DNA of 64,000 nucleotides, from contig NZ_AP018290.1 in NCBI RefSeq assembly GCF_002368415.1, forward strand, positions 10,097,717 to 10,161,716. The letters are read 5' to 3'. Numbering within the stretch: position 1 is the first letter of the stretch; each line of letters opens with the position of its first letter. Position numbers and translations under genes: made by a program. The stretch comes from Calothrix sp. NIES-4105 (GTDB lineage Bacteria > Cyanobacteriota > Cyanobacteriia > Cyanobacteriales > Nostocaceae). Below, piece after piece: positions 1 to 64,000 of the stretch. The notes beneath the pieces were generated by a model. That model worked only from the letters and a program-made list of their open reading frames with translations, ran no database searches and was not told the origin of the DNA.

Positions 1-128
1 GTTTAAGTCATTGAAATAAAATGTAAATAAATCATTCTGAATTCACAAAAAAATAAAAAGTTGCCAGTTGTCTTGTCTAGAATGGTATGTTGATTAAATG
101 AATCATTCTGGCCCTACGAGCAACTGGT

Positions 129-776
129 ATGTTTTCTGAGTCACAATCATTACGCAACGCCATTCCAACTGATAAGATTCGTTACGACGAAAAAGGTCTT
201 GTACCTGCCATTATCCAAGATTACTTGGATGGTACAGTGTTAATGATGGCTTGGATGAACCGCGAATCGTTACAAAAAACCTTGGAAACTGGAGAAACTT
301 GGTTTTGGAGTCGTTCGCGTCAAGAGTTTTGGCATAAAGGCGCCATATCAGGTCATACGCAAAGCATAAAAAGTATTCGTTACGATTGCGATAGCGACGC
401 GATTTTAGTCAGCGTCGAACAAATTGGTGACATCGCCTGCCACACCGGAGAGCGCAGTTGTTTCCACCAAATTGATGGTAGCATAATTCCCCCCCCAGCA
501 GACACATTATCCCAAGTATTTCAAGTAATTTGCGACCGCCGCGACAACCCCAACGAAAGCTCTTACACATGTAAGTTATTCGCAGGTGGCGATAATAAGA
601 TTTTAAAGAAAATTGGTGAAGAAGGCGCCGAGGTAGTTATGGCGTTCAAAGATGATAATGCTGAGGAAATAGCAGGCGAAGTCGCAGATTTATTTTACCA
701 TACAATGGTCGCATTAGCGCATCACAAAGTAGATATTAAAGACGTATACCGCAAACTTCAAGAACGGCGCCGATAA
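129..776 (+). CDS. hisIE: Bifunctional phosphoribosyl-AMP cyclohydrolase / phosphoribosyl-ATP pyrophosphatase
   Basis: Steps 2 and 3 of histidine synthesis in one cytosolic protein of 215 aa. The N-terminal half is the HisI cyclohydrolase: the GLVPAIIQD and MAWMNRESL segments, the metal-binding DCDSDA motif and the CHTG cysteine site are all present. The C-terminal half from about residue 125 is the HisE pyrophosphohydrolase, with [12 protein letters not shown] and EVADLFYH, the Glu/Asp-rich metal-binding helices of this fold. The fused arrangement and the length are usual for cyanobacteria. The ATG at 129 gives the expected N-terminus. No his neighbours are in the window, and a hairpin lies about 65 bp downstream. 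Three GGCGCC sites fall inside the gene, so it belongs to the resident genome, unlike the block that follows. Confidence 0.97.
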
Positions 777-781
777 TTTTG

Positions 782-812
782 GCAACGGATGCAACGGATG
801 TAACGGATGTTA
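782..812. repeat. Tandem 9-bp AACGGATGT repeat, half-element
   Basis: Three near-identical 9-bp units (GCAACGGAT, GCAACGGAT, GTAACGGATG) lie directly behind hisIE. The same units, arranged as facing arms, form the larger inverted repeats at 11714-11803 and 15993-16087. Only one arm is present here. Confidence 0.7.
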
Positions 813-840
813 TTTAAAACTCTGCCCTGTAAAACTCTAT

Positions 841-870
841 CTTGTGGAATGGGCATCAAAAGCCCGTTCC
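841..870. repeat. Dispersed hairpin, GGAATGGGC family
   Basis: A 9-bp stem GGAATGGGC / GCCCGTTCC (one G-T pair) encloses a 7-base loop. No T run follows, so it is a weak terminator candidate for hisIE. A related copy in reverse orientation lies at 9491-9525, which marks a dispersed family. Confidence 0.6.
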
Positions 871-1042
871 TAACTTAACCGACCCCAAACATACAGCTTT
901 GGCAATAAAATTAGTATTAGAACGTTAACATCACGGTATATTTATTTAGAAGAAGCATTTGTATGTATATAAACTACTAAAAAATAGTCAAAAAATATTT
1001 TGTTCAAAGTTATATCGTTATACTAGTTGAACAAGTATTTAA

Positions 1043-1262
1043 ATGTTTACAACTCCAATTACAGATATAAGTGCCAGTGTAAGAGATTGTGAGCCTTCTG
1101 TCACAATACCAATGACTGGTGAAGAGTATTTAGAAAGTTTACGCGACGACCGAGAGATTTGGATTTATGGTGAGCGGGTAAAAGACGTAACGCAGCATCC
1201 AGCATTTCGTAACTGCGCGCGGATGGTCGCACGGTTATACGATGCAATGCATGACTCAGATA
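1043..1262 (+). pseudogene. hpaB: 5' fragment of an HpaB-type flavin monooxygenase gene, truncated by a mobile element
   Basis: The first about 73 codons match the N-terminus of the 4-hydroxyphenylacetate 3-monooxygenase (HpaB) family: [32 protein letters not shown], then [13 protein letters not shown]2-dependent enzymes of this family are about 480-500 aa. Similarity stops after residue 73, where a hairpin typical of an IS200/IS605 end begins; the frame reads on to a stop at 1306 without homology. I found no 3' part of the gene on the other side of the mobile block, at 6920-7200. The gene therefore looks dead, with its remainder deleted or moved. Confidence 0.75.
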
Positions 1263-1295
1263 TGAACCACCCCACCGCACGGCGGATGGGGTTTC
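1262..1295. repeat. Subterminal hairpin, presumed right end of the IS605-like element
   Basis: A GC-rich stem around CCGC-ACG-GCGG with outer CCCCA / TGGGG, lying exactly where HpaB similarity stops. The shape resembles the 6890-6912 hairpin at the other edge of the block. Assignment as the IS right end is an inference from position and shape. Confidence 0.45.
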
Positions 1296-1356
1296 TAGTT
1301 TACTGACTCGGTTGGTAGAGTCGATGCCCGGTATTATCCGGGGCACCTCTCTGTTA

Positions 1357-1390
1357 GAACTGGACGTGCGCGTTTCCGTGCATCCAGCTC
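1357..1390 (-). ncRNA. Group II intron 1 domain V (catalytic hairpin)
   Basis: A 34-nt hairpin read on the minus strand starts GAGCTGGATG, has the loop CGGAAACG and closes with CACGTCCAGTTC. This is the size and form of domain V, the active-site helix of group II ribozymes. It lies just 3' of the maturase stop codon, the usual position. Confidence 0.85.
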
Positions 1391-1399
1391 CCGATATTC

Positions 1400-2341
1400 T
1401 TAGCTTGCGCTTTTGCCCATGTGTGTATAATCGTGACAGGATTCGTGTATTGCAATCAGATTATTAGGTTTCCAATTGTCGTGATTCCCGTCTATATGGT
1501 GTAAGTGTACTCGTTCTTCACTTGTAAACTTTAATCCACAGTGTCCACATGTATGGTTTTGCCTATTTAAGGCTTTAGAGGTTTCCCCGTCATAGAGCTT
1601 GCTATTACGCTCGCTCCAGTAGCTGATGTCGCCGTCGTAAGGTGATTTATTCCCTTTGACATTGACATATTTGTTTTCGGAGTAGGGAACCGATGGGAAC
1701 GCTTTTTCTATTAACTTAGTTGTAGATTCTCGCGTTAATTTCGTTTCCTTATTGAAGACTTTCCATGTCCTGTATCTGATGTGCCATAATGAAAATCTTG
1801 ACCCATCCATTTTACAGAAGCGGTGGTAGTTCCTCCAACCCCTAATAATAGGTGCTAGCTTTTGGGCTTTTACCTTTGCACCATAATTCGAGCAGTTAAC
1901 GATAGCTTTTACCTTCTGGCGGAATTTTTTATAGTTATCCGCTGAGGGAGTACTTCTAAATTTTCCGTTGCTTTGCACTTTAAAATGCCAGCCAAGGAAG
2001 TCAAATCCATCTGTCGTAGCGGTTAGTTTTGTCTTTTTCTCACTTACTTTTAATCCTCTGGCTTCTAGAAATTGGCTGATTTTTTCAAGTATTTTTGTTG
2101 CATCATCAGTGGGTTTAAGGATTATTACCATATCATCGGCATAACGTACTGATTGGTGAATTTCCTCTATTCCGTTGAGCGCAATGTTAGCTAAAAGTGG
2201 ACTCACAACGCCACCTTGACAAGTACCTTGTTCTGGAAATTCAGGGTTTACACCTGCTTTTAGACAGCGAAAAATTCCCTGTTTTATGCCTGATGGGGCA
2301 ATAAGGTTGTCCATTATTGTGGTGTGTGATATTCTATCGAA
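1400..2341 (-). pseudogene. Outer group II intron maturase, C-terminal part (RT4-RT7, domain X, HNH)
   Basis: This continues the protein begun at 4747-5226. Its first codons after intron 2 read FDRISHTTIMDNLIAP, the second half of the RT block that starts ELDIEKC. Next come GTCQGGVVSPLLANI (RT4), the catalytic VRYADDM (RT5), a GFDFLGWHF segment, the maturase domain with GWRNYHRFC, and a C-terminal HNH endonuclease (CGHCG, LHHIDGN, HESCHDYTH). The reading frame would be restored across the intron 2 insertion by splicing. The frameshift near 5227 still breaks the N-terminus, so I call the gene broken. Confidence 0.85.
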
Positions 2342-2402
2342 AGTGGGTAGCTAGCTAACGAGGTTTCCGTTTATTTGGTTCCTTTTCTAACTAGCCCCCT
2401 CC

Positions 2403-2436
2403 GAACCGTGCTTACAAGTTTCCAGGTACACGGCTC
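2403..2436 (-). ncRNA. Group II intron 2 domain V (catalytic hairpin)
   Basis: The minus strand reads GAGCCGTGTACCTGG, a GAAA loop, then ACTTGTAAGCACGGTTC: a clear domain V with the standard GAGCCGT / ACGGTTC base. It lies 15 bp after the maturase stop codon. Confidence 0.9.
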
Positions 2437-2450
2437 TCCAGTATTCTTAT

Positions 2451-4235
2451 TTACGGAACTCGTTTACCTGTTGGTTTACCTGCATGTATTGCGTCGTGGC
2501 ATTGAGAGCAGACCATGAGAGTTTTCCTTTTACGTGCGGACATAATTTGCATCCATTGCGGTAAATCCTTTCTACCCTTAATTTTGAGGTCTTTAAGGGC
2601 GCGAATATGGTGAACTTCAATGTTGCCTTTTGCCCCACAGATTTCACATTCATCCGCGAGAAGCCGCTTGATTAATTCATTTCTAGGTGCGGGTTTTCTT
2701 TGTGTTGATAAGTCTTCTATGGTTGCTTTTAGGTTACGTTTTAATTGTATTCCTCCGAAGCGAGCTACCAAGGGTTTCTTTCCCTCAACTGGGACGGTTA
2801 TTTCAACACACTTTCTTAAACCTTGTGGAAGTTTTACCGTCTTAATATAACGAGCGCAAATTTTATTCACGCTTGTCTTATGTTTACAGGCAAGGGTTTT
2901 CATCAATGAGGTTGACATAACCCATTGTAGTTTTCGGAGCCATGCAATATTTTGAGCAAGGCTATAGAATTGTACGTACCCTCTAAACTCTGATTGAAAA
3001 ATGTTGATGATAGAAAAATCATCATCATTTATTAATTCAGGACGATGAATGGGTTTACCATTCCTCATATATAAGGTACACTTTTCTTCTATAACTTTGG
3101 CTGGTATTCTTAGTGCAACAATTCCGTTAATTGAGCGTTTACCATTGGTATGCTTATCATCGGAATATTGGACTAATATTTCGTACCCCAAAAATTTTGC
3201 TGCTTCATTCCTAGCGTTAGTAATTAAGGTCTTTTCTGGCGACAATTCCAACTGAAGTTTTTCGGCTAGAAATATCTTGACTTTTTCCTTAATTGCTTCT
3301 GCTTCAGTGAATGAACCAATAAAACCAAGTAGAAAATCATCAGCATAACGGACGTAATTTAGCCTTCTGTATTCCGGGTCGCGAACGTCTTTGGATGGCA
3401 TGTGCTGGTATTTAATTTCCAGTTGACGCGCTTTCTCAAATTGTCCGTTTTTCCTGTAGTACCAGGCTAGTTTTACAAGTTTTGAGTACTCTGGATTTTC
3501 TGCCCGACATTTGCCGCGTGTATACTCTGGGATGAGTATCTGCTCGATAAATTTATCTAATTTATCAAGATAGATATTTGCGAGTATGGGTGATAAAATC
3601 GAGCCTTGCGGCGTTCCGCTAAGGGTAGAAAAATATTTCCATTGCTCGCAGTAACCTGCTTTAAGCAAGTTTTCAATTAATCTTAGGAAGCGGTTATCTT
3701 GAATTTTCTCGCGTAGGATTGACATTAAGATTTTATGGTCTATATTGTCAAAACACCCACGAATATCTCCTTCGATAAACCATTTAGTTCCTTGCCAAGT
3801 GCGGTCTATTATTGTTAATGCCGTGTGGCATCCGCGCTTGGGTCTAAAACCGTGACTGCTGTTAGAAAATTGGGGTTCGTAATACGCTTCTAATATTAAA
3901 CGTATTACTTCCTGAACCAATTTATCATTCCAAGTAGGAATACCTAAAGGTCGGGTTTTCCCATTTTTCTTAGGGATATTAATTCGTCGTACTGGTGTCC
4001 ATTGAAAACGTTCATAGCGAATATCCTCTATGAGGTCTTCAATCTTTTTAATGGACATCCCATCAACAGTCTCTGATGTAACTCCTTGCGTCATTGCCCC
4101 ATCATTTTTGTAGATACGACTATACGCGAGAAGGTACAGGTTAGGGTTGAAAAGTTGCCTGTAGATATCATCCAGAGGTAAACCACGATAACCTCTGTCT
4201 CGAATTACACTTAAAACCGTTTCGGCGTTTCGCAT
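2451..4235 (-). CDS. ltrA-like: Group II intron-encoded reverse transcriptase/maturase with HNH domain (inner intron)
   Basis: Intact 594-aa protein for splicing and retrohoming of intron 2. Visible in order: PVRRINIPKKNGKTRPLGIPT (RT1-2), SHGFRPKRGCHTAL, EGDIRGCFDNIDH (RT3), GTPQGSILSPILANIYL (RT4), the catalytic YVRYADDFLLG (RT5), ELSPEKT and KFLGYEI (RT6-7), the maturase domain X, then HNH with CEICGAKGNIEVHHIRAL and CSQCHDAIH. I place the start at the ATG at 4235 because AGAGGT precedes it at suitable distance; upstream codons are ribozyme sequence. The protein contains an extra charged segment (about residues 235-285) between RT4 and RT5. Confidence 0.92.
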   Translation of the reverse strand: MRNAETVLSVIRDRGYRGLPLDDIYRQLFNPNLYLLAYSRIYKNDGAMTQGVTSETVDGMSIKKIEDLIEDIRYERFQWTPVRRINIPKKNGKTRPLGIPTWNDKLVQEVIRLILEAYYEPQFSNSSHGFRPKRGCHTALTIIDRTWQGTKWFIEGDIRGCFDNIDHKILMSILREKIQDNRFLRLIENLLKAGYCEQWKYFSTLSGTPQGSILSPILANIYLDKLDKFIEQILIPEYTRGKCRAENPEYSKLVKLAWYYRKNGQFEKARQLEIKYQHMPSKDVRDPEYRRLNYVRYADDFLLGFIGSFTEAEAIKEKVKIFLAEKLQLELSPEKTLITNARNEAAKFLGYEILVQYSDDKHTNGKRSINGIVALRIPAKVIEEKCTLYMRNGKPIHRPELINDDDFSIINIFQSEFRGYVQFYSLAQNIAWLRKLQWVMSTSLMKTLACKHKTSVNKICARYIKTVKLPQGLRKCVEITVPVEGKKPLVARFGGIQLKRNLKATIEDLSTQRKPAPRNELIKRLLADECEICGAKGNIEVHHIRALKDLKIKGRKDLPQWMQIMSARKRKTLMVCSQCHDAIHAGKPTGKRVP

Positions 4236-4358
4236 CTCGCGTACCTCTCGATACAAGTGTTTTGGAATACCTGTTCCCCTTCGCCATGTGGGCGGCTTTC
4301 CCGTCCTCGGACTACTATGGGAACTCTGTAACCATAGGGGTCGCCCCCCGTAGGTCAT

Positions 4359-4746
4359 CCCGCGCTTTATTAACTTGGTACGTATCAGTGTGATTTAGGT
4401 GTCCCATTCATTCCTTAAGCCATCTCATCGGTGGCTGACTTCGTTTGAAGGAGTTGTATAGTTCAAATGCTTAAAACTACACACAAACGATTATTCCTTT
4501 TAGGCGTTGTAGGAATAGGCAATCGAGTATACCGTCAGAATTGGGCTTCAAGTAGTTTAACTTTCACCGTGTCACACAGGTCTTGCCGAACAATAGTTTT
4601 AACGCCTTCTCTCTATTCCCGGCTTTACCAACATGCTGTTGTCCCCTTTGTCTTTCGACTCCAGGTTAGTTGGTTGACCTAGAGACTATCTCCTTATTCT
4701 CTCCCAACTTTGGGTTGGGGATACCGTATTAACTGTCACGGCGCAC
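4359..4746 (-). ncRNA. Group II intron 2, 5' ribozyme region (domains I-III)
   Basis: The stretch between the 5' splice site at 4746 and the maturase gene has no convincing protein. It must hold domains I-III of the inner ribozyme if the intron is complete. The EBS/IBS pairings were not resolved by eye. Confidence 0.6.
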
Positions 4747-5320
4747 GCACTTCTCAATATCGAGTTCTATAACCCGTTTGTTGATTCCTTTTGCTTGGGA
4801 GTTTAGGTTATGAAATAGGACTTTTTGGGCATCATGTGCCGAGCGTCCGGCTCTAAACCCGTAGCTTTTTTCGTGGAATGTTGCTTCGTGTGCTGGTTCT
4901 AAAGCATATTTAGCGAGGCATTGCCAACACCTATCTGCAATAGTTGGAATTTTTAGCATCCTATTGCTACCGTCTTTCTTAGGAATTGGGATTGCACGTA
5001 ACCCTTGGTGTTTCCAATTGTTACTGGATGTTTTTAGCAGTTCTTCAAGTTCAAAGCGCTCTTTAAAATTGAGGGCTTTTTTACCATCAATACCTGCCGT
5101 TTTTTTACCAGCGTTTAGCTGTGTTACTTGACGGATAGCCAAGAATCTAGCCGCTTTGGACTTCAGAATAAGTTTTTGCAAAGACATTGCTTTACGCTTG
5201 TCTCCTGCTTGAACCGCTTTAAACACTCTATGAGTGTAGGCGGAATAAATCGCGGCGGAATTTCTTCCACGGTAATTTTATCCAAGATTCACTAGTATTG
5301 CTACTGTGCCCAATCATACT
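4747..5320 (-). pseudogene. Outer group II intron maturase, N-terminal part (RT0-RT3), frameshifted
   Basis: The segment 4747-5226 encodes VFKAVQAGDKRKAMSLQKL, a GIDGKKAL block, IPIPKKDGSNRMLKIPT (RT1-2), SYGFRAGRSAHDA and ELDIEKC. There intron 2 interrupts it. The residues that normally precede, WIKLPWKKFRRDLFRLHS, lie just upstream in another frame (5228-5290), ending at a TAG; one extra base near 5227 explains this. The protein is therefore split by both a frameshift and an intron. Its C-terminal part is at 1400-2341. Confidence 0.83.
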
Positions 5321-5863
5321 CTTCTCCATTAAGTGTTTTCTGAATACCTTGCAGCAATTACGCCGCATCCTATCCGAATCAAAAGATTTCCGTACCTCGT
5401 CATACCTACCTGAAGTTCGACCTCTCCAAGACTTTTGACTCGTTTTTCTTCGTTCCAAGAGATGATTGATTGTTCCGTTAGGAAGTGCCAATTTAACCAT
5501 CAGACCCCCAGGTTCTTACCGCTGTTTCACTGAGACGCGGCAGGGATTCACTCTGATGAAGTCGGGTTCAAAGGATATGTCCCGCTTTAGGATAGGTTAC
5601 TTTTATAGGCATCTGTTTTTCCATAGGAACCCCCCGTTAGCGCCAGTGTCCACCCATAACGGTAGTCTGATTGCGCCCTGTTCCCAGCTTCAGCCTCCGA
5701 AAACCGAGTTCGGTCATTGTGGGCAGGTAGGGAGTCAAGCATGAACCTTGCTGGTGGGACTTTCACCCACATCAGTCTCTTAGTTCAAGGTTACTTTAGG
5801 TGTTCACCTTGGGTAGCTTATGTACGGGCTGATTACCGTGATTCAGCCACCAACGAATCGCAC
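5320..5863 (-). ncRNA. Group II intron 1, 5' ribozyme region
   Basis: Sequence between the 5' splice site GTGCGATTCG at 5863 and the start of the outer maturase. It contains the GTGGGTGAAAGTCCCACCAG segment typical of domain I in bacterial introns of this kind. Overlapping frames on both strands have no recognisable protein. Confidence 0.6.
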
Positions 5864-5928
5864 CAGTAAGTCCTATAGTCGTGCAACAAGACAAGCTTGT
5901 AGCCGTACCTTTACTTTTAGACAGTTTT

Positions 5929-6485
5929 TTACAAGCGCCAAATATTAATTTTTTTGAGAACTTGACACACTTTGTAACTTATTTTAGACGTGTCAATTTT
6001 TGCCTTTCTCAAAATATTGGATGCACCCTGAGCATCAGCGTTGATAACTGTTTTGTTACCTGTTTTGTATTCCCCGCGTCTTGTTCTTTTCCCAGAAGGC
6101 TTAAGATTCTTCTGTTCTTCGGTTTCTTTGCCGTATACGGGTAATTCATCACCATCAAAAAATGACATTTTTGAGGTGTAGGATTCTTCTACAACCACAA
6201 ATTCTAGACCATGTCTTTCACACAGATATTTAAGCGTGTCACGTAATGCAGTGAATGGAACCTGCACAAAATTCTGGTTATTTACACGTCCGTTATCTAT
6301 CTCGTTTTTTATTCCTTCATTCCAACCAAATACAATTTTACCTATTTTTGATTCTAGGCATTTGTTGATTATGGTGCGTGCTGACTTCTTTATAAAATCA
6401 CGTACTTGGTTGTTTCTGGATTGTGTTGCTCTTGCTAAACTCCCACTCCAGAAATTCTCATCCTTACCCTTTTTTAGCTTGGATA
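5929..6485 (-). pseudogene. tnpB: IS605-type TnpB, C-terminal part
   Basis: RNA-guided TnpB nuclease fragment. It keeps RNNQVRDFIKK, KIVFGWNEGIK, NNQNFVQVPF, the RuvC-II segment VVVEESYTSK with catalytic Glu, and NADAQGASNILRK with the RuvC-III Asp. The first half, including the RuvC-I Asp and the guide-RNA binding region, is missing. The zinc-finger cysteines expected between RuvC-II and RuvC-III are also lacking: that stretch reads TSKMSFFDGDELP. The frame runs on past 6485 into reversed tnpA sequence, showing an internal deletion that removed both 5' ends. Not functional. Confidence 0.85.
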
Positions 6486-6489
6486 CAGT

Positions 6490-6843
6490 TGTGACTAAGT
6501 ATAGGCGTAAGGTATTTACACAACAAATGATTGATGATATGAAGGAAGTGTTTATGCGAGTTTTAGAGTCAAATAACTCTAAATTAGAGGATTGCAATGG
6601 CGAACCAGACCATGTACATTTACTAATTGACTTACATCCAGATAATAATATTTCTGATTTGATAGCATCCCTAAAATCAGCAAGCAGTAGAATATTTAGA
6701 GAAAAATATAAATCTACAATTGATAAATACTATTGGGGTAAAGCTAAACTTTGGCATGATTCAAAATGTATTGTATCTTGTGGAGGTGCCCCACTAGAAA
6801 CGGTAAAACAGTATATTCAAAATCAATCAGGTGGGAGAGAGTA
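6490..6843 (+). pseudogene. tnpA: IS200/IS605 Y1 transposase TnpA, 5'-truncated
   Basis: HUH single-strand transposase lacking only its first residues. VVTKYRRKVFTQQM begins the match, followed by NGEPDHVHLLID with the HUH motif (HVH), SSRIFREKY, YYWGKAKLW and CGGAPLETVKQYIQNQ, which holds the catalytic Tyr and the partner Gln. Codons upstream belong to the reversed tnpB fragment, so the normal start and first beta strand are lost. The gene lies head to head with tnpB, as in IS605-type elements, with the deletion between them. Confidence 0.85.
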
Positions 6844-6845
6844 AA

Positions 6846-6915
6846 AAGACGGAGCATCGAACCCCGTCTTTTTACGCGAAGCACCATCCCCACCCGCTCC
6901 GAGGGTGGGGAATTC
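6846..6915. repeat. Two hairpins at the presumed left end of the IS605-like element
   Basis: Stem AAAAAGACGG / CCGTCTTTTT at 6844-6873 could also terminate tnpA transcription. A second stem CCCCACCC / GGGTGGGG lies at 6890-6912. The second resembles the hairpin at 1267-1290 and probably marks the other end of the element. The rest up to 7207 shows no gene; the first GGCGCC after the block is at 7027. Confidence 0.55.
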
Positions 6916-7207
6916 CGCGAATGTGTTAAAAATTTGGTCTTAGCGTTTAGCCATGAGCCGACAATAAAAAATATTTTGGTTCTTTTGCGAAATTGCGCTC
7001 TTAATTATTAACTAAGCAGTATCAGGCGCCACTTACCAAAATATTACAAAGTGTAACAATATTGCTTAAAGAAGGAATAATCAACCTTGGCACCATCGTG
7101 TATAAGTAGGTGCATTATCAAGTTAAAAAAATTATCGATTTTTTGGACATGACGCTTTAGAATTCTTAATGAATTTTAAATTTTATATGCGACAGTAGGT
7201 ATATTGC

Positions 7208-8539
7208 ATGAGCATCAAGAGTACACCTAGAGCCAACTATCGAGAGTTTTTCAACCCAAAGCCAGTAAAAATACTTTTTGCTGTCGCTTTGAGCTTACCT
7301 GTGTTTTTACTTACTTATGCACTACTTACACAACCTTTGGGACGTTTGGCGGTTAGTCCACAACAATGCCAGTTGAAAAAGTGGGCTTTACCTCAAGCTG
7401 CTGGGCAACCTAAAAGTCAACCAGGTATATCAAGGCGCCCGGTACTTGTAGCTAGACCACATATTACTTGTTGCGAAGGTGATAATTCGTGTTTGGATAA
7501 TCAAATTTGGGGTGAAAACGAACCTATCAAAGACTCTATTGGTTTAATAGCATCGATAGACCAGAGCTTAAAGTACTTACAAACTCCTTCTTCTGAAGCA
7601 GCATATAAAGATTATCCTGTCGCTGGTATCACGCGCGCTCGTGTAATTGCTAGCTTGCAGCGGTTTCGACAGTTAGTACAGAAAAGTTCCGCAGCTAAAG
7701 AACTTAATGCAGCAGTTGCGCGCGAGTTTGTGCTTTACCAGTCGATAGGTAACGATAAAAAAGGAGGGGTACTATTTACTTCATATTACGAACCTATATA
7801 TGAAGCTAGTCGTACACGTACTGCTGAATTTCGTTACCCTATTTATCGTGAACCACCTGACTTAGACTCGTGGCCAAGACCTCATCCTAAACGTGTTGAC
7901 TTAGAAGGTGCAGATGGTTTGCAAGCTTCTAAAAGTAAATTGCGGGGATTAGAAATATTTTGGTTCCGCGACCGTTTGGAACCTTATATGATGCAAATTC
8001 AAGGTTCGGCAAGACTTCAACTTACTGATGGTAGCGAAACTACGGTGGGTTATGCCGCTAGCATCGCTCAAAATTATAAAAGCATTGGTAAAGCACTTGC
8101 CGATGATGGAAAATTACCCTTAGAGGGTATGACAATGCCAAAGATTTTGGATTATTTTCATAAATACACACAGGAATTAAATGTCTATATTCCGCGTGAC
8201 CCTAGCTTTGTATTTTTTAAAGAAAATTATGGTGTTACTGCAACTGGTTCTACTCAAGCTACGCTTACTACCGACCGTTCGATTGCTACTGACAAATCAC
8301 TTATGCCACCAGGTGCCTTAGCATTGATTCGCGCGTATCTTCCTTTTCCTAACACTCAAGGTCAAATGGAACACCGTGTTGTCAGTCGCTATGTACTCGA
8401 CCAAGACGCTGGTGGCGCCATTAAGGGTGCTGGTAGAGTTGATTACTTTGTCGGTGCAGGTAAGGTTGCAGCCGAACGTGCGGGTGTTACTGTTGGTCGA
8501 GGACAATTATTTTATTTAATGCTTAAACCAAAAAGTTAA
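7208..8539 (+). CDS. mltA: Membrane-bound lytic murein transglycosylase A
   Basis: Peptidoglycan-cleaving transglycosylase that forms 1,6-anhydro ends, 443 aa. Residues 19-42 form a hydrophobic N-terminal signal or anchor (ILFAVALSLPVFLLTYALL). The MltA barrel is visible from about residue 165: GVLFTSYYEPIYEAS, FRYPIYREP, FWFRDRLEPYMMQIQGSARL and YAASIAQNYKSIGKAL. The C-terminal 3D domain carries YVLDQDAGGAIKGAGRVDYFVG; its aspartates include the presumed catalytic one. Length and domain order match other cyanobacterial MltA proteins. It stands alone, transcribed away from the mobile block. Confidence 0.93.
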   Translation: MSIKSTPRANYREFFNPKPVKILFAVALSLPVFLLTYALLTQPLGRLAVSPQQCQLKKWALPQAAGQPKSQPGISRRPVLVARPHITCCEGDNSCLDNQIWGENEPIKDSIGLIASIDQSLKYLQTPSSEAAYKDYPVAGITRARVIASLQRFRQLVQKSSAAKELNAAVAREFVLYQSIGNDKKGGVLFTSYYEPIYEASRTRTAEFRYPIYREPPDLDSWPRPHPKRVDLEGADGLQASKSKLRGLEIFWFRDRLEPYMMQIQGSARLQLTDGSETTVGYAASIAQNYKSIGKALADDGKLPLEGMTMPKILDYFHKYTQELNVYIPRDPSFVFFKENYGVTATGSTQATLTTDRSIATDKSLMPPGALALIRAYLPFPNTQGQMEHRVVSRYVLDQDAGGAIKGAGRVDYFVGAGKVAAERAGVTVGRGQLFYLMLKPKS

Positions 8540-8920
8540 GTAACAAATCAAACATTATTATTACTATAAACAATGTCTGATATATTCCTTCACACTTTTG
8601 TTAATATCTAACTGCATAAAAACTTTGGCTAGACATAATTATTATTGTCAATTTCGGAACCGAGGGAAATATCCTTCGTCGTTCCAAACTAGCATCAGTA
8701 AATTTAAAGTGAGCCTGGGAGCATTATTACTGTTGCTACTATTGACAAAAGTCAATAAATATGTAGATGCTTGGATTTGAAAAAATAGGCACCATTCTGA
8801 AATAACTTCTCTTGGATTTGTATATAAATTGCATGTAGGAATGCGGAAATGCATTGATAAACGCCAATGCTTTCATAGACATAATAAACGTATTTAGTTT
8901 TTCAATCGGGGGATTTAACA
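8540..8920. other. Intergenic region without recognised gene
   Basis: About 380 bp between mltA and the PIN gene. A 60-codon frame at 8598-8780 ends in a short leucine run but has no ribosome-binding site or homology I recognise. No clear hairpin or repeat was seen. Confidence 0.4.
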
Positions 8921-9367
8921 GTGATTGGGATATTAATTGATGCTGATTTAATACTTGAAGTATTGATGAACAGAAACCTGCTATTAGAAGATATAAGTGG
9001 ATTATTTGACCAAGCGCAACCCTTGATAAAAATGTATGTTACAGATTTTGGCTGGGAGAAAATATGCGCTTATGCAAGTAGATTTCAAAATTCACAAATA
9101 GCTCAAGTTGTGATTGATTGGTTGAAAGAAAAAATAGATGTTTGTGCTGTTGATAAAAATGTTCTTCACCAAGCTCGTTTATCACCAATTCAAGATTTTG
9201 AATCTGCTGTTGAATATACGTGTGCAATGTATCAAGAATTCTACGCAGTCGTAACTCATCGATACCAAGATTTTGTCACGGCACCTAACAAGTTTGCAAT
9301 TTGGTCTGTTTCTGACCTACAAATGCGAACATCACTTGAGGCACAGTTTCATACGACTGTCAATTAA
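8921..9367 (+). CDS. PIN-like domain protein
   Basis: 148-aa protein with the outline of a PIN ribonuclease. It has an N-terminal ILIDADLILEVLMNR with the first acidic residues, a central Glu/Asp helix, DFESAVEYTCA with the second acidic pair, then AVVTHRYQDF, the usual fourth strand ending in Asp. The GTG start at 8921 is preceded by GGGGGA. PIN proteins are often VapC-type toxins, but no small antitoxin gene lies next to it, so this may be one of the solitary cyanobacterial PIN proteins. Cytosolic; target unknown. Confidence 0.65.
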   Translation: MIGILIDADLILEVLMNRNLLLEDISGLFDQAQPLIKMYVTDFGWEKICAYASRFQNSQIAQVVIDWLKEKIDVCAVDKNVLHQARLSPIQDFESAVEYTCAMYQEFYAVVTHRYQDFVTAPNKFAIWSVSDLQMRTSLEAQFHTTVN

Positions 9368-9458
9368 GCGCGCAACTTAAAGATATTCTTGCTTGCTCCG
9401 GGACTTATCCCGGAATAAAATAGTTGGAATGCCTTGTGTGACAAGGGTTGTGGAAAAT

Positions 9459-9561
9459 GTGAACCGTGGTTCACAAATACATATCACATATTGGGACGGG
9501 GCAATCTTAAAGCCCATCCCACAAGATAATCTAATTAGCTTAAATGTGAACCGTGGTTCAC
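9459..9561. repeat. Two copies of palindrome GTGAACC-GT-GGTTCAC, flanking a hairpin
   Basis: Identical 26-bp copies (AAATGTGAACCGTGGTTCACAAATAC in two overlapping pieces) lie at 9456-9481 and 9543-9568. Each is centred on a perfect 16-bp palindrome. A variant palindrome GTGAACCATTGGTTCAC occurs at 19682-19698. Function unknown: dispersed repeat or operator. Confidence 0.7.
9491..9525. repeat. Dispersed hairpin, GGGATGGGC family (second copy)
   Basis: Stem GGGACGGGGC / GCCCATCCC with flanking TTG / CAAG, related in reverse orientation to 841-870. It sits between the two GTGAACC palindromes and may act as a bidirectional terminator between the converging genes. Confidence 0.55.
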
Positions 9562-9586
9562 AAATACAAAGAAATGATAATCACTT

Positions 9587-10078
9587 TTATTGCACGCTCA
9601 GGTCTAAAGTGTAATTCACCGTACCAGTACCACTAGTTTGTTGCGAAATGTTATTACCGGAACCTTGTACTTCTACGCTAACCGCAGCAGTTGATGGTGA
9701 ATATCGAGCCGAAATTTCTACTTTTTGCTGACCGACAGATAAATATGGAGATAAATTTAATTCAGTTGTGTTATCGTTCAAACGCTGAACTACTTTACCG
9801 TTAACGGATATTTCACCTTGTAACCGCGCGTGACTTGCATTTATTTTCAGAATTTGGGGTTGTTTCAAGTTTGTAGCACTTAAGTTTAAACTACTCCTTT
9901 GGATAGATGAAGAATTTGACTGTTCACTTGTGTTGGACGTGAATGTTTGTGTGCTACTAGTGTCTGAACTAGATGAACCAGATGAACTTACTTGGCTATA
10001 AGATAAATTGTTAGTGAATCCAGCAGTAAGACTGATGATAAACCCTATGCAGAGCGCATACAAAATTAAGTTTTGCAT
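9587..10078 (-). CDS. Secreted protein of unknown function, serine-rich linker
   Basis: 163 aa. An N-terminal hydrophobic stretch (LILYALCIGFIISLTAGF) looks like a signal peptide. Residues about 28-68 are Ser/Thr/Asn-rich and low in complexity, a likely flexible linker. The last 90 residues alternate polar and hydrophobic (LQGEISVNGKVVQRLN, VGQQKVEISARYSP, VNYTLDLSV), as in a small beta-sandwich. No family was recognised. It is the first of three secreted small proteins on this strand (with 10224-10574 and 10840-11184), which may share an extracellular role. Confidence 0.65.
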   Translation of the reverse strand: MQNLILYALCIGFIISLTAGFTNNLSYSQVSSSGSSSSDTSSTQTFTSNTSEQSNSSSIQRSSLNLSATNLKQPQILKINASHARLQGEISVNGKVVQRLNDNTTELNLSPYLSVGQQKVEISARYSPSTAAVSVEVQGSGNNISQQTSGTGTVNYTLDLSVQ

Positions 10079-10165
10079 ATTTTGATACCAACTATTATAA
10101 GTATTGGTGTGAATATAGAAACAAAACGGAAAGCCTGCTTTACGGGCTAAAAGTTTAAATTAATG

Positions 10166-10191
10166 TAGAGACGCAAATTGATCGCGTCTCA
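10166..10191. repeat. GTAGAGACG inverted repeat
   Basis: GTAGAGACGC-aaattgat-CGCGTCTC, an imperfect member of the GTAGAGAC...GTCTCTAC palindrome family also seen at 26247-26278 and 34586-34605. It lies between two convergently placed secreted-protein frames. Confidence 0.5.
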
Positions 10192-10223
10192 AAGCTTGTC
10201 TCCTGATGTGTGATTGTTTTGAA

Positions 10224-10574
10224 TTAGCTACAAATGGTTGTAGTACTTCTTGTATAAATTTGATTGCCACCTCTTGTGGAGTTACTGCGCTGTGTAACAT
10301 TGCGGCATTTCATTTGATTATTGACTTTTACTGCGCGCGTCCGACGATTTGTATTGATTCTATTGATTCTATTGATTCTATTGATTCTATTGACAGCCGG
10401 ATTTACAATTACTGGTGATACAGGCGCCGTTCTTATAAAAATGTCGCCATCCTCATCCAGGAACATTTGAACATTACTTGTTTGAATATTTAATTCACTA
10501 GCGTTTGCGTTAACAGCAGGTAATGTAACCATTGCTGTCAGGAAGAGCGAAAACATTAATATTCTTTTAGGCAT
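10224..10574 (-). CDS. Small secreted protein with Arg-Ile-Asn repeats
   Basis: 116 aa from the ATG at 10574, chosen because TGAGGA lies 8 bases upstream. The signal peptide MPKRILMFSLFLTAMVTLPAVNANAS is clear. The mature part contains four to five copies of the tripeptide RIN, encoded by the perfect 9-bp tandem repeat at 10354-10393, in a basic, Asn-rich stretch. Near the C-terminus are two cysteines (MKCRN and TTICS). Function unknown. The repeat tract could change copy number by slippage without breaking the frame. Confidence 0.6.
   Translation of the reverse strand: MPKRILMFSLFLTAMVTLPAVNANASELNIQTSNVQMFLDEDGDIFIRTAPVSPVIVNPAVNRINRINRINRINTNRRTRAVKVNNQMKCRNVTQRSNSTRGGNQIYTRSTTTICS
10354..10395. 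repeat. 9-bp tandem repeat ATTGATTCT, about 4.5 copies
   Basis: Four exact copies plus a partial one, within the secreted-protein gene at 10224-10574. The unit length is a multiple of 3, so each copy adds RIN to the protein. Confidence 0.9.
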
Positions 10575-10597
10575 GGCGTTCATCCTCAACTTATAAA

Positions 10598-10680
10598 TGA
10601 GTTATGAGTGCTTCCTTACTGAGTGCTGAGTATTACACACTAACTATACTCAGCACTCAGCACTTTTTACTCAGCACTTA
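10598..10680. repeat. Inverted repeat of GAGTGCTGAG / CTCAGCACTCAGCAC
   Basis: GAGTGC...GAGTGCTGAGTATT is answered by ACTCAGCACTCAGCAC and ACTCAGCACT further on, so the strand can fold into a long hairpin. It lies just upstream of the RIN-repeat protein and downstream of the 10840-11184 gene, and may act as a terminator for the latter or as a dispersed repeat. Confidence 0.5.
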
Positions 10681-10839
10681 GCGGTTATAATCAAAGCAGC
10701 AGCTAGAAAATATACATGTGTAGACTTTATTCTTCATCTGTTTTTTCTAGACCTAATTAGTTGTGTGTTACTGGTTTCGAGTTGCTTAACAACTCGATTA
10801 ACCAGCTTTTTAAGTTTTTTAATGAGCTATTTTATTCAA

Positions 10840-11184
10840 CTAGCGAAAATACGGGAAAGAGCAGTTAGCATTTTGTCTCTGGCTGGTAAGAGTTGAATTA
10901 GAAATACCGCTAACGTTACGGAAACCTACATTACCATTGCTTATATCTGTGTTTGCTGTGCTAGCTTGGGTTTGATTACCGGTTGCACAAAATAAATTGC
11001 TGTTTTTACGTTGGTGTTGGTCTGTGTAGGTGCTGCTATCAATACCGCTAACGCTACCTGTGCCAAAATTACCATTTGTAATTTGGGTTCTAGAATTACT
11101 GCGCTGAACTTGACCTTGTGCCAACGCAGCAGGCGCCATTGCAAGAGCAGCGACCATACCTAAAGCAAAAGATTTTTTCAACAT
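10840..11184 (-). CDS. Small secreted protein with internal duplication
   Basis: 114 aa. Signal peptide MLKKSFALGMVAALAMAPAALAQ with an AxA cleavage site. The mature part holds two copies of a module of about 25 residues, ITNGNFGTGSVSGIDSSTYT and ISNGNVGFRNVSGISNSTLT, each followed by a Gln/Asn-rich stretch. The Asn/Gln/Ser-rich repeats recall curli-like or adhesive secreted proteins, but the match is only in composition. Each module is followed by one cysteine. A poly-pyrimidine stretch and AGGTAT precede the ATG. Related in style, not clearly in sequence, to the two secreted proteins downstream. Confidence 0.65.
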   Translation of the reverse strand: MLKKSFALGMVAALAMAPAALAQGQVQRSNSRTQITNGNFGTGSVSGIDSSTYTDQHQRKNSNLFCATGNQTQASTANTDISNGNVGFRNVSGISNSTLTSQRQNANCSFPYFR

Positions 11185-11352
11185 ATTTTTATACCTTAGT
11201 TGTGTGTCATAAGGTTGCTTGTACCTCCTTCTCTATACTAAACAGTTTTAACCAAAGTTTTTTAGTCTGTCAAGTGTTTGGTTAAAAATTCTGGGCGTAA
11301 TTATTTTTTGGTGTTACGATAAACGACTATAAGTTTAGACCGTCGGAGTGCT

Positions 11353-11700
11353 GTGACTGTGAAACGCAAAGTAAAACCAAAAATAGCAATATTACGTGAG
11401 AGGGCTGGTTTGACTCAGTTAGAGTTATCACGTCTTGTCGGTGTTACCGAGAGTACGATTCAAAACTGGGAAAGCGGAAGGACTGGCGCTGATCATATCG
11501 AGCGTATAGTTAAATTTTGTAAAGCGCTTGACTGTCAGGTAGAGGATTTAATTGAGTATATAAGCGACTCTGAAGAAGAGAAGGTAGGAAAACCCAGTAC
11601 GCTGAGTGACATCCGTAATATTCTGGGTACTGAACAACCGACAGGCGCCCCTACTCAATCGCAAGAAAATGCAGTTGAGGTTCAAAGCGCTAGGGAATAG
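11353..11700 (+). CDS. XRE-family helix-turn-helix regulator
   Basis: 115 aa. Residues 8-65 form a classical Xre/Cro HTH: ILRERAGLTQLELSRLVGVTESTIQNWESGR with LTQLELSRLVGVTESTIQNWE as the helix-turn-helix, then IVKFCKALDCQVEDLIEY. The C-terminal 50 residues are acidic, polar and probably disordered. It starts at a GTG (11353, or 11359 two codons later) with GGAG upstream. No toxin gene is adjacent, so a plain transcription factor is more likely than an antitoxin. Target unknown. Confidence 0.8.
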   Translation: MTVKRKVKPKIAILRERAGLTQLELSRLVGVTESTIQNWESGRTGADHIERIVKFCKALDCQVEDLIEYISDSEEEKVGKPSTLSDIRNILGTEQPTGAPTQSQENAVEVQSARE

Positions 11701-11713
11701 ATGGGCAGTGGAT

Positions 11714-11803
11714 GATAAACGGATGTAACGGATAGTTAATTTTAAATAACAATATGCAGTTTGTAAAAAATATTTTATCCGTTACATTCGTTGTATCCGT
11801 TGC
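11714..11803. repeat. Inverted AACGGATGT element (full copy)
   Basis: The left arm ataaACGGATGTAACGGATA faces the right arm TATCCGTTACATTCGTTGTATCCGTTGC across about 40 bp of AT-rich loop. The structure matches the copy at 15993-16087 and the half-copy at 782-812. It sits between convergent genes, so it may serve as a terminator, but its arms suggest a small mobile repeat (MITE or REP type). Confidence 0.7.
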
Positions 11804-12465
11804 TAATAAAGATTATTAATAGTAACAAACTCATACCCTCGTTCTAGTAGTTTGGGTATTAAAGCTGCTGTGGTTTCGGCGACATCAATACCACCGAAGT
11901 AGCCATCATGCAGAACTATGATGGAGCCGTTTTGAACTTGGTTTAGTACACGTTGAATTACTGTGTTAACACCTGGTCGTACCCAGTCTTCAGGTACAAC
12001 GCTCCACATAATTGGACGATAGTCCCATTGTTTTAAGAGTTTTAAAGTATTGGGAGTAAAGAACCCATTTGGGGGTCTAACATCGCGGACAAGTTGCGGT
12101 GGTATATTACAGGCACTCTGGATAGCTGCTTGAGTTTTTTCTAAGCTGTGTTTGAGTTCTTGCGGCGAGAGCATAGGAAAATTTTGGTGGTCATAACCGT
12201 GTAAGCCTATCCAGTGGTTACGACTATGTACCTTGAATGCGGTTTGTGGCGCCTGTTGTACACATACACCTAACCAAAAGAAACTTGCAGGAATTTGATA
12301 ATGGTCTAATACAGCAAGTAGCTGTGGTGTGTATTGGGGGTGGGGGCCATCATCAAAGGTAAGAGCGATTTTCTTACAATTAGTATTACCCGTCCATAAA
12401 CAGTTCGGAAAACTAGGTTGGAGAACACGGTAAATTAAGGGATATAAAGGTGCAAATTGCAACAT
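11803..12465 (-). CDS. Polysaccharide deacetylase (NodB homology, CE4)
   Basis: 220 aa. Metal-dependent deacetylase of N-acetylated glycans. Motif 1 is IALTFDDGPHP with the catalytic and metal Asp pair, motif 2 is HGYDHQNF with both metal-binding His, motif 3 is RPPNGFF (Arg), and motif 5 is IIVLHDG. I take the ATG at 12465: upstream codons up to a TTG at 12561 run into a perfect hairpin at 12559-12603, and the N-terminus LAPLYPLIYRVLQPSFPNCLW fits cyanobacterial relatives better. No classical signal peptide, though the first 30 residues are hydrophobic. Possible roles are peptidoglycan or exopolysaccharide trimming. Confidence 0.88.
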   Translation of the reverse strand: MLQFAPLYPLIYRVLQPSFPNCLWTGNTNCKKIALTFDDGPHPQYTPQLLAVLDHYQIPASFFWLGVCVQQAPQTAFKVHSRNHWIGLHGYDHQNFPMLSPQELKHSLEKTQAAIQSACNIPPQLVRDVRPPNGFFTPNTLKLLKQWDYRPIMWSVVPEDWVRPGVNTVIQRVLNQVQNGSIIVLHDGYFGGIDVAETTAALIPKLLERGYEFVTINNLY

Positions 12466-12558
12466 TGAGTAAAAATAAAAAATCTTGCTGATTGGGAACT
12501 CTATTAATAGTTTAACAAAAATTTTTATATCCGTATGGCGACTTATTTCAGTACAATT

Positions 12559-12603
12559 CAAGTAAGATTCCCGACTTCTTTGAGAAGGCGGGAATCTTAC
12601 TTG
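12559..12603. repeat. Perfect 15-bp stem hairpin, ATTCCCG family
   Basis: CAAGTAAGATTCCCG and its exact complement enclose a 15-base loop. Related hairpins lie at 55434-55480 and 63487-63519. It lies in the divergent promoter region of the deacetylase and the cation ATPase, so it is not an ordinary terminator here. Confidence 0.75.
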
Positions 12604-12725
12604 AAAGGGTTAGATTTTTTTTAATAAGTTATTTAAAGATAATCCTGGCGAAGTAGTAAATACTTAAATTTATGCAGTAGACTAGAGAACTTGGAATTAA
12701 GTTAGTATTTTCACAACTGCATGAA

Positions 12726-15700
12726 ATGAACAAAAACTGTAACATCTCCCGGCGCCGTCAAGTTCCTATCGTCAAGGAAATAAACACAAAGGTAAAAGGG
12801 AGGGCTAGGTATAAAGTAAATGGTCTTCAGGGTTCGGATACTCTTAAGAAATACCTAGAGTTGAGATTGGAAGATCACAATGATATTAGTTGTGTTTCTG
12901 CCAACCCAGTCACAGGAAATATGCTGGTATTTTATAAACCAGCGCGCAGTTTATCGGGTCTTGCATCGCTGATTGAAAACTTGGTTTTTGATTACCAAAA
13001 AGAAAGTAAAAATTCTGTTGTTTTGGTAACAAAAGTCGATAAAGCTAAGAAAAAAGCCAAAAAAACGCGGTCTATAACCGATACGAAAGCGCAAGAGGTA
13101 GAACCTTGGCATTTACGTTCTGCTGACACGGTAATGCAATTGCAAACGTCAAATGTATTAGGTCTGTCAAGTGATTCTGCTGCTCGCAAACTCAAAAAAT
13201 ATGGTCTAAATACCCTACCGCAGTCAAAACCGCGTTCTGGGTTAAGTATGTTTGTTGACCAGTTTAAATCACTGCCTGTAGGATTGTTAGCAGTAGCAGC
13301 AGGGGTATCAGTCGCTACGGGTGGCTTACTTGATGCTGCTGTAATTATGGGAGTAGTGGTAATCAATGCAGGAATTGGTTTTGCCACTGAGAGCAATTCA
13401 GAAAAGATAATTCGTTCGCTTCAGAATATAGTTAAGCCTACAGCAGTAGTAATCCGCGACGGTAACAGCGGTGAAATTAGTGCTACTGAAATCGTCTTAG
13501 GCGATATTATAGTTCTCAAGCCTGGTAGTTATGTACCATCAGACGCGCGTTTAATTGAAGCAGAGCGTTTAAGTATTGATGAGTCAGCGTTGACAGGTGA
13601 AAGTATGCCTGTTAGTAAGTCTACTGTAACCCTGGAAGGTGAGAATGTAGCTTTGGGCGACCGGGTAAACATGGTTTACATGGGTACTTTGGTGACAGGG
13701 GGACAAGGAAGAGCGGTAGTTGTCGCGACGGGTAAATATACCGAGATGGGTAAAATTCAGGCGATGCTTGGTGAAGCTTCGACACCTGAAACCCCAATGG
13801 AAAAACAACTCGACCAAGCAGGAAGTCAGCTTGTTGTAATTAGCAGCGCCATTTGTGCTGTTGTATTCGGCATTGGTTTATTACGTGGCAATAGCGTACT
13901 GCAAATGCTTAAGTCAACAATTTCTTTGGCTGTAGCAGCAGTCCCAGAAGGACTACCAACAGTGGCAACTACTACCTTAGCGCTTGGTATAGCCAACATG
14001 CGGAAGCACAACGTATTAATTCGGCGCCTCGATGCGGTGGAAACGCTAGGTTCGGTACAAACTATCTGTATGGATAAAACTGGTACCATCACAGCTAACC
14101 GTATGACGGTTGTTGAGTTGTGTGCTGAGGGTAGATGTATTGATGTTGCTGACGACAAGTTGCGCGTGGGGAATGAGTCTATTAACCCTTATAGCAACGA
14201 GCAACTATTGAAGTTAATGCATGTGTTGGTGCTTTGTAACGAAAGCATTATTGAATTCGGAGAAGTTAAAAGCGAAAACAAAGAACAGAATTACACTGTA
14301 AAAGGTTCTTCCACAGAAAACGCGCTGATCGACTTAGCAATAAGTGCTGGGGTAAATGTAAATAGTCTGCGAGAAAATTACCCGTTGCAGAAAATCAGTC
14401 ACCGTTCGCAAGCGCGGAATTACATGGTGACGTTGCACAATACTCCTGACACCAATCAAAAACTCGTTGCAGTTAAAGGCAGTCCATCCGAAGTTTTAGC
14501 GCTGTGCAGTCAGCAACTCAAAAACGGGCAGCTTCAACCTTTAACCGATGCTGATAGACAGTTAATTGAAAACGATAATGAGGACATGGCAGGTAAAGCA
14601 CTGCGTGTTCTTGGAGTTGCTTATTTAATTCAAGAGTCAGATGAAATTAACACCGATAGTGAGTTAATTTGGTTGGGACTTGTTGGAATGGCAGACCCCA
14701 TCCGTAAAGGTGTGAAAGAATTGATGGGAGGTTTCCACTCTGCTGGTATCAGCACCGTGATGATTACTGGGGATCAAAGTCCAACGGCTTATGCTATTGG
14801 TAAAGAATTAAATCTTAGCCAAGGCAAACAATTAGAAATTCTCGACTCAACCCACCTCGAACAAGTTGACCCAGAAGTGGTAAAAGGGCTATGCGACCGA
14901 GTAAATGTTTTCGCGCGCATTAGTCCTGCAAACAAACTCCAAATTGTCCAAGCGCAACAAAGCGTAGGTAAAGTAGTAGCAATGACAGGAGATGGTATTA
15001 ACGATGCTCCTGCGCTCAAAGCTGCTAACGTCGGTATTGCAATGGGACATACTGGTACTGATGTTGCCCGTGAAGTTGCGGATATCATCCTCGAAGACGA
15101 CAACCTCGAAACCATGATTATAGCTGTTAGTCATGGACGTACAATCTACAACAACATCCGTAAATCGGTTCACTTCTTACTATCAACCAACACCAGTGAA
15201 ATCATGGTGATGCTCGCTGCTACTGCTGCTGGTATTGGCGAACCAATGACAGCTATGCAGTTACTATGGTTGAACTTAGTAACAGATATCTTCCCAGCAC
15301 TTGGACTGGCAATGGAAGCTCCAGAACCAGATGTATTACTGGCGCCACCTCGCGACCCATCTGAACCAATTATCAAAAATTCTGACTTCCGACGCATCGT
15401 TGGTGAGTCAGCAATAATGTCAGCAAGTGCATTGGGCGCCTATGGTTATGCTATCAACCGTTACGGTATCGGAGCTACAGCCAGCACCATCGGCTTTATG
15501 AGCTTAACAATGGCTCAGTTAATGTATGCTCTCAGTTGCCGTTCGCAAACCCACAGCATATTTAGCGGTAAGAAATTACCACAAAACAAATACCTAAATA
15601 TAGCTTTGGGTGGTTCGTTCGCGCTACAAATTGCTGCTGCAACCGTACCAGGTCTAAAAGGCTTGTTGCAAATCGCACCAATTAACCCTGTTGATATTGT

Positions 15701-15893
15701 GGTTATTGGCGCCAGTGCAGTGCTTCCGTTCTTGGTTAACGAAGGTCGTAAAGAATTTGTATCGCGTAATCGTAAAAACGAAGGCGAATATATTACAATC
15801 TTGCCTCACAGCAACGACAAGTCAAATTTTTCATACACACCAACCAAAGAACGCGAGTTTCAACCTACCGTTATCACTGTACCAAGTGTATAA
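12726..15893 (+). CDS. Cation-transporting P-type ATPase with N-terminal HMA-like domain
   Basis: 1055 aa inner membrane pump. Residues about 14-95 look like a cysteine-free HMA-type metal-binding fold (VKGRARYKVNGLQG, VSANPVTGNMLVFY). The pump follows: an N-terminal cation-ATPase segment (SDSAARKLKKYGLNTLP), the actuator loop with LTGES, PEGLP at about 407 in M4, the phosphorylation motif DKTGT with Asp450, KGSP nucleotide binding and TGDGINDAPALKAANVGIAMG at about 754. PEGLP is typical of P2-type (calcium-like) pumps and not of the CPC copper pumps, so the ion is probably Ca2+, Mn2+ or another hard cation. It has its own terminator at 15909-15934. Confidence 0.85.
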   Translation: MNKNCNISRRRQVPIVKEINTKVKGRARYKVNGLQGSDTLKKYLELRLEDHNDISCVSANPVTGNMLVFYKPARSLSGLASLIENLVFDYQKESKNSVVLVTKVDKAKKKAKKTRSITDTKAQEVEPWHLRSADTVMQLQTSNVLGLSSDSAARKLKKYGLNTLPQSKPRSGLSMFVDQFKSLPVGLLAVAAGVSVATGGLLDAAVIMGVVVINAGIGFATESNSEKIIRSLQNIVKPTAVVIRDGNSGEISATEIVLGDIIVLKPGSYVPSDARLIEAERLSIDESALTGESMPVSKSTVTLEGENVALGDRVNMVYMGTLVTGGQGRAVVVATGKYTEMGKIQAMLGEASTPETPMEKQLDQAGSQLVVISSAICAVVFGIGLLRGNSVLQMLKSTISLAVAAVPEGLPTVATTTLALGIANMRKHNVLIRRLDAVETLGSVQTICMDKTGTITANRMTVVELCAEGRCIDVADDKLRVGNESINPYSNEQLLKLMHVLVLCNESIIEFGEVKSENKEQNYTVKGSSTENALIDLAISAGVNVNSLRENYPLQKISHRSQARNYMVTLHNTPDTNQKLVAVKGSPSEVLALCSQQLKNGQLQPLTDADRQLIENDNEDMAGKALRVLGVAYLIQESDEINTDSELIWLGLVGMADPIRKGVKELMGGFHSAGISTVMITGDQSPTAYAIGKELNLSQGKQLEILDSTHLEQVDPEVVKGLCDRVNVFARISPANKLQIVQAQQSVGKVVAMTGDGINDAPALKAANVGIAMGHTGTDVAREVADIILEDDNLETMIIAVSHGRTIYNNIRKSVHFLLSTNTSEIMVMLAATAAGIGEPMTAMQLLWLNLVTDIFPALGLAMEAPEPDVLLAPPRDPSEPIIKNSDFRRIVGESAIMSASALGAYGYAINRYGIGATASTIGFMSLTMAQLMYALSCRSQTHSIFSGKKLPQNKYLNIALGGSFALQIAAATVPGLKGLLQIAPINPVDIVVIGASAVLPFLVNEGRKEFVSRNRKNEGEYITILPHSNDKSNFSYTPTKEREFQPTVITVPSV

Positions 15894-15908
15894 CGTTTAA
15901 ATTCATGT

Positions 15909-15934
15909 AGCACAGGCGCTTTGGCGCCTGTGCT
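15909..15934 (+). terminator. Hairpin terminator after the P-type ATPase
   Basis: AGCACAGGCGC-ttt-GGCGCCTGTGCT, an 11-bp GC-rich stem, 15 bases after the stop codon, followed by GTCTTTG. The tail is only moderately T-rich. One arm contains the GGCGCC motif. Confidence 0.7.
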
Positions 15935-15992
15935 GTCTTTGTATGTTCTTGCTTTTTACCACGCCCGACACAGAGTACACAGAGGTAAGGTT

Positions 15993-16087
15993 TGCAACGG
16001 ATATAGCGGATGTAACGGATGAATTATTCAAACAGCAACTTTTTAAGGCGCCTCTAAAACCAATTAACTATCCGCTACATCCGTTGC
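15993..16087. repeat. Inverted AACGGATGT element (full copy)
   Basis: GCAACGGATATAGCGGATGTAACGG faces AACTATCCGCTACATCCGTTGC, with a GGCGCC in the loop. It resembles the element at 11714-11803 at both ends. An ACACAGAGTACACAGAGG stretch, another cyanobacterial repeat, lies immediately to its left. Confidence 0.7.
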
Positions 16088-16186
16088 TAGCACTTGCATT
16101 TTAAATTCGCAATTTGCTAAGATATTTGAGATCAGCCCAAAGGAGAATCAATTTATGCTTACTTTGTCCGGGGAAAGTCCAAATAT

Positions 16187-16495
16187 ATGCGTATCATCAA
16201 GGAAATGGCGCTCAAGAAAGGTTACGAAAAGCACCCCAACGCTGAACCAGGTTTACGAGCATGGAAGAAGCTTGTAAAAGCGCAAGAATGGAATAGTTTC
16301 GCTGATGTAAAAGCTACTTCTCTTTTTAATCCTGACCAAGTAAAAAACTTCGTTGTTTTTAATATTGGAGGAAATCAATATAGGTTAATAACTTATATTG
16401 ACTATAGCAAACAAATAATATTTATTCGTCACTTTTTGACTCATGCTGAGTACGATGAAGAAAAATGGAAAGATGATCAATGGTTTGATAGTTAA
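16187..16495 (+). CDS. higB: HigB-type mRNA interferase toxin
   Basis: 102 aa RelE-superfamily toxin. MRIIKEMALKKGYEKHPNAE, LRAWKKLVKAQEWNSFADVKA, NFVVFNIGGNQYRLITYI and the C-terminal IRHFLTHAEYDEEKWKDD follow the HigB pattern, including the C-terminal His and the Tyr/Lys used for ribosome-dependent mRNA cleavage. It precedes its antitoxin, the reversed order that is characteristic of higBA. The ATG at 16187 has no strong ribosome-binding site, suiting low toxin expression. Confidence 0.88.
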   Translation: MRIIKEMALKKGYEKHPNAEPGLRAWKKLVKAQEWNSFADVKATSLFNPDQVKNFVVFNIGGNQYRLITYIDYSKQIIFIRHFLTHAEYDEEKWKDDQWFDS

Positions 16496-16527
16496 CATTA
16501 TTAAAAGCATTATTGTAGTAAAAAATA

Positions 16528-16550
16528 ATATCGGTCAGTGACCAATGTTA
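16528..16550. promoter_or_regulatory. Palindrome between higB and higA
   Basis: ATCGGTCAGTGACCAATG contains the inverted repeat GGTCA / TGACC. It lies in the 91-bp gap ahead of the antitoxin gene, a place where an internal promoter and operator for HigA would fit. Inference from position only. Confidence 0.3.
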
Positions 16551-16586
16551 GTAAAATAAGCAACCAATTATTATTGAAGTTATAAA

Positions 16587-17018
16587 ATGGCTTACGAAAA
16601 TAGCAGTTACACAAATTTACTCATATCTTTCCCCCCGCGTCCTATAAAATCTGAACAAGATTTTGAAAAAACTCAATCAATAGTCGATAAACTACTTGAC
16701 AAAGGAGAGTTGACGGAGGAAGAAAAAGACTATTTGTTTGTATTAGGAATGTTGATTCATGAATACGAACAAAATCTCGATTTGGTTCCAGACATTTATG
16801 GAGTAGAGCTACTGAAAGTTTTAATTGAGGAAACAGGTCTAAAACAAAAAGATTTAGTAAGCATCTTCAAAACGGAATCAATTGTTTCTGATATACTTAA
16901 TGGCAAGCGCAAATTAACAGTCGAACATATTCAGAAGCTTGGGGAATTTTTCAACATTTCACCTGCTGTGTTCTTCCCAGCTAATTCATCATCAAGAGAC
17001 TTTTTAGAAGTAGCTTAA
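16587..17018 (+). CDS. higA: HigA-type antitoxin with C-terminal HTH
   Basis: 143 aa partner of higB. The N-terminal half, FPPRPIKSEQDFEKTQSIVDKLL followed by LTEEEKDYLFVLGMLIHEYE, is the conserved toxin-binding part of this HigA group. The C-terminal half is an XRE helix-turn-helix: ELLKVLIEETGLKQKDLVSIF, then SDILNGKRKLTVEHIQKLGEFF. It probably represses the operon with the toxin as co-repressor. Spacing to higB is 91 bp, longer than the usual near-overlap, so an internal promoter is plausible. Confidence 0.88.
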   Translation: MAYENSSYTNLLISFPPRPIKSEQDFEKTQSIVDKLLDKGELTEEEKDYLFVLGMLIHEYEQNLDLVPDIYGVELLKVLIEETGLKQKDLVSIFKTESIVSDILNGKRKLTVEHIQKLGEFFNISPAVFFPANSSSRDFLEVA

Positions 17019-17053
17019 ATTTAAGTATCAGCACTACATTCGCTGTCATGTAC

Positions 17054-17078
17054 ACTTGTATGGTGGGCACTGCCCACC
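17054..17078. repeat. GGTGGGC-ACT-GCCCACC palindrome
   Basis: A 7-bp stem hairpin between the converging higA and SDR genes, in the same family as the copies at 41033-41080. It could terminate either transcript. Confidence 0.5.
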
Positions 17079-17778
17079 CTACAACTTCAACCAACCAGGA
17101 TTTAATTGTGTAAGATTTATTTCCGACATACAAGACGCGCGCGAAAGCTTAAGGCAACAATCAATCACAGATATTAAATCGCTAAGTGGTATAGGAACTT
17201 GAGGAGAAAAAGTACTACTAGCAATGTCATTTAAAACTTCTGGTGTCGCAACATTTCCAGGATTAATTAGTGTAAAACCAATCCCAGTATTACTAAGTTC
17301 AATCTGCAAAGCTTGTGCGGCGCCACGTAATCCAAATTTAGAAGCTGTATTTGCTACTTCTCTTGTTGCTTGATTGTCCAGACCTGACAATGAGCCGATA
17401 AAAATTACTTTTGGCACCTGAGATTTTTTTAAAGACGATATTAATCATGAATGTTAGTTTAACTGGAGCTATAAGATTAACAGCTATTACGTGGTCAATT
17501 TCTTCATAACTACTATTAATAAAATTATAATCGCTGGTAAAGGCGCCTTTCTCCCAAGTACCTCCCAAAAACAGAAGCGCATCTAAAGGTTTACCATCAA
17601 AAGCCGCAACAACTTTACCAATACCTTCCTGCTTTGAAATATCTGCTTCAATCCATTTTCCATATTTTGATGCATTTCTCGAAACACATACTAGGTTCTC
17701 TACTTTGTCGTGGTAATACTCTGCAACTGCAAGACCTATTCCACGGCTGGCGCCAACAATCAGTATATTTTCAGCCAT
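17079..17778 (-). pseudogene. Short-chain dehydrogenase/reductase, frameshifted at an A7 run
   Basis: NAD(P)-dependent SDR in two frames. The first part (17778 to about 17430) has ILIVGASRGIGLAVAEYY (Rossmann TGxxxGIG type), DALLFLGG and VNLIAPVKLT. The second part (about 17430 to 17079) reads KKSQVPKVIFIGSLSGLD, then ASKFGLRGAAQALQIEL and LINPGNVATP. Removing one A from the A7 run (T7 on the plus strand, 17424-17430) joins them into one about 232-aa protein, VFKKSQVPKVIF. The usual active-site YxxxK appears as TASKFG with Thr in the Tyr position, so catalysis is doubtful even in the joined form. Polymorphism, sequencing error or slippage are all possible. Confidence 0.8.
17424..17430 (-). 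other. Homopolymer A7 that breaks the SDR frame
   Basis: Run of seven T on the plus strand, preceded on the coding strand by TTT. Six instead of seven bases would restore an uninterrupted SDR protein. TTTAAAAAAA is a plausible slippage site. Confidence 0.75.
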
Positions 17779-17921
17779 GAGCGTAAATTTTACTTTATTT
17801 CTTCAATATTTTAGACATCTGGCTTTTTTTATTTTTAGTTCGTATAGTAAATATTACCCAATAAAGCCTTACATGGTAGGTATTATATTATAGAAATGAA
17901 GTTAAAAATTAAAACTTATTT

Positions 17922-18212
17922 ATGAAACGAAACGAAGCGTTAAACTTACTTAAAAGTCAGCAAATAAAACTAAAAGATTTTAGTGTAAAATCTTTAATTT
18001 TGTTTGGTTCTGTTGCACGAGATGAGGCAACTTCTGAAAGTGATGTTGATTTGCTGGTAGAATTTGAAAAGCCTGTAGGCTTATTCACTTTTGTGGATTT
18101 ACAAATATATTTAGAAACACTTCTTGGTTGTAGCGTCGATTTAGGAACACCTGACTCTCTTAAATCTTATTTGCGTGAAACAGTAATGGGGGAAGCTGTA
18201 CGTGTCTTCTAG
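17922..18212 (+). CDS. mntA: MntA-type minimal nucleotidyltransferase antitoxin
   Basis: 96 aa minimal nucleotidyltransferase. LILFGSVARDEATSESDVDLLVEF contains the GSxARDE signature and the DxD metal-binding pair. In the MntA/HepT systems this enzyme adds AMP to a Tyr of the HEPN toxin and so silences it. Its stop codon overlaps the toxin start (18202) by 11 bp, indicating translational coupling. A decayed second copy of its 3' end lies at 19155-19252. Confidence 0.9.
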   Translation: MKRNEALNLLKSQQIKLKDFSVKSLILFGSVARDEATSESDVDLLVEFEKPVGLFTFVDLQIYLETLLGCSVDLGTPDSLKSYLRETVMGEAVRVF

Positions 18213-18549
18213 AAAACTAAAACAGAGGATTCAAGACATTTTGGAGATTGGCACTGAGATCGGGGTGTTTACTCAAGGTATGAGTTTTACTGATTTTCAA
18301 GAAGATATGAAAACAGTAAGAGCAGTTCTTTATAATATGGCTGTTATCGGTGAGGCAGCAGCAAGTTTAATGCCAGAAGTTGAAGTTGCTTATCCAGAAA
18401 TACCTTGGGTTAAAATTCGAGCGATGTGGAATATAGTTATTCACGAGTATTTTAGGGTAAATTTAGAAATCATTTGGGAGACGATTCAAAGAGATTTACC
18501 ACCATTGTTGGAACAATTACAAGAATTACAATCAAGACTAAATAGCTAA
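18202..18549 (+). CDS. hepT: HepT-type HEPN toxin with altered RX4H motif
   Basis: 115 aa HEPN (DUF86) RNase partner of mntA, start GTG at 18202 within the mntA end. Helices match the family: KQRIQDILEIGTEIGVF, MKTVRAVLYNMAVIGEAAASL, and the active-site region. That region reads IRAMWNIVIHEYF, where family members usually have IRAMRNILIHEYF. The catalytic Arg of the RX4-6H motif is thus Trp; the His and the AMP-accepting Tyr of HEY remain. The toxin is probably weak or dead, a state compatible with escape from toxicity. A single C-to-T change (CGG to TGG) would explain it. Confidence 0.87.
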   Translation: MSSRKLKQRIQDILEIGTEIGVFTQGMSFTDFQEDMKTVRAVLYNMAVIGEAAASLMPEVEVAYPEIPWVKIRAMWNIVIHEYFRVNLEIIWETIQRDLPPLLEQLQELQSRLNS

Positions 18550-18578
18550 TCTTTACATTTTACAAATGATATAAGATT

Positions 18579-18974
18579 TCAGCTTGAAAACTCTTGAAGT
18601 AACTTTATAACCTCATCAGCCTGTGAGAGTGGCACAAACAAGTGATCATGATAATAAGCAGAAACTGGATTAACGCTAATGCCATGTTCTGCTAGCTTAC
18701 CAGTGATGGCTGCCAGAAAACCAACAGCTTCTAAGCTAGAGTGTACCGAGAGAGTAATCATGCGGAACACAAAGGTGTAAGAAAGTTCGTATGTATCAGC
18801 TAGATGACGAGAAAGAATCAGCGTCAACCCCTCATCTTCTATAAAAGTGCATATGAGCTTAAGATTTAGATAATTATTATCTTTGTGATTCACACTGCAA
18901 AAAACGTACTCACCCTCGCGAAGAGTACGCTGCATGAATTGTAACAAAGTATTAAGATTGGTTTCTCCTTGCAT
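18579..18974 (-). CDS. ACT-domain protein (DUF2241 type)
   Basis: 131 aa. The pattern GETNLNTLLQFMQRTLREGEYVFCSV, GLTLILSRHLADTYEL, FRMITLSVHSSLEAVGFLAAITGKLAEHGISVNPVSAYYHDHLFVP is that of small two-ACT proteins of unknown function. ACT folds usually sense amino acids; SSLEAVGF and NPVSAYYHDHLFVP are the conserved ligand-side loops. Soluble and stand-alone. The start ATG at 18974 lies beside the duplicated debris at 18980, so its promoter region has been rearranged. Confidence 0.85.
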   Translation of the reverse strand: MQGETNLNTLLQFMQRTLREGEYVFCSVNHKDNNYLNLKLICTFIEDEGLTLILSRHLADTYELSYTFVFRMITLSVHSSLEAVGFLAAITGKLAEHGISVNPVSAYYHDHLFVPLSQADEVIKLLQEFSS

Positions 18975-18979
18975 AGTAT

Positions 18980-19260
18980 GATTTTTTTTAAAGACAGTAT
19001 TAATTCTTTTGTAAGTTTAACCGGAGCTATAGGAATCCTAAATGGTTTTTGAAAAAATCTAGGTACCTTACGTAATATTTCAAAAATTAAATAGGATTTC
19101 TATATGAGGTTAACAGCTATTACATGGTATTCAAAAATAAAATAGGATCTCTATATTTAGAAACACTTCTTGGTCGTTCCGTCGTCGGTACACCTAACTC
19201 TCTGAAATCTTATTTACGTGAAACAGTCATGGGGGAAGCTGTGCGTGCCTTGTAGAAAAA
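18980..19260. pseudogene. Decayed second copy of SDR, mntA and hepT fragments
   Basis: Two segments repeat the sequence of 17424-18245 with many substitutions. The first, 18982-19030 plus 19107-19128 (TTTTTTTTAAAGACAGTATTAAT, then TTAACCGGAGCTATA and GTTAACAGCTATTAC), matches 17424-17490 of the SDR gene. The second, 19155-19290 (TATTTAGAAACACTTCTTGG to GGGGGAAGCTGTGCGTG), matches the 3' end of mntA and the first bases of hepT. Everything between has been lost. This is the scar of a tandem duplication. Confidence 0.8.
19029..19106. repeat. About 78-bp insertion with inverted ends in the SDR remnant
   Basis: The SDR similarity is interrupted by sequence that begins TATAGGAATCCTAAATGG and ends AAATAGGATTTCTATATG, imperfect inverted repeats of each other. 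A third end-like piece, AAATAGGATCTCTATA, follows at 19140-19155. Size and ends suggest a MITE-like insertion. Confidence 0.5.
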
Positions 19261-19589
19261 TGAAGCACTCGTATTTAAGATATTTTAGAGATAGGCGCCT
19301 TCCTTGAGGGTTTTATACTTGCTTACCATCTTCAGTTGTGCTATAGTACAATGCGACTAGTCATGACTAGCATCTTCCTTTCTACGCATGAAAAGTTTGT
19401 ATTCACTAACAGCTTTGTAATTTGGCGAGATTCAAAACACATTATTGGCGTATTCTTCCAGAATGGTAGTACTGAAGATACTAAAACTATTGACTATTGT
19501 AATGCTATACTGCTATATAGTTAAACCGTTGAAGGCACAGAGAGCGTTGGCGCCAGGTTCACGTTGCGCTTGTCTTGAAAACGCAGAAA

Positions 19590-19665
19590 TTTTAACATCG
19601 CGGACGAATTAGCGGTAACTGCGTTTGTAGTCCAAGATAACTGTAACGCGATTACCTTACTCCCT
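19590..19665. pseudogene. Short decayed fragment of the TolC-like gene
   Basis: TTTGTAGTCCAAGATAACTGTAACGCGATTACCTTA repeats 20577-20612 of the TolC-like gene (AILDYNRAFANLQ region, minus strand) with a few substitutions. It implies a second duplication event in the same debris zone. A frame at 19336-19524 between the two scars has no homology I recognise. Confidence 0.65.
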
Positions 19666-19681
19666 ATATACCAATCCAAAT

Positions 19682-19698
19682 GTGAACCATTGGTTCAC
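19682..19698. repeat. GTGAACC-ATT-GGTTCAC palindrome
   Basis: Third member of the palindrome family at 9459-9561, here with a 3-base centre. Confidence 0.6.
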
Positions 19699-19813
19699 AT
19701 TTTTAAAATGTCTAAAAACTACTTGCATCACCAAGGTAGTTATTTTTTCTAAAAACGTGATAGAAATCTTAATAAAAAAGGTATTGTTGCAATAGATTTA
19801 GTTAGGTGGGAAT

Positions 19814-20308
19814 ATGATTAAAGACAAAAGACAATATGAGTATAGCCTCGATTGTGCGAAGAAATTTGCGTATTCTATAGATTTAATAGAAAAAGATGAA
19901 GATTGGAAGCAAAGAGAGCCAGAAAGTTGGCAGCTTGACATTGATGTAAAGTCTTCTCATTTAAAGGCTTTACAAGAAGAAATTAGCGAGTACGAAAGGC
20001 TAATTAGTTGCAATAATATCCAGCCAATCCAGGTAAGTTTTGGAAGTTTACATGAATTATTAGATGCTTTAATCAAAGCTCGCATAGCAGCTAAAATTAG
20101 CCAGAAAGAATTAGCTGAAATATTAGGTATTGACGAACAAAGGATTAAACAGTGTGAAGAGAAAAATTATAGATGTGCCACTGTTTCGGAAATAATTCAA
20201 GTCAGCGCAGCACTAGGTATTGAAATGAATGGAATTATTAAAGTTGATTTTGAAGAAATAGAGGAGGGCATAAAAACTGCCCATTATAGAAATCAACGGC
20301 GAAAATAA
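19814..20308 (+). CDS. Helix-turn-helix protein, antitoxin-like
   Basis: 164 aa. The N-terminal 65 residues form charged helices (LKALQEEISEYERLI). The C-terminal part is an XRE-type HTH: DALIKARIAAKISQKELAEILGIDEQRIKQCE, then VSEIIQVSAALGIEM. The layout resembles HigA-like antitoxins whose toxin-binding part precedes the HTH. No RelE/HigB-like partner lies beside it, so it could be an orphan antitoxin left in the debris zone or a stand-alone regulator. GGTGGGA lies just ahead of the ATG. Confidence 0.75.
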   Translation: MIKDKRQYEYSLDCAKKFAYSIDLIEKDEDWKQREPESWQLDIDVKSSHLKALQEEISEYERLISCNNIQPIQVSFGSLHELLDALIKARIAAKISQKELAEILGIDEQRIKQCEEKNYRCATVSEIIQVSAALGIEMNGIIKVDFEEIEEGIKTAHYRNQRRK

Positions 20309-20531
20309 AAAATAAATTTACAATCCAAAGCCTCATAAGTAAGTTGGTGCCAAGATTTGTATTTATGTAACCTTTTGTAAGGGAAAAGGTTCTTCGTTTC
20401 CCTTTCCCCTCAAAACTTGATTAAAGTGCAATACTAAAATAACCTTCGCATTTAAACATAGCAGCACATGACTAAACAGCTAGAACTAGCGTTTGAAGGA
20501 TATTTCACACATTCAACCCAATATTAATTTA

Positions 20532-22121
20532 TTAGGTTCTAGCAGAAACTGAACGTTGTAAGTTAGCAAACGCGCGGTTGTAGTCCAAGATAGCTGTGAC
20601 GCGATTACCTTGCGCGCGTGTGAGGTCATTTTCTGCTGCAATAACATCGGTTTGAGTGCCAACACCAGCTTGAAACCGTAAACGCGCGAGTCGTAGTGCT
20701 TCAGTCGCTTGGTCTACTGCTGCTGCTGCTGTTTGCACGTTGTCTAAATTTGATTGCAACTGAGCATAGTATTGTTCGACTTCAAAACGAATTTGGTTAC
20801 GCTGGTTCGCAAAGTTGCTTTCTGCTATTGCAATATTCGCTTTTGCTTGGTCAGCTTGCGCGCGTGCTGCACCTCCATCGAATAAGTTCCAATTCGCACG
20901 CACACCTATTGAGTATCCGTCAGTGGCGCTAACATTATCGTTGTACTGGTCTAACACGTCATAGCTAGCAACAAATGCAACTTGTGGGCCAAGTTGTCCT
21001 AAAGCAAATCTACGTCGCTGCTCACCAATGTTACGTTCAGCTAGACGCTGTTGTAGCTCTGGTCTATTTTGAAATGCTTGGACAATTGTTTCTTCGAGTC
21101 TTTGGTTCCACAACCCTGCTACTTCTACTCGGTCGGCAGTGCTTATACTTATTGTTTGTGGGATGTTTAATAATGCAACTAATTGCCGTTGTGATATTTG
21201 CTGTCTAGCACGCGCGTTTGCTAGGTCTTGTTGAGCATTCGCAAAGTTTACCTGTGAACGCAATACATCAAACCTTGTTCCTACACCCACGCGCTCAAGT
21301 GCTTGAGCATCGCGTAAACTCGCGCTTGCGTTTTCTGTTGCAGCAGTACTAATTCGTACTTGTTCGTCAGCAGCTTGTAAATCGTAGTAACGGGTAGTCA
21401 CTTGAAGCTTGATTTCTTGAAACCGCGTTTCTACGTTTAACTCGTCAATTCTTAGCTGTTCTTCTGTAGCACGAATGTTTGCTGCTGTGCGACCTGAAGT
21501 GTAAATGTTGTAATTAACTTCGGCTCGTCCGTTGAAAGCTGTTCTACCTTTATCACTGCCTGGTGGCGCCACACCTGACTCTACAGAAAGTCGGTCGGTA
21601 GCAGATCTGCTGTTTGTAATACCGCCATTAACACTAACTGTCGGGTAAAGTGCTGCTTGCGACTCTCGTAGTGACGCGCGACTGCGTTCGAGTTCGAGAA
21701 GCGACGTTTGCAGTTGTGGATTGTTTCGACGCGCGATTTCGAGCGCTTGAGTCAGCGTAATTGCTTGATTTTGCCGAATTTGAACTTCAGCAGGTTTGGT
21801 TGGAAAAAGAAGAGGGTTCGGTGGTGCGGGAATTTCTGAGGTTTTTGAGGGAGGGAGAGCTTCTGAAGAAGTGGAAGGTTTGGAAGCAACAAAGGAGTCA
21901 GAGAGAGATATCGAGGCAATTCCCCCTAATTTTGCTGCTTCTGTGTGGATAGGTTGAGCTACTTCCTTACCACGTTCAATATTATTATCTCTACCCGCTT
22001 CCTTAATACTTTTTTGTTCTGTTAAAGTTTTAGCTTCAGCATTTTTGATCGAAGTGGGAAACAAAAAAGCTAAAGCAATGGCAACCCAAGAAGAATGTAG
22101 CAGAAATCGATATAGATTCAT
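20532..22121 (-). CDS. TolC-family outer membrane efflux protein (HgdD-like)
   Basis: 529 aa from the ATG at 22121, preferred over a TTG at 22238 because it opens with a signal peptide (FLLHSSWVAIALAFLFPTSIKNAEA). A low-complexity Ser/Pro linker follows to about residue 110. Two OEP repeats come next: ITLTQALEIARRNNPQLQTSLLELERSRASLRE with TNSRSATDRL, and the second with RFQAGVGTQTDVIAAENDLTRAQGNRVTAILDYNRAFANLQ. It should form the trimeric outer membrane and periplasmic channel of an ABC or RND export system. In Anabaena the TolC protein HgdD exports heterocyst glycolipids; the HEP genes nearby make that role plausible here, though not proven. Confidence 0.85.
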   Translation of the reverse strand: MNLYRFLLHSSWVAIALAFLFPTSIKNAEAKTLTEQKSIKEAGRDNNIERGKEVAQPIHTEAAKLGGIASISLSDSFVASKPSTSSEALPPSKTSEIPAPPNPLLFPTKPAEVQIRQNQAITLTQALEIARRNNPQLQTSLLELERSRASLRESQAALYPTVSVNGGITNSRSATDRLSVESGVAPPGSDKGRTAFNGRAEVNYNIYTSGRTAANIRATEEQLRIDELNVETRFQEIKLQVTTRYYDLQAADEQVRISTAATENASASLRDAQALERVGVGTRFDVLRSQVNFANAQQDLANARARQQISQRQLVALLNIPQTISISTADRVEVAGLWNQRLEETIVQAFQNRPELQQRLAERNIGEQRRRFALGQLGPQVAFVASYDVLDQYNDNVSATDGYSIGVRANWNLFDGGAARAQADQAKANIAIAESNFANQRNQIRFEVEQYYAQLQSNLDNVQTAAAAVDQATEALRLARLRFQAGVGTQTDVIAAENDLTRAQGNRVTAILDYNRAFANLQRSVSART

Positions 22122-22420
22122 ATGGGACGCGCGTTTAAGTGTGTCAGCAACAAGTTGATAAGCAGTTGAAGCGAGGTTAAAATGAACCAAAGCGCTCCGG
22201 CACTTTGTGAAGTGAAATGAATAATAAGTTAAGCTCAAAATAGCTCAATTAACTGTTAGCCATTAACTAAAGTATGCTTGGAGAGGTGTTTACAAATAAA
22301 AGATAGCTAAAAAATTAGATTCCCAACTTACTTAAAAAGTCAGAAATCTAAATAATTTCTCTTGATTCTTTAATTAGGCAGCAAATTTAAACTTTAAACG
22401 CTTCAAAAATTTTTCTCGGT

Positions 22421-23581
22421 TTAGTTAACGAACTGGAGTTGTCCTGAGCGACATTTATCATTAACTTGTTGCTCAAACAAATCTACATAGCACTGTGCTT
22501 TACTAATCCAAGTGTTATCTTGAGCTACCATGCGAGCAGACTTACTCATTCTATCTCTAAGTTCTTTATCTTCTATTAATGTAGTAAAGGCGCCTGCTAA
22601 TCCATCTACATCATCTGAGTTGGATAATACAAACCCAGACTCTTTTGTTACTAACTCTGCTCCTCCTGCGGTTATTGCGGTAATAACGGGTAATCCCGAT
22701 GCCATTGCTTCAAGTAATACTAAAGTACAAGCTTCGTACCGCGATGGCAATACAAAAAAATCGACCGCTCGCATAATCTGCGCGACATCTCGACGGAAAC
22801 CAGTAAAGTATACGCGGTCACTCAATCCTAAATTTTCTGCCATTTCCAAATATGGACTACCCTCTGTATCTCCCACTACAACTAGATGTAGTGATGGGAC
22901 TTTAGCGGTTGCTTTAAGCACTGTATCTAAATTTTTGCGGTTTGTGCGAATGTCTCCGACGAACAGCCCTAAATCTAACGCTTCTGGCAAACCTAATTGC
23001 TGACGGTCTACAACTTCAGGAAAGAATTCTTTTGTATCAACGCCATTATGAATAACTTTAATACGCTCACTTTTTATACCAAGGTCATCAATTAATTCTT
23101 GCTTAACTTTTTCTGATACAGCAATTGACACCTTTGCTTGCTCAAACGCTTTCTTTTCCCAATCAGCATTAAGTATACTGTAAATCCAATGGTAAACTCC
23201 ATAAAAACTGCGGTTAATACGAGCGGTATGCACCGGAGAACGGCGCCATGAAGTATGAACGAAGTGGCAAGCATTTACAGAAGCTGGAAATGAAGTTACA
23301 GCACCGCACGTTTGTACTAAGTCAAACTCCGAACGATGTTTATATAACCATGCAGCACTAAAAACCGAAAATAGCATTTCTTGAATTAGTGCCGTTGGAA
23401 ACTTCTCTACGTCAAAATGAATCCAGTTGACTAATTTATGTTCTTGAAGTTCCGAAGCTAGTTTTCTGGTAACTAAGGTTACTTGATGACCGCGACGAAT
23501 TGCTTCGCAAACAATTTCATAATTGACACGACCCTGACCATCGCCTTTTATAACATAAGGTGTGACTATGCACAATTTCAT
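22421..23581 (-). CDS. Glycosyltransferase family 4
   Basis: 386 aa cytosolic GT-B enzyme. N-terminal MKLCIVTPYVIKGDGQGRVNYEIV is the acceptor-domain start. AVSEKVKQELIDDLGI with VIHNGVDTKEFFP marks the interdomain region, and the C-terminal donor domain shows LGLFVGDIRTNRKNLDTVLKA, FTGFRRDVAQIMRAVDFFVLPSRYEACTLVLLEAMASGLPVI with the E-x7-E motif. Likely adds a sugar to a lipid-linked or envelope glycan. It is on the HEP-island strand but about 3 kb from the main run, separated by a gene on the other strand. Confidence 0.88.
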   Translation of the reverse strand: MKLCIVTPYVIKGDGQGRVNYEIVCEAIRRGHQVTLVTRKLASELQEHKLVNWIHFDVEKFPTALIQEMLFSVFSAAWLYKHRSEFDLVQTCGAVTSFPASVNACHFVHTSWRRSPVHTARINRSFYGVYHWIYSILNADWEKKAFEQAKVSIAVSEKVKQELIDDLGIKSERIKVIHNGVDTKEFFPEVVDRQQLGLPEALDLGLFVGDIRTNRKNLDTVLKATAKVPSLHLVVVGDTEGSPYLEMAENLGLSDRVYFTGFRRDVAQIMRAVDFFVLPSRYEACTLVLLEAMASGLPVITAITAGGAELVTKESGFVLSNSDDVDGLAGAFTTLIEDKELRDRMSKSARMVAQDNTWISKAQCYVDLFEQQVNDKCRSGQLQFVN

Positions 23582-24023
23582 AAATAAACAATCCTTGCTG
23601 CAGTATTAATCAAATAATATCAGTGATAATAAATATCACAGTATAATTTGAAGTATATTAATCAATATTATTAATACAACTTTAAATTACTAATTTTGAA
23701 AAAACAGTATACTTTTTATAAACTTTCAGTAAAGTTAAAACATTTGTCAGCCTTTTTGCTAATTTACTTACAAACGCACTATTAATTGAATTTATTATAT
23801 ATCAATAATAATACTAAGTATACCTGAAAAATCTTAATCATGAATGCAAATCAAAATAATGTTTTAGGACTGAATAGCTTACTATGATTCAACTTTTAGA
23901 GATTGAATACAAAAAGTCTTATAAGCATTTATGAAAGGAGGTGTATTTTTATACAGCAAAATCTTTTTCAGTCATTCTGTAGCAGAAATGTAAAAATTTG
24001 TAATTAGAAAATGAAATTTGAAC
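23582..24023. other. AT-rich divergent intergenic region with an orphan strong Shine-Dalgarno
   Basis: About 440 bp between two divergent genes, so promoters for both should lie here. AAAGGAGGTG at 23934-23943 is a perfect anti-16S match, but no start codon follows at the right distance; the only frame there encodes 20 residues (23931-23993). No clear hairpin was seen. Confidence 0.4.
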
Positions 24024-26228
24024 ATGCTTAGACTTAATATCCACCGGAATGCAAAAATTCTAAGATTTTTGTTTATTTTATTTGGCGCCCTAATTGCCAC
24101 AGTATTAATTGCGGTTTACTGGGTAGCTTCGGGAGTGCAAACTACAACCTATAGAACATCTTGGATTGGTAACACTTTTGGTGGTGGCGCCAAGTGGGTG
24201 CAAAACCAAGTCATTGATATGTACGTTTCTCCAGATGGTACAGTTTATACGAATAGTCCTTGGGATGAAGCAGGTAGAGAAGCTGGAGTTTATAAAAACG
24301 GTGATGCGATAGCGAAAGCAGAAGATTTACATGGATGGGAAAGATTTGGTGGAATTGCAGTAACTGCTTCTCGTCAATATATGTATGTTGCGATGTCGCA
24401 GGGGCATGTAGATGGTAAAGATACAGAATACCCTGCTAAGGGTAAAAGCTGGTACTGTGTCCGACGCTACGATTTATCTGGAAAACCGACACCTATTCCA
24501 AATGGTAAGGGTTGGGATAAAAGCATGTTAGTAGTAAGCGATAAAAATCAAGTTTCTGGATTAGCAACCAGTGGGTCAGAGTTATATGTTGCAATCAAAG
24601 ATGAAAATAAACTGCGCGTTTATAATACCCAAACACTAGAAGAAATTCGCTCTTTTTCTGTACCAAATCCTACAAAAATTGCGGTTGATAAACAGGGTGT
24701 ACTATGGATTATGCAAAATCAAAAAGACGGTGCTGTTCAAATCTCACATTACACAAAAACCGGAAATCGTCTACCGCAAGTAATAAATAATGTACCAGGT
24801 GCCAACGCGATTGCAGTAGACAATCAAAACCGATTATTAGTTGCTGATAATGGAAAGAATCAGCAAATTTTAATTTATGATACTAAAAATAAACCACAGA
24901 TAGTTGGCACATTTGGTTTGAAAGGTGGTATCTATGCTGGAAAACCTGGTGAAGTTGGTGATTTAAAGTTTTATGGAATTACTGGAATTGGTGTTGATGC
25001 TAAGGGAAATATCTATGTCAACAGTAGCGGTTTTAACTCTGGTGAGAATACGCAGCAAATGAAAACTGGTACTGATATCAGAAAGTTTTCTCCATCCGGC
25101 GCCATGCAGTGGCGTGTCGTTGGTCTACCATTTGTAGATAATGCTGACGCTGATCCTAAATTTGATGGTTTACATTTGTACACAGTACATGACCATTACG
25201 TCATGGATTATAGCAAGTCTTCAGGAAAACAATGGACTTATAAAGGATATACTTTAAATCCCTTTAAATACCCTCAAGATATACGCTTGCGTGTTGCTCA
25301 CGGGTCACCATTCGTGCGTCGCATCCAAGGTAAACTTTTCATATACTTTACTGATATGTTTGGTGGTTTTCTACATGCATATCGTTTTAATCCTGCTACT
25401 GATGGTGAAGTTGCTATTCCGTCAGTAATGTTTCAGGGAACACCTGGTTTGCAAGAAGAAAAAATAAAACCTGGTAGCTGGCCTCCTAACCAACCACAAA
25501 TTGGTGATTGGATTTGGCAAGATAAAAACGGTAATGGCGCCTTTGATAAAGGTGAGTTTGATGCGAGTCCACGTGACTATCCTTATCAAGGTGGATGGTG
25601 GGTAGATAGTAAAGGTGATGTGTGGAAAACTTTACGCATACCAGAAGGAATTCGCCATTTCCCTTTACAAGGAATTGATGCAAAAGGCAATCCTATCTAT
25701 ACTTACAGTTCAATGAAAAAACTTGCCACTCCAGCGGCAATTAAAGATATTCGTCGAATCGCATATTTTCCTGAAACTGATACAATGTATTTGTCTGGCT
25801 TTACAGAGAGATACCCTGCTGCTTACGATGACGGCGCACATTTTGGCAGCGAAATATTTCGTTATGATAACTGGAGTAAAGGAAACCGCAAAGAACGTTG
25901 GCGAATTGCTGTTCCTTATGACCCTAAAGCAAGCTCCGAAGTTCTCACAGCTTCAATGGATATAGCTGGGGATTATGTGTTTATTGTGACAGTTAAAACT
26001 GCTGAAGTTTATGTTTATAACAAAACGACTGGAGGTTTTGTTACCAAGTTTAAACCAGGCCCAGAAGTTGCTTCGGAAAGTGGCTGGATTGATATTCCCT
26101 ATGGTATTAGAGCATTCCGTCGTGCGAGTGGTGAGTATTTAGTATTTGTTGAAGAAGATGCTAAAGCAAAGGTGATTATGTATCAACTGCCTAAGAAAAT
26201 CCAGGTACAAACTGCATCTTCTAATTAA
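24024..26228 (+). CDS. Membrane-anchored NHL/beta-propeller-like protein
   Basis: 734 aa from the ATG at 24024. One N-terminal membrane helix (FLFILFGALIATVLIAVYWVASG) with the bulk outside the cytoplasm. The rest has propeller-like strands: DMYVSPDGTVYTNSPW, KIAVDKQGVLWIMQ, AIAVDNQNRLLVADNGKNQQILIYD and GIGVDAKGNIYVNSSG. These resemble NHL or SMP-30 type blades. DWIWQDKNGNGAFDKGEFD resembles a calcium-binding EF-hand or dockerin loop (DxNxNG). No catalytic motif was recognised. It divides the GT4 gene from the HEP run and faces the opposite way. A role in the extracellular glycan layer is a guess from context. Confidence 0.6.
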   Translation: MLRLNIHRNAKILRFLFILFGALIATVLIAVYWVASGVQTTTYRTSWIGNTFGGGAKWVQNQVIDMYVSPDGTVYTNSPWDEAGREAGVYKNGDAIAKAEDLHGWERFGGIAVTASRQYMYVAMSQGHVDGKDTEYPAKGKSWYCVRRYDLSGKPTPIPNGKGWDKSMLVVSDKNQVSGLATSGSELYVAIKDENKLRVYNTQTLEEIRSFSVPNPTKIAVDKQGVLWIMQNQKDGAVQISHYTKTGNRLPQVINNVPGANAIAVDNQNRLLVADNGKNQQILIYDTKNKPQIVGTFGLKGGIYAGKPGEVGDLKFYGITGIGVDAKGNIYVNSSGFNSGENTQQMKTGTDIRKFSPSGAMQWRVVGLPFVDNADADPKFDGLHLYTVHDHYVMDYSKSSGKQWTYKGYTLNPFKYPQDIRLRVAHGSPFVRRIQGKLFIYFTDMFGGFLHAYRFNPATDGEVAIPSVMFQGTPGLQEEKIKPGSWPPNQPQIGDWIWQDKNGNGAFDKGEFDASPRDYPYQGGWWVDSKGDVWKTLRIPEGIRHFPLQGIDAKGNPIYTYSSMKKLATPAAIKDIRRIAYFPETDTMYLSGFTERYPAAYDDGAHFGSEIFRYDNWSKGNRKERWRIAVPYDPKASSEVLTASMDIAGDYVFIVTVKTAEVYVYNKTTGGFVTKFKPGPEVASESGWIDIPYGIRAFRRASGEYLVFVEEDAKAKVIMYQLPKKIQVQTASSN

Positions 26229-26246
26229 AAATTTAAAATTTAAAAT

Positions 26247-26278
26247 AGGTAGAGACTAAACATGTTTAGTCTCTACCT
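26247..26278. terminator. Perfect 32-bp palindrome between convergent genes
   Basis: AGGTAGAGACTAAACA is followed at once by its exact complement. It lies 19 bp after the stop of the 24024-26228 gene and can act as a hairpin terminator in both directions. It belongs to the GTAGAGAC...GTCTCTAC family also present at 34586-34605. Confidence 0.7.
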
Positions 26279-26370
26279 ACCATTATTAATATTAATATAC
26301 GTGTTTTTTGATACAGTGTTTTATTTTAAATAAGGGAAAATACCAATACTGCTCGGTTAAGAATTGAAAT

Positions 26371-26564
26371 CCCCCCTTAATAAGGCTAGTGTGTACACAC
26401 AAGTTTCTCAAAGTCATCTTTTCTTCCTTTCTTCTCTTCCTTTGTGCCCTTTGTGACCTTTGTGGTTCCTTAAAGAGATAAACCACAAAGACACAAAGGA
26501 CACAAAGAGGAAATACAAGAAGGATTATAGAGATGTGTGTACACGGTAGCGTCTGAAGGGGGGT
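26371..26564. repeat. MITE-like palindromic element of about 195 bp
   Basis: The outer ends CCCCCCTTAATAAGGCTAGTGTGTACACACA and the reverse of TGTGTGTACACGGTAGCGTCTGAAGGGGGG are inverted repeats. Inside, CTTTGTGCCCTTTGTGACCTTTGTGGTT faces AACCACAAAGACACAAAGGACACAAAG, so almost the whole element can fold on itself. No coding capacity. It ends exactly at the stop codon of the wzy-like gene. Confidence 0.65.
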
Positions 26565-27988
26565 CAGGGGGAACTACTGGCGATTTCCTGTTGATGATAT
26601 TTCTTAGCTGCCATTGCAATTCCCATAAATCCCCATAACGTTATACCAGAAAGTCCAAGCATCATACTACTAAAAACCATTTGGAAAAATATTGCCAAAC
26701 TAATCGAGCGTGCAGCACAAGCAAAGGGATCGGCTCGAGTTTCGGAACCTTGGAACGTATTGACTAAAATAATAATTGCGGCACCTAGATAAGGGATGGC
26801 GCCAAACCAACCAAGTGCAAAAAATACATCTAAAATACCGCTATCAAGTACTATGTTGAATAGCTTGCCATCTTTGTCGATTATCCATGTACCGCCAATT
26901 CCTTTACCGAATACAGAAGATAAAGCTATCTCAAGGTTACGGTCGTAGTTTTGGGAGCGGTCATTAAAACTTTGGTCTTTTTCTAAGTTACTTATAGATT
27001 CAATTCGATCACCAATTACTTTGGCGAATGGCTCAGTTGTTGCTAACGGCACAACACACAACATAAGTAGAATTGCTACTACTACTAAGCGCATCTGTAG
27101 CTTTGGTTTAAGATTCGTTACTAAAGTCACCAATCCAACTACCCAGCCACCCCATGCTGAACGGACAAAAGTCAGTAGAAATCCAACATAGCCAACGATT
27201 GATGCAGCAAAACCAACGGGACGAACGTTGTTTAATAATAGCAGCAGCCCGGTCATTATTGTATTTGCAAATGGCCCTGGAGAATGCATCGTACTCCAAA
27301 CCCGGATTTTTAAAGGTGCTGGTTCTCCCATTGATGTGAGTTTAGTTTGAATTAACCAAAACCGATCCCATTCAGGCGCCACTAAGTATTGATAAATTCC
27401 ATAGGCGCCAGTAATTAATACGCACCAAAGAAAACATGATTGAATATTTTCGCGATAGCTAGGATAATTTCGCCAGTTCACAAAGACGTGGAAACCATAA
27501 AGGACTGGAGTCACCCAGTCAAGGGCAGTACGAAAAACTAGTACTTTGTCGTAGTTAATCAATCCTACTAACATGCCATAGAACACTGACAATATTGATA
27601 TAACGAAGGGCAACCCACCGATGCGTAACGACCTAGGTAATTCCCGTACAAAGGTAAAAAACGTCAGCAATGTTACCAAAAATGGTGAAATTAAAATAAA
27701 CCCGCTAGTATCCCAACCAGCTTTATAATCAATTAGACGGCGAAGAATCGCGATAAAAAACCATAGCCACCAAGTATAACCGATGTAAAGCGTAGGATAG
27801 CGTAGGTAAAGAAATATACCTACAGCAAATGAAAATACTGGAAAAGCCTGCCGTAACAAGCTAGCGGCGCCGAAGTAACAAACAACAGTAAAAAGTATTA
27901 GTGCCCCAATCGCAATCCATGCAAGGAATGGTGAAGGTTCCTCCTTTGATTGGTGTGGATAAGGTGAAAAAGACTGATTAATGGTCAT
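26564..27988 (-). CDS. O-antigen polymerase/ligase-like membrane protein (Wzy type)
   Basis: 474 aa with about 10-12 hydrophobic helices (for example FLAWIAIGALILFTVVCYFGAA, FVISILSVFYGMLVGLI, LLTFVRSAWGGWVVGLVTLV) and a long central periplasmic loop. FVRSAWGGWVVG is the usual conserved stretch of the Wzy/WaaL superfamily. It would polymerise repeat units on the periplasmic side. The start overlaps the stop of the upstream glycosyltransferase by 4 bp, so the two are coupled. It is the last gene of the HEP-type run. Confidence 0.82.
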   Translation of the reverse strand: MTINQSFSPYPHQSKEEPSPFLAWIAIGALILFTVVCYFGAASLLRQAFPVFSFAVGIFLYLRYPTLYIGYTWWLWFFIAILRRLIDYKAGWDTSGFILISPFLVTLLTFFTFVRELPRSLRIGGLPFVISILSVFYGMLVGLINYDKVLVFRTALDWVTPVLYGFHVFVNWRNYPSYRENIQSCFLWCVLITGAYGIYQYLVAPEWDRFWLIQTKLTSMGEPAPLKIRVWSTMHSPGPFANTIMTGLLLLLNNVRPVGFAASIVGYVGFLLTFVRSAWGGWVVGLVTLVTNLKPKLQMRLVVVAILLMLCVVPLATTEPFAKVIGDRIESISNLEKDQSFNDRSQNYDRNLEIALSSVFGKGIGGTWIIDKDGKLFNIVLDSGILDVFFALGWFGAIPYLGAAIIILVNTFQGSETRADPFACAARSISLAIFFQMVFSSMMLGLSGITLWGFMGIAMAAKKYHQQEIASSSP

Positions 27989-28977
27989 TCAATGTCTCCC
28001 ACACTCAAAGTTTTAGATCGAGAAGCTTGTTTTGTTGAGTTGCTATCAAGCCATGTTGAAAAGCCCTGCCACCTTCCTTGCATTGATGCTACAAACCTTT
28101 GTACTGTTATTAATTTTTCTCTCTTGAAAAATCTAACAACCTGTAATATTCCATAGGCATCTTGCGTTCCTATTAATACTGCAAAAGCAAGATATATCAA
28201 TCGCCTAAAAAATGGCAAGTACTCTAGTAGAGTTAGAGTTTCGTTATGAGTAGTATTAATACAAGCAATCGAATTGAATGCATCGCGTTTATCTTCATCA
28301 AAACGCTGTGCTGGGTAGTGATTCACAGCTACTTTTGGATCATAAATGAGCTTCCAACCCGAAGAACGCACTGCTAAACTAAATGCTAAATCGTTATGTA
28401 CTTGTGCGCCCGTACCTCGCAGTCTTTGGTCGAAGCGAATGTTTGAGCCAATGCCGTTATTTTTAAGTGCTGAAGCGCGATAGCTCATATTAGCACCTTT
28501 CAAAATTTCTACTTCGCGCGCTTCTCCAATACCTAGATGATGCTCACCAATCATACGCCCAAACCACTGAATTACACCGACTACCTGCTCGGCGCCATCC
28601 ACTAGTTTGTCACCCTCGTAGATCCAATCGCGTCCACCAACTCCGCCAATATGACTGTCGCTTGCAAACCAAGCTTCAATACGTTCTAACCAATCAGGAT
28701 GAGGCATTGCGTCATCATCAGTAATTGCAATTACATCTCCAGTAGCTACTTGAAGACCAGCATTCAAAGCATTGACTTGTCCGGGAGTGGTGACTTTACA
28801 AATCTTTAATCGCATTAATTCTGTCTCGAATTTAAGCAATTCCCAAGTTTCAGTATCAACGTCCCGAACTACTACCACGACTTCATCTGCACTCCGTGTT
28901 TGAGAACGCAATGCCTTTAAACAACGCGCTAAGTCGTAAGGACGACGATAAGTAGGTACGATAACAGTTAAAAGCAT
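27985..28977 (-). CDS. Glycosyltransferase family 2
   Basis: 330 aa GT-A enzyme. VIVPTYRRPYDLARCLKAL opens the nucleotide-sugar fold; AITDDDAMPHPDWLERIEAWF contains the DDD metal-binding motif; GVGGRDWIYEG, LKGANMSYRASAL and RLRGTGAQVHNDLAFSLAVR follow the family pattern with an acidic ED-like motif in the last. The C-terminus has a hydrophobic stretch (FRRLIYLAFAVLIG), suggesting membrane attachment. It shares 4 bp with the polymerase gene downstream and lies 32 bp after another GT2 gene. Confidence 0.9.
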   Translation of the reverse strand: MLLTVIVPTYRRPYDLARCLKALRSQTRSADEVVVVVRDVDTETWELLKFETELMRLKICKVTTPGQVNALNAGLQVATGDVIAITDDDAMPHPDWLERIEAWFASDSHIGGVGGRDWIYEGDKLVDGAEQVVGVIQWFGRMIGEHHLGIGEAREVEILKGANMSYRASALKNNGIGSNIRFDQRLRGTGAQVHNDLAFSLAVRSSGWKLIYDPKVAVNHYPAQRFDEDKRDAFNSIACINTTHNETLTLLEYLPFFRRLIYLAFAVLIGTQDAYGILQVVRFFKREKLITVQRFVASMQGRWQGFSTWLDSNSTKQASRSKTLSVGDIE

Positions 28978-29009
28978 TTATTTATTAAGTAATGATAGAT
29001 GACTTAAGA

Positions 29010-29996
29010 TTACTGCGATATACTTAGCAAGCGATTAAAAACTGGTTTTGGGATATAACTTAATACAAGCGCAGCTAAAGTACGTAGATTAAATTTTTGC
29101 TTTAGAAGTGCGCTCCATAAGTACGAGCGTGCTTGTTGGACTTGTTGATTTCGTATTAAGCCAATTCCTAGAGTTGTATGCGCGTGCAGCCATTTTTGTT
29201 TAAAATATGGATGAAACTCGGCTAAATTTCGGTCTTGAAGAAATTTCCCGTAGCAAAAAATCTCCGACTTAGCTTTACGGATTTTAGCTTCTACGTTGCG
29301 ACCTCCACTTTGCATTGTGTCAGTTTGTTCGTGTTCACGGTAGCGGGTTAAGCGTTCTGGGTAATAATATGCTCCTTTACCTGTACGGCAACATATATAA
29401 GATAGATATACATCCCACATTCCAGCGATATCTGAAGAAAATTCTTCCCAATCTACAATTTCTCTTCTAATTACTGCCGCGATTGCTGGTGATACTGATT
29501 GATTGACAAGTGCTTGTTTTGCAAACGGTTGATAAATTCCTTGCTTGAGGTCATAACGTTTATAAGCGCGCGTACATTCTTCTGTCTTCTCCATATCGAT
29601 TTCACCCGAAGCATTCATCATATAGTGGTCGCAAAAAGCTAAAGCTACATCAGAATTTTCTTCGAGTAAAGGAACCAGTTTTGCTAAATAATCTGGCTCC
29701 CACATGTCATCATCGAGCAAGCTAGCTATGTACTTACCGCGCGCGTATTTAAACGTCTTAATTGTGTTTACCAACATCCCTAAATTGCTGGAATTACGAT
29801 AAAAGCGAATTCTTGGGTCGTTGAACGATTCGACGATTGCTTGGGGACTTTCTGGACTACAATTATCGGAGACAATTATTTCAATATTTCGATATGTTTG
29901 ATTAACGGCACTTGTTAGCGCTTGCTTTAGATATTCTGGTCGGTTGTAAGTAGGAGTAATAACGCTAACTAACGGTTGTTCATGTGATTCCAGCAT
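29010..29996 (-). CDS. Glycosyltransferase family 2
   Basis: 328 aa. PLVSVITPTYNRPEYLKQALTSAVNQTYRNIEIIVSDNCS is a textbook GT2 N-terminus, and YIASLLDDDMWEPDYLAKLVPLL carries the DDD (DxD) motif. The C-terminal third is helical without a clear membrane segment. It probably transfers one residue of the envelope polysaccharide repeat unit. It lies between two other glycosyltransferase genes on the same strand with short gaps. Confidence 0.9.
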   Translation of the reverse strand: MLESHEQPLVSVITPTYNRPEYLKQALTSAVNQTYRNIEIIVSDNCSPESPQAIVESFNDPRIRFYRNSSNLGMLVNTIKTFKYARGKYIASLLDDDMWEPDYLAKLVPLLEENSDVALAFCDHYMMNASGEIDMEKTEECTRAYKRYDLKQGIYQPFAKQALVNQSVSPAIAAVIRREIVDWEEFSSDIAGMWDVYLSYICCRTGKGAYYYPERLTRYREHEQTDTMQSGGRNVEAKIRKAKSEIFCYGKFLQDRNLAEFHPYFKQKWLHAHTTLGIGLIRNQQVQQARSYLWSALLKQKFNLRTLAALVLSYIPKPVFNRLLSISQ

Positions 29997-30022
29997 TTGA
30001 GTTATAACCCTATATTCTAAAA

Positions 30023-31180
30023 TTATTCATATCTACCAAAAGCTAAATAATTTGAAGTATAATTTTCTACATAAGGGAAACCAACGCTTTTTAGAAAACG
30101 TATAGCAGTAGCAGTTGGGCTGTAATGCTCTAATGCCCAAAGTTTCCCTTCTATCGAAACTTTTTCTAGTATTTCTGGTTCCGAGCGAATTCGAGATATA
30201 GCGAACTGTATATTATCTAAGTCAATACCAATATAATGGCGCCAGTTTTCTGGCATTACAGGTAATTGACAGCCGTATTTTTCAAAGTCAACGTGAAATG
30301 TTGCACAACCGGATGCAAGTGATTCCCATAATCGCCAGCTATCCCATTGAATAATTCGATTTGATTTTAAGCCTAATTGACTATAAGCAGCTTTGAATAC
30401 ACGACTAATAATGGTGGTTGGGTCTTCGGGAAATTCAGGAACGAAAAAACCACCAAAGGCAGCACATGCAGCCGTATGTTTTAATCTTTGATAATAATTT
30501 GGATTATGGCGCCTTCCTGTTCGTTGCCATAACCAATAATCGTAAGGATTTGTAGGAGGATGAGTATCAATCGATTTATCTAAAGGTATAATAGGAGCAA
30601 TTTCACTAGCTAGTTCTTTATCAACCGTTTTTCTAACAGAATGAGCAAATTTATTGTGCCTAAAGTTAATTAATAGCTTTTTTTCTCTATCTTGAAAATT
30701 TAGGTTATTGCTAGTAGCTTTGATTATACGCTCTGATAGTCCAAAAGCCCAAGGATAAACATTAGATGGAAACTTTAATTTGCTGTTAAAATGAGCTTTC
30801 AAAACAATATCAGCTTTTCGATATTCAGGTTTTGATGAAAAAGTTCTACTTCCATCACAGTCTTCGAGAGCTACCGTAATATATTTACGGTTCTTATGAA
30901 ATAATTGCTCTGGAGTAATGATATTAGTAGAAAATACGTCACCAAATACTACTATTGAACAGTCTTCATGGCTAATCGAAGGGTTTTTACTGAATAAATA
31001 TTCCTCCGAGTCCTGAGACAGGCGCCAATATGAATTATTGCTATAAACTTCTATACCTAGTGTTTTTAACCCTTCGGCTAAAGCTATCAACAGGTGTGGA
31101 TAACCAACATGCTCGGCAGGCTTTGAGGAATCAGGCTCCGAACCTACATAAAAATAAACTCTTTGATTAAAATTAGCCAT
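30023..31180 (-). CDS. Glycosyltransferase-like protein of the polysaccharide cluster
   Basis: 385 aa, start taken at the ATG 31180 (a GTG seven codons upstream is possible). VYFYVGSEPDSSKPAEHVGYPHLLIALAEGLKTLGIEVYSN suggests a GT-B acceptor domain. RIIQWDSWRLWESLASGCATFHVDFEKYG resembles the donor-site helix of this fold, with WESLASG like the ESxASG seen in other glycosyltransferases. YIGIDLDNIQFAISRI and a LEHYSP end also fit. No family could be named with certainty. Context in the HEP-type island supports a glycan role. Confidence 0.65.
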   Translation of the reverse strand: MANFNQRVYFYVGSEPDSSKPAEHVGYPHLLIALAEGLKTLGIEVYSNNSYWRLSQDSEEYLFSKNPSISHEDCSIVVFGDVFSTNIITPEQLFHKNRKYITVALEDCDGSRTFSSKPEYRKADIVLKAHFNSKLKFPSNVYPWAFGLSERIIKATSNNLNFQDREKKLLINFRHNKFAHSVRKTVDKELASEIAPIIPLDKSIDTHPPTNPYDYWLWQRTGRRHNPNYYQRLKHTAACAAFGGFFVPEFPEDPTTIISRVFKAAYSQLGLKSNRIIQWDSWRLWESLASGCATFHVDFEKYGCQLPVMPENWRHYIGIDLDNIQFAISRIRSEPEILEKVSIEGKLWALEHYSPTATAIRFLKSVGFPYVENYTSNYLAFGRYE

Positions 31181-31246
31181 ATATAACTTTAAATTATTCA
31201 CTTACTGCTGTATTCACATTTATATAAAGCTAATTATGTACGTGCA

Positions 31247-33100
31247 TTAGCCAACTGTACCTGTTTCATGCTGCATTTTATGGTATTTCCATAAGGCGCC
31301 TTGTTGTTCGAGTAGTTCTTGATATCTTCCCTGCTCTACTATACGTCCCTTTTCCATTACCACGACTTTATCAGCTTTCGCAATAGTTGAAAGTCGATGC
31401 GCGATAGCAATTACAGTTCGACCAACGGAAAGCTGTTCTAACGATTGTTGAATAAGTCGCTCTGAAACAGCATCTAATGCACTAGTAGCTTCATCCAATA
31501 TCAAAATCTCTGGGTCACGTAACAACGCACGGGCAATTGCAAGACGTTGCCGTTGTCCTCCAGATATATTTACACCTCTGTCTCCTAACTGAGTATCAAA
31601 ACCTTGAGGCATTTTCTCAATGAATTCTAGCGCATTTGCCTGTCGAACAGCTTCTCTTATTTCTGCTTCTGTTGCATTTAATGTTCCATATGCTATGTTA
31701 TCCCAAACTGTAGCGTTAAAAATAAACGTATCTTGACTAACTACCGCAATTTTGCTACGCAGGGAGTTAATTTCAAACAGTCGTATATCAACTCCATCAA
31801 CAAAAATTTGACCTTCTGTTGGGTCATAGAAACGCGGTATCAAATCAGCTAATGTGGTTTTACCTGCACCCGAACCTCCTACTAATGCCGTTGTTTTTCC
31901 TCGTTCAATGGATAATTTAATATTATGCAACACTCGATTTTCTTCGTCATAGCCAAAATCTACTGAAACAAAATCAATAGAATGTTTTAATCCTTGGAAC
32001 TGAATCGAACCATTTTGAAAATAAACTTTATCATCTGTTTTAATTAAATTCTTTACAGTTTCTGCTGTACCGTGCAAAGTACTTAAATATGCCAGGGTTC
32101 CATTGATATCTTGAACATTTGGAACCAAACGCGCTAGTACAAATAAAAACCCTAGTAATGCTGAGACTGGAATAATTCCAGGTACGACAAATTGTGTGTA
32201 GCCTAAAATAATTAGTCCAACCAAGACAGTACTAGCAACTCCATCGGCAACAGGTTTAACCATCGACCAAGCGAGAGTTATTTTTTTACCAGCATTAACT
32301 ACATCATCACTAGCTTTATAAAAACGTTTACGTTCAAAATTATGAGTAGCAAATGCGTGAACAGTCCGAATTCCATTAATAAATTCTACTGATCTTGATG
32401 TAAATCTACCACTAGCTGCCGATGTATCAAAACTTAATTCTCTAACACGCTTATTCATTGTTGATAAGCCAACAGCTATTAAGCTAAATAAAAGTATTGA
32501 AGTAATTGTCATCTGCCACGATATCCAGAGTATCGACATTGCATATATTGCTAATGTCATGCCTCTAGTCATCAAAAATGATGCACTACTAAAGCCATTT
32601 TTGATTTTTTCAATTTCTGTGGTAAGTATATTAATTAGTTCTCCCGAACGAGTTTTACTAAAATAACCAAGTGGAAATGCTTGCAACTGCTCAAAAATTT
32701 GTTTGCGTAAGCGGTCAGCAAGCATGAACTGTGCGAATTCAGTATATATTGCTGTTAAGTAATTAAATCCTGCTCGCATCCAGGTACTTAATGCTATTAG
32801 TACGCATATTCTAATTAATCTATTAGTTGGCGATTCGTGAAGTCCTAAAACTGAATCGTCAAACCATCCTAGTCCAGTTTGTAAGGGTTTGGAGTTTGGT
32901 AATAATGTTTGTAAAAAAGATATAAGCAACCCAATTCCAAACCCTTCCATTAATGCTGCGAGAAAAGAGCAAACTACAGCTAAAATTGCGATTTTGCGAA
33001 AATGTTTAAATTCACGCAATATTATATAGTTATTCTGCCAAAATTTACTGGCTTTAAACCAAATTTTTAACTTTGTTCGTGAAGATGCTTTTTTATTCAT
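31247..33100 (-). CDS. hepA: ABC-B family exporter, HepA-like
   Basis: 617 aa half-transporter from the ATG at 33100. Residues about 30-330 hold six membrane helices (AILAVVCSFLAALMEGFGIGLLISFL and so on). The ATPase domain has Walker A GGSGAGKTT, the Q-loop VSQDTFIF, signature NISGGQRQR, Walker B ILILDEATSALD and the switch His in AIAHRLSTI. It resembles MsbA-type flippases and the Anabaena HepA exporter needed for the heterocyst polysaccharide layer. The order HepC-like, HepA-like, glycosyltransferases also matches that island. It likely moves a lipid-linked saccharide across the inner membrane. Confidence 0.85.
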   Translation of the reverse strand: MNKKASSRTKLKIWFKASKFWQNNYIILREFKHFRKIAILAVVCSFLAALMEGFGIGLLISFLQTLLPNSKPLQTGLGWFDDSVLGLHESPTNRLIRICVLIALSTWMRAGFNYLTAIYTEFAQFMLADRLRKQIFEQLQAFPLGYFSKTRSGELINILTTEIEKIKNGFSSASFLMTRGMTLAIYAMSILWISWQMTITSILLFSLIAVGLSTMNKRVRELSFDTSAASGRFTSRSVEFINGIRTVHAFATHNFERKRFYKASDDVVNAGKKITLAWSMVKPVADGVASTVLVGLIILGYTQFVVPGIIPVSALLGFLFVLARLVPNVQDINGTLAYLSTLHGTAETVKNLIKTDDKVYFQNGSIQFQGLKHSIDFVSVDFGYDEENRVLHNIKLSIERGKTTALVGGSGAGKTTLADLIPRFYDPTEGQIFVDGVDIRLFEINSLRSKIAVVSQDTFIFNATVWDNIAYGTLNATEAEIREAVRQANALEFIEKMPQGFDTQLGDRGVNISGGQRQRLAIARALLRDPEILILDEATSALDAVSERLIQQSLEQLSVGRTVIAIAHRLSTIAKADKVVVMEKGRIVEQGRYQELLEQQGALWKYHKMQHETGTVG

Positions 33101-33203
33101 AGGTTCAACAATTTTTCCGCAATTTGATGCACCGTTACTATTTAGATGCAAAGATTTATCTAATTAATGCAAAGGTACTAATTTAGACTTAGTACCTTGA
33201 CAG

Positions 33204-34001
33204 TTACAGTGTTTGGTTATTTAAATGTAACAGTTCTGATGGCGCCACCTGCCACGAACTCCAAAACCCTGGAGTTTTGTTGAGTTCCCTTAATCCTGCT
33301 TTATCTAGCTTTACAGCATCTTCTAACTTTGATTGTTGGCGCCCAATTAAATTCATTTCACCACGTAAAACGTTTAGAAGCTGTGGTATATTATTTAAAG
33401 CATACTTACGCAACCATTTCCCAATCAGTGTATAATTGTTCTCTACCTTACGGAGGAAATTATTTTGGTAACTAAAATTGTTAATTACATTTGTATTAAC
33501 GGTAGTTGTACGAAACTTAATAACTTGAAACAATTTACCCCGCTTACCCACATGCCACTCGCGCGTGAATAAAGAACCAGGTGAGTAAATTTGTGTTAAT
33601 ATAACTAACCATAATGCAACTGGACTTAACACGATTAAAAACACCAAAGCGATAAGCGAGTTAATGATTACTTGTAACCACTCGAAAGCGTTTTGCTTGG
33701 ATGTATCAATCGATGGAATGCTTAAATATATAGATTTATGTGCAGCTTCTGTTGCATCAGCCCAAAACTTGACCTTTGAAAAACCAAGCTCTGGGTCAAT
33801 TAATACTAAATTTACTGACGAGTGTCTAAGACATTCAACCAAAGACTCTTTATCATCCGTTGCAGGCAAGTAGGTAGGTAAAAGTTGCCCAACTGGTCTA
33901 ACTAGCAACTTGCCACGGCGCCAAGTAAGTGTGCAGTAAGGCGCACGGTCTTGTTTGTAGATGATACTACTTTCTAGATTTGGAATAGTAGATATTGTCA
34001 T
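33204..34001 (-). CDS. hepC: Initiating sugar transferase, HepC-like
   Basis: 265 aa. A central membrane helix (IINSLIALVFLIVLSPVALWLVIL) is followed by the bacterial sugar transferase (PF02397-type) core: PGSLFTREWHVGKRGKLFQVIKFRTT, then GKWLRKYALNNIPQLLNVLRGEMNLIGRQQ. This core transfers a sugar-1-phosphate to undecaprenyl phosphate. The family's usual acidic residue after the K-(F/L)-R-(T/S)-M motif is not obvious here (KFRTTTVNTNV), and the usual DE in the loop before LPQL reads AL, so catalysis may differ. HepC of Anabaena has this short architecture. Lies 103 bp upstream of the hepA-like gene. Confidence 0.8.
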   Translation of the reverse strand: MTISTIPNLESSIIYKQDRAPYCTLTWRRGKLLVRPVGQLLPTYLPATDDKESLVECLRHSSVNLVLIDPELGFSKVKFWADATEAAHKSIYLSIPSIDTSKQNAFEWLQVIINSLIALVFLIVLSPVALWLVILTQIYSPGSLFTREWHVGKRGKLFQVIKFRTTTVNTNVINNFSYQNNFLRKVENNYTLIGKWLRKYALNNIPQLLNVLRGEMNLIGRQQSKLEDAVKLDKAGLRELNKTPGFWSSWQVAPSELLHLNNQTL

Positions 34002-34639
34002 ACTGCTTTGTCATTTAATAGTGGTAGATTGCCAACGTAATATCAAAGGCTTATAACCTAAGAATCACGAGGGGCATCTTGTTATACGGAAAAACTACCA
34101 AAAACTATGTGTGAGAGGGAGAGACTATTAACACGACCTCTTTAATCTACATCCTTAAGCATTTTATAGATAAATATATATAATTAACAATTATGTATAA
34201 AATGCGATTTTAAAAATTGAAGATACTATAATGCGTCCGCTCTTTATTTTTTGGAAGTAGATTTAATATCTAGGATATAATAATCCGTAAAGATAACTAG
34301 ATCACATATAATTTCTTCACTAAGTCTTTAAACATAAAGGGCTTTTTTGCTTTAATTATTAAGCGATGATGAATTTGACGCTTTATATGATTAGGAATAA
34401 ATTAGTTACATTGTTATTCTAGCACAGCAAAATATTCAAGTTAATTCAATCTAAATTTGCCTATATGGTAATGTATAGACGTGACAAAAAAAAGACGTGA
34501 CAAAAAAAAGACGTGACAAAAAAAAGACGTGACAAAAAAAGACGTGACAAAAAAAAGACGTGACAAAAAAAGACGTGACAAAAAAAGACGTGACATGTCA
34601 CGTCTCTACATTGGATAAAATAGATAAAATATTTGGTTA
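34002..34639. other. Gene-free region, contains a tandem array and palindrome
   Basis: 638 bp between the Wzc-like gene and hepC-like gene. The first 460 bp is AT-rich without recognised signals and probably carries the promoter for hepC-hepA. The rest is the repeat array at 34477-34605. Confidence 0.5.
34477..34605. repeat. Eight-copy 15-16 bp array ending in a perfect palindrome
   Basis: AGACGTGAC followed by 6-8 A is repeated with starts at 34477, 34493, 34509, 34525, 34540, 34556, 34571 and 34586. The last copy runs into AGACGTGACATGTCACGTCT, a perfect 20-bp palindrome (34586-34605), extended by CTACA on the right. It looks like the left arm of a GTAGAGAC-type palindrome that has been amplified. 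Located just 3' of the Wzc-like gene stop codon. Confidence 0.92.
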
Positions 34640-36883
34640 TTAATCTTCAGCTTGTTTCAAAGCTAAACGTTGCTGATGTTGAGCTGCATATGGAATATAT
34701 GTAGCAGCAGAACTTGATACACCATTTGCAACAACTCCTATTAAGTTTAATTTGCTTAACATTGCTGTTGCTTGGTTGAGTTGGGCACGAGTAACTCGAC
34801 CGATGCTTGCGACCATAACGGTGCTGCGGCAAGCTGAACCAGCTAGCAAAGCATCGACTAATCCTAAAACTGGTGGTGCGTCAATAAGTATTAAGTCGTA
34901 GTTTGCCTCAAATGCTGCTATCATTTGTTTCATTCGAGGTGAACTAAGAAGGTGAGCAGGGTCTGCAGGTACAGGTCCTGATGTCAAAATATCGATATAC
35001 GATGAACCTGAAGATTGAATGCTAATTTGATTTGGTAAGTCAGCATCGCTTGCTAGTAAACTCGATAGTCCTTGCTCGTTGGGCAGATTGAGTTGTTTGT
35101 GTAAAGTTGGCGAGCGTAAATTTGCGTCTATTAATAATACTCTTTTGTGCAAACGCGCGGCACTCATTGCTAACCCTAATGACAGCGCTGATTTTCCATC
35201 ATCGGGTAATGCGGAAGTTACCATCAATGATTTAAGCGCTGTAACTGTGTTCAAAAGTTCAATATTTTTGAATATTAAATCTAATGATTCCCAACGTGGA
35301 GGTGATTGTAATACCTGAATTGTCCAAGGTGATAAAACTTCGGGTTTGCCAAAGGGCAACTTGATAACAGATTCTCTGTTCTTTGCTGCTGGAAGCTTGG
35401 GTGTTGTTCCTAATAAAGGTAAAGCAATTTGTTTTTCTAGTTCGGCAGTTGTGTGTACCGAATCATCTGATGCTTCACGAACTGCAGCTGCTATTCCTCC
35501 CAAAATTAAGCCTACAACTCCACCTAACAATAAATTTTGCTGGAGGAAGGGACCCATAAAAGCACCTTCTAGAGGTTTTTCAACGACTTTCCAGTCAAAT
35601 TGACCTTTATCTAAATCTTGTCGCAGTAACTGTTCGGTTTTTAATAGCTGGTTGTAACGTTCGCGGTTTAGTTGTACGAGCGGTTGTAAACGATTATATT
35701 CAGCTAAAAGTGCTGGGAATCGCTTTAAATCATTACGTAGTTGCTGCTCTTTTTCGCTAAGACTTTGGTAACGTGCTTGCAATCCTAGTATGTCGGTTTG
35801 AGATTCAACTAATTTCGCAGCGAGGTTTAAGTCTATTTGACTATCGTTACCTTGAGTGCGAAGATTTTGGGGGTTTAGATTAACTGTATTTACCTCTGCT
35901 CCTAAAGTAGAAACTGCTTCTTGCTGCAAAAGCTGTTTTTGTTCCTGTCTTTGCTCAATTAGTTTCTTGACGCTGGGAGCTTCATCTGTATATACCTGTC
36001 GTTGTTTTGCAAGCTCTAAATCAGTTTTCTGAATTTCGTTGAGCATTGCTTGATAGCGAGTTGACTGACTTAACCGCGCGGAAACCAGAGCATTTTTAGG
36101 TGTTCGTTTGAGTTGCTCTTGTAGCGAATCGTAGCGTGCGACTGCTTCTTGATATTGCGCGCGGATGTTACGTCCATCTTGCTGAATAGTAGTTAAAGAT
36201 TGTTCTAATGTCTTTGCTTCAGATTCAGGGTCAGTTAAATTTTGGGTTTTGCGGAACGTTAAAAGCCTTGTTTCCGAATCAGCTAGTTCTTTACGTACTT
36301 TTTCTAACTGTTCGTTAACCACTTTTAAACCCCTTTTTAAGCGGTCTTTTTGCTGCTCTTTATTATAATCAAGATAAACTTTTTGCAGCACTTCTAGAAC
36401 ACGCTGCGTTTTAACTTTATCTTTATCTGTATAATCTATTTGAAAAATTTTCGTGGCAAGGTTATCGTCTTTTTCCTTAACTTGAGAAAGCACCAAACCT
36501 TTTCTTATATCACCAATCGTAATACCCGGATACTCGCGGTCTAGTGCTTTCACAGCTTTCTGTATATGCTCAGAATTACGCATCAAATTCAACTGCGTTG
36601 CTGTATCTACCTGAACACCTGGGTCTGTAAATTGGTTTTGTTGAGTCTGTGTAGCATCGCCTTGTTGCACTTTTGCCTCGTAGTTTGGTTCCACCAAAAA
36701 CTGCATCGTACTTTTATAAGTAGGTGGCGTTCTCTTGGTAATATAACCAGCAACGGCAAGCGATGCTAAAAACACCGCTATAAACCAAGGAAGTCTGCGT
36801 ACTAAAACTGCTAACAATTGCCCATATCCTGGGTCATTGTCGGCAGACGAATTTAACATTGGATTGACTGTGGTTTGTATCAC
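34640..36883 (-). CDS. Wzc-like polysaccharide co-polymerase / tyrosine autokinase
   Basis: 747 aa. A Wzz-type N-terminus (LLAVLVRRLPWFIAVFLASLAVAGYI as first membrane helix, TYKSTMQFLVEP) is followed by a long coiled coil (about 180-430), a second helix near 455-475 (LLLGGVVGLILGGIAAAV) and a BY-kinase domain. That has ALPDDGKSALSLGLA (Walker A), VLLIDANLRSP (Walker A') and LILIDAPP (Walker B). The C-terminus has two Tyr (TYIPYAA) in place of a long Tyr cluster. It should set chain length of the envelope polysaccharide. GTG start with a good AGGGG site. This position matches a similar protein in the Anabaena HEP island. Confidence 0.9.
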   Translation of the reverse strand: MIQTTVNPMLNSSADNDPGYGQLLAVLVRRLPWFIAVFLASLAVAGYITKRTPPTYKSTMQFLVEPNYEAKVQQGDATQTQQNQFTDPGVQVDTATQLNLMRNSEHIQKAVKALDREYPGITIGDIRKGLVLSQVKEKDDNLATKIFQIDYTDKDKVKTQRVLEVLQKVYLDYNKEQQKDRLKRGLKVVNEQLEKVRKELADSETRLLTFRKTQNLTDPESEAKTLEQSLTTIQQDGRNIRAQYQEAVARYDSLQEQLKRTPKNALVSARLSQSTRYQAMLNEIQKTDLELAKQRQVYTDEAPSVKKLIEQRQEQKQLLQQEAVSTLGAEVNTVNLNPQNLRTQGNDSQIDLNLAAKLVESQTDILGLQARYQSLSEKEQQLRNDLKRFPALLAEYNRLQPLVQLNRERYNQLLKTEQLLRQDLDKGQFDWKVVEKPLEGAFMGPFLQQNLLLGGVVGLILGGIAAAVREASDDSVHTTAELEKQIALPLLGTTPKLPAAKNRESVIKLPFGKPEVLSPWTIQVLQSPPRWESLDLIFKNIELLNTVTALKSLMVTSALPDDGKSALSLGLAMSAARLHKRVLLIDANLRSPTLHKQLNLPNEQGLSSLLASDADLPNQISIQSSGSSYIDILTSGPVPADPAHLLSSPRMKQMIAAFEANYDLILIDAPPVLGLVDALLAGSACRSTVMVASIGRVTRAQLNQATAMLSKLNLIGVVANGVSSSAATYIPYAAQHQQRLALKQAED

Positions 36884-36907
36884 GTTTGCTTCCCCTCAGC
36901 GAACAAA

Positions 36908-38005
36908 TCAATTAGATAATTGATACGAACATGCTCGGTCGATTACTTTTTCGACCTTGCCAAAAAATGCTTGCTCTGAAAAATTCGATACCGCGTGTTC
37001 GCGAATATCTTCGTAGTTCCAATAGATTTCCTTGGATTCTATCAGCGCTGTTTGTAAGGACTCTGGCGTTTGCCTTCTGAAAAATACACCCGTTCTACCC
37101 GGTATCTGGGTATCTAATACTCCACCAGCACCAAAAGCAATCACAGGTGTTCCACTAGCATTCGCTTCGACTGGAACTAATCCATAATCCTCTAATGCTG
37201 CCACGATAACCGATTTTGCGTTTGCAAACAACTCAGTGCGTTGTAAATCAGTAACGTGTCCTACAAATTCAATATTTTTTAACGCTTTTGATTTTAGACG
37301 CTCCCGCTCTGGACCATTGCCTGATATCAATAGTCGCCACCCTAACCAGTTAAAAGCTTCAACTATTATATCAAGACGTTTGTAACTAATCATCCGAGCT
37401 GAAGCAAGATAGTAATCGTCCTTAGTATTTGAGAACAAAAACTTGCTTGTGTCGATTGGATAGTTAACGACTATCGCTTTCTTTTTGTAGACGGTTTGAA
37501 TTCGGCGAGCTACTACACTCGAATTGGCTATATAAAGGTCTGGTTCTTGCGCGTATGTTACATCAACAGAGCGCATATAGTCAAAAACTTTTTCTATTAT
37601 TGGAGCAAAGTAACGATAGTCTCCGTACTCACGCAAATAAGTTTCGGTATCCCACAAAAATCTAGTAACGTTGTGGCAAAAGCAAATATGAATAGCTCCC
37701 GGTCTTTTGCGAACTGCTTTTGCAAAGCTCGTACTACTACTGATAATTAAGTCGTAAGATTGTAAATCTAAAGAACGAAATGCTGGAAAATATAAAGGCG
37801 CCATCAATCGAAAATATTTAGCGGCGCCGGGAATATTTTGCAAAAAAGTAGTATTAACTACTCTTTCACCCAAGTCTATAGTCCGTTCGCGGTCGTATAA
37901 AGAAGTGAAAATATCAGCTTCGGGATAGCGTTTACACAATAACTCAAACACACGCTCTGCCCCACCGCACTGGGTTAAGTAATCATGGACAAGCGCAATT
38001 TTCAT
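36908..38005 (-). CDS. Glycosyltransferase family 4 (WbaZ-like)
   Basis: 365 aa from the ATG at 38005 with AGGGA upstream; codons further up are spurious. MKIALVHDYLTQCGGAERVFELLCKRYPEADIFTSLYD is typical of mannosyl/rhamnosyl GT4 enzymes. FLWDTETYLREYG and NSSVVARRIQTVYKKKAIVVNYPID mark the domain junction. The donor domain shows YYLASARMISYKRLDIIVEAFNWLG, LISGNGPERERL, FVGHVTD and AALEDYGLVPVEANASGTPVIAFGAGG with the E-x7-E motif. Only 25 bp separate its stop from the Wzc-like gene start. Confidence 0.92.
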   Translation of the reverse strand: MKIALVHDYLTQCGGAERVFELLCKRYPEADIFTSLYDRERTIDLGERVVNTTFLQNIPGAAKYFRLMAPLYFPAFRSLDLQSYDLIISSSTSFAKAVRKRPGAIHICFCHNVTRFLWDTETYLREYGDYRYFAPIIEKVFDYMRSVDVTYAQEPDLYIANSSVVARRIQTVYKKKAIVVNYPIDTSKFLFSNTKDDYYLASARMISYKRLDIIVEAFNWLGWRLLISGNGPERERLKSKALKNIEFVGHVTDLQRTELFANAKSVIVAALEDYGLVPVEANASGTPVIAFGAGGVLDTQIPGRTGVFFRRQTPESLQTALIESKEIYWNYEDIREHAVSNFSEQAFFGKVEKVIDRACSYQLSN

Positions 38006-38236
38006 AATGTTTCCCTGATAGTGTATAATTTGTCTTTTGATTGATATTACAAAATTTAAAATAATTTTAAATAATATGAAATTTATAATAAGCAGTAAGT
38101 AGCGGTTCACTTATCATATGGGTACTTAAAGTATTTGAGGCTGGTCTTTGCAATATTTTTACAGAGATTTTAAATTCTGCCACCAAATGTAAATTATTCG
38201 CTACTACTGCATAAAACTGCATAAATTTAGATGACA

Positions 38237-39550
38237 CTACCTAAGTGCTGCCATCACTCTTGGGGAAGCAAAGTGTGTGTCTTGTTCAGCGCGCAGTTTA
38301 TCACAAAGTCTGCCGCTCGGTAGTTCGACATCATCATAAGTTAATACTTGGTCTTTCAAAATGTCCCGTTTTAAACGACATCCTTCTGCTAAACCCATTG
38401 GTAGCAACCTTTGTTGTTGAGCAATTTCCGAATTTTCACACTGACCGTATGTCATATAGTAACCAATGCCATCTAGTGTTTCACCAGCTTTGAGGTCAAT
38501 TTTCGCAGTGGTGACAACATCAACGAGCGGTTTTCCAATTGGCGCCAATATATAGTCACCGAAAAGAACGACGCGCGCTACTGAGAGCGGAACTTCAAAG
38601 TGACAAAGGTGATAAGGTGTGTAAAAACTGTAAAGTGGTCCTTCACCCAATTTATAAAGGTTCAAGTAATGCTGCTGTTTTGGGTCATCATGCGATCCAA
38701 ACACAAACACACCTGGGCCAGGTTTGGCGCCAACAACATAATCAACAATGCCTCCCAATTCTTTGAGTTGGTCAACATCATACATTTTGGTCATTTCATC
38801 CACATGACCACTGAAGTCATACCCTAACATTCCTCGCTTGGCAACTTTCATCCCTGTGGCATTTGCAACAATAGCTTGCTCAAATGATATTTTGGTTCCA
38901 TCAGCAAAGCTTGTTACCATGCTAGGTTTTTGACCCCAACGTTTAGCAAACGCTTCTTGAGTGGTTGGGTTACGGTACGGGTCTTGCAAACCCTTGATAT
39001 TGCCACACAATAATGGAGTTAAACCGATACTTTTTACAAAACGGTATAAATTTAGCTGTACTCCTGGTTGATCTCCATCGCACGCCGTTAGAATTACACC
39101 AGCTTTATCAGCGTAAACTTTTAATATTGCGCCAATAGTTCCATCGAGTTCAGCATTCATCATTACCACATGTTTATGATTCGCTATTGCTTCCATAACT
39201 ATATGGGCGCCAAATTCCACCGCACCAGTTACTTCAATCAGCGCATCAATTCCTTCGGCACGACATAGTAACATCGCATCGTCGGTAACAGCATACCCGG
39301 AACGCGCAATCGTCTCTTCTAATTCAGTTACAGTTGTTACAGTTTTGAAGTTTTCAATTCCCGCTTCTGAGTACGCACGCTTGGCTGCATCAAGATTACG
39401 ATTTGAAATTGCCACCAATTCCATACCGGGAACTGAATTAGCAATTTGATTTGCAATTCCTCGCGCCATAAATCCGGCGCCTATCATTCCCACTCTTACC
39501 GGATTACCTGCTTCGTGGCGGGCTTTTAAGGCGGTATCAACAATTATCAT
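38237..39550 (-). CDS. NAD(P)-dependent oxidoreductase with SAF-like C-terminus
   Basis: 437 aa. VRVGMIGAGFMARGIANQI is the Rossmann dinucleotide site, and VVMMNAELDGTIGAIL and ACDGDQPGVQLNL fit the homoserine dehydrogenase-like/SAF group found in polysaccharide clusters. The last 80 residues (IGKPLVDVVTTAKIDLKAGETLDGIGYYMTYGQ) resemble a SAF-type beta-clip domain. Substrate unknown; the context suggests oxidation or branching of a nucleotide sugar. The start is set by GGAGATAAAC just before the ATG. Confidence 0.8.
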   Translation of the reverse strand: MIIVDTALKARHEAGNPVRVGMIGAGFMARGIANQIANSVPGMELVAISNRNLDAAKRAYSEAGIENFKTVTTVTELEETIARSGYAVTDDAMLLCRAEGIDALIEVTGAVEFGAHIVMEAIANHKHVVMMNAELDGTIGAILKVYADKAGVILTACDGDQPGVQLNLYRFVKSIGLTPLLCGNIKGLQDPYRNPTTQEAFAKRWGQKPSMVTSFADGTKISFEQAIVANATGMKVAKRGMLGYDFSGHVDEMTKMYDVDQLKELGGIVDYVVGAKPGPGVFVFGSHDDPKQQHYLNLYKLGEGPLYSFYTPYHLCHFEVPLSVARVVLFGDYILAPIGKPLVDVVTTAKIDLKAGETLDGIGYYMTYGQCENSEIAQQQRLLPMGLAEGCRLKRDILKDQVLTYDDVELPSGRLCDKLRAEQDTHFASPRVMAALR

Positions 39551-39587
39551 GTTTATCTCCTAAATTATCTGCTTGATATAAAATCTT

Positions 39588-39707
39588 AGAAACCGGGTTG
39601 CTTTGTCGTTAACTTGTAATAAAACAGCTATTTTGGACAGAAACCGGGTTTCTTTGTCGTTAACCTGTAATAAAACAGCTATTTTGGACAGAAACCCGGT
39701 TTCTTTG
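39588..39707. repeat. 51-bp tandem repeat, 2.4 copies
   Basis: Units starting AGAAACCGGGTT at 39588, 39639 and 39690, the first two 51 bp long and nearly identical (…GTCGTTAAC…AAAACAGCTATTTTGGAC). The AGAAACCCGGTTTCT core of the third is palindromic. Located between two genes of the polysaccharide run. Confidence 0.9.
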
Positions 39708-39723
39708 CGTGAATCAATCACAT

Positions 39724-40968
39724 TTACACCATCGCGGTTACTAATGATTTTTCAGAGTTCGTATTCTTTGTTATACTACGATTTTTGATAATGTCCAGTA
39801 CCGCATTGCGATAAGCCATCGCAAAATGTTCTTTAGTATGATTGTTTCTTGCGTAATCCCATGCTTTGTGTGACATGGTTTTGAGTTCATCGGTACTTCG
39901 GTTAGATAATTGCTGGATGGTTGCTTTAATATTTTCAATCGAGCAATCTTTGAGAATTACTCCAAAATCATACACGTCGGCGCCAGTTTCGTAGCTAAGA
40001 ACAGGAATTAAGCCAGCTTGCATAGCGGTAATTGCTGCTCCTGCTTGTCCCTCGCAAGCTGAAGGATAAATTAGTCCTAAAGTATTTTTAGTCAAATCTA
40101 AAAATTCTTGACTGCCAACGTTAATCCATCCGTAAGCGTGAATGTTGGGAGTTTGATAAAGTTCTTTATAATAAGCACGCTCGAATACTTTGTCACTATC
40201 AACAGGCCCACAAACTGTTAAATGGTAATCAGGCATTTGTGCAAACGCTTCGAGCGCCAAATCCAACCCTTTAAGTACTAATGCATTGCTTCCAAACCAT
40301 AGAAACCGCTTTTTCACAGCTTCAAAATTTTTATCTTCTGCCCAAGGACAAACTATAGACGAAGAAATAGGAATGCGATACATTGTTTTATGACTATATG
40401 CGAATGTTCCGCATGTAAAATCGTTACCAAGTACTGTTGCATAATCAGCATATTCAATACCTAGATTAATATCTTCGTAACGTTGTGGATGCAGAGTGAT
40501 CCCTCGTCGCTGCTGCAAGTCATAAAGCCTTTTATATTCGGCTAAATTGCGGAATACCATGTTAGCAATATCGACATGCAGTATTTTAATACAGTCAGGA
40601 TTTAAATAAGGCGCCAAAGATTCAAGACGATGACGAATGTCTATAAAGAAGTCATATTTTTTAGTAGGACGGAATTCTTCGTTGTGGAACTGAATCACAT
40701 CAACGCTATATCCCATATCTAAAAAAGTTTGAGCAATTATCAAACATTCCCAGTTCCAACTTTGGTCATTGGGGATTGGTTTGCCTGCTGCTTGTAAAAG
40801 AAAAGGTTCAATTCGATAAGAAAGCAGTACATTTCCAATAGAAGGTGTTTGTGGAGTGAGCGAAACAACTTTTAGCTTACTAATATACTCGATTCGCGCG
40901 CTAATTTTTTGAGATACTAAAGAGAACAACTTAGCAACCTTATTTGTAATTCCTAACATTTTTTTCAC
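39724..40968 (-). CDS. Glycosyltransferase (GT4-like), polysaccharide cluster
   Basis: 414 aa. An N-terminal domain with GNVLLSYRIEPFLLQ and WNWECLIIAQTFLDMGYSVDVIQF is followed by RFLWFGSNALVLKGLDLALEAFAQMPDYHLTVCGP, the start of a GT-B donor domain, and GLIYPSACEGQAGAAITAMQAGLIPVLSYETG. The last segment has the usual E-x(6-7)-A/Q-x-G layout, with Gln in place of the second Glu. Starts at a GTG (40968), or the ATG three codons on. Acts on a cytosolic lipid-linked glycan by inference. Confidence 0.8.
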   Translation of the reverse strand: MKKMLGITNKVAKLFSLVSQKISARIEYISKLKVVSLTPQTPSIGNVLLSYRIEPFLLQAAGKPIPNDQSWNWECLIIAQTFLDMGYSVDVIQFHNEEFRPTKKYDFFIDIRHRLESLAPYLNPDCIKILHVDIANMVFRNLAEYKRLYDLQQRRGITLHPQRYEDINLGIEYADYATVLGNDFTCGTFAYSHKTMYRIPISSSIVCPWAEDKNFEAVKKRFLWFGSNALVLKGLDLALEAFAQMPDYHLTVCGPVDSDKVFERAYYKELYQTPNIHAYGWINVGSQEFLDLTKNTLGLIYPSACEGQAGAAITAMQAGLIPVLSYETGADVYDFGVILKDCSIENIKATIQQLSNRSTDELKTMSHKAWDYARNNHTKEHFAMAYRNAVLDIIKNRSITKNTNSEKSLVTAMV

Positions 40969-41023
40969 CCCGGATGAATTGATTAACTGAACTCTATCAA
41001 TTCAATTAGCTATAGCGATATAT

Positions 41024-41085
41024 AATCTGGTAGGGTGGGCAGTGCCCACCTTACTATCTGGTAGGTGGGCAGTGCCCACCTTACT
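41024..41085. repeat. Tandem pair of GGTGGGC-AGT-GCCCACC palindromes
   Basis: Two about 31-bp units (ATCTGGTAGGGTGGGCAGTGCCCACC, ATCTGGTAGGTGGGCAGTGCCCACC) each contain a 7-bp stem hairpin. It follows the rfbC stop codon closely and could act as a double terminator. Confidence 0.8.
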
Positions 41086-41086
41086 A

Positions 41087-41638
41087 CTAAACTGTGCCAC
41101 CTACAACTGTGGCGCGTAAAAGAGGCCAATTCATGTCCTTCTCAGAAATTTCAGTAACTTCAGTAGGCCATTGAATATTGAAAAATGGGTCATTATAACG
41201 CAAACCGCGTTCGTAACCGGGAGTATAAAATTCCCCAACTTGGTAGATAACTTCTGCATCATCGGTAAGTGCTTGATAACCATGAGCAAACATTTCTGGA
41301 ACATACAATGCACGTCTATTATCTCCAGTCAGTTCAACTCCAAAATGCTGTAAAAAAGTTGGTGACTCCGGACGCATATCAATAATTACATCATAGATAC
41401 CACCTTTCGTACACCGCACTAACTTGGTTTCTGCTGCTGGCGCCAGTTGATAGTGCATTCCCCGTAAGGTTCCTTTTTTGTAGTTGTAGGATAAGTTACA
41501 CTGAGCAACAACAGGTTTTAAACCGTGCTGTTCAAATTCTTTGGCACAGAATGTCCGAGCAAAAAAGCCGCGATGGTCATGCTTTTCTTCTAGCTCAACA
41601 ACGAATGCACCTTGTAATTCGGTTTCTTTAAAAAGCAT
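41087..41638 (-). CDS. rfbC: dTDP-4-dehydrorhamnose 3,5-epimerase family protein
   Basis: 183 aa cupin. FVVELEEKHDHRGFFARTFCAKEF, then SYNYKKGTLRGMHYQ with the catalytic His, KLVRCTKGGIYDVIIDMR, AHGYQALTDDAEVIYQVGEFYTPGYERGLRYNDP with the active-site Tyr region. This is complete and typical in length. Next to a cytidylyltransferase and a C-methyltransferase, it may epimerise a CDP- or dTDP-linked 4-keto sugar and not necessarily make dTDP-rhamnose, since no rmlA/B/D genes are in view. GAGGT precedes the ATG. Confidence 0.93.
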   Translation of the reverse strand: MLFKETELQGAFVVELEEKHDHRGFFARTFCAKEFEQHGLKPVVAQCNLSYNYKKGTLRGMHYQLAPAAETKLVRCTKGGIYDVIIDMRPESPTFLQHFGVELTGDNRRALYVPEMFAHGYQALTDDAEVIYQVGEFYTPGYERGLRYNDPFFNIQWPTEVTEISEKDMNWPLLRATVVGGTV

Positions 41639-41755
41639 AAAAAAATTTTACCTCTAAATAATGTTTGCTTCAGTACTATTACTTAATTGTTTGCAAATCG
41701 TAATGAATATTTGTTCTTGTTAAGCACTCTTGTTTTAAAGCACGCTCCTGATTAC

Positions 41756-42598
41756 TTATCGAATCGTTTCGGCAAGTTCAATCTGTTTTGGTTTTGCAAA
41801 AGTGTCATCCCAATATTGAGTACAATCTTGAGGATTTTTTGGAGGATTCGCTGTATACACACAAAACAGTGCCGAGCGTTCTAAGGAGCGCGCGGTACCA
41901 TGATGTAGAATTGCTTTCGTATCTGCTAGTACTATAGTACCTGCTTGACCAGGACATGATTTCCATGCGTTCTTAGGAATAATAGAATCAAGAGTTTTAT
42001 CTTCAATACCTAAGTAGCCTGACCGCCATAATTGGTAATAGGTCTTGTAGTAATTTAAATTGTACAATTTAGTCAGATTTCGAGGCACATATTCAAACGG
42101 GCCATGTTCTGTTTCTACATCGTGTAAATATACGAAAGCTTTAATAATACGACGGTCTTCAGAGTCTTTATGCCATAATGAAGTTCCAAACTGATTTTCG
42201 TTCGGAAAATCCTTACGTAAATGTACACCCTGAAATGCTACTGGTAAACCAATATAGTTTTCGATAATATTAATCAACCGTTGTTCGTTAGCCCAACGTG
42301 AAAACTCAGGTATCTGAGTAACAGTGTAGATTTGCGGTAGTTTGTAACCAGCACCGTTTAATTGAGGCGCCGTCATTGTAGCTAAATATTGCTCACTTGC
42401 ACGAAGTAAATCATCAGATGAAGCTAGTTCCAATTCTTCAAGCGAAGTTAAACAAGCTCCTTCAGTTCTTAATGTCTTGACAATGCGAGCATATTTTTCT
42501 TCCAGAATAGGTAAATTAGGTGCGTGATTTGAGAGCGCTACTCTATAAGCTAATTCTGATTTTAATCCAGCTAATTTATGTTTAATCGTATTCATCAT
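41756..42598 (-). CDS. Phytanoyl-CoA dioxygenase (PhyH) family protein
   Basis: 280 aa Fe(II)/2-oxoglutarate oxygenase-like. GTSLWHKDSEDRRIIKAFVYLHDVETEHGPFEYVP carries the HxD half of the iron site and the GP turn after the strand; ILHHGTARS supplies the distal His and the Arg for 2-oxoglutarate. All ligands look present, so it should be active. The substrate could be a sugar or lipid of the envelope polysaccharide, a pairing that I infer from its place between rfbC and a glycosyltransferase gene. Confidence 0.85.
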   Translation of the reverse strand: MMNTIKHKLAGLKSELAYRVALSNHAPNLPILEEKYARIVKTLRTEGACLTSLEELELASSDDLLRASEQYLATMTAPQLNGAGYKLPQIYTVTQIPEFSRWANEQRLINIIENYIGLPVAFQGVHLRKDFPNENQFGTSLWHKDSEDRRIIKAFVYLHDVETEHGPFEYVPRNLTKLYNLNYYKTYYQLWRSGYLGIEDKTLDSIIPKNAWKSCPGQAGTIVLADTKAILHHGTARSLERSALFCVYTANPPKNPQDCTQYWDDTFAKPKQIELAETIR

Positions 42599-42646
42599 AA
42601 TATTCCCATCTTTTAGATTTCATGTCATCAAACATTGACTTGTGGT

Positions 42647-43642
42647 TTATAAGCGTGATTCCGTTACTTGTAGAGGTAGTTTCTCAACTTTGTTATTAAG
42701 CTTTATTAACTGTAATGCTGACACTGCTACTAAACGCCAAAAAGGAATCACTGTTTTAAGTGTGTAGATAGGCCATCGACGAGCGGCGCCTAAAAGTACT
42801 TTTAAATTCGCTTCTCTAAACGAGTGCAAAATCATTCGTCGGCAGAACTGTTTGGAATATCCCGTTTCCTCTAACTTGACAATTACTTCTGGAGTATCTT
42901 TATACTGCATTAATAGCGCTGATTTTGGGTCTTTTTGCCAATAGCTAACACCAACAACACATTCCATAAAGTTGTCTGTGGTAACGATTATTTTGCCGCG
43001 CGCTGCACAGTATCCAGCTAAATAAGCCAAATATATCCAGTTATTTTCAGCATCTGGCCAATAATTAAGCGCATTCTTAACAAGCTCAGTTTTATATATT
43101 GTCGCAGTCAAAAAAATTACGGCGCCGATGCTTTTCTCAAAACAATGTTCATAAATAGCTTTACTATCACCAGTACCATCGTCAGCGTTAGCATCAAACC
43201 AGCGATTTCCAACAATTGTAGGTGGATGAACATCCTCACCAGTAATTTTATTGCGTCCAGAGAAATTTAGAAATATGAGTGAAATATCTTCTTTTTCTTT
43301 AACTCGTCTCAAAACATAGCTAACAGCGCGAGTTTGAATTGGGTCATCGTCACCAATCGTCCAAACGTATTTCGTTGTTACAGTTTTTAAACAATAGCTA
43401 ATATTTTTTAGTACTCCTAAATTCTCTTCATTCCTATTATATCTAAAGGTAATATCACTAACTTGACTTTGCCATTTCTTTACAATCTCCGGGGTATTAT
43501 CTGTCGAGCAGTTATCAGAAACTAAAATTTCGCAGTCTGTCTCAAAACCTTTGATTGCTTCAACAAGCCAACCAATTTGTTTATCAAGTGATTGCGCGCG
43601 GTTGTAAGTTGGAATCGCAATAGTTAGTAATTTCGTATTCAT
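42647..43642 (-). CDS. Glycosyltransferase family 2
   Basis: 331 aa. LLTIAIPTYNRAQSLDKQIGWL, EILVSDNCSTDNTPEIVKKW and VWTIGDDDPIQTRAVSYVLRRV are the GT2 nucleotide-sugar site and the DDD metal motif. GNRWFDANADDG and the helical C-terminus fit bacterial GT2 proteins for cell-surface glycans. GAG lies just before the ATG. It follows the C-methyltransferase gene by about 110 bp and precedes the PhyH gene by 48 bp. Confidence 0.9.
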   Translation of the reverse strand: MNTKLLTIAIPTYNRAQSLDKQIGWLVEAIKGFETDCEILVSDNCSTDNTPEIVKKWQSQVSDITFRYNRNEENLGVLKNISYCLKTVTTKYVWTIGDDDPIQTRAVSYVLRRVKEKEDISLIFLNFSGRNKITGEDVHPPTIVGNRWFDANADDGTGDSKAIYEHCFEKSIGAVIFLTATIYKTELVKNALNYWPDAENNWIYLAYLAGYCAARGKIIVTTDNFMECVVGVSYWQKDPKSALLMQYKDTPEVIVKLEETGYSKQFCRRMILHSFREANLKVLLGAARRWPIYTLKTVIPFWRLVAVSALQLIKLNNKVEKLPLQVTESRL

Positions 43643-43750
43643 TTCTCTGCTCGACTGTATATAATAGGGATTACTTATTTTTGAAACTGGGTTTATGTCC
43701 CCAGTTTCGACATAACACGTTAACTTTACTTAGCTGGTTATTAACAATTA

Positions 43751-45016
43751 CTATACTGATAACCTAAGTTGGCGTGCATAAGAAGGTATAATTGTTACCT
43801 CTGGAATTGGAGTAACAAACTGTCCTCCCCATTCACCAATAAATGCCATTTGTTCGATAATTTCTTCCTTAAGGTTCCAAGGTAAAATTAGAACGTAATC
43901 AGGCTTAGTTTGTTGAATTGTATCGGGATGGCAAATAGGTATATGTGTACCAGGTAAGTATAAGCCTTGTTTGTGAGGGTTGCGGTCTACGGTGTAGTCA
44001 ATAAAGTCAGTACCAATACCGCAGTAATTTAATAATGTGTTACCTTTTGCAGGCGCCCCATATCCAACTATAGTTTTACCCTCGGCTTTTGCTGATAACA
44101 TAAAACTTAAGAGTTTACGTTTAGTCGCTTTAACTTTTTCACCAAAAGTTATATAAGTCTCAATTTTATGGAGTCCAGCAGCAAATTCTTTTTCTTTAAG
44201 TTGGTAAACTCGTTCACTTATAGCAGGGAATGCTGCATCATCGTGCTTTGCGTATATTCGTAGCGAACCACCATGTGTTGGTAATTCTTCGACATCAAAT
44301 AACGTCAAATTATGTGCTGCAAAAATCTTTTCAACCGTTAAGAAAGAGAAATAAGAAAAATGTTCGTGATAAATTGTATCAAATTGGTTTTGTTCTATCA
44401 GTTGTAAAACGTGCGGAAACTCCATTGTTAATACGCCATTAGGCTTGAGAATAATTTTCATCCCAGCAATGAAGTCATTCAGATTAGGCACATGTGCTAA
44501 AACATTATTACCTAATAGTAAATCCGCTTGTACACCTTGTAAAACAAGTTCTTTTGCAGTTTGAACGCCGAAGAATTTGATAACACAAGGAATACCTTTT
44601 TCTTCAGCAACTTTAGCAATATTAGCGGCAGGTTCAATACCTAATACAGGAATATTCTTCTCTTGAAAATATTGAAGTAAATAACCGTCGTTACTAGCGA
44701 TTTCGATAACTTGACTATTTTGGTTAAAACCAAATTTTTCAACCATTAAGTCAGTATAAGTCTTAGCATGTCTCAACCAACTTTCAGAGTATGAAGAAAA
44801 GTAAGCGTAATCGCTAAAAATATTGTCGGGAGTTTCAAACTGTTCGAGTTGCACTAAAAAGGTATCTTCAGAAACATAAGCGTGAAGTGGATAAAACTTC
44901 TCAGCTTGGTTGAGTTGGTCTAAGTTCAAATAGGCGTTCGCTAAAGGAGACATGCCGAGGTCAACAAAAGTATGTTGTAATGGTTGACCATTGAAACGAC
45001 ATTGTGCCTTTGCCAT
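43751..45016 (-). CDS. Sugar C-methyltransferase (class I SAM, three-domain)
   Basis: 421 aa. Three parts: an N-terminal zinc-type domain (AQCRFNGQPLQHTFVDLGMSPLANAYLN; only one of the usual four Cys is visible), a SAM-binding Rossmann core (VIEIASNDGYLLQYFQEKNIPVLGIEPAANIAKVA), and a C-terminal domain with VGYGAPAKGNTLLNYCGIGTDFIDYTVDRNPHKQGLYLPGTHIPI. This is the architecture of C-methyltransferases that act on TDP- or CDP-4-keto sugars (NovU/TylC3 type). It suggests a branched deoxysugar in the polysaccharide. Start fixed by AGGGG ahead of the ATG. Confidence 0.9.
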   Translation of the reverse strand: MAKAQCRFNGQPLQHTFVDLGMSPLANAYLNLDQLNQAEKFYPLHAYVSEDTFLVQLEQFETPDNIFSDYAYFSSYSESWLRHAKTYTDLMVEKFGFNQNSQVIEIASNDGYLLQYFQEKNIPVLGIEPAANIAKVAEEKGIPCVIKFFGVQTAKELVLQGVQADLLLGNNVLAHVPNLNDFIAGMKIILKPNGVLTMEFPHVLQLIEQNQFDTIYHEHFSYFSFLTVEKIFAAHNLTLFDVEELPTHGGSLRIYAKHDDAAFPAISERVYQLKEKEFAAGLHKIETYITFGEKVKATKRKLLSFMLSAKAEGKTIVGYGAPAKGNTLLNYCGIGTDFIDYTVDRNPHKQGLYLPGTHIPICHPDTIQQTKPDYVLILPWNLKEEIIEQMAFIGEWGGQFVTPIPEVTIIPSYARQLRLSV

Positions 45017-45137
45017 ATGTTTTTCCCCTGATTATATGTAATTTGTAGTAAGCGCTTTGGTACTTATAAAGAACTTACTACAACCATATGGCAACCACGT
45101 TACAAAAGAATTGCAACTGTGTTACGAACGTTTGAAA

Positions 45138-46169
45138 TTAGCTGTTTTTTACCCAATAAAAATCCTTATCAATTTGAGCAGTACGAATTAAATACTCAAG
45201 CTGTTTTAATCGAGTAAAACCTCTTGAAGTAAAAGTCTCCTCAGTCATATCAATACGTTGAAACAAATTATACAATTGCTCGGCGCCGCGTTGAGCATTC
45301 CAATCGCATTTGAAACCAGGCAAAACAGTATTAATTTTCTCAAACGATACGCGATAACTACGATTATCAGCGCCGTTGTCACCAAAACTTAATTTACAAC
45401 CCTTGAAAACGTCGGCGATAATTTCAGCAACCTCTTTAACACGATAGTTATTCGATGTGTCACCAACATTAAATACTTGGTTATGCACAATATCGCGAGG
45501 AGCTTCGAGCGCGCAAACAATTGCCTTACATATATCAAGAGCGTGAACAAGTGGGCGCCAAGGAGTACCATCGCTGGTCATCTTAATTTCTTTGGTCGTC
45601 CATGCGAGTCCTGACAAGTTGTTTAATACAATGTCAAACCGCATCCGAGGACTGGCGCCGAAAGCTGTAGCATTCCGCATAAATGTAGGTGAAAAGTCAT
45701 CCGAAGCAAGGAGCGCCAAATCACGCTCAACTAAAGTTTTGCAGTCAGCATAAGCAGTCTGAGGATTAACTGGAGACTCTTCAGTAACATCTCCTTCGGT
45801 TGCCACTCCATAAACACTACATGAAGACATGTAAACAAAACGGCGAATACCCGCATCTTTTGCCAGTTTGGCAAGACGTACTGAGCCTTTATGGTTAATA
45901 TCGTAAGTTATGTTAGGTGCGAGTTGCCCTGCTGGATCGTTCGACAGTTCCGCCATGTGAACGATTGCTTCAACACCTTGTAAATCTTCGGCACTGATGT
46001 GGCGAATATCTTTATTCAGGGTTTTGGCAGTAATTTCTGTACCGTTATATAACCAGCCAACTTTGTAGTAGCCAGTGTCCACTCCAATAACTTCGTGTCC
46101 ACGTTCAAAAAGCAGGGTAGGAAGTAGCGACCCCAAGTAACCTTCGGTGCCTGTAACAAGTACTTTCAT
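45138..46169 (-). CDS. NAD-dependent epimerase/dehydratase
   Basis: 343 aa extended SDR. MKVLVTGTEGYLGSLLPTLL is the GxxGxxG dinucleotide site; EAIVHMAELSNDP, FVYMSSCSVYG and TAYADCKTLVERDL give the active-site Ser and the YxxxK pair. The C-terminal half (RDIVHNQVFNVGDTSNNYRVKEVAEII) binds the sugar. Specificity cannot be read from sequence; a CDP- or UDP-sugar is likely from the neighbours. AAGGA sits 10 bases before the ATG. Confidence 0.9.
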   Translation of the reverse strand: MKVLVTGTEGYLGSLLPTLLFERGHEVIGVDTGYYKVGWLYNGTEITAKTLNKDIRHISAEDLQGVEAIVHMAELSNDPAGQLAPNITYDINHKGSVRLAKLAKDAGIRRFVYMSSCSVYGVATEGDVTEESPVNPQTAYADCKTLVERDLALLASDDFSPTFMRNATAFGASPRMRFDIVLNNLSGLAWTTKEIKMTSDGTPWRPLVHALDICKAIVCALEAPRDIVHNQVFNVGDTSNNYRVKEVAEIIADVFKGCKLSFGDNGADNRSYRVSFEKINTVLPGFKCDWNAQRGAEQLYNLFQRIDMTEETFTSRGFTRLKQLEYLIRTAQIDKDFYWVKNS

Positions 46170-46194
46170 GTTTAGTTGATTCCTTAATTAATTC

Positions 46195-47409
46195 TTATGC
46201 TGTAATTACTGAAGTTAAATGAGATTGTTCAGGAATAGCCGCAACAATTGCTTTCCCAATTTCGAGTGAAGATGTGGCAGCAGGTGAAGGAGCGTTACAT
46301 ACATTAATACTGTTTTGACCGTGAATAATCAAAAAGTCGTCTACCAGTTTACCGTCATCCATTAATGCTTGCGCGCGTACACCTGCATGAGTGGGAATTA
46401 CATCATCCGCCGTAACTTCTGGGATCAATTGCTGTAAGCTTTTTACAAACGCAGCTTTGCTAAAAGAACGAATGATTTCTTTAATACCCTCATCAGCGTG
46501 TTTTGCTGCAAGTTTCCAGAAACCCGGATAAGTCATCACCTCGGCAAAATCCCGTAAATCAAAGTCAGTCTTTGTATAGCCTTCACGTTTGAAACTGAGA
46601 ACCGCATTTGGGCCTGCGTGAACGCTGTTGTCAATCATACGTGTAAAGTGTACACCTAAGAACGGAAAATCTGGATTTGGAACGGGATAGATTAAAGTCT
46701 TAACTAAATACCGCTTTTCTGGAACGAGTTCATAATATTCACCACGGAAAGGTACTATTTTCGCTTTCGGGTCAACATTATTGAGTTTTGCAATGCGGTC
46801 ACTATGTAACCCTGCACAGTTAATTACAAACTTTGTCTCAAAGTTACCGTTGTTAGTTTCGAGTACCTGAGTTTTATCACTTGGTACAATCCGTAACACT
46901 TTAGTATTGAGCCGCAAATCACCACCTTGGTTTTTGATGATATCTGCGTATTTTAAACAAACTTTTTTGTAATTAACTATACCAGTAGAATAGACGCGAA
47001 TTCCACCAACACTTTTAACGTGAGGCTCGACTTCCTTAACTTCCTCTGGAGTGATTCGCTTTACTTTGATGCCATTTTCCAAGCCACGATTGTAGAGATT
47101 TTCGAGACGAGGAATTTCTTGTTCATTTGTAGCAATTATGACTTTACCGCAAACCTCGTGGTCGATATTATGTTCTTGGCAGAATTGAACCATCGAAGTG
47201 GCGCCATCGCGGCAAAATTTAGCTTTGAAGCTTCCAGGTTTGTAATAAACACCGGAGTGAATGACACCGCTATTGTTTCCTGTTTGGTGGAATGCCCAAT
47301 TATTTTCTTTCTCAAGAACCAAAATTCGAGCATCGGGATAGCGCTTCCCTAAAGTCATTGCGGTAGAAAGACCGACAATGCCACCACCGATAATTGCAAA
47401 ATCGTACAT
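46195..47409 (-). CDS. lhgO: L-2-hydroxyglutarate oxidase family FAD enzyme
   Basis: 404 aa. FAIIGGGIVGLSTAMTLGKRYPDARILVLEKE is the FAD site; HQTGNNSGVIHSGVYYKPGSFKA, INCAGLHSDRIA and THAGVRAQAL are close to LhgO (L-2-hydroxyglutarate oxidase, DAO fold). Because it sits between rfbF and the epimerase and is co-directional, it may instead oxidise a sugar intermediate, or supply 2-oxoglutarate for the PhyH enzyme nearby. The second idea is speculation. The gap to the epimerase gene is 25 bp. Confidence 0.85.
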   Translation of the reverse strand: MYDFAIIGGGIVGLSTAMTLGKRYPDARILVLEKENNWAFHQTGNNSGVIHSGVYYKPGSFKAKFCRDGATSMVQFCQEHNIDHEVCGKVIIATNEQEIPRLENLYNRGLENGIKVKRITPEEVKEVEPHVKSVGGIRVYSTGIVNYKKVCLKYADIIKNQGGDLRLNTKVLRIVPSDKTQVLETNNGNFETKFVINCAGLHSDRIAKLNNVDPKAKIVPFRGEYYELVPEKRYLVKTLIYPVPNPDFPFLGVHFTRMIDNSVHAGPNAVLSFKREGYTKTDFDLRDFAEVMTYPGFWKLAAKHADEGIKEIIRSFSKAAFVKSLQQLIPEVTADDVIPTHAGVRAQALMDDGKLVDDFLIIHGQNSINVCNAPSPAATSSLEIGKAIVAAIPEQSHLTSVITA

Positions 47410-47442
47410 TGATATAATAACCCTGTAACTACTAACTACATA

Positions 47443-47589
47443 GTAAGGGCGGGTTTACGAGATATTAAACATAGTTTTAGGATATCTGTACCGCCCCAAC
47501 GATATCCAACATCTAATGTAAGGGCGGGTTTACGAGACATTAAACATAGTTTTAGGATATCTGTACCGCCCCAACGATATCCAACATCC
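47443..47589. repeat. Two 72-bp copies in tandem (75-bp period)
   Basis: GTAAGGGCGGGTTTACGAGA at 47443 and again at 47518; each copy carries GGGCGGGT and ends ACCGCCCCAACGATATCCAACATC. The two copies differ by one base. It lies between rfbF and lhgO on the coding strand's leader, and could form alternative hairpins (GGCGG / CCGCC). Confidence 0.9.
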
Positions 47590-47591
47590 TA

Positions 47592-48365
47592 TTACCATGC
47601 TTTCCAAGGCGCCTTGTTCTTATTCCATAAGTCTTCAAGGTAATTTCTATCGCGCAAAGTATCCATCGGTTGCCAGAAACCATTATGCTTGTAAGCAGAA
47701 AGCTGTTCTTTCTCAGCCAACTTTTCTAAGGGTCCTTGCTCCCAGACTGTAGTGTCGTTGTCAATTAAGTCAATAACTTCTGGTTCTAGAACAAAATATC
47801 CACCATTAATCCAAGCTCCATCACCTTCAGGTTTTTCGCGGAAGCTCGAAATCTTTGTTTGTTCTTGTCCTAGCACTATTGCACCAAAACGACCTGGAGG
47901 TTGAACCGCAGTTAATGTTCCTAATGTTTTTTGCTCTTGATGGAATTTAATTAATTCTGTAATATTGACATCGCTAACACCATCACCATAAGTAAAGCAA
48001 AAAGTTTCGTTACCAACGTGTTCCCTGACCCTTTTTAGTCTTCCACCCGTCATCGTACTGTCACCAGTATCCACCAAAGTAACGCGCCAAGGTTCGGCTT
48101 TACCTGCATGTACATTCATCTGGTTAAAGCGCATATCGAATGTTACATCTGACATATGCAAAAAGTAATTAGCAAAATACTCTTTGATCACATATCCTTT
48201 GTAACCGCAGCAAATTATGAAATCATTAATGCCGTGGGCAGAATAAATTTTCATAATATGCCATAATACTGGTTTTCCTCCGATTTCCACCATTGGCTTC
48301 GGTCTTACGCTTGTTTCTTCACTCAAACGTGTTCCAAGTCCCCCAGCCAAAATCACTGCTTTCAT
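47592..48365 (-). CDS. rfbF: Glucose-1-phosphate cytidylyltransferase
   Basis: 257 aa. [57 protein letters not shown] is the nucleotidyltransferase signature with RPKPM for the sugar phosphate, followed by the RfbF-typical [34 protein letters not shown] and [10 protein letters not shown] metal site. It makes CDP-glucose, entry to CDP-linked deoxysugars. First gene of the HEP-type run; the Anabaena island also begins with such a gene. GAGGA precedes the ATG. Confidence 0.95.
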
Positions 48366-48895
48366 GAAATTCCTCTAAAATTTCAGGTAAATTGATGGAT
48401 ATTGTAATCTTGATTGCACTTTTATGAAGCGCTTACCAAATCAATAACAGCCAGTTTTTTAAATTTCTAAGTATATAATCTAACCGTATTTCTACGCTTA
48501 CATGTAAAGACTAGATAAATTAACTCGTTTTATCTATGAAAAAATGGAAAAGTTTTTTTCTGCAAAAATATCTGCGATTATCACTTTATCGCTAACAAAC
48601 AATTCACCTAAATTTGATTAATTTGGATAAATGTTTATCTATGCTGCTAAAATTCAAACTTCAAAATAAACCGAGTTATTTTATCACTAATATATTCAGT
48701 ATTTACTTGGTTACTCTTTAACCGAATCCCTCATTCATAGCTCTTATCTATTAGTTACTATTTATTTCGTGCGTAATATAAATTACTTACAACTAAAAAG
48801 TTTACCCTGGCGCCGTTAATTAATTTATAAAGAGAATGTTAAGAGTTTCATCAGATTTTCAGTTTATATAAAATAATCATGAAAATTCTCTCACA
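48366..48895. promoter_or_regulatory. Presumed promoter region of the HEP-type gene run
   Basis: 588 bp between rfbF and the kinase gene, transcribed in the same direction; a terminator of the kinase gene lies at its upper end, so rfbF must start from its own promoter here. The region is AT-rich with one GGCGCC at 48809. I could not assign a -10/-35 pair or a regulator site by eye. Confidence 0.4.
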
Positions 48896-48927
48896 AAAAG
48901 AAACCCCTGTAAAAACAAGGGTTTAAT
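48896..48927 (-). terminator. Rho-independent terminator after the kinase-TPR gene
   Basis: Read on the minus strand: AAACCCTTG, a loop, AGGGGTTT, then CTTTTTG. Stem of about 8 bp and a T run, about 30 bases after the stop codon. Confidence 0.8.
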
Positions 48928-48953
48928 GTCAAATTAAAATGTCAAATCAGTTA

Positions 48954-51137
48954 CTAATTTGTTTTGTCTAAAATATTTGAGTGCTGGAAGAAGGCATCGC
49001 ATTTATTTTCAATCACTACACAAATGCTACTTAAAGCTTGCTGGTAATTTTCCATATCTTCTTCCTTAAGAGATATTTTGGCAGCACGCTGTAAATCTTC
49101 CACTGCCTGCGTTTGGAACTGACTAGATTGTTTCCCTCCGTATTGCGAGAGTTCATAGCGGACAATGCCACGCTTGAGATAAACTTTTGCCATATCTGGA
49201 TTTATAGCCAGAGCTTGATTAAAATCTTGTATCGCGCGTCTATATTCTTTCTCAAAGTCGCTACTATACTGTGCGATTTGGTACCTGACAAGACCACGTT
49301 GGTAGTAAGCTTCTGCGCGCGAGGGGTTGATATTGAGCGCTTGATTAAAGTCTTCGATTGCTTTTTTGTAGTCGTCTTGTGATTCACCGCTGTACTTAGC
49401 AACCTGCGCGCGCACAATTCCGCGTCGAATCAAAGCTTCAATTTCACCTGGATTTAAACGGATAGCGTCGTTAAAATCAGTAATCGCGCCCCTATAATCT
49501 TTATCAGGGTCACTGCTATATTCAGCAAGGATTGAACGAGTATTACCCCGACTCACATAAGCTTTGATTTCGGTAGGGTTGATTTTAATTGCTTGATTGT
49601 AGTCAGCTAAAGCTGCTTCGTATTGTTTGAGGTTGAAGTGAGCATTTCCTCGGTTGACGTAAGCTTTTGCGTAGGAAGGAAATTTTTGGATAGCTTTGGT
49701 AAATTTCCGAATGGCTTCGTCGTAGTTTTTGACGGTGTAGAAAGCATGACCTTGCTTGTAGTAGTCATCAAAACTGAGGTTGTCTCTAACCGTTTGTTGT
49801 GAAGTAACTAGTGTTTGACTATAAGAATTTTCGCTTGTAAAAGGACGGCTTGTGAATTTTATCATGACATCAAGGTAGCCCAACAAGCCAAACGCTAGCA
49901 AACAAAACACTACTGGGTAATACTTTGGTTTTTTTGAAGGCGCCTTGTTAAAAGAATAATTATAAGAAGTATTTAATTTTTGATAGTTAATAGCATTCAG
50001 GGGAAGTGACTTGGTGACACGAGGTACAGCAGTTGGACGAGGTTTTTTGCGAGGGATATGAGCAGCTAAATGTTCTTTAGCAGCTATTGCTCGCTGTGAC
50101 GGAAATGGATCTCGACCTCCCAAACGCAAAGTGCGCTCACACCAAGGACAATTATGAAGGTGACTACTATAACGATGCTGAGGATTAACTGTACAGGTAA
50201 TTAACGATTCTTCAACTTCAGTAAGCGTTAATAACCAAGTTGCAGCACTTGGACGCACTAAAGGATTATGATGTCCTTCCTCAAAACAGCGTCGAAATAA
50301 TTCTTGCAACGCTGGGTGTAACATCTCCCACGCTGGAGCAATTGGAGTCGGAATATAAGGTACGCGCGTTCTCTGGCTATAGGTAAAATGTCCGGAAGCG
50401 ATGCGTGATTCATACGTTGGGGGTTCACCGATACCTTGGAAAATACCTGAAAATGGGTGTGTACCTTCCATCAAGAGTTGAAATATTACAACTCCCAACC
50501 CGAATAAATCGTGAGCAGTGCTGCGGTCGCATTGAGCGAATGTTTTGTTTTGTAACTCTGGAGGAGTAAATTCCGGTTTGCCAACAGGACAGCGATAAAC
50601 AATATTATTACTTGGGTCACGAACTTGGAACGAATCTGTATCAACTAGTGTTACCAATGCTGTATCGCTGACCAAAATATTTGATTCGTTGACATCCCCA
50701 ATACAATAACCTCGCGCGTGCAGTGCTGCGACTGCTGCGGCTAAATTGCGTGCGGTGCGGACTAAATATTGATAGTTAAATAACGGACAATGCTGACGAC
50801 GAGTTCTTGGATTATAAAAATCTATAATTGGACGCATTCCTCGAATGCGCGGCATTAAAAATCCGATTGTACGATTACTACCATCAGTTGAGCGCAGTAG
50901 TTCAGCAGGCCAAGCAATAGATATGTGGCCAAGACAAGCTGTTGGATTTTCTGGAGGATAAGCAAGCATTACAGATAGCTTGCTACCATGTTCCGGCTTT
51001 GGTTGATGATAAATCTTAGCCACCATGTCGGTATCAGTTGGTACCGTGTAGATACATGCTTCACCGCCACGCCCTAAACTAACGTTGAGGTTGATAGTAA
51101 GATTTTGTTGGTTGGGAAGACAACGAAGTACCAGCAT
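48954..51137 (-). CDS. Ser/Thr protein kinase-like protein with membrane helix and TPR repeats
   Basis: 727 aa. Residues 1-300 form a divergent kinase: glycine loop SLGRGGEACIY, Lys41, catalytic GYCIGDVNESNILV with Asp148 and Asn153 (no HRD), and VDTDSF (Asp166/168) in place of DFG. This type is known from TerY-P triads. A cysteine pair region (HNCPWCERTL) comes near 335, then one membrane helix (YYPVVFCLLAFGLLGYLDVMI, near 405). From about 460 to 700 there are TPR units with A-YVNRGNA-, AYYQRGLVRY-type signatures. It would act with the PP2C and VWA proteins encoded just upstream. Confidence 0.88.
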   Translation of the reverse strand: MLVLRCLPNQQNLTINLNVSLGRGGEACIYTVPTDTDMVAKIYHQPKPEHGSKLSVMLAYPPENPTACLGHISIAWPAELLRSTDGSNRTIGFLMPRIRGMRPIIDFYNPRTRRQHCPLFNYQYLVRTARNLAAAVAALHARGYCIGDVNESNILVSDTALVTLVDTDSFQVRDPSNNIVYRCPVGKPEFTPPELQNKTFAQCDRSTAHDLFGLGVVIFQLLMEGTHPFSGIFQGIGEPPTYESRIASGHFTYSQRTRVPYIPTPIAPAWEMLHPALQELFRRCFEEGHHNPLVRPSAATWLLTLTEVEESLITCTVNPQHRYSSHLHNCPWCERTLRLGGRDPFPSQRAIAAKEHLAAHIPRKKPRPTAVPRVTKSLPLNAINYQKLNTSYNYSFNKAPSKKPKYYPVVFCLLAFGLLGYLDVMIKFTSRPFTSENSYSQTLVTSQQTVRDNLSFDDYYKQGHAFYTVKNYDEAIRKFTKAIQKFPSYAKAYVNRGNAHFNLKQYEAALADYNQAIKINPTEIKAYVSRGNTRSILAEYSSDPDKDYRGAITDFNDAIRLNPGEIEALIRRGIVRAQVAKYSGESQDDYKKAIEDFNQALNINPSRAEAYYQRGLVRYQIAQYSSDFEKEYRRAIQDFNQALAINPDMAKVYLKRGIVRYELSQYGGKQSSQFQTQAVEDLQRAAKISLKEEDMENYQQALSSICVVIENKCDAFFQHSNILDKTN

Positions 51138-51204
51138 TTCGAGGATTAGAATAGGGGAATAATTTTATGAACTGCTTTTTAACTCAACCGCATTTGTAAA
51201 TTCA

Positions 51205-51966
51205 TTACTCATGCAGTACTGCTAAAACCAGTGTTAAATCGTCGTCAGTACGTTGTGTGATTCTCTCTGAGCGCAAAAACTTGACTAACTGTTCTTTTGC
51301 TAATGATCTATCGTCTATATTCGCGACAAACTCAAACAGCGGAAAAAAGAACGGTTTGTGTGGGGCGCCTACTGCCATGTTAATTGCTAACATTTGTAGT
51401 CCATCAGTTAGTACACCAACATTAACAATTGGTTGGCGCCACAAACGTAGTTGTGCGTTATCTATAGAATCAAACGAAGTTAAAAAAGTGGTTTCATTAA
51501 TATATTCACCACTATCGGGCATGGTCAGTGCAAGTAAGTTCCCTTGGTAATCACTAGCTACAGCAACACCATCACCAATCTGAGCAACAGCTACTCCTTC
51601 AGGTGTTGCGACCATTACTATCAATGTTGTCGCTAGGTCTTCATACGAAGAGCTTATTGCTTCTGCCTCTTCCTCAACTGCTTTTTTTGCTGCTACCATA
51701 GCACTTGTTAGAAGCGAACGAACAAAATCGTCACTCGAAAGCGCTTGCCGACTAACTTCCTGACTCGAAATACTTTCAACAACAGCAGTAGTAGCGACCA
51801 TTGATCCAACTTTACCTAATTTGGCAGAGCCAGCACCATCTGCAACAGCGGCTACTAAAATATTATCAGGCAAAATTTGCCAGTTATGTGCGTCTTGACA
51901 CAGCTGCTCATTCTTTACATGACTAGTGCCACATACAGAAGCAGCGACAACCTGCCAGTGAACCAT
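51205..51966 (-). CDS. PP2C-type protein phosphatase
   Basis: 253 aa. NEQLCQDAHNW and VAAVADGAGSAKLGKVGSMVATTAVV are the metal-binding motifs (Asp in both), TTLIVMVATPEGVAVAQIGDGVAV the GDG motif, VLTDGLQMLA and the final DDDLTLVL complete the PPM/PP2C core. Cytosolic metal-dependent phosphatase, matching the second member of TerY-P triads, where it should reverse the kinase. It lies between the VWA and kinase genes with gaps of 68 bp, same strand. Confidence 0.92.
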   Translation of the reverse strand: MVHWQVVAASVCGTSHVKNEQLCQDAHNWQILPDNILVAAVADGAGSAKLGKVGSMVATTAVVESISSQEVSRQALSSDDFVRSLLTSAMVAAKKAVEEEAEAISSSYEDLATTLIVMVATPEGVAVAQIGDGVAVASDYQGNLLALTMPDSGEYINETTFLTSFDSIDNAQLRLWRQPIVNVGVLTDGLQMLAINMAVGAPHKPFFFPLFEFVANIDDRSLAKEQLVKFLRSERITQRTDDDLTLVLAVLHE

Positions 51967-52034
51967 TTTTTTTTAGTAGTATTCATATATTAGTCACGTG
52001 CAACAGCTGTGTAAGTTTTAGCTAATATATATAG

Positions 52035-52709
52035 CTAAACAGTACCCCAGCCGATAGGAGGCAATGCAACCTGTTCATCAACTTTGGACTGTGATACGGT
52101 TGACATACTCGCACTCAACCATACAAACATCTCCACAAAACTTAAACCCTGAAGTTTTAATGGACTTCGCACCCCAATTTGACCTAGCCGAATCATATTA
52201 GCATTTTCTACCCCAACGGTAAAAAATGCAACACGCTTCGCGGCTTCATCGGTTTGTAAACGTAACGCTGCTTGCTCTACAACGTCTTCAAATTCACCCT
52301 GTGGTTCGCCGTCAGTAATCATAAATATCCAAGGACGGTAGTATGCTACTCCATTTGTACGGTATTGCGCTTTGCGCTCCGTTATCAAATCCAAAGCTTT
52401 ATGAATACCGGCGCCCATAGTAGTTAGCCCTTGTGCAGAAAGCGTTGGAGGATTGAACAAATCTGCCGTGATAAAATCCTGTACTATGTTAACATTGCTA
52501 TCAAATGTTACAATCGCAACCTCGACTCTTCGGGCTGCTAGGCTATTCTTTACCAACTCTTCTTTAAAAGTTTGTAATCCTTCATTCAGGGCATTAATCG
52601 CTGTGCCTTGCATCGAGCCAGAAGTGTCGAGCAACAGTACACATGGGCATCGAGGTTCTGGGTTCTCCGCGAACTCCACAACTTCATCAAGTCTTAATGT
52701 ATCAGACAT
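52035..52709 (-). CDS. terY: TerY-like von Willebrand factor A protein
   Basis: 224 aa from the ATG at 52709 (the frame is open to a TTG at 52769). CPCVLLLDTSGSMQGTAINALNEGL carries the MIDAS metal site DxSxS; the Thr in LTTMGAGIHKAL and the Asp in IFMITDGEPQGEFED complete it. The C-terminus has GLSFVEMFVWLSASM, typical of TerY. It may present a partner protein to the kinase and phosphatase encoded downstream. The gene order VWA, PP2C, kinase is the described TerY-P triad. Confidence 0.9.
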   Translation of the reverse strand: MSDTLRLDEVVEFAENPEPRCPCVLLLDTSGSMQGTAINALNEGLQTFKEELVKNSLAARRVEVAIVTFDSNVNIVQDFITADLFNPPTLSAQGLTTMGAGIHKALDLITERKAQYRTNGVAYYRPWIFMITDGEPQGEFEDVVEQAALRLQTDEAAKRVAFFTVGVENANMIRLGQIGVRSPLKLQGLSFVEMFVWLSASMSTVSQSKVDEQVALPPIGWGTV

Positions 52710-53320
52710 AACTTTTTGTGCTATGATAGAGTCCAAAGTAGTGCTTCCTTGACAAAAACCTAATTTCAACAGATGAGCTTTTTTAAACTGTGAAGCTAGA
52801 ATTTTTTTTGCTGATTGTAGATTGCTTATATACTAAGTAACTAAATAAACAAATTCTGTAATAATATCAACATACTGAACGGGTTCTTAATTGACATAAA
52901 TAGCTTGAGTAAAAAGAATTTAGCTCGAGTTCGAGTTACCTGTTGTAACCGATTTGGCAATTAGACCAGATAAACATCTAGAATACAATAATTTTCAACT
53001 TTCCTCCTTTAGATTTTTTAAATTTTTCGTATAGAAAATTTGTGTCTTTGATGAAAGAACAATATTGGCAAGTAAACTGCCCAATATTATTATATCGATA
53101 TTAGACTTTTTGAATTGCAATTGTAAAAACTGCGAAAAAAAAGGTAGTTATGTAAAATGTAACAAAACAATAGTCAGAGTCATTTTGTTGCTTGTACCAT
53201 ATATGCATATCAACCGAGTGAATTTCGTTCTAGGAAGATATAAAAATTACAATAACTGTATCGAGCAACATATCAGAAATACTGATATTGCGGCTAATCT
53301 ACTGGAAAAACTCCAAGCAG
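52710..53320. other. Divergent intergenic region without recognised features
   Basis: About 610 bp between terY-like and PATAN genes, AT-rich, so it should hold promoters for both. A frame at 53065-53346 (93 codons) overlaps the start of the next gene and shows no homology. Confidence 0.4.
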
Positions 53321-54706
53321 ATGAATATTTTAGGCACATTTACTAGATTAAGTTCCCTAAGTCTACTACGTCACTTATCGAACTGTCATGACACTACTTG
53401 TTTATATGTATTAAGTAATTCTGTCACCTGGCTAATATACTTAGAACAGGGAAAAATTATTTATGCAACGCACTCGATAGAACCTTTCGACCGTCTGGAG
53501 AGGCACCTACGTCGCTTAGACCATCAATTGAGTGCTTTAAGCACAGAAATTCGGGTAAGCGTGCGTTTAATGTTTGAAACTGATTCATCAAACCTAAACG
53601 GTGACTCCAATCCAGACAGATCACCCGACGTACAACCACCTGAATACCAAGCTATTTGCTGGTTAGTCAGTCAACGTCATATCAACCCAACTCAAGCTGC
53701 TATTTTGATTCAGGAAATGGTAAAAGAAGTTCTTGAATCTTTTTCATTACTTACTACAGGAAATTACAAATTAATAAGTATTGTAAATAAATTACCAATT
53801 ATTTGCAAAATTGATACAGATAAAATACTTAGGATGTGTGACCAGCAACTACATGGTTGGCAATCGCTAGCTCCTTACATTTCATCACCGTATCAGCGTC
53901 CTTACTTGCGGGTAACGACAGACATATTGAGACAAAAGCTTTCAACAATACACCAAAATCTAACAACTTGGATGAAGGGCTTTAGCCTACGGCATCTAGC
54001 TGTAATTGTCAACCAAGACGAAGTAGAAATGGCGCGGCAGCTTCATCCATATATTACTAGTGGAGAAATTGTTCTTCACGAACCAGACCCACCATTCGAT
54101 AAATTACCGAATTTTCATTTACCAAAACCTGCAGGTCATGTTTCTGATTTAATCGAGAATCAGCTAGTTATTGAGGCGCCGAGAAACCTGACTGAAACAA
54201 CTACCCAACGACAGATTGGGAGTAATGTCATAATTCCAGCAAAAACAGAGTTAAGGCAGCAGCAGACAGCAAGTCAAACTGTTGCCAGGGAGAGCATTCC
54301 TAATACCCCCAGCAATACATCTGTTCCAGAAACTAATCGTAAAGTCTATAAAATAGTTTCAGTTGATGACAGTCCAACTGTTCTGAGAGAAATTAGTCGT
54401 TTTCTAGAACACGAGAACTTCTCAGTAGTGACGATAGACGACCCAGTTAAAGCAGTAATGTCGGTAATTCGTAACAAGCCTGACTTGATTTTACTCGACT
54501 TGAACATGGATGGTATAGACGGATATGAGCTGTGTAAGATTATTCGCAATAATTCGATGTTCAAGAAAACGCCAATAATTATGGTGACAGGTAACAAAGG
54601 ACTAGTCGATAAAGTCAAAGCACGGTTAGTTGGTGCATCAGGATATTTAACTAAACCATTCACCCAAGCTGATCTACTAAAAATGGTGTTTATGCACTTG
54701 ACTTAA
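53321..54706 (+). CDS. PATAN-domain response regulator (PixG/PatA type)
   Basis: 461 aa from the ATG at 53321; a TTG at 53288 is less likely. The N-terminal PATAN (DUF4388-like) part has LGTFTRLSSLSLLRHLS and ITYLEQGKIIYATHS-like residues (WLIYLEQGKIIYATHS). A middle region follows with helices. The C-terminal receiver (about 345-461) has VSVDDSPTVLREISRF, the phospho-acceptor in LILLDLNMDGIDGYELC, MVTG and YLTKPF. This architecture belongs to PixG, TaxP1 and PatA, which act in phototaxis, twitching or heterocyst patterning. The downstream CheY-like gene supports a PixG-PixH pair. Confidence 0.88.
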   Translation: MNILGTFTRLSSLSLLRHLSNCHDTTCLYVLSNSVTWLIYLEQGKIIYATHSIEPFDRLERHLRRLDHQLSALSTEIRVSVRLMFETDSSNLNGDSNPDRSPDVQPPEYQAICWLVSQRHINPTQAAILIQEMVKEVLESFSLLTTGNYKLISIVNKLPIICKIDTDKILRMCDQQLHGWQSLAPYISSPYQRPYLRVTTDILRQKLSTIHQNLTTWMKGFSLRHLAVIVNQDEVEMARQLHPYITSGEIVLHEPDPPFDKLPNFHLPKPAGHVSDLIENQLVIEAPRNLTETTTQRQIGSNVIIPAKTELRQQQTASQTVARESIPNTPSNTSVPETNRKVYKIVSVDDSPTVLREISRFLEHENFSVVTIDDPVKAVMSVIRNKPDLILLDLNMDGIDGYELCKIIRNNSMFKKTPIIMVTGNKGLVDKVKARLVGASGYLTKPFTQADLLKMVFMHLT

Positions 54707-55067
54707 ACGAGATAACGAAAGCGCATATTACTGCTGCTATTTTACAAACGAACTAATGGCGTACTGGTAAGGTAATATTTTATGCTCACCACGCGCCATA
54801 ACAGTTTTTTTTCTGAGTTATCAAAAATATTGGATACTCGTTTTAAAGAGCGAATACTCTGTTACAATAGTCTATACAGTTTCATCGATAAGATTTAACT
54901 GATTAACATAAATATCACTTTCAAATTTAAGTATAAATATCAGTATAAACTAAGGTCTAAATTTTATCTAGGGGTGCTTATATATTTAATGTAATTGCCA
55001 TCTGATTGTCTCGAAACGTCACCAATATTAATTGTAATTGATTGTAAATTTAAAGGAATAAGTAAAT
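54707..55067. other. Intergenic region between the two response-regulator genes
   Basis: 360 bp with no recognised gene or strong hairpin. The next gene has its own ribosome-binding site (AAAGGAATAAG) and probably its own promoter. Confidence 0.4.
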
Positions 55068-55427
55068 ATGACAACACTTCTAGTTGTTGACGATACTCCA
55101 TCTCAGCTAGAGTTAATCAACTGTTATTTGGAAGATGGTGGTTACAATGTTATTAAAGCTTACGATGCTAAAGAGGGCTTTAAGAAGGCTCTAAACAATT
55201 TACCTGATATTGTTATCACGGATATTGTAATGCCCGGAATGAGTGGGTTTGAGCTATGCCGACTTCTGAAGCGAAACGCAGCTACTCAAAATATTAGAAT
55301 AATTATTTGTAGTTCCAAAAACGGTGAAATTGATAAAATTTGGGGTATGCGTCAAGGCGCCGACTTTTACTTAACAAAACCTTTCGGCAAACACGAACTA
55401 CTACGTGCGATTCAATCTTTAGTTTGA
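55068..55427 (+). CDS. CheY-like response regulator (PixH type)
   Basis: 119 aa single receiver domain. LLVVDDTPSQLELINCYLE supplies the acidic pocket, IVITDIVMPGMSGFELCR the phospho-acceptor Asp, IICSSKNGE the switch Ser, and FYLTKPFGKHELL the conserved Lys. It follows a PATAN receiver gene, as PixH follows PixG in Synechocystis. No histidine kinase or chemoreceptor genes follow; the next gene is convergent, behind a hairpin. Confidence 0.93.
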   Translation: MTTLLVVDDTPSQLELINCYLEDGGYNVIKAYDAKEGFKKALNNLPDIVITDIVMPGMSGFELCRLLKRNAATQNIRIIICSSKNGEIDKIWGMRQGADFYLTKPFGKHELLRAIQSLV

Positions 55428-55433
55428 TGGGAG

Positions 55434-55480
55434 TTCCCGACTATTCCCGACTTCTTTAAGAAATCGGGAATAGTCGGGAA
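55434..55480. terminator. Bidirectional hairpin terminator, ATTCCCG family
   Basis: TTCCCGACTATTCCCGAC faces its complement (TCGGGAATAGTCGGGAA) across TTCTTTAAGAAA. It lies between the convergent receiver gene and the repeat protein and shares the ATTCCCGACTTCTTTAAGAA core with 12559-12603 and 63487-63519. Confidence 0.8.
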
Positions 55481-55488
55481 TCTGACCA

Positions 55489-56379
55489 CTAGTCGATATA
55501 ATCAGACGTAATAGATTGATTATCATTTTGTGAAGTTAAGGGACGCTCACCATCTATATCTAGCGAACTTTTTACGTCTATAGTGCTTGGGTCAACCGGG
55601 CGCCGACCATCAACATCAATTGTCTCATTATATACAAGATTACTCGAAACAATTGGACGTTCGCCATCTACATTTATCGTATCAACTACTTCAGAATCAT
55701 TCTTAGCAATTGGACGCTCACCATCAACATTAAAAGTATCTTTAAACTCAAAAGAACTTGGGTCAACTGGGCGCCGACCATCAATATCTATAGTATGATT
55801 GTATTCAAGATTACTAGAAACTACTGGACGCTCACCCGAATCATCTGAACGTCTACCCTCGACATTAAAAGTATCTACAACTTTAAAAGAACTAGCAGCA
55901 ACGGGACGCTTACCATCTATATCAAGTGTTCTTTTAACCTCAAGGTCTTTTGAAGCAACTAGACTCTTATCATCTGTTGTGGCTAACGACGATGTGACTT
56001 CGGAACGACCTTCGACATTAAAAGTACCCACAACCTCAAAAGAACTAGCAGCAACGGGACGCTTACCATCTATATCAAGTGTTCTTTTAACCTCAAGGTC
56101 TTTTGAAGCAACTAGACTCTTATCATCTGTTGTGGCTAACGACGATGTGACTTCGGAACGCTCACCTTCGACATTAAAAGTATCCACAACCTCAAAAGAA
56201 CTAGCAGCAACTGGACGCTTACCATCTATATCGAGTGTTTTTTTAACCTCAAGGTCACTTGTAACAGGACTTTGATTATCAGTATCAGTAGTTTTGTGAG
56301 TTTTATCTTGAGTTTTAGAAGTTGCCTTGCGCGAACCCTTGGCAGTAGAACTAGTTTTACTTTTTTTTCTATTGGTCAT
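55489..56379 (-). CDS. Repeat protein, (I/V)DG-x-RP units, unknown function
   Basis: 296 aa, no signal peptide. A basic, Ser/Thr/Lys-rich start (KKSKTSSTAKGSRKATSK) recalls nucleic-acid binding tails. From about 45 the protein consists of short units of about 20-25 residues with the pattern [EV]-x-x-T-[LFI]-[DN]-[IV]-[DE]-G-x-R-P, for example LDIDGKRPVAASS, FNVEGERSEVTSS, IDVDGRRPVDPS. Units alternate between an IDGKRP and an NVEGERS/P form, so the real period is two units. In the first half this is overlaid by a 51-52 aa super-repeat with nearly identical DNA. Acidic overall. I recognise no family. Confidence 0.8.
   Translation of the reverse strand: MTNRKKSKTSSTAKGSRKATSKTQDKTHKTTDTDNQSPVTSDLEVKKTLDIDGKRPVAASSFEVVDTFNVEGERSEVTSSLATTDDKSLVASKDLEVKRTLDIDGKRPVAASSFEVVGTFNVEGRSEVTSSLATTDDKSLVASKDLEVKRTLDIDGKRPVAASSFKVVDTFNVEGRRSDDSGERPVVSSNLEYNHTIDIDGRRPVDPSSFEFKDTFNVDGERPIAKNDSEVVDTINVDGERPIVSSNLVYNETIDVDGRRPVDPSTIDVKSSLDIDGERPLTSQNDNQSITSDYID
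55870..56240. repeat. Near-perfect 153/156-bp tandem repeat inside the repeat-protein gene
   Basis: ACTAGCAGCAACGGGACGC occurs at 55891 and 56044 and as a near copy at 56200, with nearly identical DNA in between. Recent expansion by unequal exchange is likely; both periods keep the frame. Confidence 0.9.
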
Positions 56380-56626
56380 TTTGTTTTGTTATTTTTGTGA
56401 AAATTTTTGATACATATATCATTTTGTGGTAAAGGACACCCCAAGTAAAATATGCCCAACGTGGTAAACAGGGTGTAAAATTTCTTACCCCAACGAGTGG
56501 CGCCAATTAGCCCTTTTGGAGCGTGCTAAAAATTCCAACATATGAATGAAGCTCGTTCGCCCAATCGTTCTAAAATAGACGTGCCTTAATATATAAAAGC
56601 AGCCCCAATCGCACAAGCAAAATAAA

Positions 56627-59059
56627 ATGCGTATTTCGTTGAACTGGCTACGGGAACTAGTAGAGATAAAGCAAACTCCTGAAGAATTAGCTCAAACCTT
56701 AACTATGGCGGGGTTTGAAGTTGAAGATATTGAAGACCAAAGCACGTGGGCATCGGGGGTTGTAGTCGGACGTGTACTAGCACGTGAGCAGCACCCAGAT
56801 GCCGATAAATTAAGCGTTTGTCAAGTTGATGTTGGTAGTGAAACCTTAAATATTGTTTGCGGCGCCTCTAATGTTCGTGCCGATATATTTGTGCCAGTAG
56901 CAAAGATTGGTACATTTTTACCTCAGATAAATTTAAAAATAAAGCCTGCGAAATTGCGGGGAGTACCTTCTAACGGCATGATTTGTTCGTTAAAGGAATT
57001 GGGATTGCCTACTGACGTTGATGGAATCCATATTTTTACCCAAGAAAACTTGCAATTGGGCAGTGATGTACGTCCTTTGTTAGGGCTAGATGATGTAGTG
57101 TTAGACGTGACGGCAACAGCTAACCGCGCGGACGCACTTTCTATGGTTGGAATTGCGCGCGAAGTAGCCGCACTTACAAACGGTAAACTATCAATACCCG
57201 AACCACCTGAAATAACAGCCGAAGCTACACCTGCTTTAAATTTGAAAGTCGAAGACTCAAATGCTTGCCCTACATACATTGGAACAATAATAGAAAATAT
57301 TAAAATTGCACCGTCACCTGATTGGTTACAACAAAAATTGCGCGCGGCAGGTACACGTCCAATTAATAATGTGGTAGATATTACAAACTACGTATTACTA
57401 GAATGGGGACAACCACTACACGCATTTGACCGTGAACGCTTAAAAACAATTGGGGGTAGCGATAACATAACTATTGGAGTGAGATTTGCGACTTCGGGTG
57501 AAACTCTTAAGACTCTCGACGGACAAACCCGCACTCTGACTACACAAAATCTATTAATCACCGCTGGTGATAAACCTGTTGCCCTTGCAGGTGTAATGGG
57601 TGGTGAGGAAAGCGAAGTTTATGAAGGTACACAAAACCTTGTTTTAGAAGCAGCATTATTCGATAACGTAGCAATTCGTCGGTCTTCGCGAAGTGTGGGG
57701 TTAAGAAGTGAAGCATCGTCACGTTATGAGCGCGGTATAAATTTTGCAGGGTTAGAAACAGCTTGGCGCCGTGCATTGGCAATGATAACCGAGCTTGCAA
57801 GCGGTACAATTGTTGCAACTAAAATAGCAGATAATCGCCCTGACCCATCAACTTGGAGTCGTACAATTAACTTACGCTTAGACCGTGTAAACGAATTACT
57901 CGGCCCTACACGTGCAGGTGATGACATGGGTGGCGAACTGCAAGCAAGTGATGTGGAAAAGACTTTAACAGCATTAGGGTGTCAGTTGACTGTCGAAAGC
58001 GATAAAACTTGGAAAGTAATTGTCCCACCATATCGTTACCGCGACTTAGAACGGGAAATCGATTTGATTGAGGAAATAGCGCGCCTTTACGGTTACGATA
58101 ATTTTTGCGATACTCTGCCAGAAACAGCGGAAGGTGGTTACTTGCCATTTGAGCAGGAAATGCTTCGTAAGTTACGTTATGCAATGCGAGGCGCCGGTTT
58201 AACAGAGTTAATTCATTATTCGCTCGTCAAACCAGGAGAAGAACGTCAAATAGTCATAAGCAACCCTTTACTAGTTGAGTATTCAGCACTGCGAACCGAT
58301 TTAATAAATGGTTTAATTAACGCTTTCCAATTTAACCTCGAACAAGGTAACGGCGCCCTCAACGGATTTGAAATAGGGCAAATTTTTTGGCTTGAAGAAA
58401 GCGGGTTGCAGGAAGCCGAAGCAATTGGTGGTATTCTCGGTGGTGATACCAGCGTTGGTAAATGGGCGCGTTCCGGTTCAGAGGCGCCAATGACTTGGTA
58501 TGAAGCCAAAGGTGTTTTAGAAAATATCTTCCAACAAATGAATTTGCACGTTGAATACCAACCTGACCATCGCGACGCGCGCTTACATCCTGGACGTACA
58601 GCTTCATTGTGGGTTGGTAGCAATCGACTTGGTACATTTGGTCAATTACATCCTCAATTACGTAGAGAAAAGAACTTACCAGATGCAGTATACGTATTTC
58701 AACTTGACTTGGATGTATTACTAGATGCATTAGATAGCGAAGAAATATTAGTTCCAACGTTCAAACCATACTCAGCTTATCCAGCATCGGATCGCGATAT
58801 AGCTTTCTTTGCTCCAGTAGAACTTACCGTAGCAAAAATAGAGCGCGCGATTAAAGCATCAGGCAGAGACTTATTAGAGTCAGTAGAACTATTCGACGAA
58901 TACCGAGGAGAAAACGTCCCAACAGGACAGCGAAGTTTAGCATTTCGTTTGGTATATAGATCGAACGAACGAACACTCACCGATAAAGACATTGAACCTG
59001 TACATCAAAAAGTTCGCGACACGCTAGTTGAAAAATTCGGAGTAAATTTAAGAAGCTAG
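56627..59059 (+). CDS. pheT: Phenylalanyl-tRNA synthetase beta subunit
   Basis: 810 aa. Begins [14 protein letters not shown]; then the EMAP-type tRNA-binding domain ([20 protein letters not shown]), B3/B4 editing region with AADRGI-like [20 protein letters not shown]5 with DRVNELLG, catalytic-like core ([23 protein letters not shown]) and the C-terminal ferredoxin-fold anticodon-binding domain ([28 protein letters not shown]). Complete, pairs with PheS encoded elsewhere to charge tRNA-Phe. Six GGCGCC sites fall in the gene. Confidence 0.97.
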
Positions 59060-59137
59060 AGGCGGGTTCACCTAAATTTCCATTATTAACTAGGATACAG
59101 ATAAACCCGCCCGTACAGGAATTAGGAGTTGAAAGCG

Positions 59138-59407
59138 ATGGTTAAATATATAATGTGGGGAAGCTACTGCGAAGACGTTCTAGAAAAACGGGCGCCTTAC
59201 CGTCAAGCACATCTTGATGGACTAGCACAACAAAAAGAATCGGGAGTACTAATAACAATTGGTCCAACCAAAGATGTCACAAAAGTTTTTGGTATTTACG
59301 AAGCAGAAAGCGAAGACATCGTGCGTCAATTAGTTGAAAATGACCCTTACTGGAAAAATGGCATTTGGACAGAGTACACAATTAAAGAGTGGATACAAGC
59401 TTTTTAA
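59138..59407 (+). CDS. YciI family protein
   Basis: 89 aa from the ATG at 59138, preceded by TAGGAG at good spacing (TTG at 59129 is less likely). YCEDVLEKRAPYRQAHLDGLAQQKESGVLITIGPTKD and VFGIYEAESEDIVRQLVENDPY fit YciI, small dimeric ferredoxin-fold proteins with a conserved His-Asp pair (here H25 and D73-like residues). Function unknown. Followed by a strong terminator, so pheT and yciI may form one unit. Confidence 0.88.
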   Translation: MVKYIMWGSYCEDVLEKRAPYRQAHLDGLAQQKESGVLITIGPTKDVTKVFGIYEAESEDIVRQLVENDPYWKNGIWTEYTIKEWIQAF

Positions 59408-59437
59408 ATAGTAAACACACTTGTAGATAATGCTCCC

Positions 59438-59470
59438 GGCGCCATTCTAAATATTAATGGCGCCTTTTTT
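59438..59470 (+). terminator. Rho-independent terminator after the yciI gene
   Basis: GGCGCCATT-ctaaatatt-AATGGCGCC followed by six T. The stem consists of two GGCGCC copies with flanks, showing that the genome-wide motif is also used in a terminator. Confidence 0.88.
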
Positions 59471-59487
59471 ATATAATTTCTTCATGT

Positions 59488-59503
59488 ATGGTGGCTTAAG
59501 CCA
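59488..59503. repeat. GGTGGCTTAAGCCACC palindrome
   Basis: Perfect 16-bp palindrome between the terminator and the convergent secreted-protein gene, similar in form to the GGTGGGC...GCCCACC repeats at 17054 and 41024. Confidence 0.6.
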
Positions 59504-59512
59504 CCTTACTAA

Positions 59513-59878
59513 TTATCTTTCAGTAAAAGTATAAGTATCAGTCTCACACAAATTAACTTTATATCCTTCGGCCACCTCACCATCATCAAATTCAGCACGA
59601 ATATCAAAGTGACACTCACCAGCCGAAAACCCGCTAAAACTTACATCTGTAGCCTCACCACTATCTAATACATGGCGCCCAAGAATATCCTCCTCCCAAT
59701 CTTGCGTATTACTTTTCGATACAAATAAGCGAGTAATTGAATAACCAGTTTTATTCACAACTGTAAAATTGCGTCTATCTGCTCTAGCTGACTGCGTAGA
59801 CACCGCTATTAAAGACGAAGACAAAAGCACTGGCACTAAAAACTTTGAAATTGATTTTGTAAAATTGTTATTAATCAT
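59513..59878 (-). CDS. Secreted hypothetical protein
   Basis: 121 aa from the ATG at 59878 with AAGGG about 8 bases upstream. Signal peptide MINNNFTKSISKFLVPVLLSSSLIAVSTQSARA. The mature domain reads RNFTVVNKTGYSITRLFVSKSNTQDWEEDILGRHVLDSGEATDVSFSGF, then ECHFDIRAEFDDGEV, EGYKVNLCETDTYTF. This pattern (nKTGY..I..L.vS......WeeDiLg) occurs in small periplasmic cyanobacterial proteins of unknown role. Two cysteines could form a disulfide. Seven-strand beta character is likely. Confidence 0.8.
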   Translation of the reverse strand: MINNNFTKSISKFLVPVLLSSSLIAVSTQSARADRRNFTVVNKTGYSITRLFVSKSNTQDWEEDILGRHVLDSGEATDVSFSGFSAGECHFDIRAEFDDGEVAEGYKVNLCETDTYTFTER

Positions 59879-60270
59879 TATCTTCACCCTTTTCCCTGGT
59901 TATTTACAGACCTAAATTCATCCCCGTCTGTATCTACACAATAAATTTAAATTCTAGAAATTGTCGTCAATAAAAATACTGAATATTATATAAAGCTTGA
60001 ATCAAGAAAAAAGAATTATATATAAAAAATCAAAAATTAAATTATTATAAACATTAAAAATCAAGAATATTACATAGCATTCCGCGCTTGATTTGTAAAA
60101 AATTAAACTTATGTAATGAACCACAAAGGACACATAATCCGGAGGATTTCCCGCAGGGTAGGACACAAAGGAAGAGAAAGAAGAAAACATTTAAAATTTT
60201 ACGAATGATTTAGGACTGCTATATAATGAGATAATATTAAGGTAAACGATTTTTGATTGCATCGCCAAAA
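59879..60270. other. AT-rich intergenic region with an ACCACAAAGGACACA repeat
   Basis: Roughly 390 bp without a gene I can support. AACCACAAAGGACACA...GGACACAAAGGAAGAGAAAG at 60119-60180 is kin to the repeat inside the 26371-26564 element and to the ACACAGAG tract at 15969-15988. The rest is AT-rich. Confidence 0.5.
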
Positions 60271-61098
60271 GTGAAAACTGACAGCATATTTTACGACATT
60301 TTTCAATCTTACCCTAGTTTTTTCTTTGAGTTAATAGGTAATACTTCACCTCGCTCCTCAACTTACAATTTTGTATCTCAAGCAGTAAAACAATCGCGCT
60401 TTGAAATTGATGGTATTTTTATACCTCCAATTTATGCCTCTGATTTACCAATTTATTTTGCTGAGTTTCAAGGTTATAGAGATAGGAAAAAGAATCTATA
60501 TTCGGGCTTTTTTGCCGAAATATTCCTTTATTTGGATGATTACACTCCGGTCAATGACTGGCGAGGCATTATGATTTTTACCGAAAAACGACTCGACCCA
60601 GGTTTACCCTTACAATACCAAGACTTTAAAAACAGCCCTAGGTTTACTAGGATATATCTGGATGAACTAGAGCCTCAAGTTACCGACAAATCTTTAGGTC
60701 TATCAGTGATTAGGTTGGTTGGAGTTAGAGAAAACATTGCTGCTGAACAAGCTAGAATTTTAATTGAGAGAGCCAAACAGCAGGCGCCGGATCTGAACTT
60801 TCAAAGAGCGATAATAGAATTAATAGAAACCGTAATTGTTTATAAATTTCCAGATTTAGGTAGAAAGGAGATTGAGGATATGCTGGGCCTGAATGACCTA
60901 AAAAACACTAAGGTGTATCAAGAAGCGCTAAAGGAAGGAGAAGACCGAGGCGAACAGCGAGGCGAACAGCAAGGCGAACACAAGAATAAACTAGCGGTAG
61001 CAGCTAAGTTACTTAATCGCGGTATGCCTATTGAGGATATTGCTGAAATCACTGAGTTAGAAATAGAACAAGTTCGTCAAATCGCTAACCAGAAGTAA
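60271..61098 (+). CDS. DUF2887/Rpn-like PD-(D/E)XK nuclease-family protein
   Basis: 275 aa from the GTG at 60271, chosen since relatives begin MKTDSIFYRIF. KTDSIFYDIFQSYPSFFFELIG, FEIDGIFIPP with an Asp, and PIYFAEFQGYRDRKKNLYSGFFAEIFLYL with E-x-Q fit the D...ExQ nuclease core of the Rpn and transposase-derived family. The C-terminus carries GEDRGEQRGEQQGEHKNKLAVAAKLLNRGM and IAEITELEIEQVRQIANQ, the degenerate repeat tail common to this group. Such genes are abundant in cyanobacteria; a mobile or DNA-recombination role is assumed. Confidence 0.82.
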   Translation: MKTDSIFYDIFQSYPSFFFELIGNTSPRSSTYNFVSQAVKQSRFEIDGIFIPPIYASDLPIYFAEFQGYRDRKKNLYSGFFAEIFLYLDDYTPVNDWRGIMIFTEKRLDPGLPLQYQDFKNSPRFTRIYLDELEPQVTDKSLGLSVIRLVGVRENIAAEQARILIERAKQQAPDLNFQRAIIELIETVIVYKFPDLGRKEIEDMLGLNDLKNTKVYQEALKEGEDRGEQRGEQQGEHKNKLAVAAKLLNRGMPIEDIAEITELEIEQVRQIANQK

Positions 61099-61166
61099 TA
61101 ATTGTAAATTTGAAGGTGCCTCCTCTGCCTTGTCCTGAGCGCACCTTTTTCCCAACCTAGTTAGAA

Positions 61167-61387
61167 AGGAGGTTGAAAATATGCTGAGGCTGAGTGACCT
61201 AAAAAACACCAAGGTGTATCAAGAAGCACTAAAGGAAGGAGAAGAGCTTGGGGAACACCGAGGCGAACAGAAGGCTAAACTGGCGGTAGCTGCTAAGTTA
61301 CTTAACCGTGATATGGCAGTTAAGTATGTTGCTGAAATTACAGAGTTAGAAATTGAGCAAGTCCGTCAAATCGCTAAACAGAAGTAA
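61167..61387 (+). pseudogene. Tandem partial copy of the DUF2887 gene (C-terminal end)
   Basis: Matches 60867-61098 from AGAAAGGAGGTTGA through VYQEALKEGE, GEHRGEQKAKLAVAAKLLNRDM and EITELEIEQVRQIAKQK. The coded 68 aa start at an internal ATG (61181) with the GGAGGTTGAAAAT that precedes it, so it could be translated as a stand-alone tail. A third, shorter scar follows at 61449-61472 (GCAGAAAAAAGGTTGAAAATATGCT). Confidence 0.85.
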
Positions 61388-61688
61388 AAATTGTAAATTT
61401 GAAGAGGTGTGTTGAAGTCTTGGCCGAGGCGCACCTTTTCCCCTACCTGGGCAGAAAAAAGGTTGAAAATATGCTCCCGTTCTCTCTGTGTACTCTGCGT
61501 CTCTGTGGTAAAACGATTACTTGTATTACTGCACGGGCGAGATGCCTATGCTACAGCAGTCCGCGCTTCGGAGCGTAGGTTGGGTTTGATCGGAGCACGC
61601 AACCCAACATCAATCAAAAAAATAAAGTGAGCTATAGCGACCAATCAAACTTAACATTATCGTATATAGTGCTTTTTTTGGTTACGTC
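61388..61688. repeat. Repeat-rich gap ahead of rca
   Basis: Holds the third DUF2887 scar, a CTCTGTGTACTCTGCGTCTCTGTGG tract (the reverse of the ACACAGAG repeat), and GTAGGTTGGGT...CAACCCAAC at 61577-61611, which can fold into a hairpin. No gene seen; a 73-codon frame at 61409-61630 is repeat-derived. Confidence 0.6.
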
Positions 61689-63296
61689 ATGGGTTATTAC
61701 ATCGCTCCTCGGTTTTTAGATAAACTTGCCGTTCACATTACTAAAAACTTCTTAAATCTACCTGCTGTAAGCGTTCCGTTGATTTTGGGTGTTCACGGAC
61801 GTAAAGGCGAAGGAAAATCATTCCAATGCGAGTTGGTTTTTGAGAGAATGGGTATTGAATTCACCCTGATATCTGGGGGTGAGTTAGAAAGTCCTGATGC
61901 CGGCGACCCCGCGCGCTTAATTAGGTTACGTTACCGAGAAACTGCTGAGTTAACTAAAGTACGCGGTAAGATGTGCGTACTAATGATTAATGATTTGGAT
62001 GCAGGCGCCGGACGTTTCGATGAAGGGACACAGTACACTGTAAATACGCAGTTGGTAAACGCGACGTTAATGAATATTGCGGATAATCCAACAGATGTAC
62101 AGCTTCCAGGCAGTTATGACCCGACGCCATTACCGAGAATACCAATAATCGTAACGGGTAATGATTTTTCTACGCTGTATGCGCCATTAATACGCGATGG
62201 ACGAATGGAAAAATTCTATTGGGAACCTGACCGCGATGATAAAGTTGGCATCGTGGGAGGAATTTTTGAGCCTGATGGACTCGCGCGTCGTGACATCGAG
62301 CAGCTTGTTGACACGTTCATTAATCAGTCTATTGACTTTTTCAGCGCGTTACGTTCTCGCATTTACGACGAACAAATTCGCCACTTTATCCATGAAGTGG
62401 GTTTTGAAAAGGTATCGAAGCGAGTAGTTAACAGTGTTGAAGGTCCACCACAATTCAAAAAACCTAACTTTAAATTACCGTATTTAATTGAAATGGGTAA
62501 TTTGATTGTAGGAGAACAACAGCGCGTACAAAATTCTCAACTTGTAGAAGAATATAATCGTGGATTGTTTTCGCGTAAAGTTGTAACTAGGGTAGATGCA
62601 GCAGCGCCAATTTATACCAATAACGCTCCTGTCGCAGAAGTTGTAACTACAGTTACTACACCAGTTATAGTACAAGAGTTGGCGCCTATTTCAGCACCAA
62701 CTGTAGCTGGTGTTGGAACGCTAACCAAGTCCGCACCGAAGTTGCCTGTTGGAACACCATTTCACGCGCCTGCAACAATGCCTGTTGGCACAGCATATAA
62801 ACAACCTGTTGTAGAGCCAGTTGAAACACCAATTAATTCTTCTCCTATTGCAGCACCAGTTGTAGCTGGTGTTGGAACGCTTGCTACGGCGCCTCGTTTG
62901 CCAGTTGGCACACCATTTCATACACCAAATGCATCCGGAGTAAACCAAGCCATAACACCCGTAGTAAATAACAGCGCATACTACAAGCAATACACAGATA
63001 ATACACAGTTAGCACCTGGTACTCATCTCAGCCTAGAAACTCAAGAACTAGTTCGCGAAATCTTGGCTCAAGGTCATAAAATTGGTATTGAACACGTTGA
63101 CGAACGCCGTTTTAGAATGGGTTCATGGCAAAGCTCTGCAGTTGGCGAGATTAGCGAGTCGTCCGATGTAATTTCTGCTATCGAATCATGTTTGGGTGAG
63201 TTTAGCAATGAATATATCAGATTAGTTGCTATTGACCCAAGAAATCGGCGCCGAGTCATGGAGACAATTATTCAGCGTCCAAGTGGAGTTAAATAA
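61689..63296 (+). CDS. rca: Rubisco activase with C-terminal RbcS-like domain
   Basis: 535 aa. AAA+ core at 1-300: LGVHGRKGEGKSFQCELVFERMGI (Walker A), GELESPDAGDPARLIRLRYRE, VLMINDLDAGAGRFDEGTQYTVNTQLVNATLMNIADNPT (Walker B), VTGNDFSTLYAPLIRDGRMEKFYWEPDRDD (sensor 1, Arg fingers). Residues about 446-530 resemble the Rubisco small subunit: SLETQELVREILAQGHKIGIEHVDERRFRMGSWQS. The tail lets the protein bind Rubisco in carboxysomes. Between them lies an unusually long Pro/Val/Thr-rich linker of about 145 aa with two copies of AGVGTL...LPVGTPFH; the usual activase of this group is about 415 aa. Rca releases inhibitory sugars from Rubisco. Confidence 0.94.
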   Translation: MGYYIAPRFLDKLAVHITKNFLNLPAVSVPLILGVHGRKGEGKSFQCELVFERMGIEFTLISGGELESPDAGDPARLIRLRYRETAELTKVRGKMCVLMINDLDAGAGRFDEGTQYTVNTQLVNATLMNIADNPTDVQLPGSYDPTPLPRIPIIVTGNDFSTLYAPLIRDGRMEKFYWEPDRDDKVGIVGGIFEPDGLARRDIEQLVDTFINQSIDFFSALRSRIYDEQIRHFIHEVGFEKVSKRVVNSVEGPPQFKKPNFKLPYLIEMGNLIVGEQQRVQNSQLVEEYNRGLFSRKVVTRVDAAAPIYTNNAPVAEVVTTVTTPVIVQELAPISAPTVAGVGTLTKSAPKLPVGTPFHAPATMPVGTAYKQPVVEPVETPINSSPIAAPVVAGVGTLATAPRLPVGTPFHTPNASGVNQAITPVVNNSAYYKQYTDNTQLAPGTHLSLETQELVREILAQGHKIGIEHVDERRFRMGSWQSSAVGEISESSDVISAIESCLGEFSNEYIRLVAIDPRNRRRVMETIIQRPSGVK

Positions 63297-63306
63297 TTTG
63301 TAAAGA

Positions 63307-63463
63307 TTATTGGTTTTGGCTCTCACCTGTAACGTTATAATCTTTCGCTACAATACCGAGTGTAGCTAGCCCTCCCATATGTATATATTGCGCTTTTTAC
63401 AACATTTCCTGAAGTCTGAGTAGAATCGGATGTTGCTGTGGTTGGGTTAGTTGGCTCTGACAT
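63307..63463 (-). pseudogene. Decayed paralogue of the 63626-63904 gene
   Basis: Reads from ATG at 63463 as MSEPTNPTTATSDSTQTSGNV and then shifts; in another frame MGGLATLGIVAKDYNVTGESQ matches SGGLAVLGISAKDFNVTGKDK of the downstream protein. The middle, which holds the membrane helix, is deleted and the frame is broken. Confidence 0.75.
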
Positions 63464-63486
63464 TATGTTGCTCCCGATAACATGTG

Positions 63487-63519
63487 AGATTCCCGACTTT
63501 TTTAATTAGCTGGGAATCT
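63487..63519. repeat. AGATTCCCGAC hairpin, ATTCCCG family
   Basis: AGATTCCCGAC...GCTGGGAATCT, an imperfect third member of the ATTCCCG family, lying between the small gene and its decayed paralogue. Confidence 0.7.
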
Positions 63520-63625
63520 TGATTTTTCACTTACTATTTAATGTAATAATATATCTACTTACAAGATAAAATATCTTTTGTTACAATGCCTCGAAATCGC
63601 TTCAATATACAAGTTTTACGTTTAA

Positions 63626-63904
63626 TTACTCTTTATCTTTACCAGTAACATTAAAATCTTTGGCGCTTATACCTAGAACTGCTAACCCTCCCGAAGTAAT
63701 ATATTTACATACTTGAACTAAAGGAGCTTGTTCTCCGCCGAAAGTACTTGGTGAAAATGCTACGAATCCACTACAACATAATACAAAACCAATGGCTGTA
63801 GTTTTCCAGTTTTTAACAACAACCTTCTTTGCATTAGAATTTGTCGCGGTAGAATTAGTTGAAATAGCCGCATCTTCTATTGATGGTCTTGCTGAATATG
63901 ACAT
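63626..63904 (-). CDS. Small single-membrane-helix protein, unknown function
   Basis: 92 aa from ATG 63904. A polar, Ser/Asn-rich start, then NWKTTAIGFVLCCSGFVAFSPSTF, one hydrophobic helix, and APLVQVCKYITSGGLAVLGISAKDFNVTGKDK. The pattern (helix, Y-x-x-x-GGLA-LG--AKD-NVTG) resembles small holin-like or phage-tail-region proteins in which such a tail occurs, but I cannot name a family. A decayed copy lies upstream at 63307-63463. Confidence 0.6.
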   Translation of the reverse strand: MSYSARPSIEDAAISTNSTATNSNAKKVVVKNWKTTAIGFVLCCSGFVAFSPSTFGGEQAPLVQVCKYITSGGLAVLGISAKDFNVTGKDKE

Positions 63905-64000
63905 AATATTTTTTTCGCCTAGTTGATATTTTTGCAATAATTCATCTACATATATGAATCAATTCTGTCTACAGATAGAAGTTTTTGTAGTCAACTTCCT

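Follow-up and report, generated by a model that had tools for sequence, protein, structure and literature searches.

How did a group II intron come to lie within another group II intron, and that one within the end of a transposable element? The question is raised by a locus of Calothrix sp. NIES-4105, contained in a 64,000-nucleotide stretch of DNA (hereafter the window, to which all coordinates refer). At this locus, an inner intron (intron 2) lies inside an outer intron (intron 1), which lies inside a remnant of an IS200/IS605 element. The nesting had been proposed in a first-pass annotation, and the splice ends, empty sites and IS ends described below confirm it.

Anatomy of the locus

In the outermost layer a Y1 TnpA, a TnpB and both hairpin ends of an IS200/IS605 element are recognisable, but the two proteins are truncated, each lacking its N-terminal part, and the element is a remnant. 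The tnpA remnant (6490..6844, plus strand) matches PF01797 from profile position 12 (3.5e-33) and NF033573 (2.7e-31). The C-terminal part of tnpB (5929..6597, minus strand) matches PF07282 (2.5e-07) and TIGR01766 (2e-17), as well as NF040570 with a value of 2.7e-25 that is nevertheless under the cut-off of that model. The left end, with a subterminal hairpin (6875..6931, minus strand), matches the left ends of four other IS copies in the genome (L012, L031, L034 and L035). The right end, likewise with a subterminal hairpin (1262..1313, minus strand), aligns to the right ends of the same four copies and of L032. The hairpins flanking intron 1 are thus genuine IS ends, as had been supposed. TnpB guide RNAs terminate at the right end of the element. 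It is in this end, the 3' end of tnpB, that intron 1 is placed, with 1262..1313 as its 3' exon, and a role in such a guide RNA is conceivable.

The locus adjoins a 5' stub of hpaB (1043..1261, plus strand) of approximately 73 codons, which covers the start of HpaB_N (PF11794, 1.9e-18) and breaks off at the right end of the IS; its match to TIGR02310 (1.7e-23) is far under the cut-off. The IS remnant had been described as lying in hpaB. The hpaB match does stop at the IS end, but hpaB is itself a truncated remnant, and a profile search across the genome assembly gave no match to its C-terminal domain (PF03241). Because only the stub and no such match were found, simple interruption of an otherwise present hpaB was rejected.

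Intron 1 occupies 1314..5863 (minus strand), which corresponds to 4550 nt with intron 2 and 2145 nt without it. It starts with GTGCG and possesses a domain V-VI (1315..1392, minus strand; Rfam RF00029, 52.7 bits, cut-off 40), and its 5' 560 nt contain 144 consensus pairs in an alignment of 11 introns, 85 of them with double changes. The C at 1314 is absent from four empty IS copies (L031, L032, L034 and L035) and consequently belongs to the intron, whose end had been put one base off, at 1315; to within that base, the splice ends proposed earlier hold. In L034, a repeat derived from IS605 at another genomic position, both flanks of the empty site are contiguous. The maturase gene of intron 1 is not intact, as it is split by intron 2 and carries, outside intron 2, a one-base frameshift near 5230, apparent from the reading frames and from comparison with a related outer intron (L014). 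Its 3' part (1400..2341, minus strand) matches RVT_1 (1.4e-17) and GIIM (1.5e-08). The frameshifted 5' part (4747..5500, minus strand) matches RVT_N (1.8e-20) and RVT_1 (9.7e-11) over 4747-5226, and a Pfam search of the stretch 5231-5500 gave no match.

Intron 2 (2342..4746, minus strand; 2405 nt) lies wholly within intron 1 and splits the RT3 codons of its maturase (K-C|F-D). Its 5' end, GTGCGCC at 4746, fits GUGYG, and its domain V-VI (2342..2438, minus strand) scores 51.9 bits against RF00029. The covariance-model matches of the two ribozymes end at 1315 and 2342 on the minus strand. The 3' end of intron 2 reads CACT, one base past AY, as it does in relatives with a readable 3' end. An alignment of 13 introns gave 101 consensus pairs in the 5' 520 nt, 53 with double changes. 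The maturase gene (2451..4235, minus strand) is intact, with RT (RVT_1), Intron_maturas2 and AI2M-like HNH domains all over the Pfam cut-offs; the score against TIGR04416 (285.5 bits) is under the 300-bit cut-off. The protein has 594 aa when read from an inner ATG, as does database cluster P0001, and the ORF is open to 4358.

Excision of 4746..2342 joins ELDIEKC to FDRISHT in a single open frame and, with the empty sites, identifies the pair as a twintron. Removal of intron 2 restores the RT3 motif, as had been claimed; it does not restore the whole maturase, owing to the second lesion, the frameshift near 5230.

Target pairing, copies and empty sites

At both insertion points EBS1 pairs with IBS1 at all six positions, with one wobble each. 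In intron 1, CAGUGA (5527..5532, minus strand) pairs with TTACTG (5864-5869), and in intron 2, GCAUUU (4465..4470, minus strand) pairs with AAGTGC (4747-4752). Intron 1 retains the ribozyme ends and the EBS1-IBS1 pairing of a mobile group II intron, and intron 2 combines such pairing with covarying 5' domains. Across 13 introns of the outer-intron family, EBS1 accounts for 73 of 78 pairs, the best column of an all-column scan, unmatched in 1000 shuffles. The corresponding figure for the intron-2 clade is 68 of 78 pairs within one column (1/1000 shuffles), and in an exact-column scan the score was reached by 7 of 1000 shuffles.

The genome contains four copies of intron 2, with 0-1 SNP in 2405 nt, all at the same RT3 codons. 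Their outer introns represent three distinct sequences: those of the window and L012 are identical, including the frameshift near 5230, and those of L013 and L014 are approximately 71-74% like the window's. Empty sites for intron 2 (GAAAAATGC/TTYGAT) were found in four of six related plasmid loci (L129, L130, L132 and L133); of the other two, L131 has no match to the search word, and in L134 a different intron occupies RT3. Four RT3 sites in other introns of the same genome are uninvaded. Empty sites thus exist for both introns, and they fit the order of arrival originally suggested, namely IS, intron 1, intron 2.

Probable homing of intron 2 and alternative explanations

Very probably, intron 2 is a mobile intron whose homing targets are the reverse-transcriptase genes carried by other group II introns. 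Guided by EBS1-IBS1, it would reverse-splice into the RT3 codons (K-C|F-D) of those genes. Intron 1, whose protein is of a different type, would have homed into the right end of the IS200/IS605 element and would then have been invaded by intron 2. If both introns splice, intron 2 must exit for the intron-1 frame to cross RT3, after which intron 1 would exit the IS transcript. Intron 2 lies within the domain IV ORF, so intron 1 may be able to splice whether or not it is present, whereas in the domain-V relatives described below the outer intron would be expected to splice only once the inner one has gone. We infer splicing of both introns, removal in this order and retrohoming; for intron 2, the recurrent near-identical copies point to the latter. 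The identical intron-1 copies of the window and L012 have different flanking IS sequence (a count by eye gives 6 differences over the 53-nt 5' exon), which favours intron homing over carriage by the IS. Because the two identical copies occupy different IS bodies, spread of intron 1 through IS transposition was discarded.

There is not quite an even chance that intron 1 is by now a relic, which its own protein no longer mobilises and which may have lost splicing. Such decay would agree with the maturase frameshift, at which L012 is identical, with IS proteins devoid of N-termini and with the neighbouring hpaB stub. However, intron 1 has kept intact ribozyme ends, an intact domain V-VI and its EBS1/IBS1 pairing, and a frameshift shared by two identical copies implies recent copying, possibly with a protein supplied in trans (the N-terminus of the L014 outer-intron maturase is open).

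A somewhat less probable scenario is that the twintron was copied between IS605-type elements as one 4.5-kb unit, by composite retrohoming or gene conversion, with no separate homing of intron 2 here. The outer introns of the window and L012, identical within different IS flanks, are what such copying would produce. Yet the SNP at position 1192 of intron 2, albeit a single one, groups the window with L013 and L012 with L014, as separate insertion or conversion would, and the outer introns of L013 and L014 differ, so that at least there intron 2 moved or was converted separately.

It is improbable that intron 1 is a group II counterpart of IStrons, silencing IS605 insertions by splicing and spreading by IS transposition. 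It does share the sense strand of tnpB and sits about 52 nt inward of the right end, and another IS605-type element, L012, has a second copy at the equivalent position, but its 5' splice site is within the IS, so splicing cannot free a host gene of the IS, and the second copy belongs to a different IS body. An assembly or annotation artefact is highly improbable, since, prone as long identical repeats are to misassembly, the copies are spread over two contigs, of 11.06 Mb and 105 kb, and differ in their flanks, and other public assemblies contain the same RT3 junction.

Relatives of intron 2 and known nested introns

The position of intron 2 in a reverse-transcriptase gene is mirrored by its relatives. 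An RT3 flank is present in 25 of the 26 insertions examined in the intron-2 clade, on both sides in 15, on the only readable side in 6 and on one of two sides in 4; L090, L091, L092 and L101 have just one clean RT3 flank each. The remaining insertion (L044) occupies an IS110-type transposase, and RT3 is therefore not an absolute requirement. At least two kinds of outer protein have been invaded (ELDIEKC and DADIAKC), and the RT3 junction recurs in public assemblies of several cyanobacterial genera. Related introns elsewhere occupy the YADD codons (four places) or domain V (eight places) of other group II introns, and their EBS1 sequence varies with the target. Within the domain-V subgroup, the EBS1-target match is no better than chance, and the proposal that each intron pairs with its own target better than with its neighbours' was rejected (66/720 permutations).

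These elements are rare. A DNA search that scored two candidates per genome found intron 2 in 3 of 386 cyanobacterial genomes. With up to five scored per genome, protein relatives (E <= 1e-120) were found in 20 of 217 genomes of the family, none of them among the 6 listed for the genus to which the window belongs. Proteins of 61-82% identity also occur in other phyla. A pattern search for the 5' half of domain V joined to an intron 5' end gave no hits in 386 cyanobacterial genomes, a result that shows only the rarity of domain-V cases because the genomes of known cases lay outside this draw.

On balance we lean towards placing intron 2 in a radiation of hyperparasitic group II introns, in which EBS1 would aim each lineage at the essential RT3 codons, YADD codons or apical domain V of its victim. 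The target would be conserved because it is essential to the victim intron. If this reading is true, a parasite that has yet to be spliced out disables the protein or ribozyme of its victim, and the targeted part cannot easily escape by mutation. Nested group II homing had earlier been recorded in a handful of genomes; the clade studied here retains a single victim motif across different outer introns in several cyanobacterial genera, and relatives with differing EBS1 sit at other core sites. Such natural intron pairs make parasite-on-parasite evolution and retroelement target switching testable, offer natural introns directed at RT motifs and domain V, and bear on the upkeep of sequential splicing in nested introns.

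Precedents exist for nested homing (Methanosarcina, Thermosynechococcus, Porphyridium) and for domain-V insertion (Euglena). In Methanosarcina acetivorans, group II introns home site-specifically into other group II introns, with up to five nested (Dai and Zimmerly 2003, via PMC4424553 and PMC2882425). The likeness lies in this site-specific homing. That nesting concerns one archaeal genome, whereas the clade described here spans several cyanobacterial genera and occupies a conserved RT motif in outer introns with more than one type of RT, while related lineages are inserted at other core sites, a contrast to which the exact Methanosarcina insertion sites do not contribute. Thermosynechococcus elongatus F3 and F4 have identical inner introns at one conserved site of diverged outer introns (Mohr 2010, PMC2882425); other introns of this organism occupy a conserved site in an IS200-family element. 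Its inner introns are described as lacking an ORF and separating two start codons in the outer RT (PMC2882425), whereas intron 2 encodes its own RT and splits the catalytic core of the outer one.

In another cyanobacterial group II twintron, that of Trichodesmium, the inner intron bears an IEP, and sequential splicing has been demonstrated (PMC4649490), but that twintron sits in a conserved protein gene and ours in a transposon end. In the Porphyridium plastid mat1f twintrons, one IEP-bearing inner intron occupies the same site in two outer introns 78% alike; there, the outer IEPs are truncated remnants and the inner intron has a further, solitary copy in atpB (PMC4476101). The Euglena psbF twintron, with a group II intron within domain V of another (PMC8393795), is a chloroplast case, while the domain-V relatives reported here are bacterial introns with their own RT. 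IStrons share with this locus the association of an intron with an IS200/IS605 element, but in IStrons a group I intron occupies the 5' end of the element and renders its insertion self-splicing (PMC4227781), whereas intron 1 belongs to group II and has a 5' splice site internal to the IS. In the portions of the literature covered by our search, no bacterial intron family is presented with RT3, YADD or domain V as its homing site, the sites of Dai and Zimmerly (2003) lying outside this comparison. Relative to these precedents, homing to a conserved motif with switching of targets appears to be new.

Structure of the nest and its IS host

Intron 2 (4746..2342, minus strand, 2405 nt) lies within the reverse-transcriptase (RT) gene of intron 1. 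As proposed in the first-pass annotation, its excision brings ...RVIELDIEKC and FDRISHT... into one frame. The match to RF00029, the Rfam model of domains V-VI, ends at 2342, and the 3' end falls one base past AY (CACT), as it does in relatives with a readable 3' end. The intron-2 protein is intact, with RT, Intron_maturas2 and AI2M-like HNH domains; the database cluster with this sequence begins at an inner ATG (594 aa). Four matches to intron 2 were found in its own genome (12.04 Mb, 8 contigs; all 39 candidates scored), in the window and at L012, L013 and L014. Each copy is 2405 nt long and sits at AAGTGC/TTCGAT. The copies differ by no more than a single SNP: position 1192 is T in the window and L013 and C in the other two. 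The outer intron of L012 is identical to that of the window, and those of L013 and L014 are about 71-74% like it.

Intron 1 (5863..1314, minus strand) is placed some 52 nt short of the right end of an IS200/IS605 remnant (1262-6931, minus strand), which retains its two hairpin ends, the C-terminal part of tnpB and a divergent tnpA without its N-terminus. Its RF00029 match ends at 1315. Four IS605-type copies with an empty site (L031, L032, L034, L035) read ACTG/AACC, and the window and L012 have an extra C before AACC. Since the empty sites are without that C, we place the end of intron 1 at 1314, a single base beyond that of the Rfam match; the earlier location inside the IS hairpin ends stands, with the end shifted from 1315. 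In L031, whose tnpB frame is open (477 aa), the site corresponds to the last codons. Near 5230 the maturase gene of intron 1 has a frameshift of one base, and L012 has the identical sequence there.

In L012 the sequence of intron 1 is the same as in the window and the flanking IS is different; the 659 nt left of the L012 intron showed no tnpB frame. Because the same intron has different IS flanks, homing, rather than IS transposition, most likely brought it to one of the two sites. L012, L034 and L035 are IS605-type elements without visible tnpB that share some 300 nt next to the right end (88% between L012 and L034, 83% between L012 and L035); this region could be a conserved non-coding RNA.

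An hpaB stub (1043-1261), matching the first ~52 positions of HpaB_N, ends at the IS. PF03241 had no match in the assembly and was present in 4 of 14 control genomes, and the remainder of hpaB consequently seems to be gone from the genome. The earlier description of an IS inserted in hpaB thus does not hold as worded, only the stub being left at the IS. Elsewhere in the window, overlapping ORFs on both strands (10206-10589) encode a short repeat, DSIDSIDSI / NRINRINRIN.

Insertion targets of intron 2 and its relatives

A scan of genome contigs gave ten loci, and protein relatives (E <= 1e-120) were present in at least 20 of 217 family genomes, with up to five candidates scored per genome. Within the close group we looked at 26 insertion places, counting once the loci from both collections with the same flanks and excluding a Fischerella fragment (L049) whose ends are missing. 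The RT3 codons (KC/FD) flank both sides in 15 places, the sole readable side in six (5' in L046 and L099; 3' in L047, L050, L051 and L098) and one of two sides in four (L090, L091, L092, L101); L044 lies in an IS110-type transposase (PF02371). The outer proteins are of at least two kinds, ELDIEKC and DADIAKC. In Scytonema tolypothrichoides, the 5' end of the outer intron is partly repeated in tandem (L041, 4708/5294; L043, 5023-5403).

The own genome holds at least 14 domain V-VI matches (150 of 581 candidates scored). When the 3' half of intron 1 was used as a DNA query, five places resembling intron 1 were recovered. Four of them hold intron 2, and in the remaining one, L015, the match is confined to the last ~600 nt. 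Elsewhere in the genome, RT3 is uninterrupted at four sites of other introns (intron B in L013 and in L124, L125, L126). At L013 (105-kb contig C4, reverse complement 1623-9394), intron A contains intron B at YGFRPG/RS as well as intron 2 at EKC/FD, and with both removed, intron A reads as an open stretch of 580 residues. Intron B recurs at FGFRPG/RS of a different outer RT (L124, C1:4690500-4700500) and is apparently a second RT-motif-homing intron in this genome. On a plasmid of Nostoc sp. C057 (L134), the RT3 motif is occupied at 1725 by a different group II intron, 6 bp upstream of where intron 2 inserts.

A second lineage of relatives is inserted at RYADD/F (L083 and L084 on both sides, L052 on the 5' side, L089 on the 3' side). 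A third has other group II introns as hosts and sits apically in their domain V, with both halves read in L085, L086, L068, L088 and the second introns of L090 and L091. Cutting the introns at the AC end they share leaves a rejoined domain V of 34 nt in five of these six, and in L085 this length requires an intron one base longer; the domain VI that follows resembles that of the intron-1 family in four (L085, L086, L068, L088). For L087, which lies inside domain V of a relative of intron 2, only the 5' half was read. A protein tree of 38 rows groups the 11 RT3 rows with L044 (95/90), the seven domain-V rows together (93/92) and the three YADD rows together (100/100). Between these groups lie proteins of unknown context as well as introns in IS5-like frames, so that the three insertion habits do not form one exclusive clade.

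Six more distant relatives on plasmids were chosen among the 40 listed of 573 records. The introns of L135, L136 and L137, from Streptomyces and Rhodococcus plasmids, each follow immediately on a ...VER-type stretch in a transposase-like frame, which is annotated IS5 in L135 and L137 and unannotated in L136; the stretch looks like a conserved motif of transposases. In L138 a domain V-VI belonging to another group II intron lies just before the putative start, L139 is in an unannotated stretch, and L140 (Microvirga plasmid) is assigned to domain V from two half sequences alone. Homing into genes of mobile elements thus extends more widely among these introns.

RNA structure and exon pairing

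RNAalifold gave 101 pairs, 53 with double changes, for the intron-2 clade and relatives (13 introns, first 520 nt), and 144 pairs, 85 with double changes, for the intron-1 family (11 introns, first 560 nt). The numbering of RT motifs, the EBS/IBS labels and the names of intron classes follow common usage. Every column was scored for complementarity to the six bases preceding each intron. In the intron-1 family, one column reached 73/78 pairs over 13 rows, among which the window and L012 rows are the same intron (runner-up, 44); none of 1000 exon shuffles, which ignore relatedness, reached 73 (highest, 55). For the intron-2 set, the best column gave 54/78 (7 of 1000 shuffles), one column of slack 68/78 (1 of 1000) and hand-placed six-mers in 14 rows 74/84 (1 of 100,000), again with relatedness ignored. 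Of the EBS-IBS pairing that the first-pass annotation had proposed to check, EBS1-IBS1 is found for both introns. Among the six domain-V rows of the hand-placed set, the match to their own targets was not significant (66/720 permutations).

EBS1 of intron 1 (CAGUGA, 5532..5527, minus strand) is the exact complement of the L012 exon TCACTG and pairs with TTACTG of the window via one wobble; among the empty sites it forms 5/6 pairs with L034 and 4/6 with L031, L032 and L035.

Possible homing route and known nests

Alongside the nesting, empty sites, recurrent target, EBS1 match and intact inner protein observed here, we propose steps inferred from general group II biology. The intron-2 RNP would reverse-splice into the RT3 codons of other group II introns, the HNH domain of its protein would cut the opposite strand and its RT would make the copy. 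Splicing-out of intron 2 would bring back the RT3 of its victim, and intron 1 may be served by a protein in trans.

Passages of earlier reports describe identical ORF-less introns within diverged outer introns, and introns in an IS200-type element, in T. elongatus (PMC2882425); nests of up to five group II introns in M. acetivorans (as retold in PMC4424553); demonstrated sequential splicing in Trichodesmium (PMC4649490); two outer introns containing one inner intron in Porphyridium (PMC4476101); and an intron in domain V in Euglena psbF (PMC8393795). Compared with these precedents, the nest in the window is by itself a further example of known nesting, and the clade-wide pattern of insertion targets looks like a new form of it.
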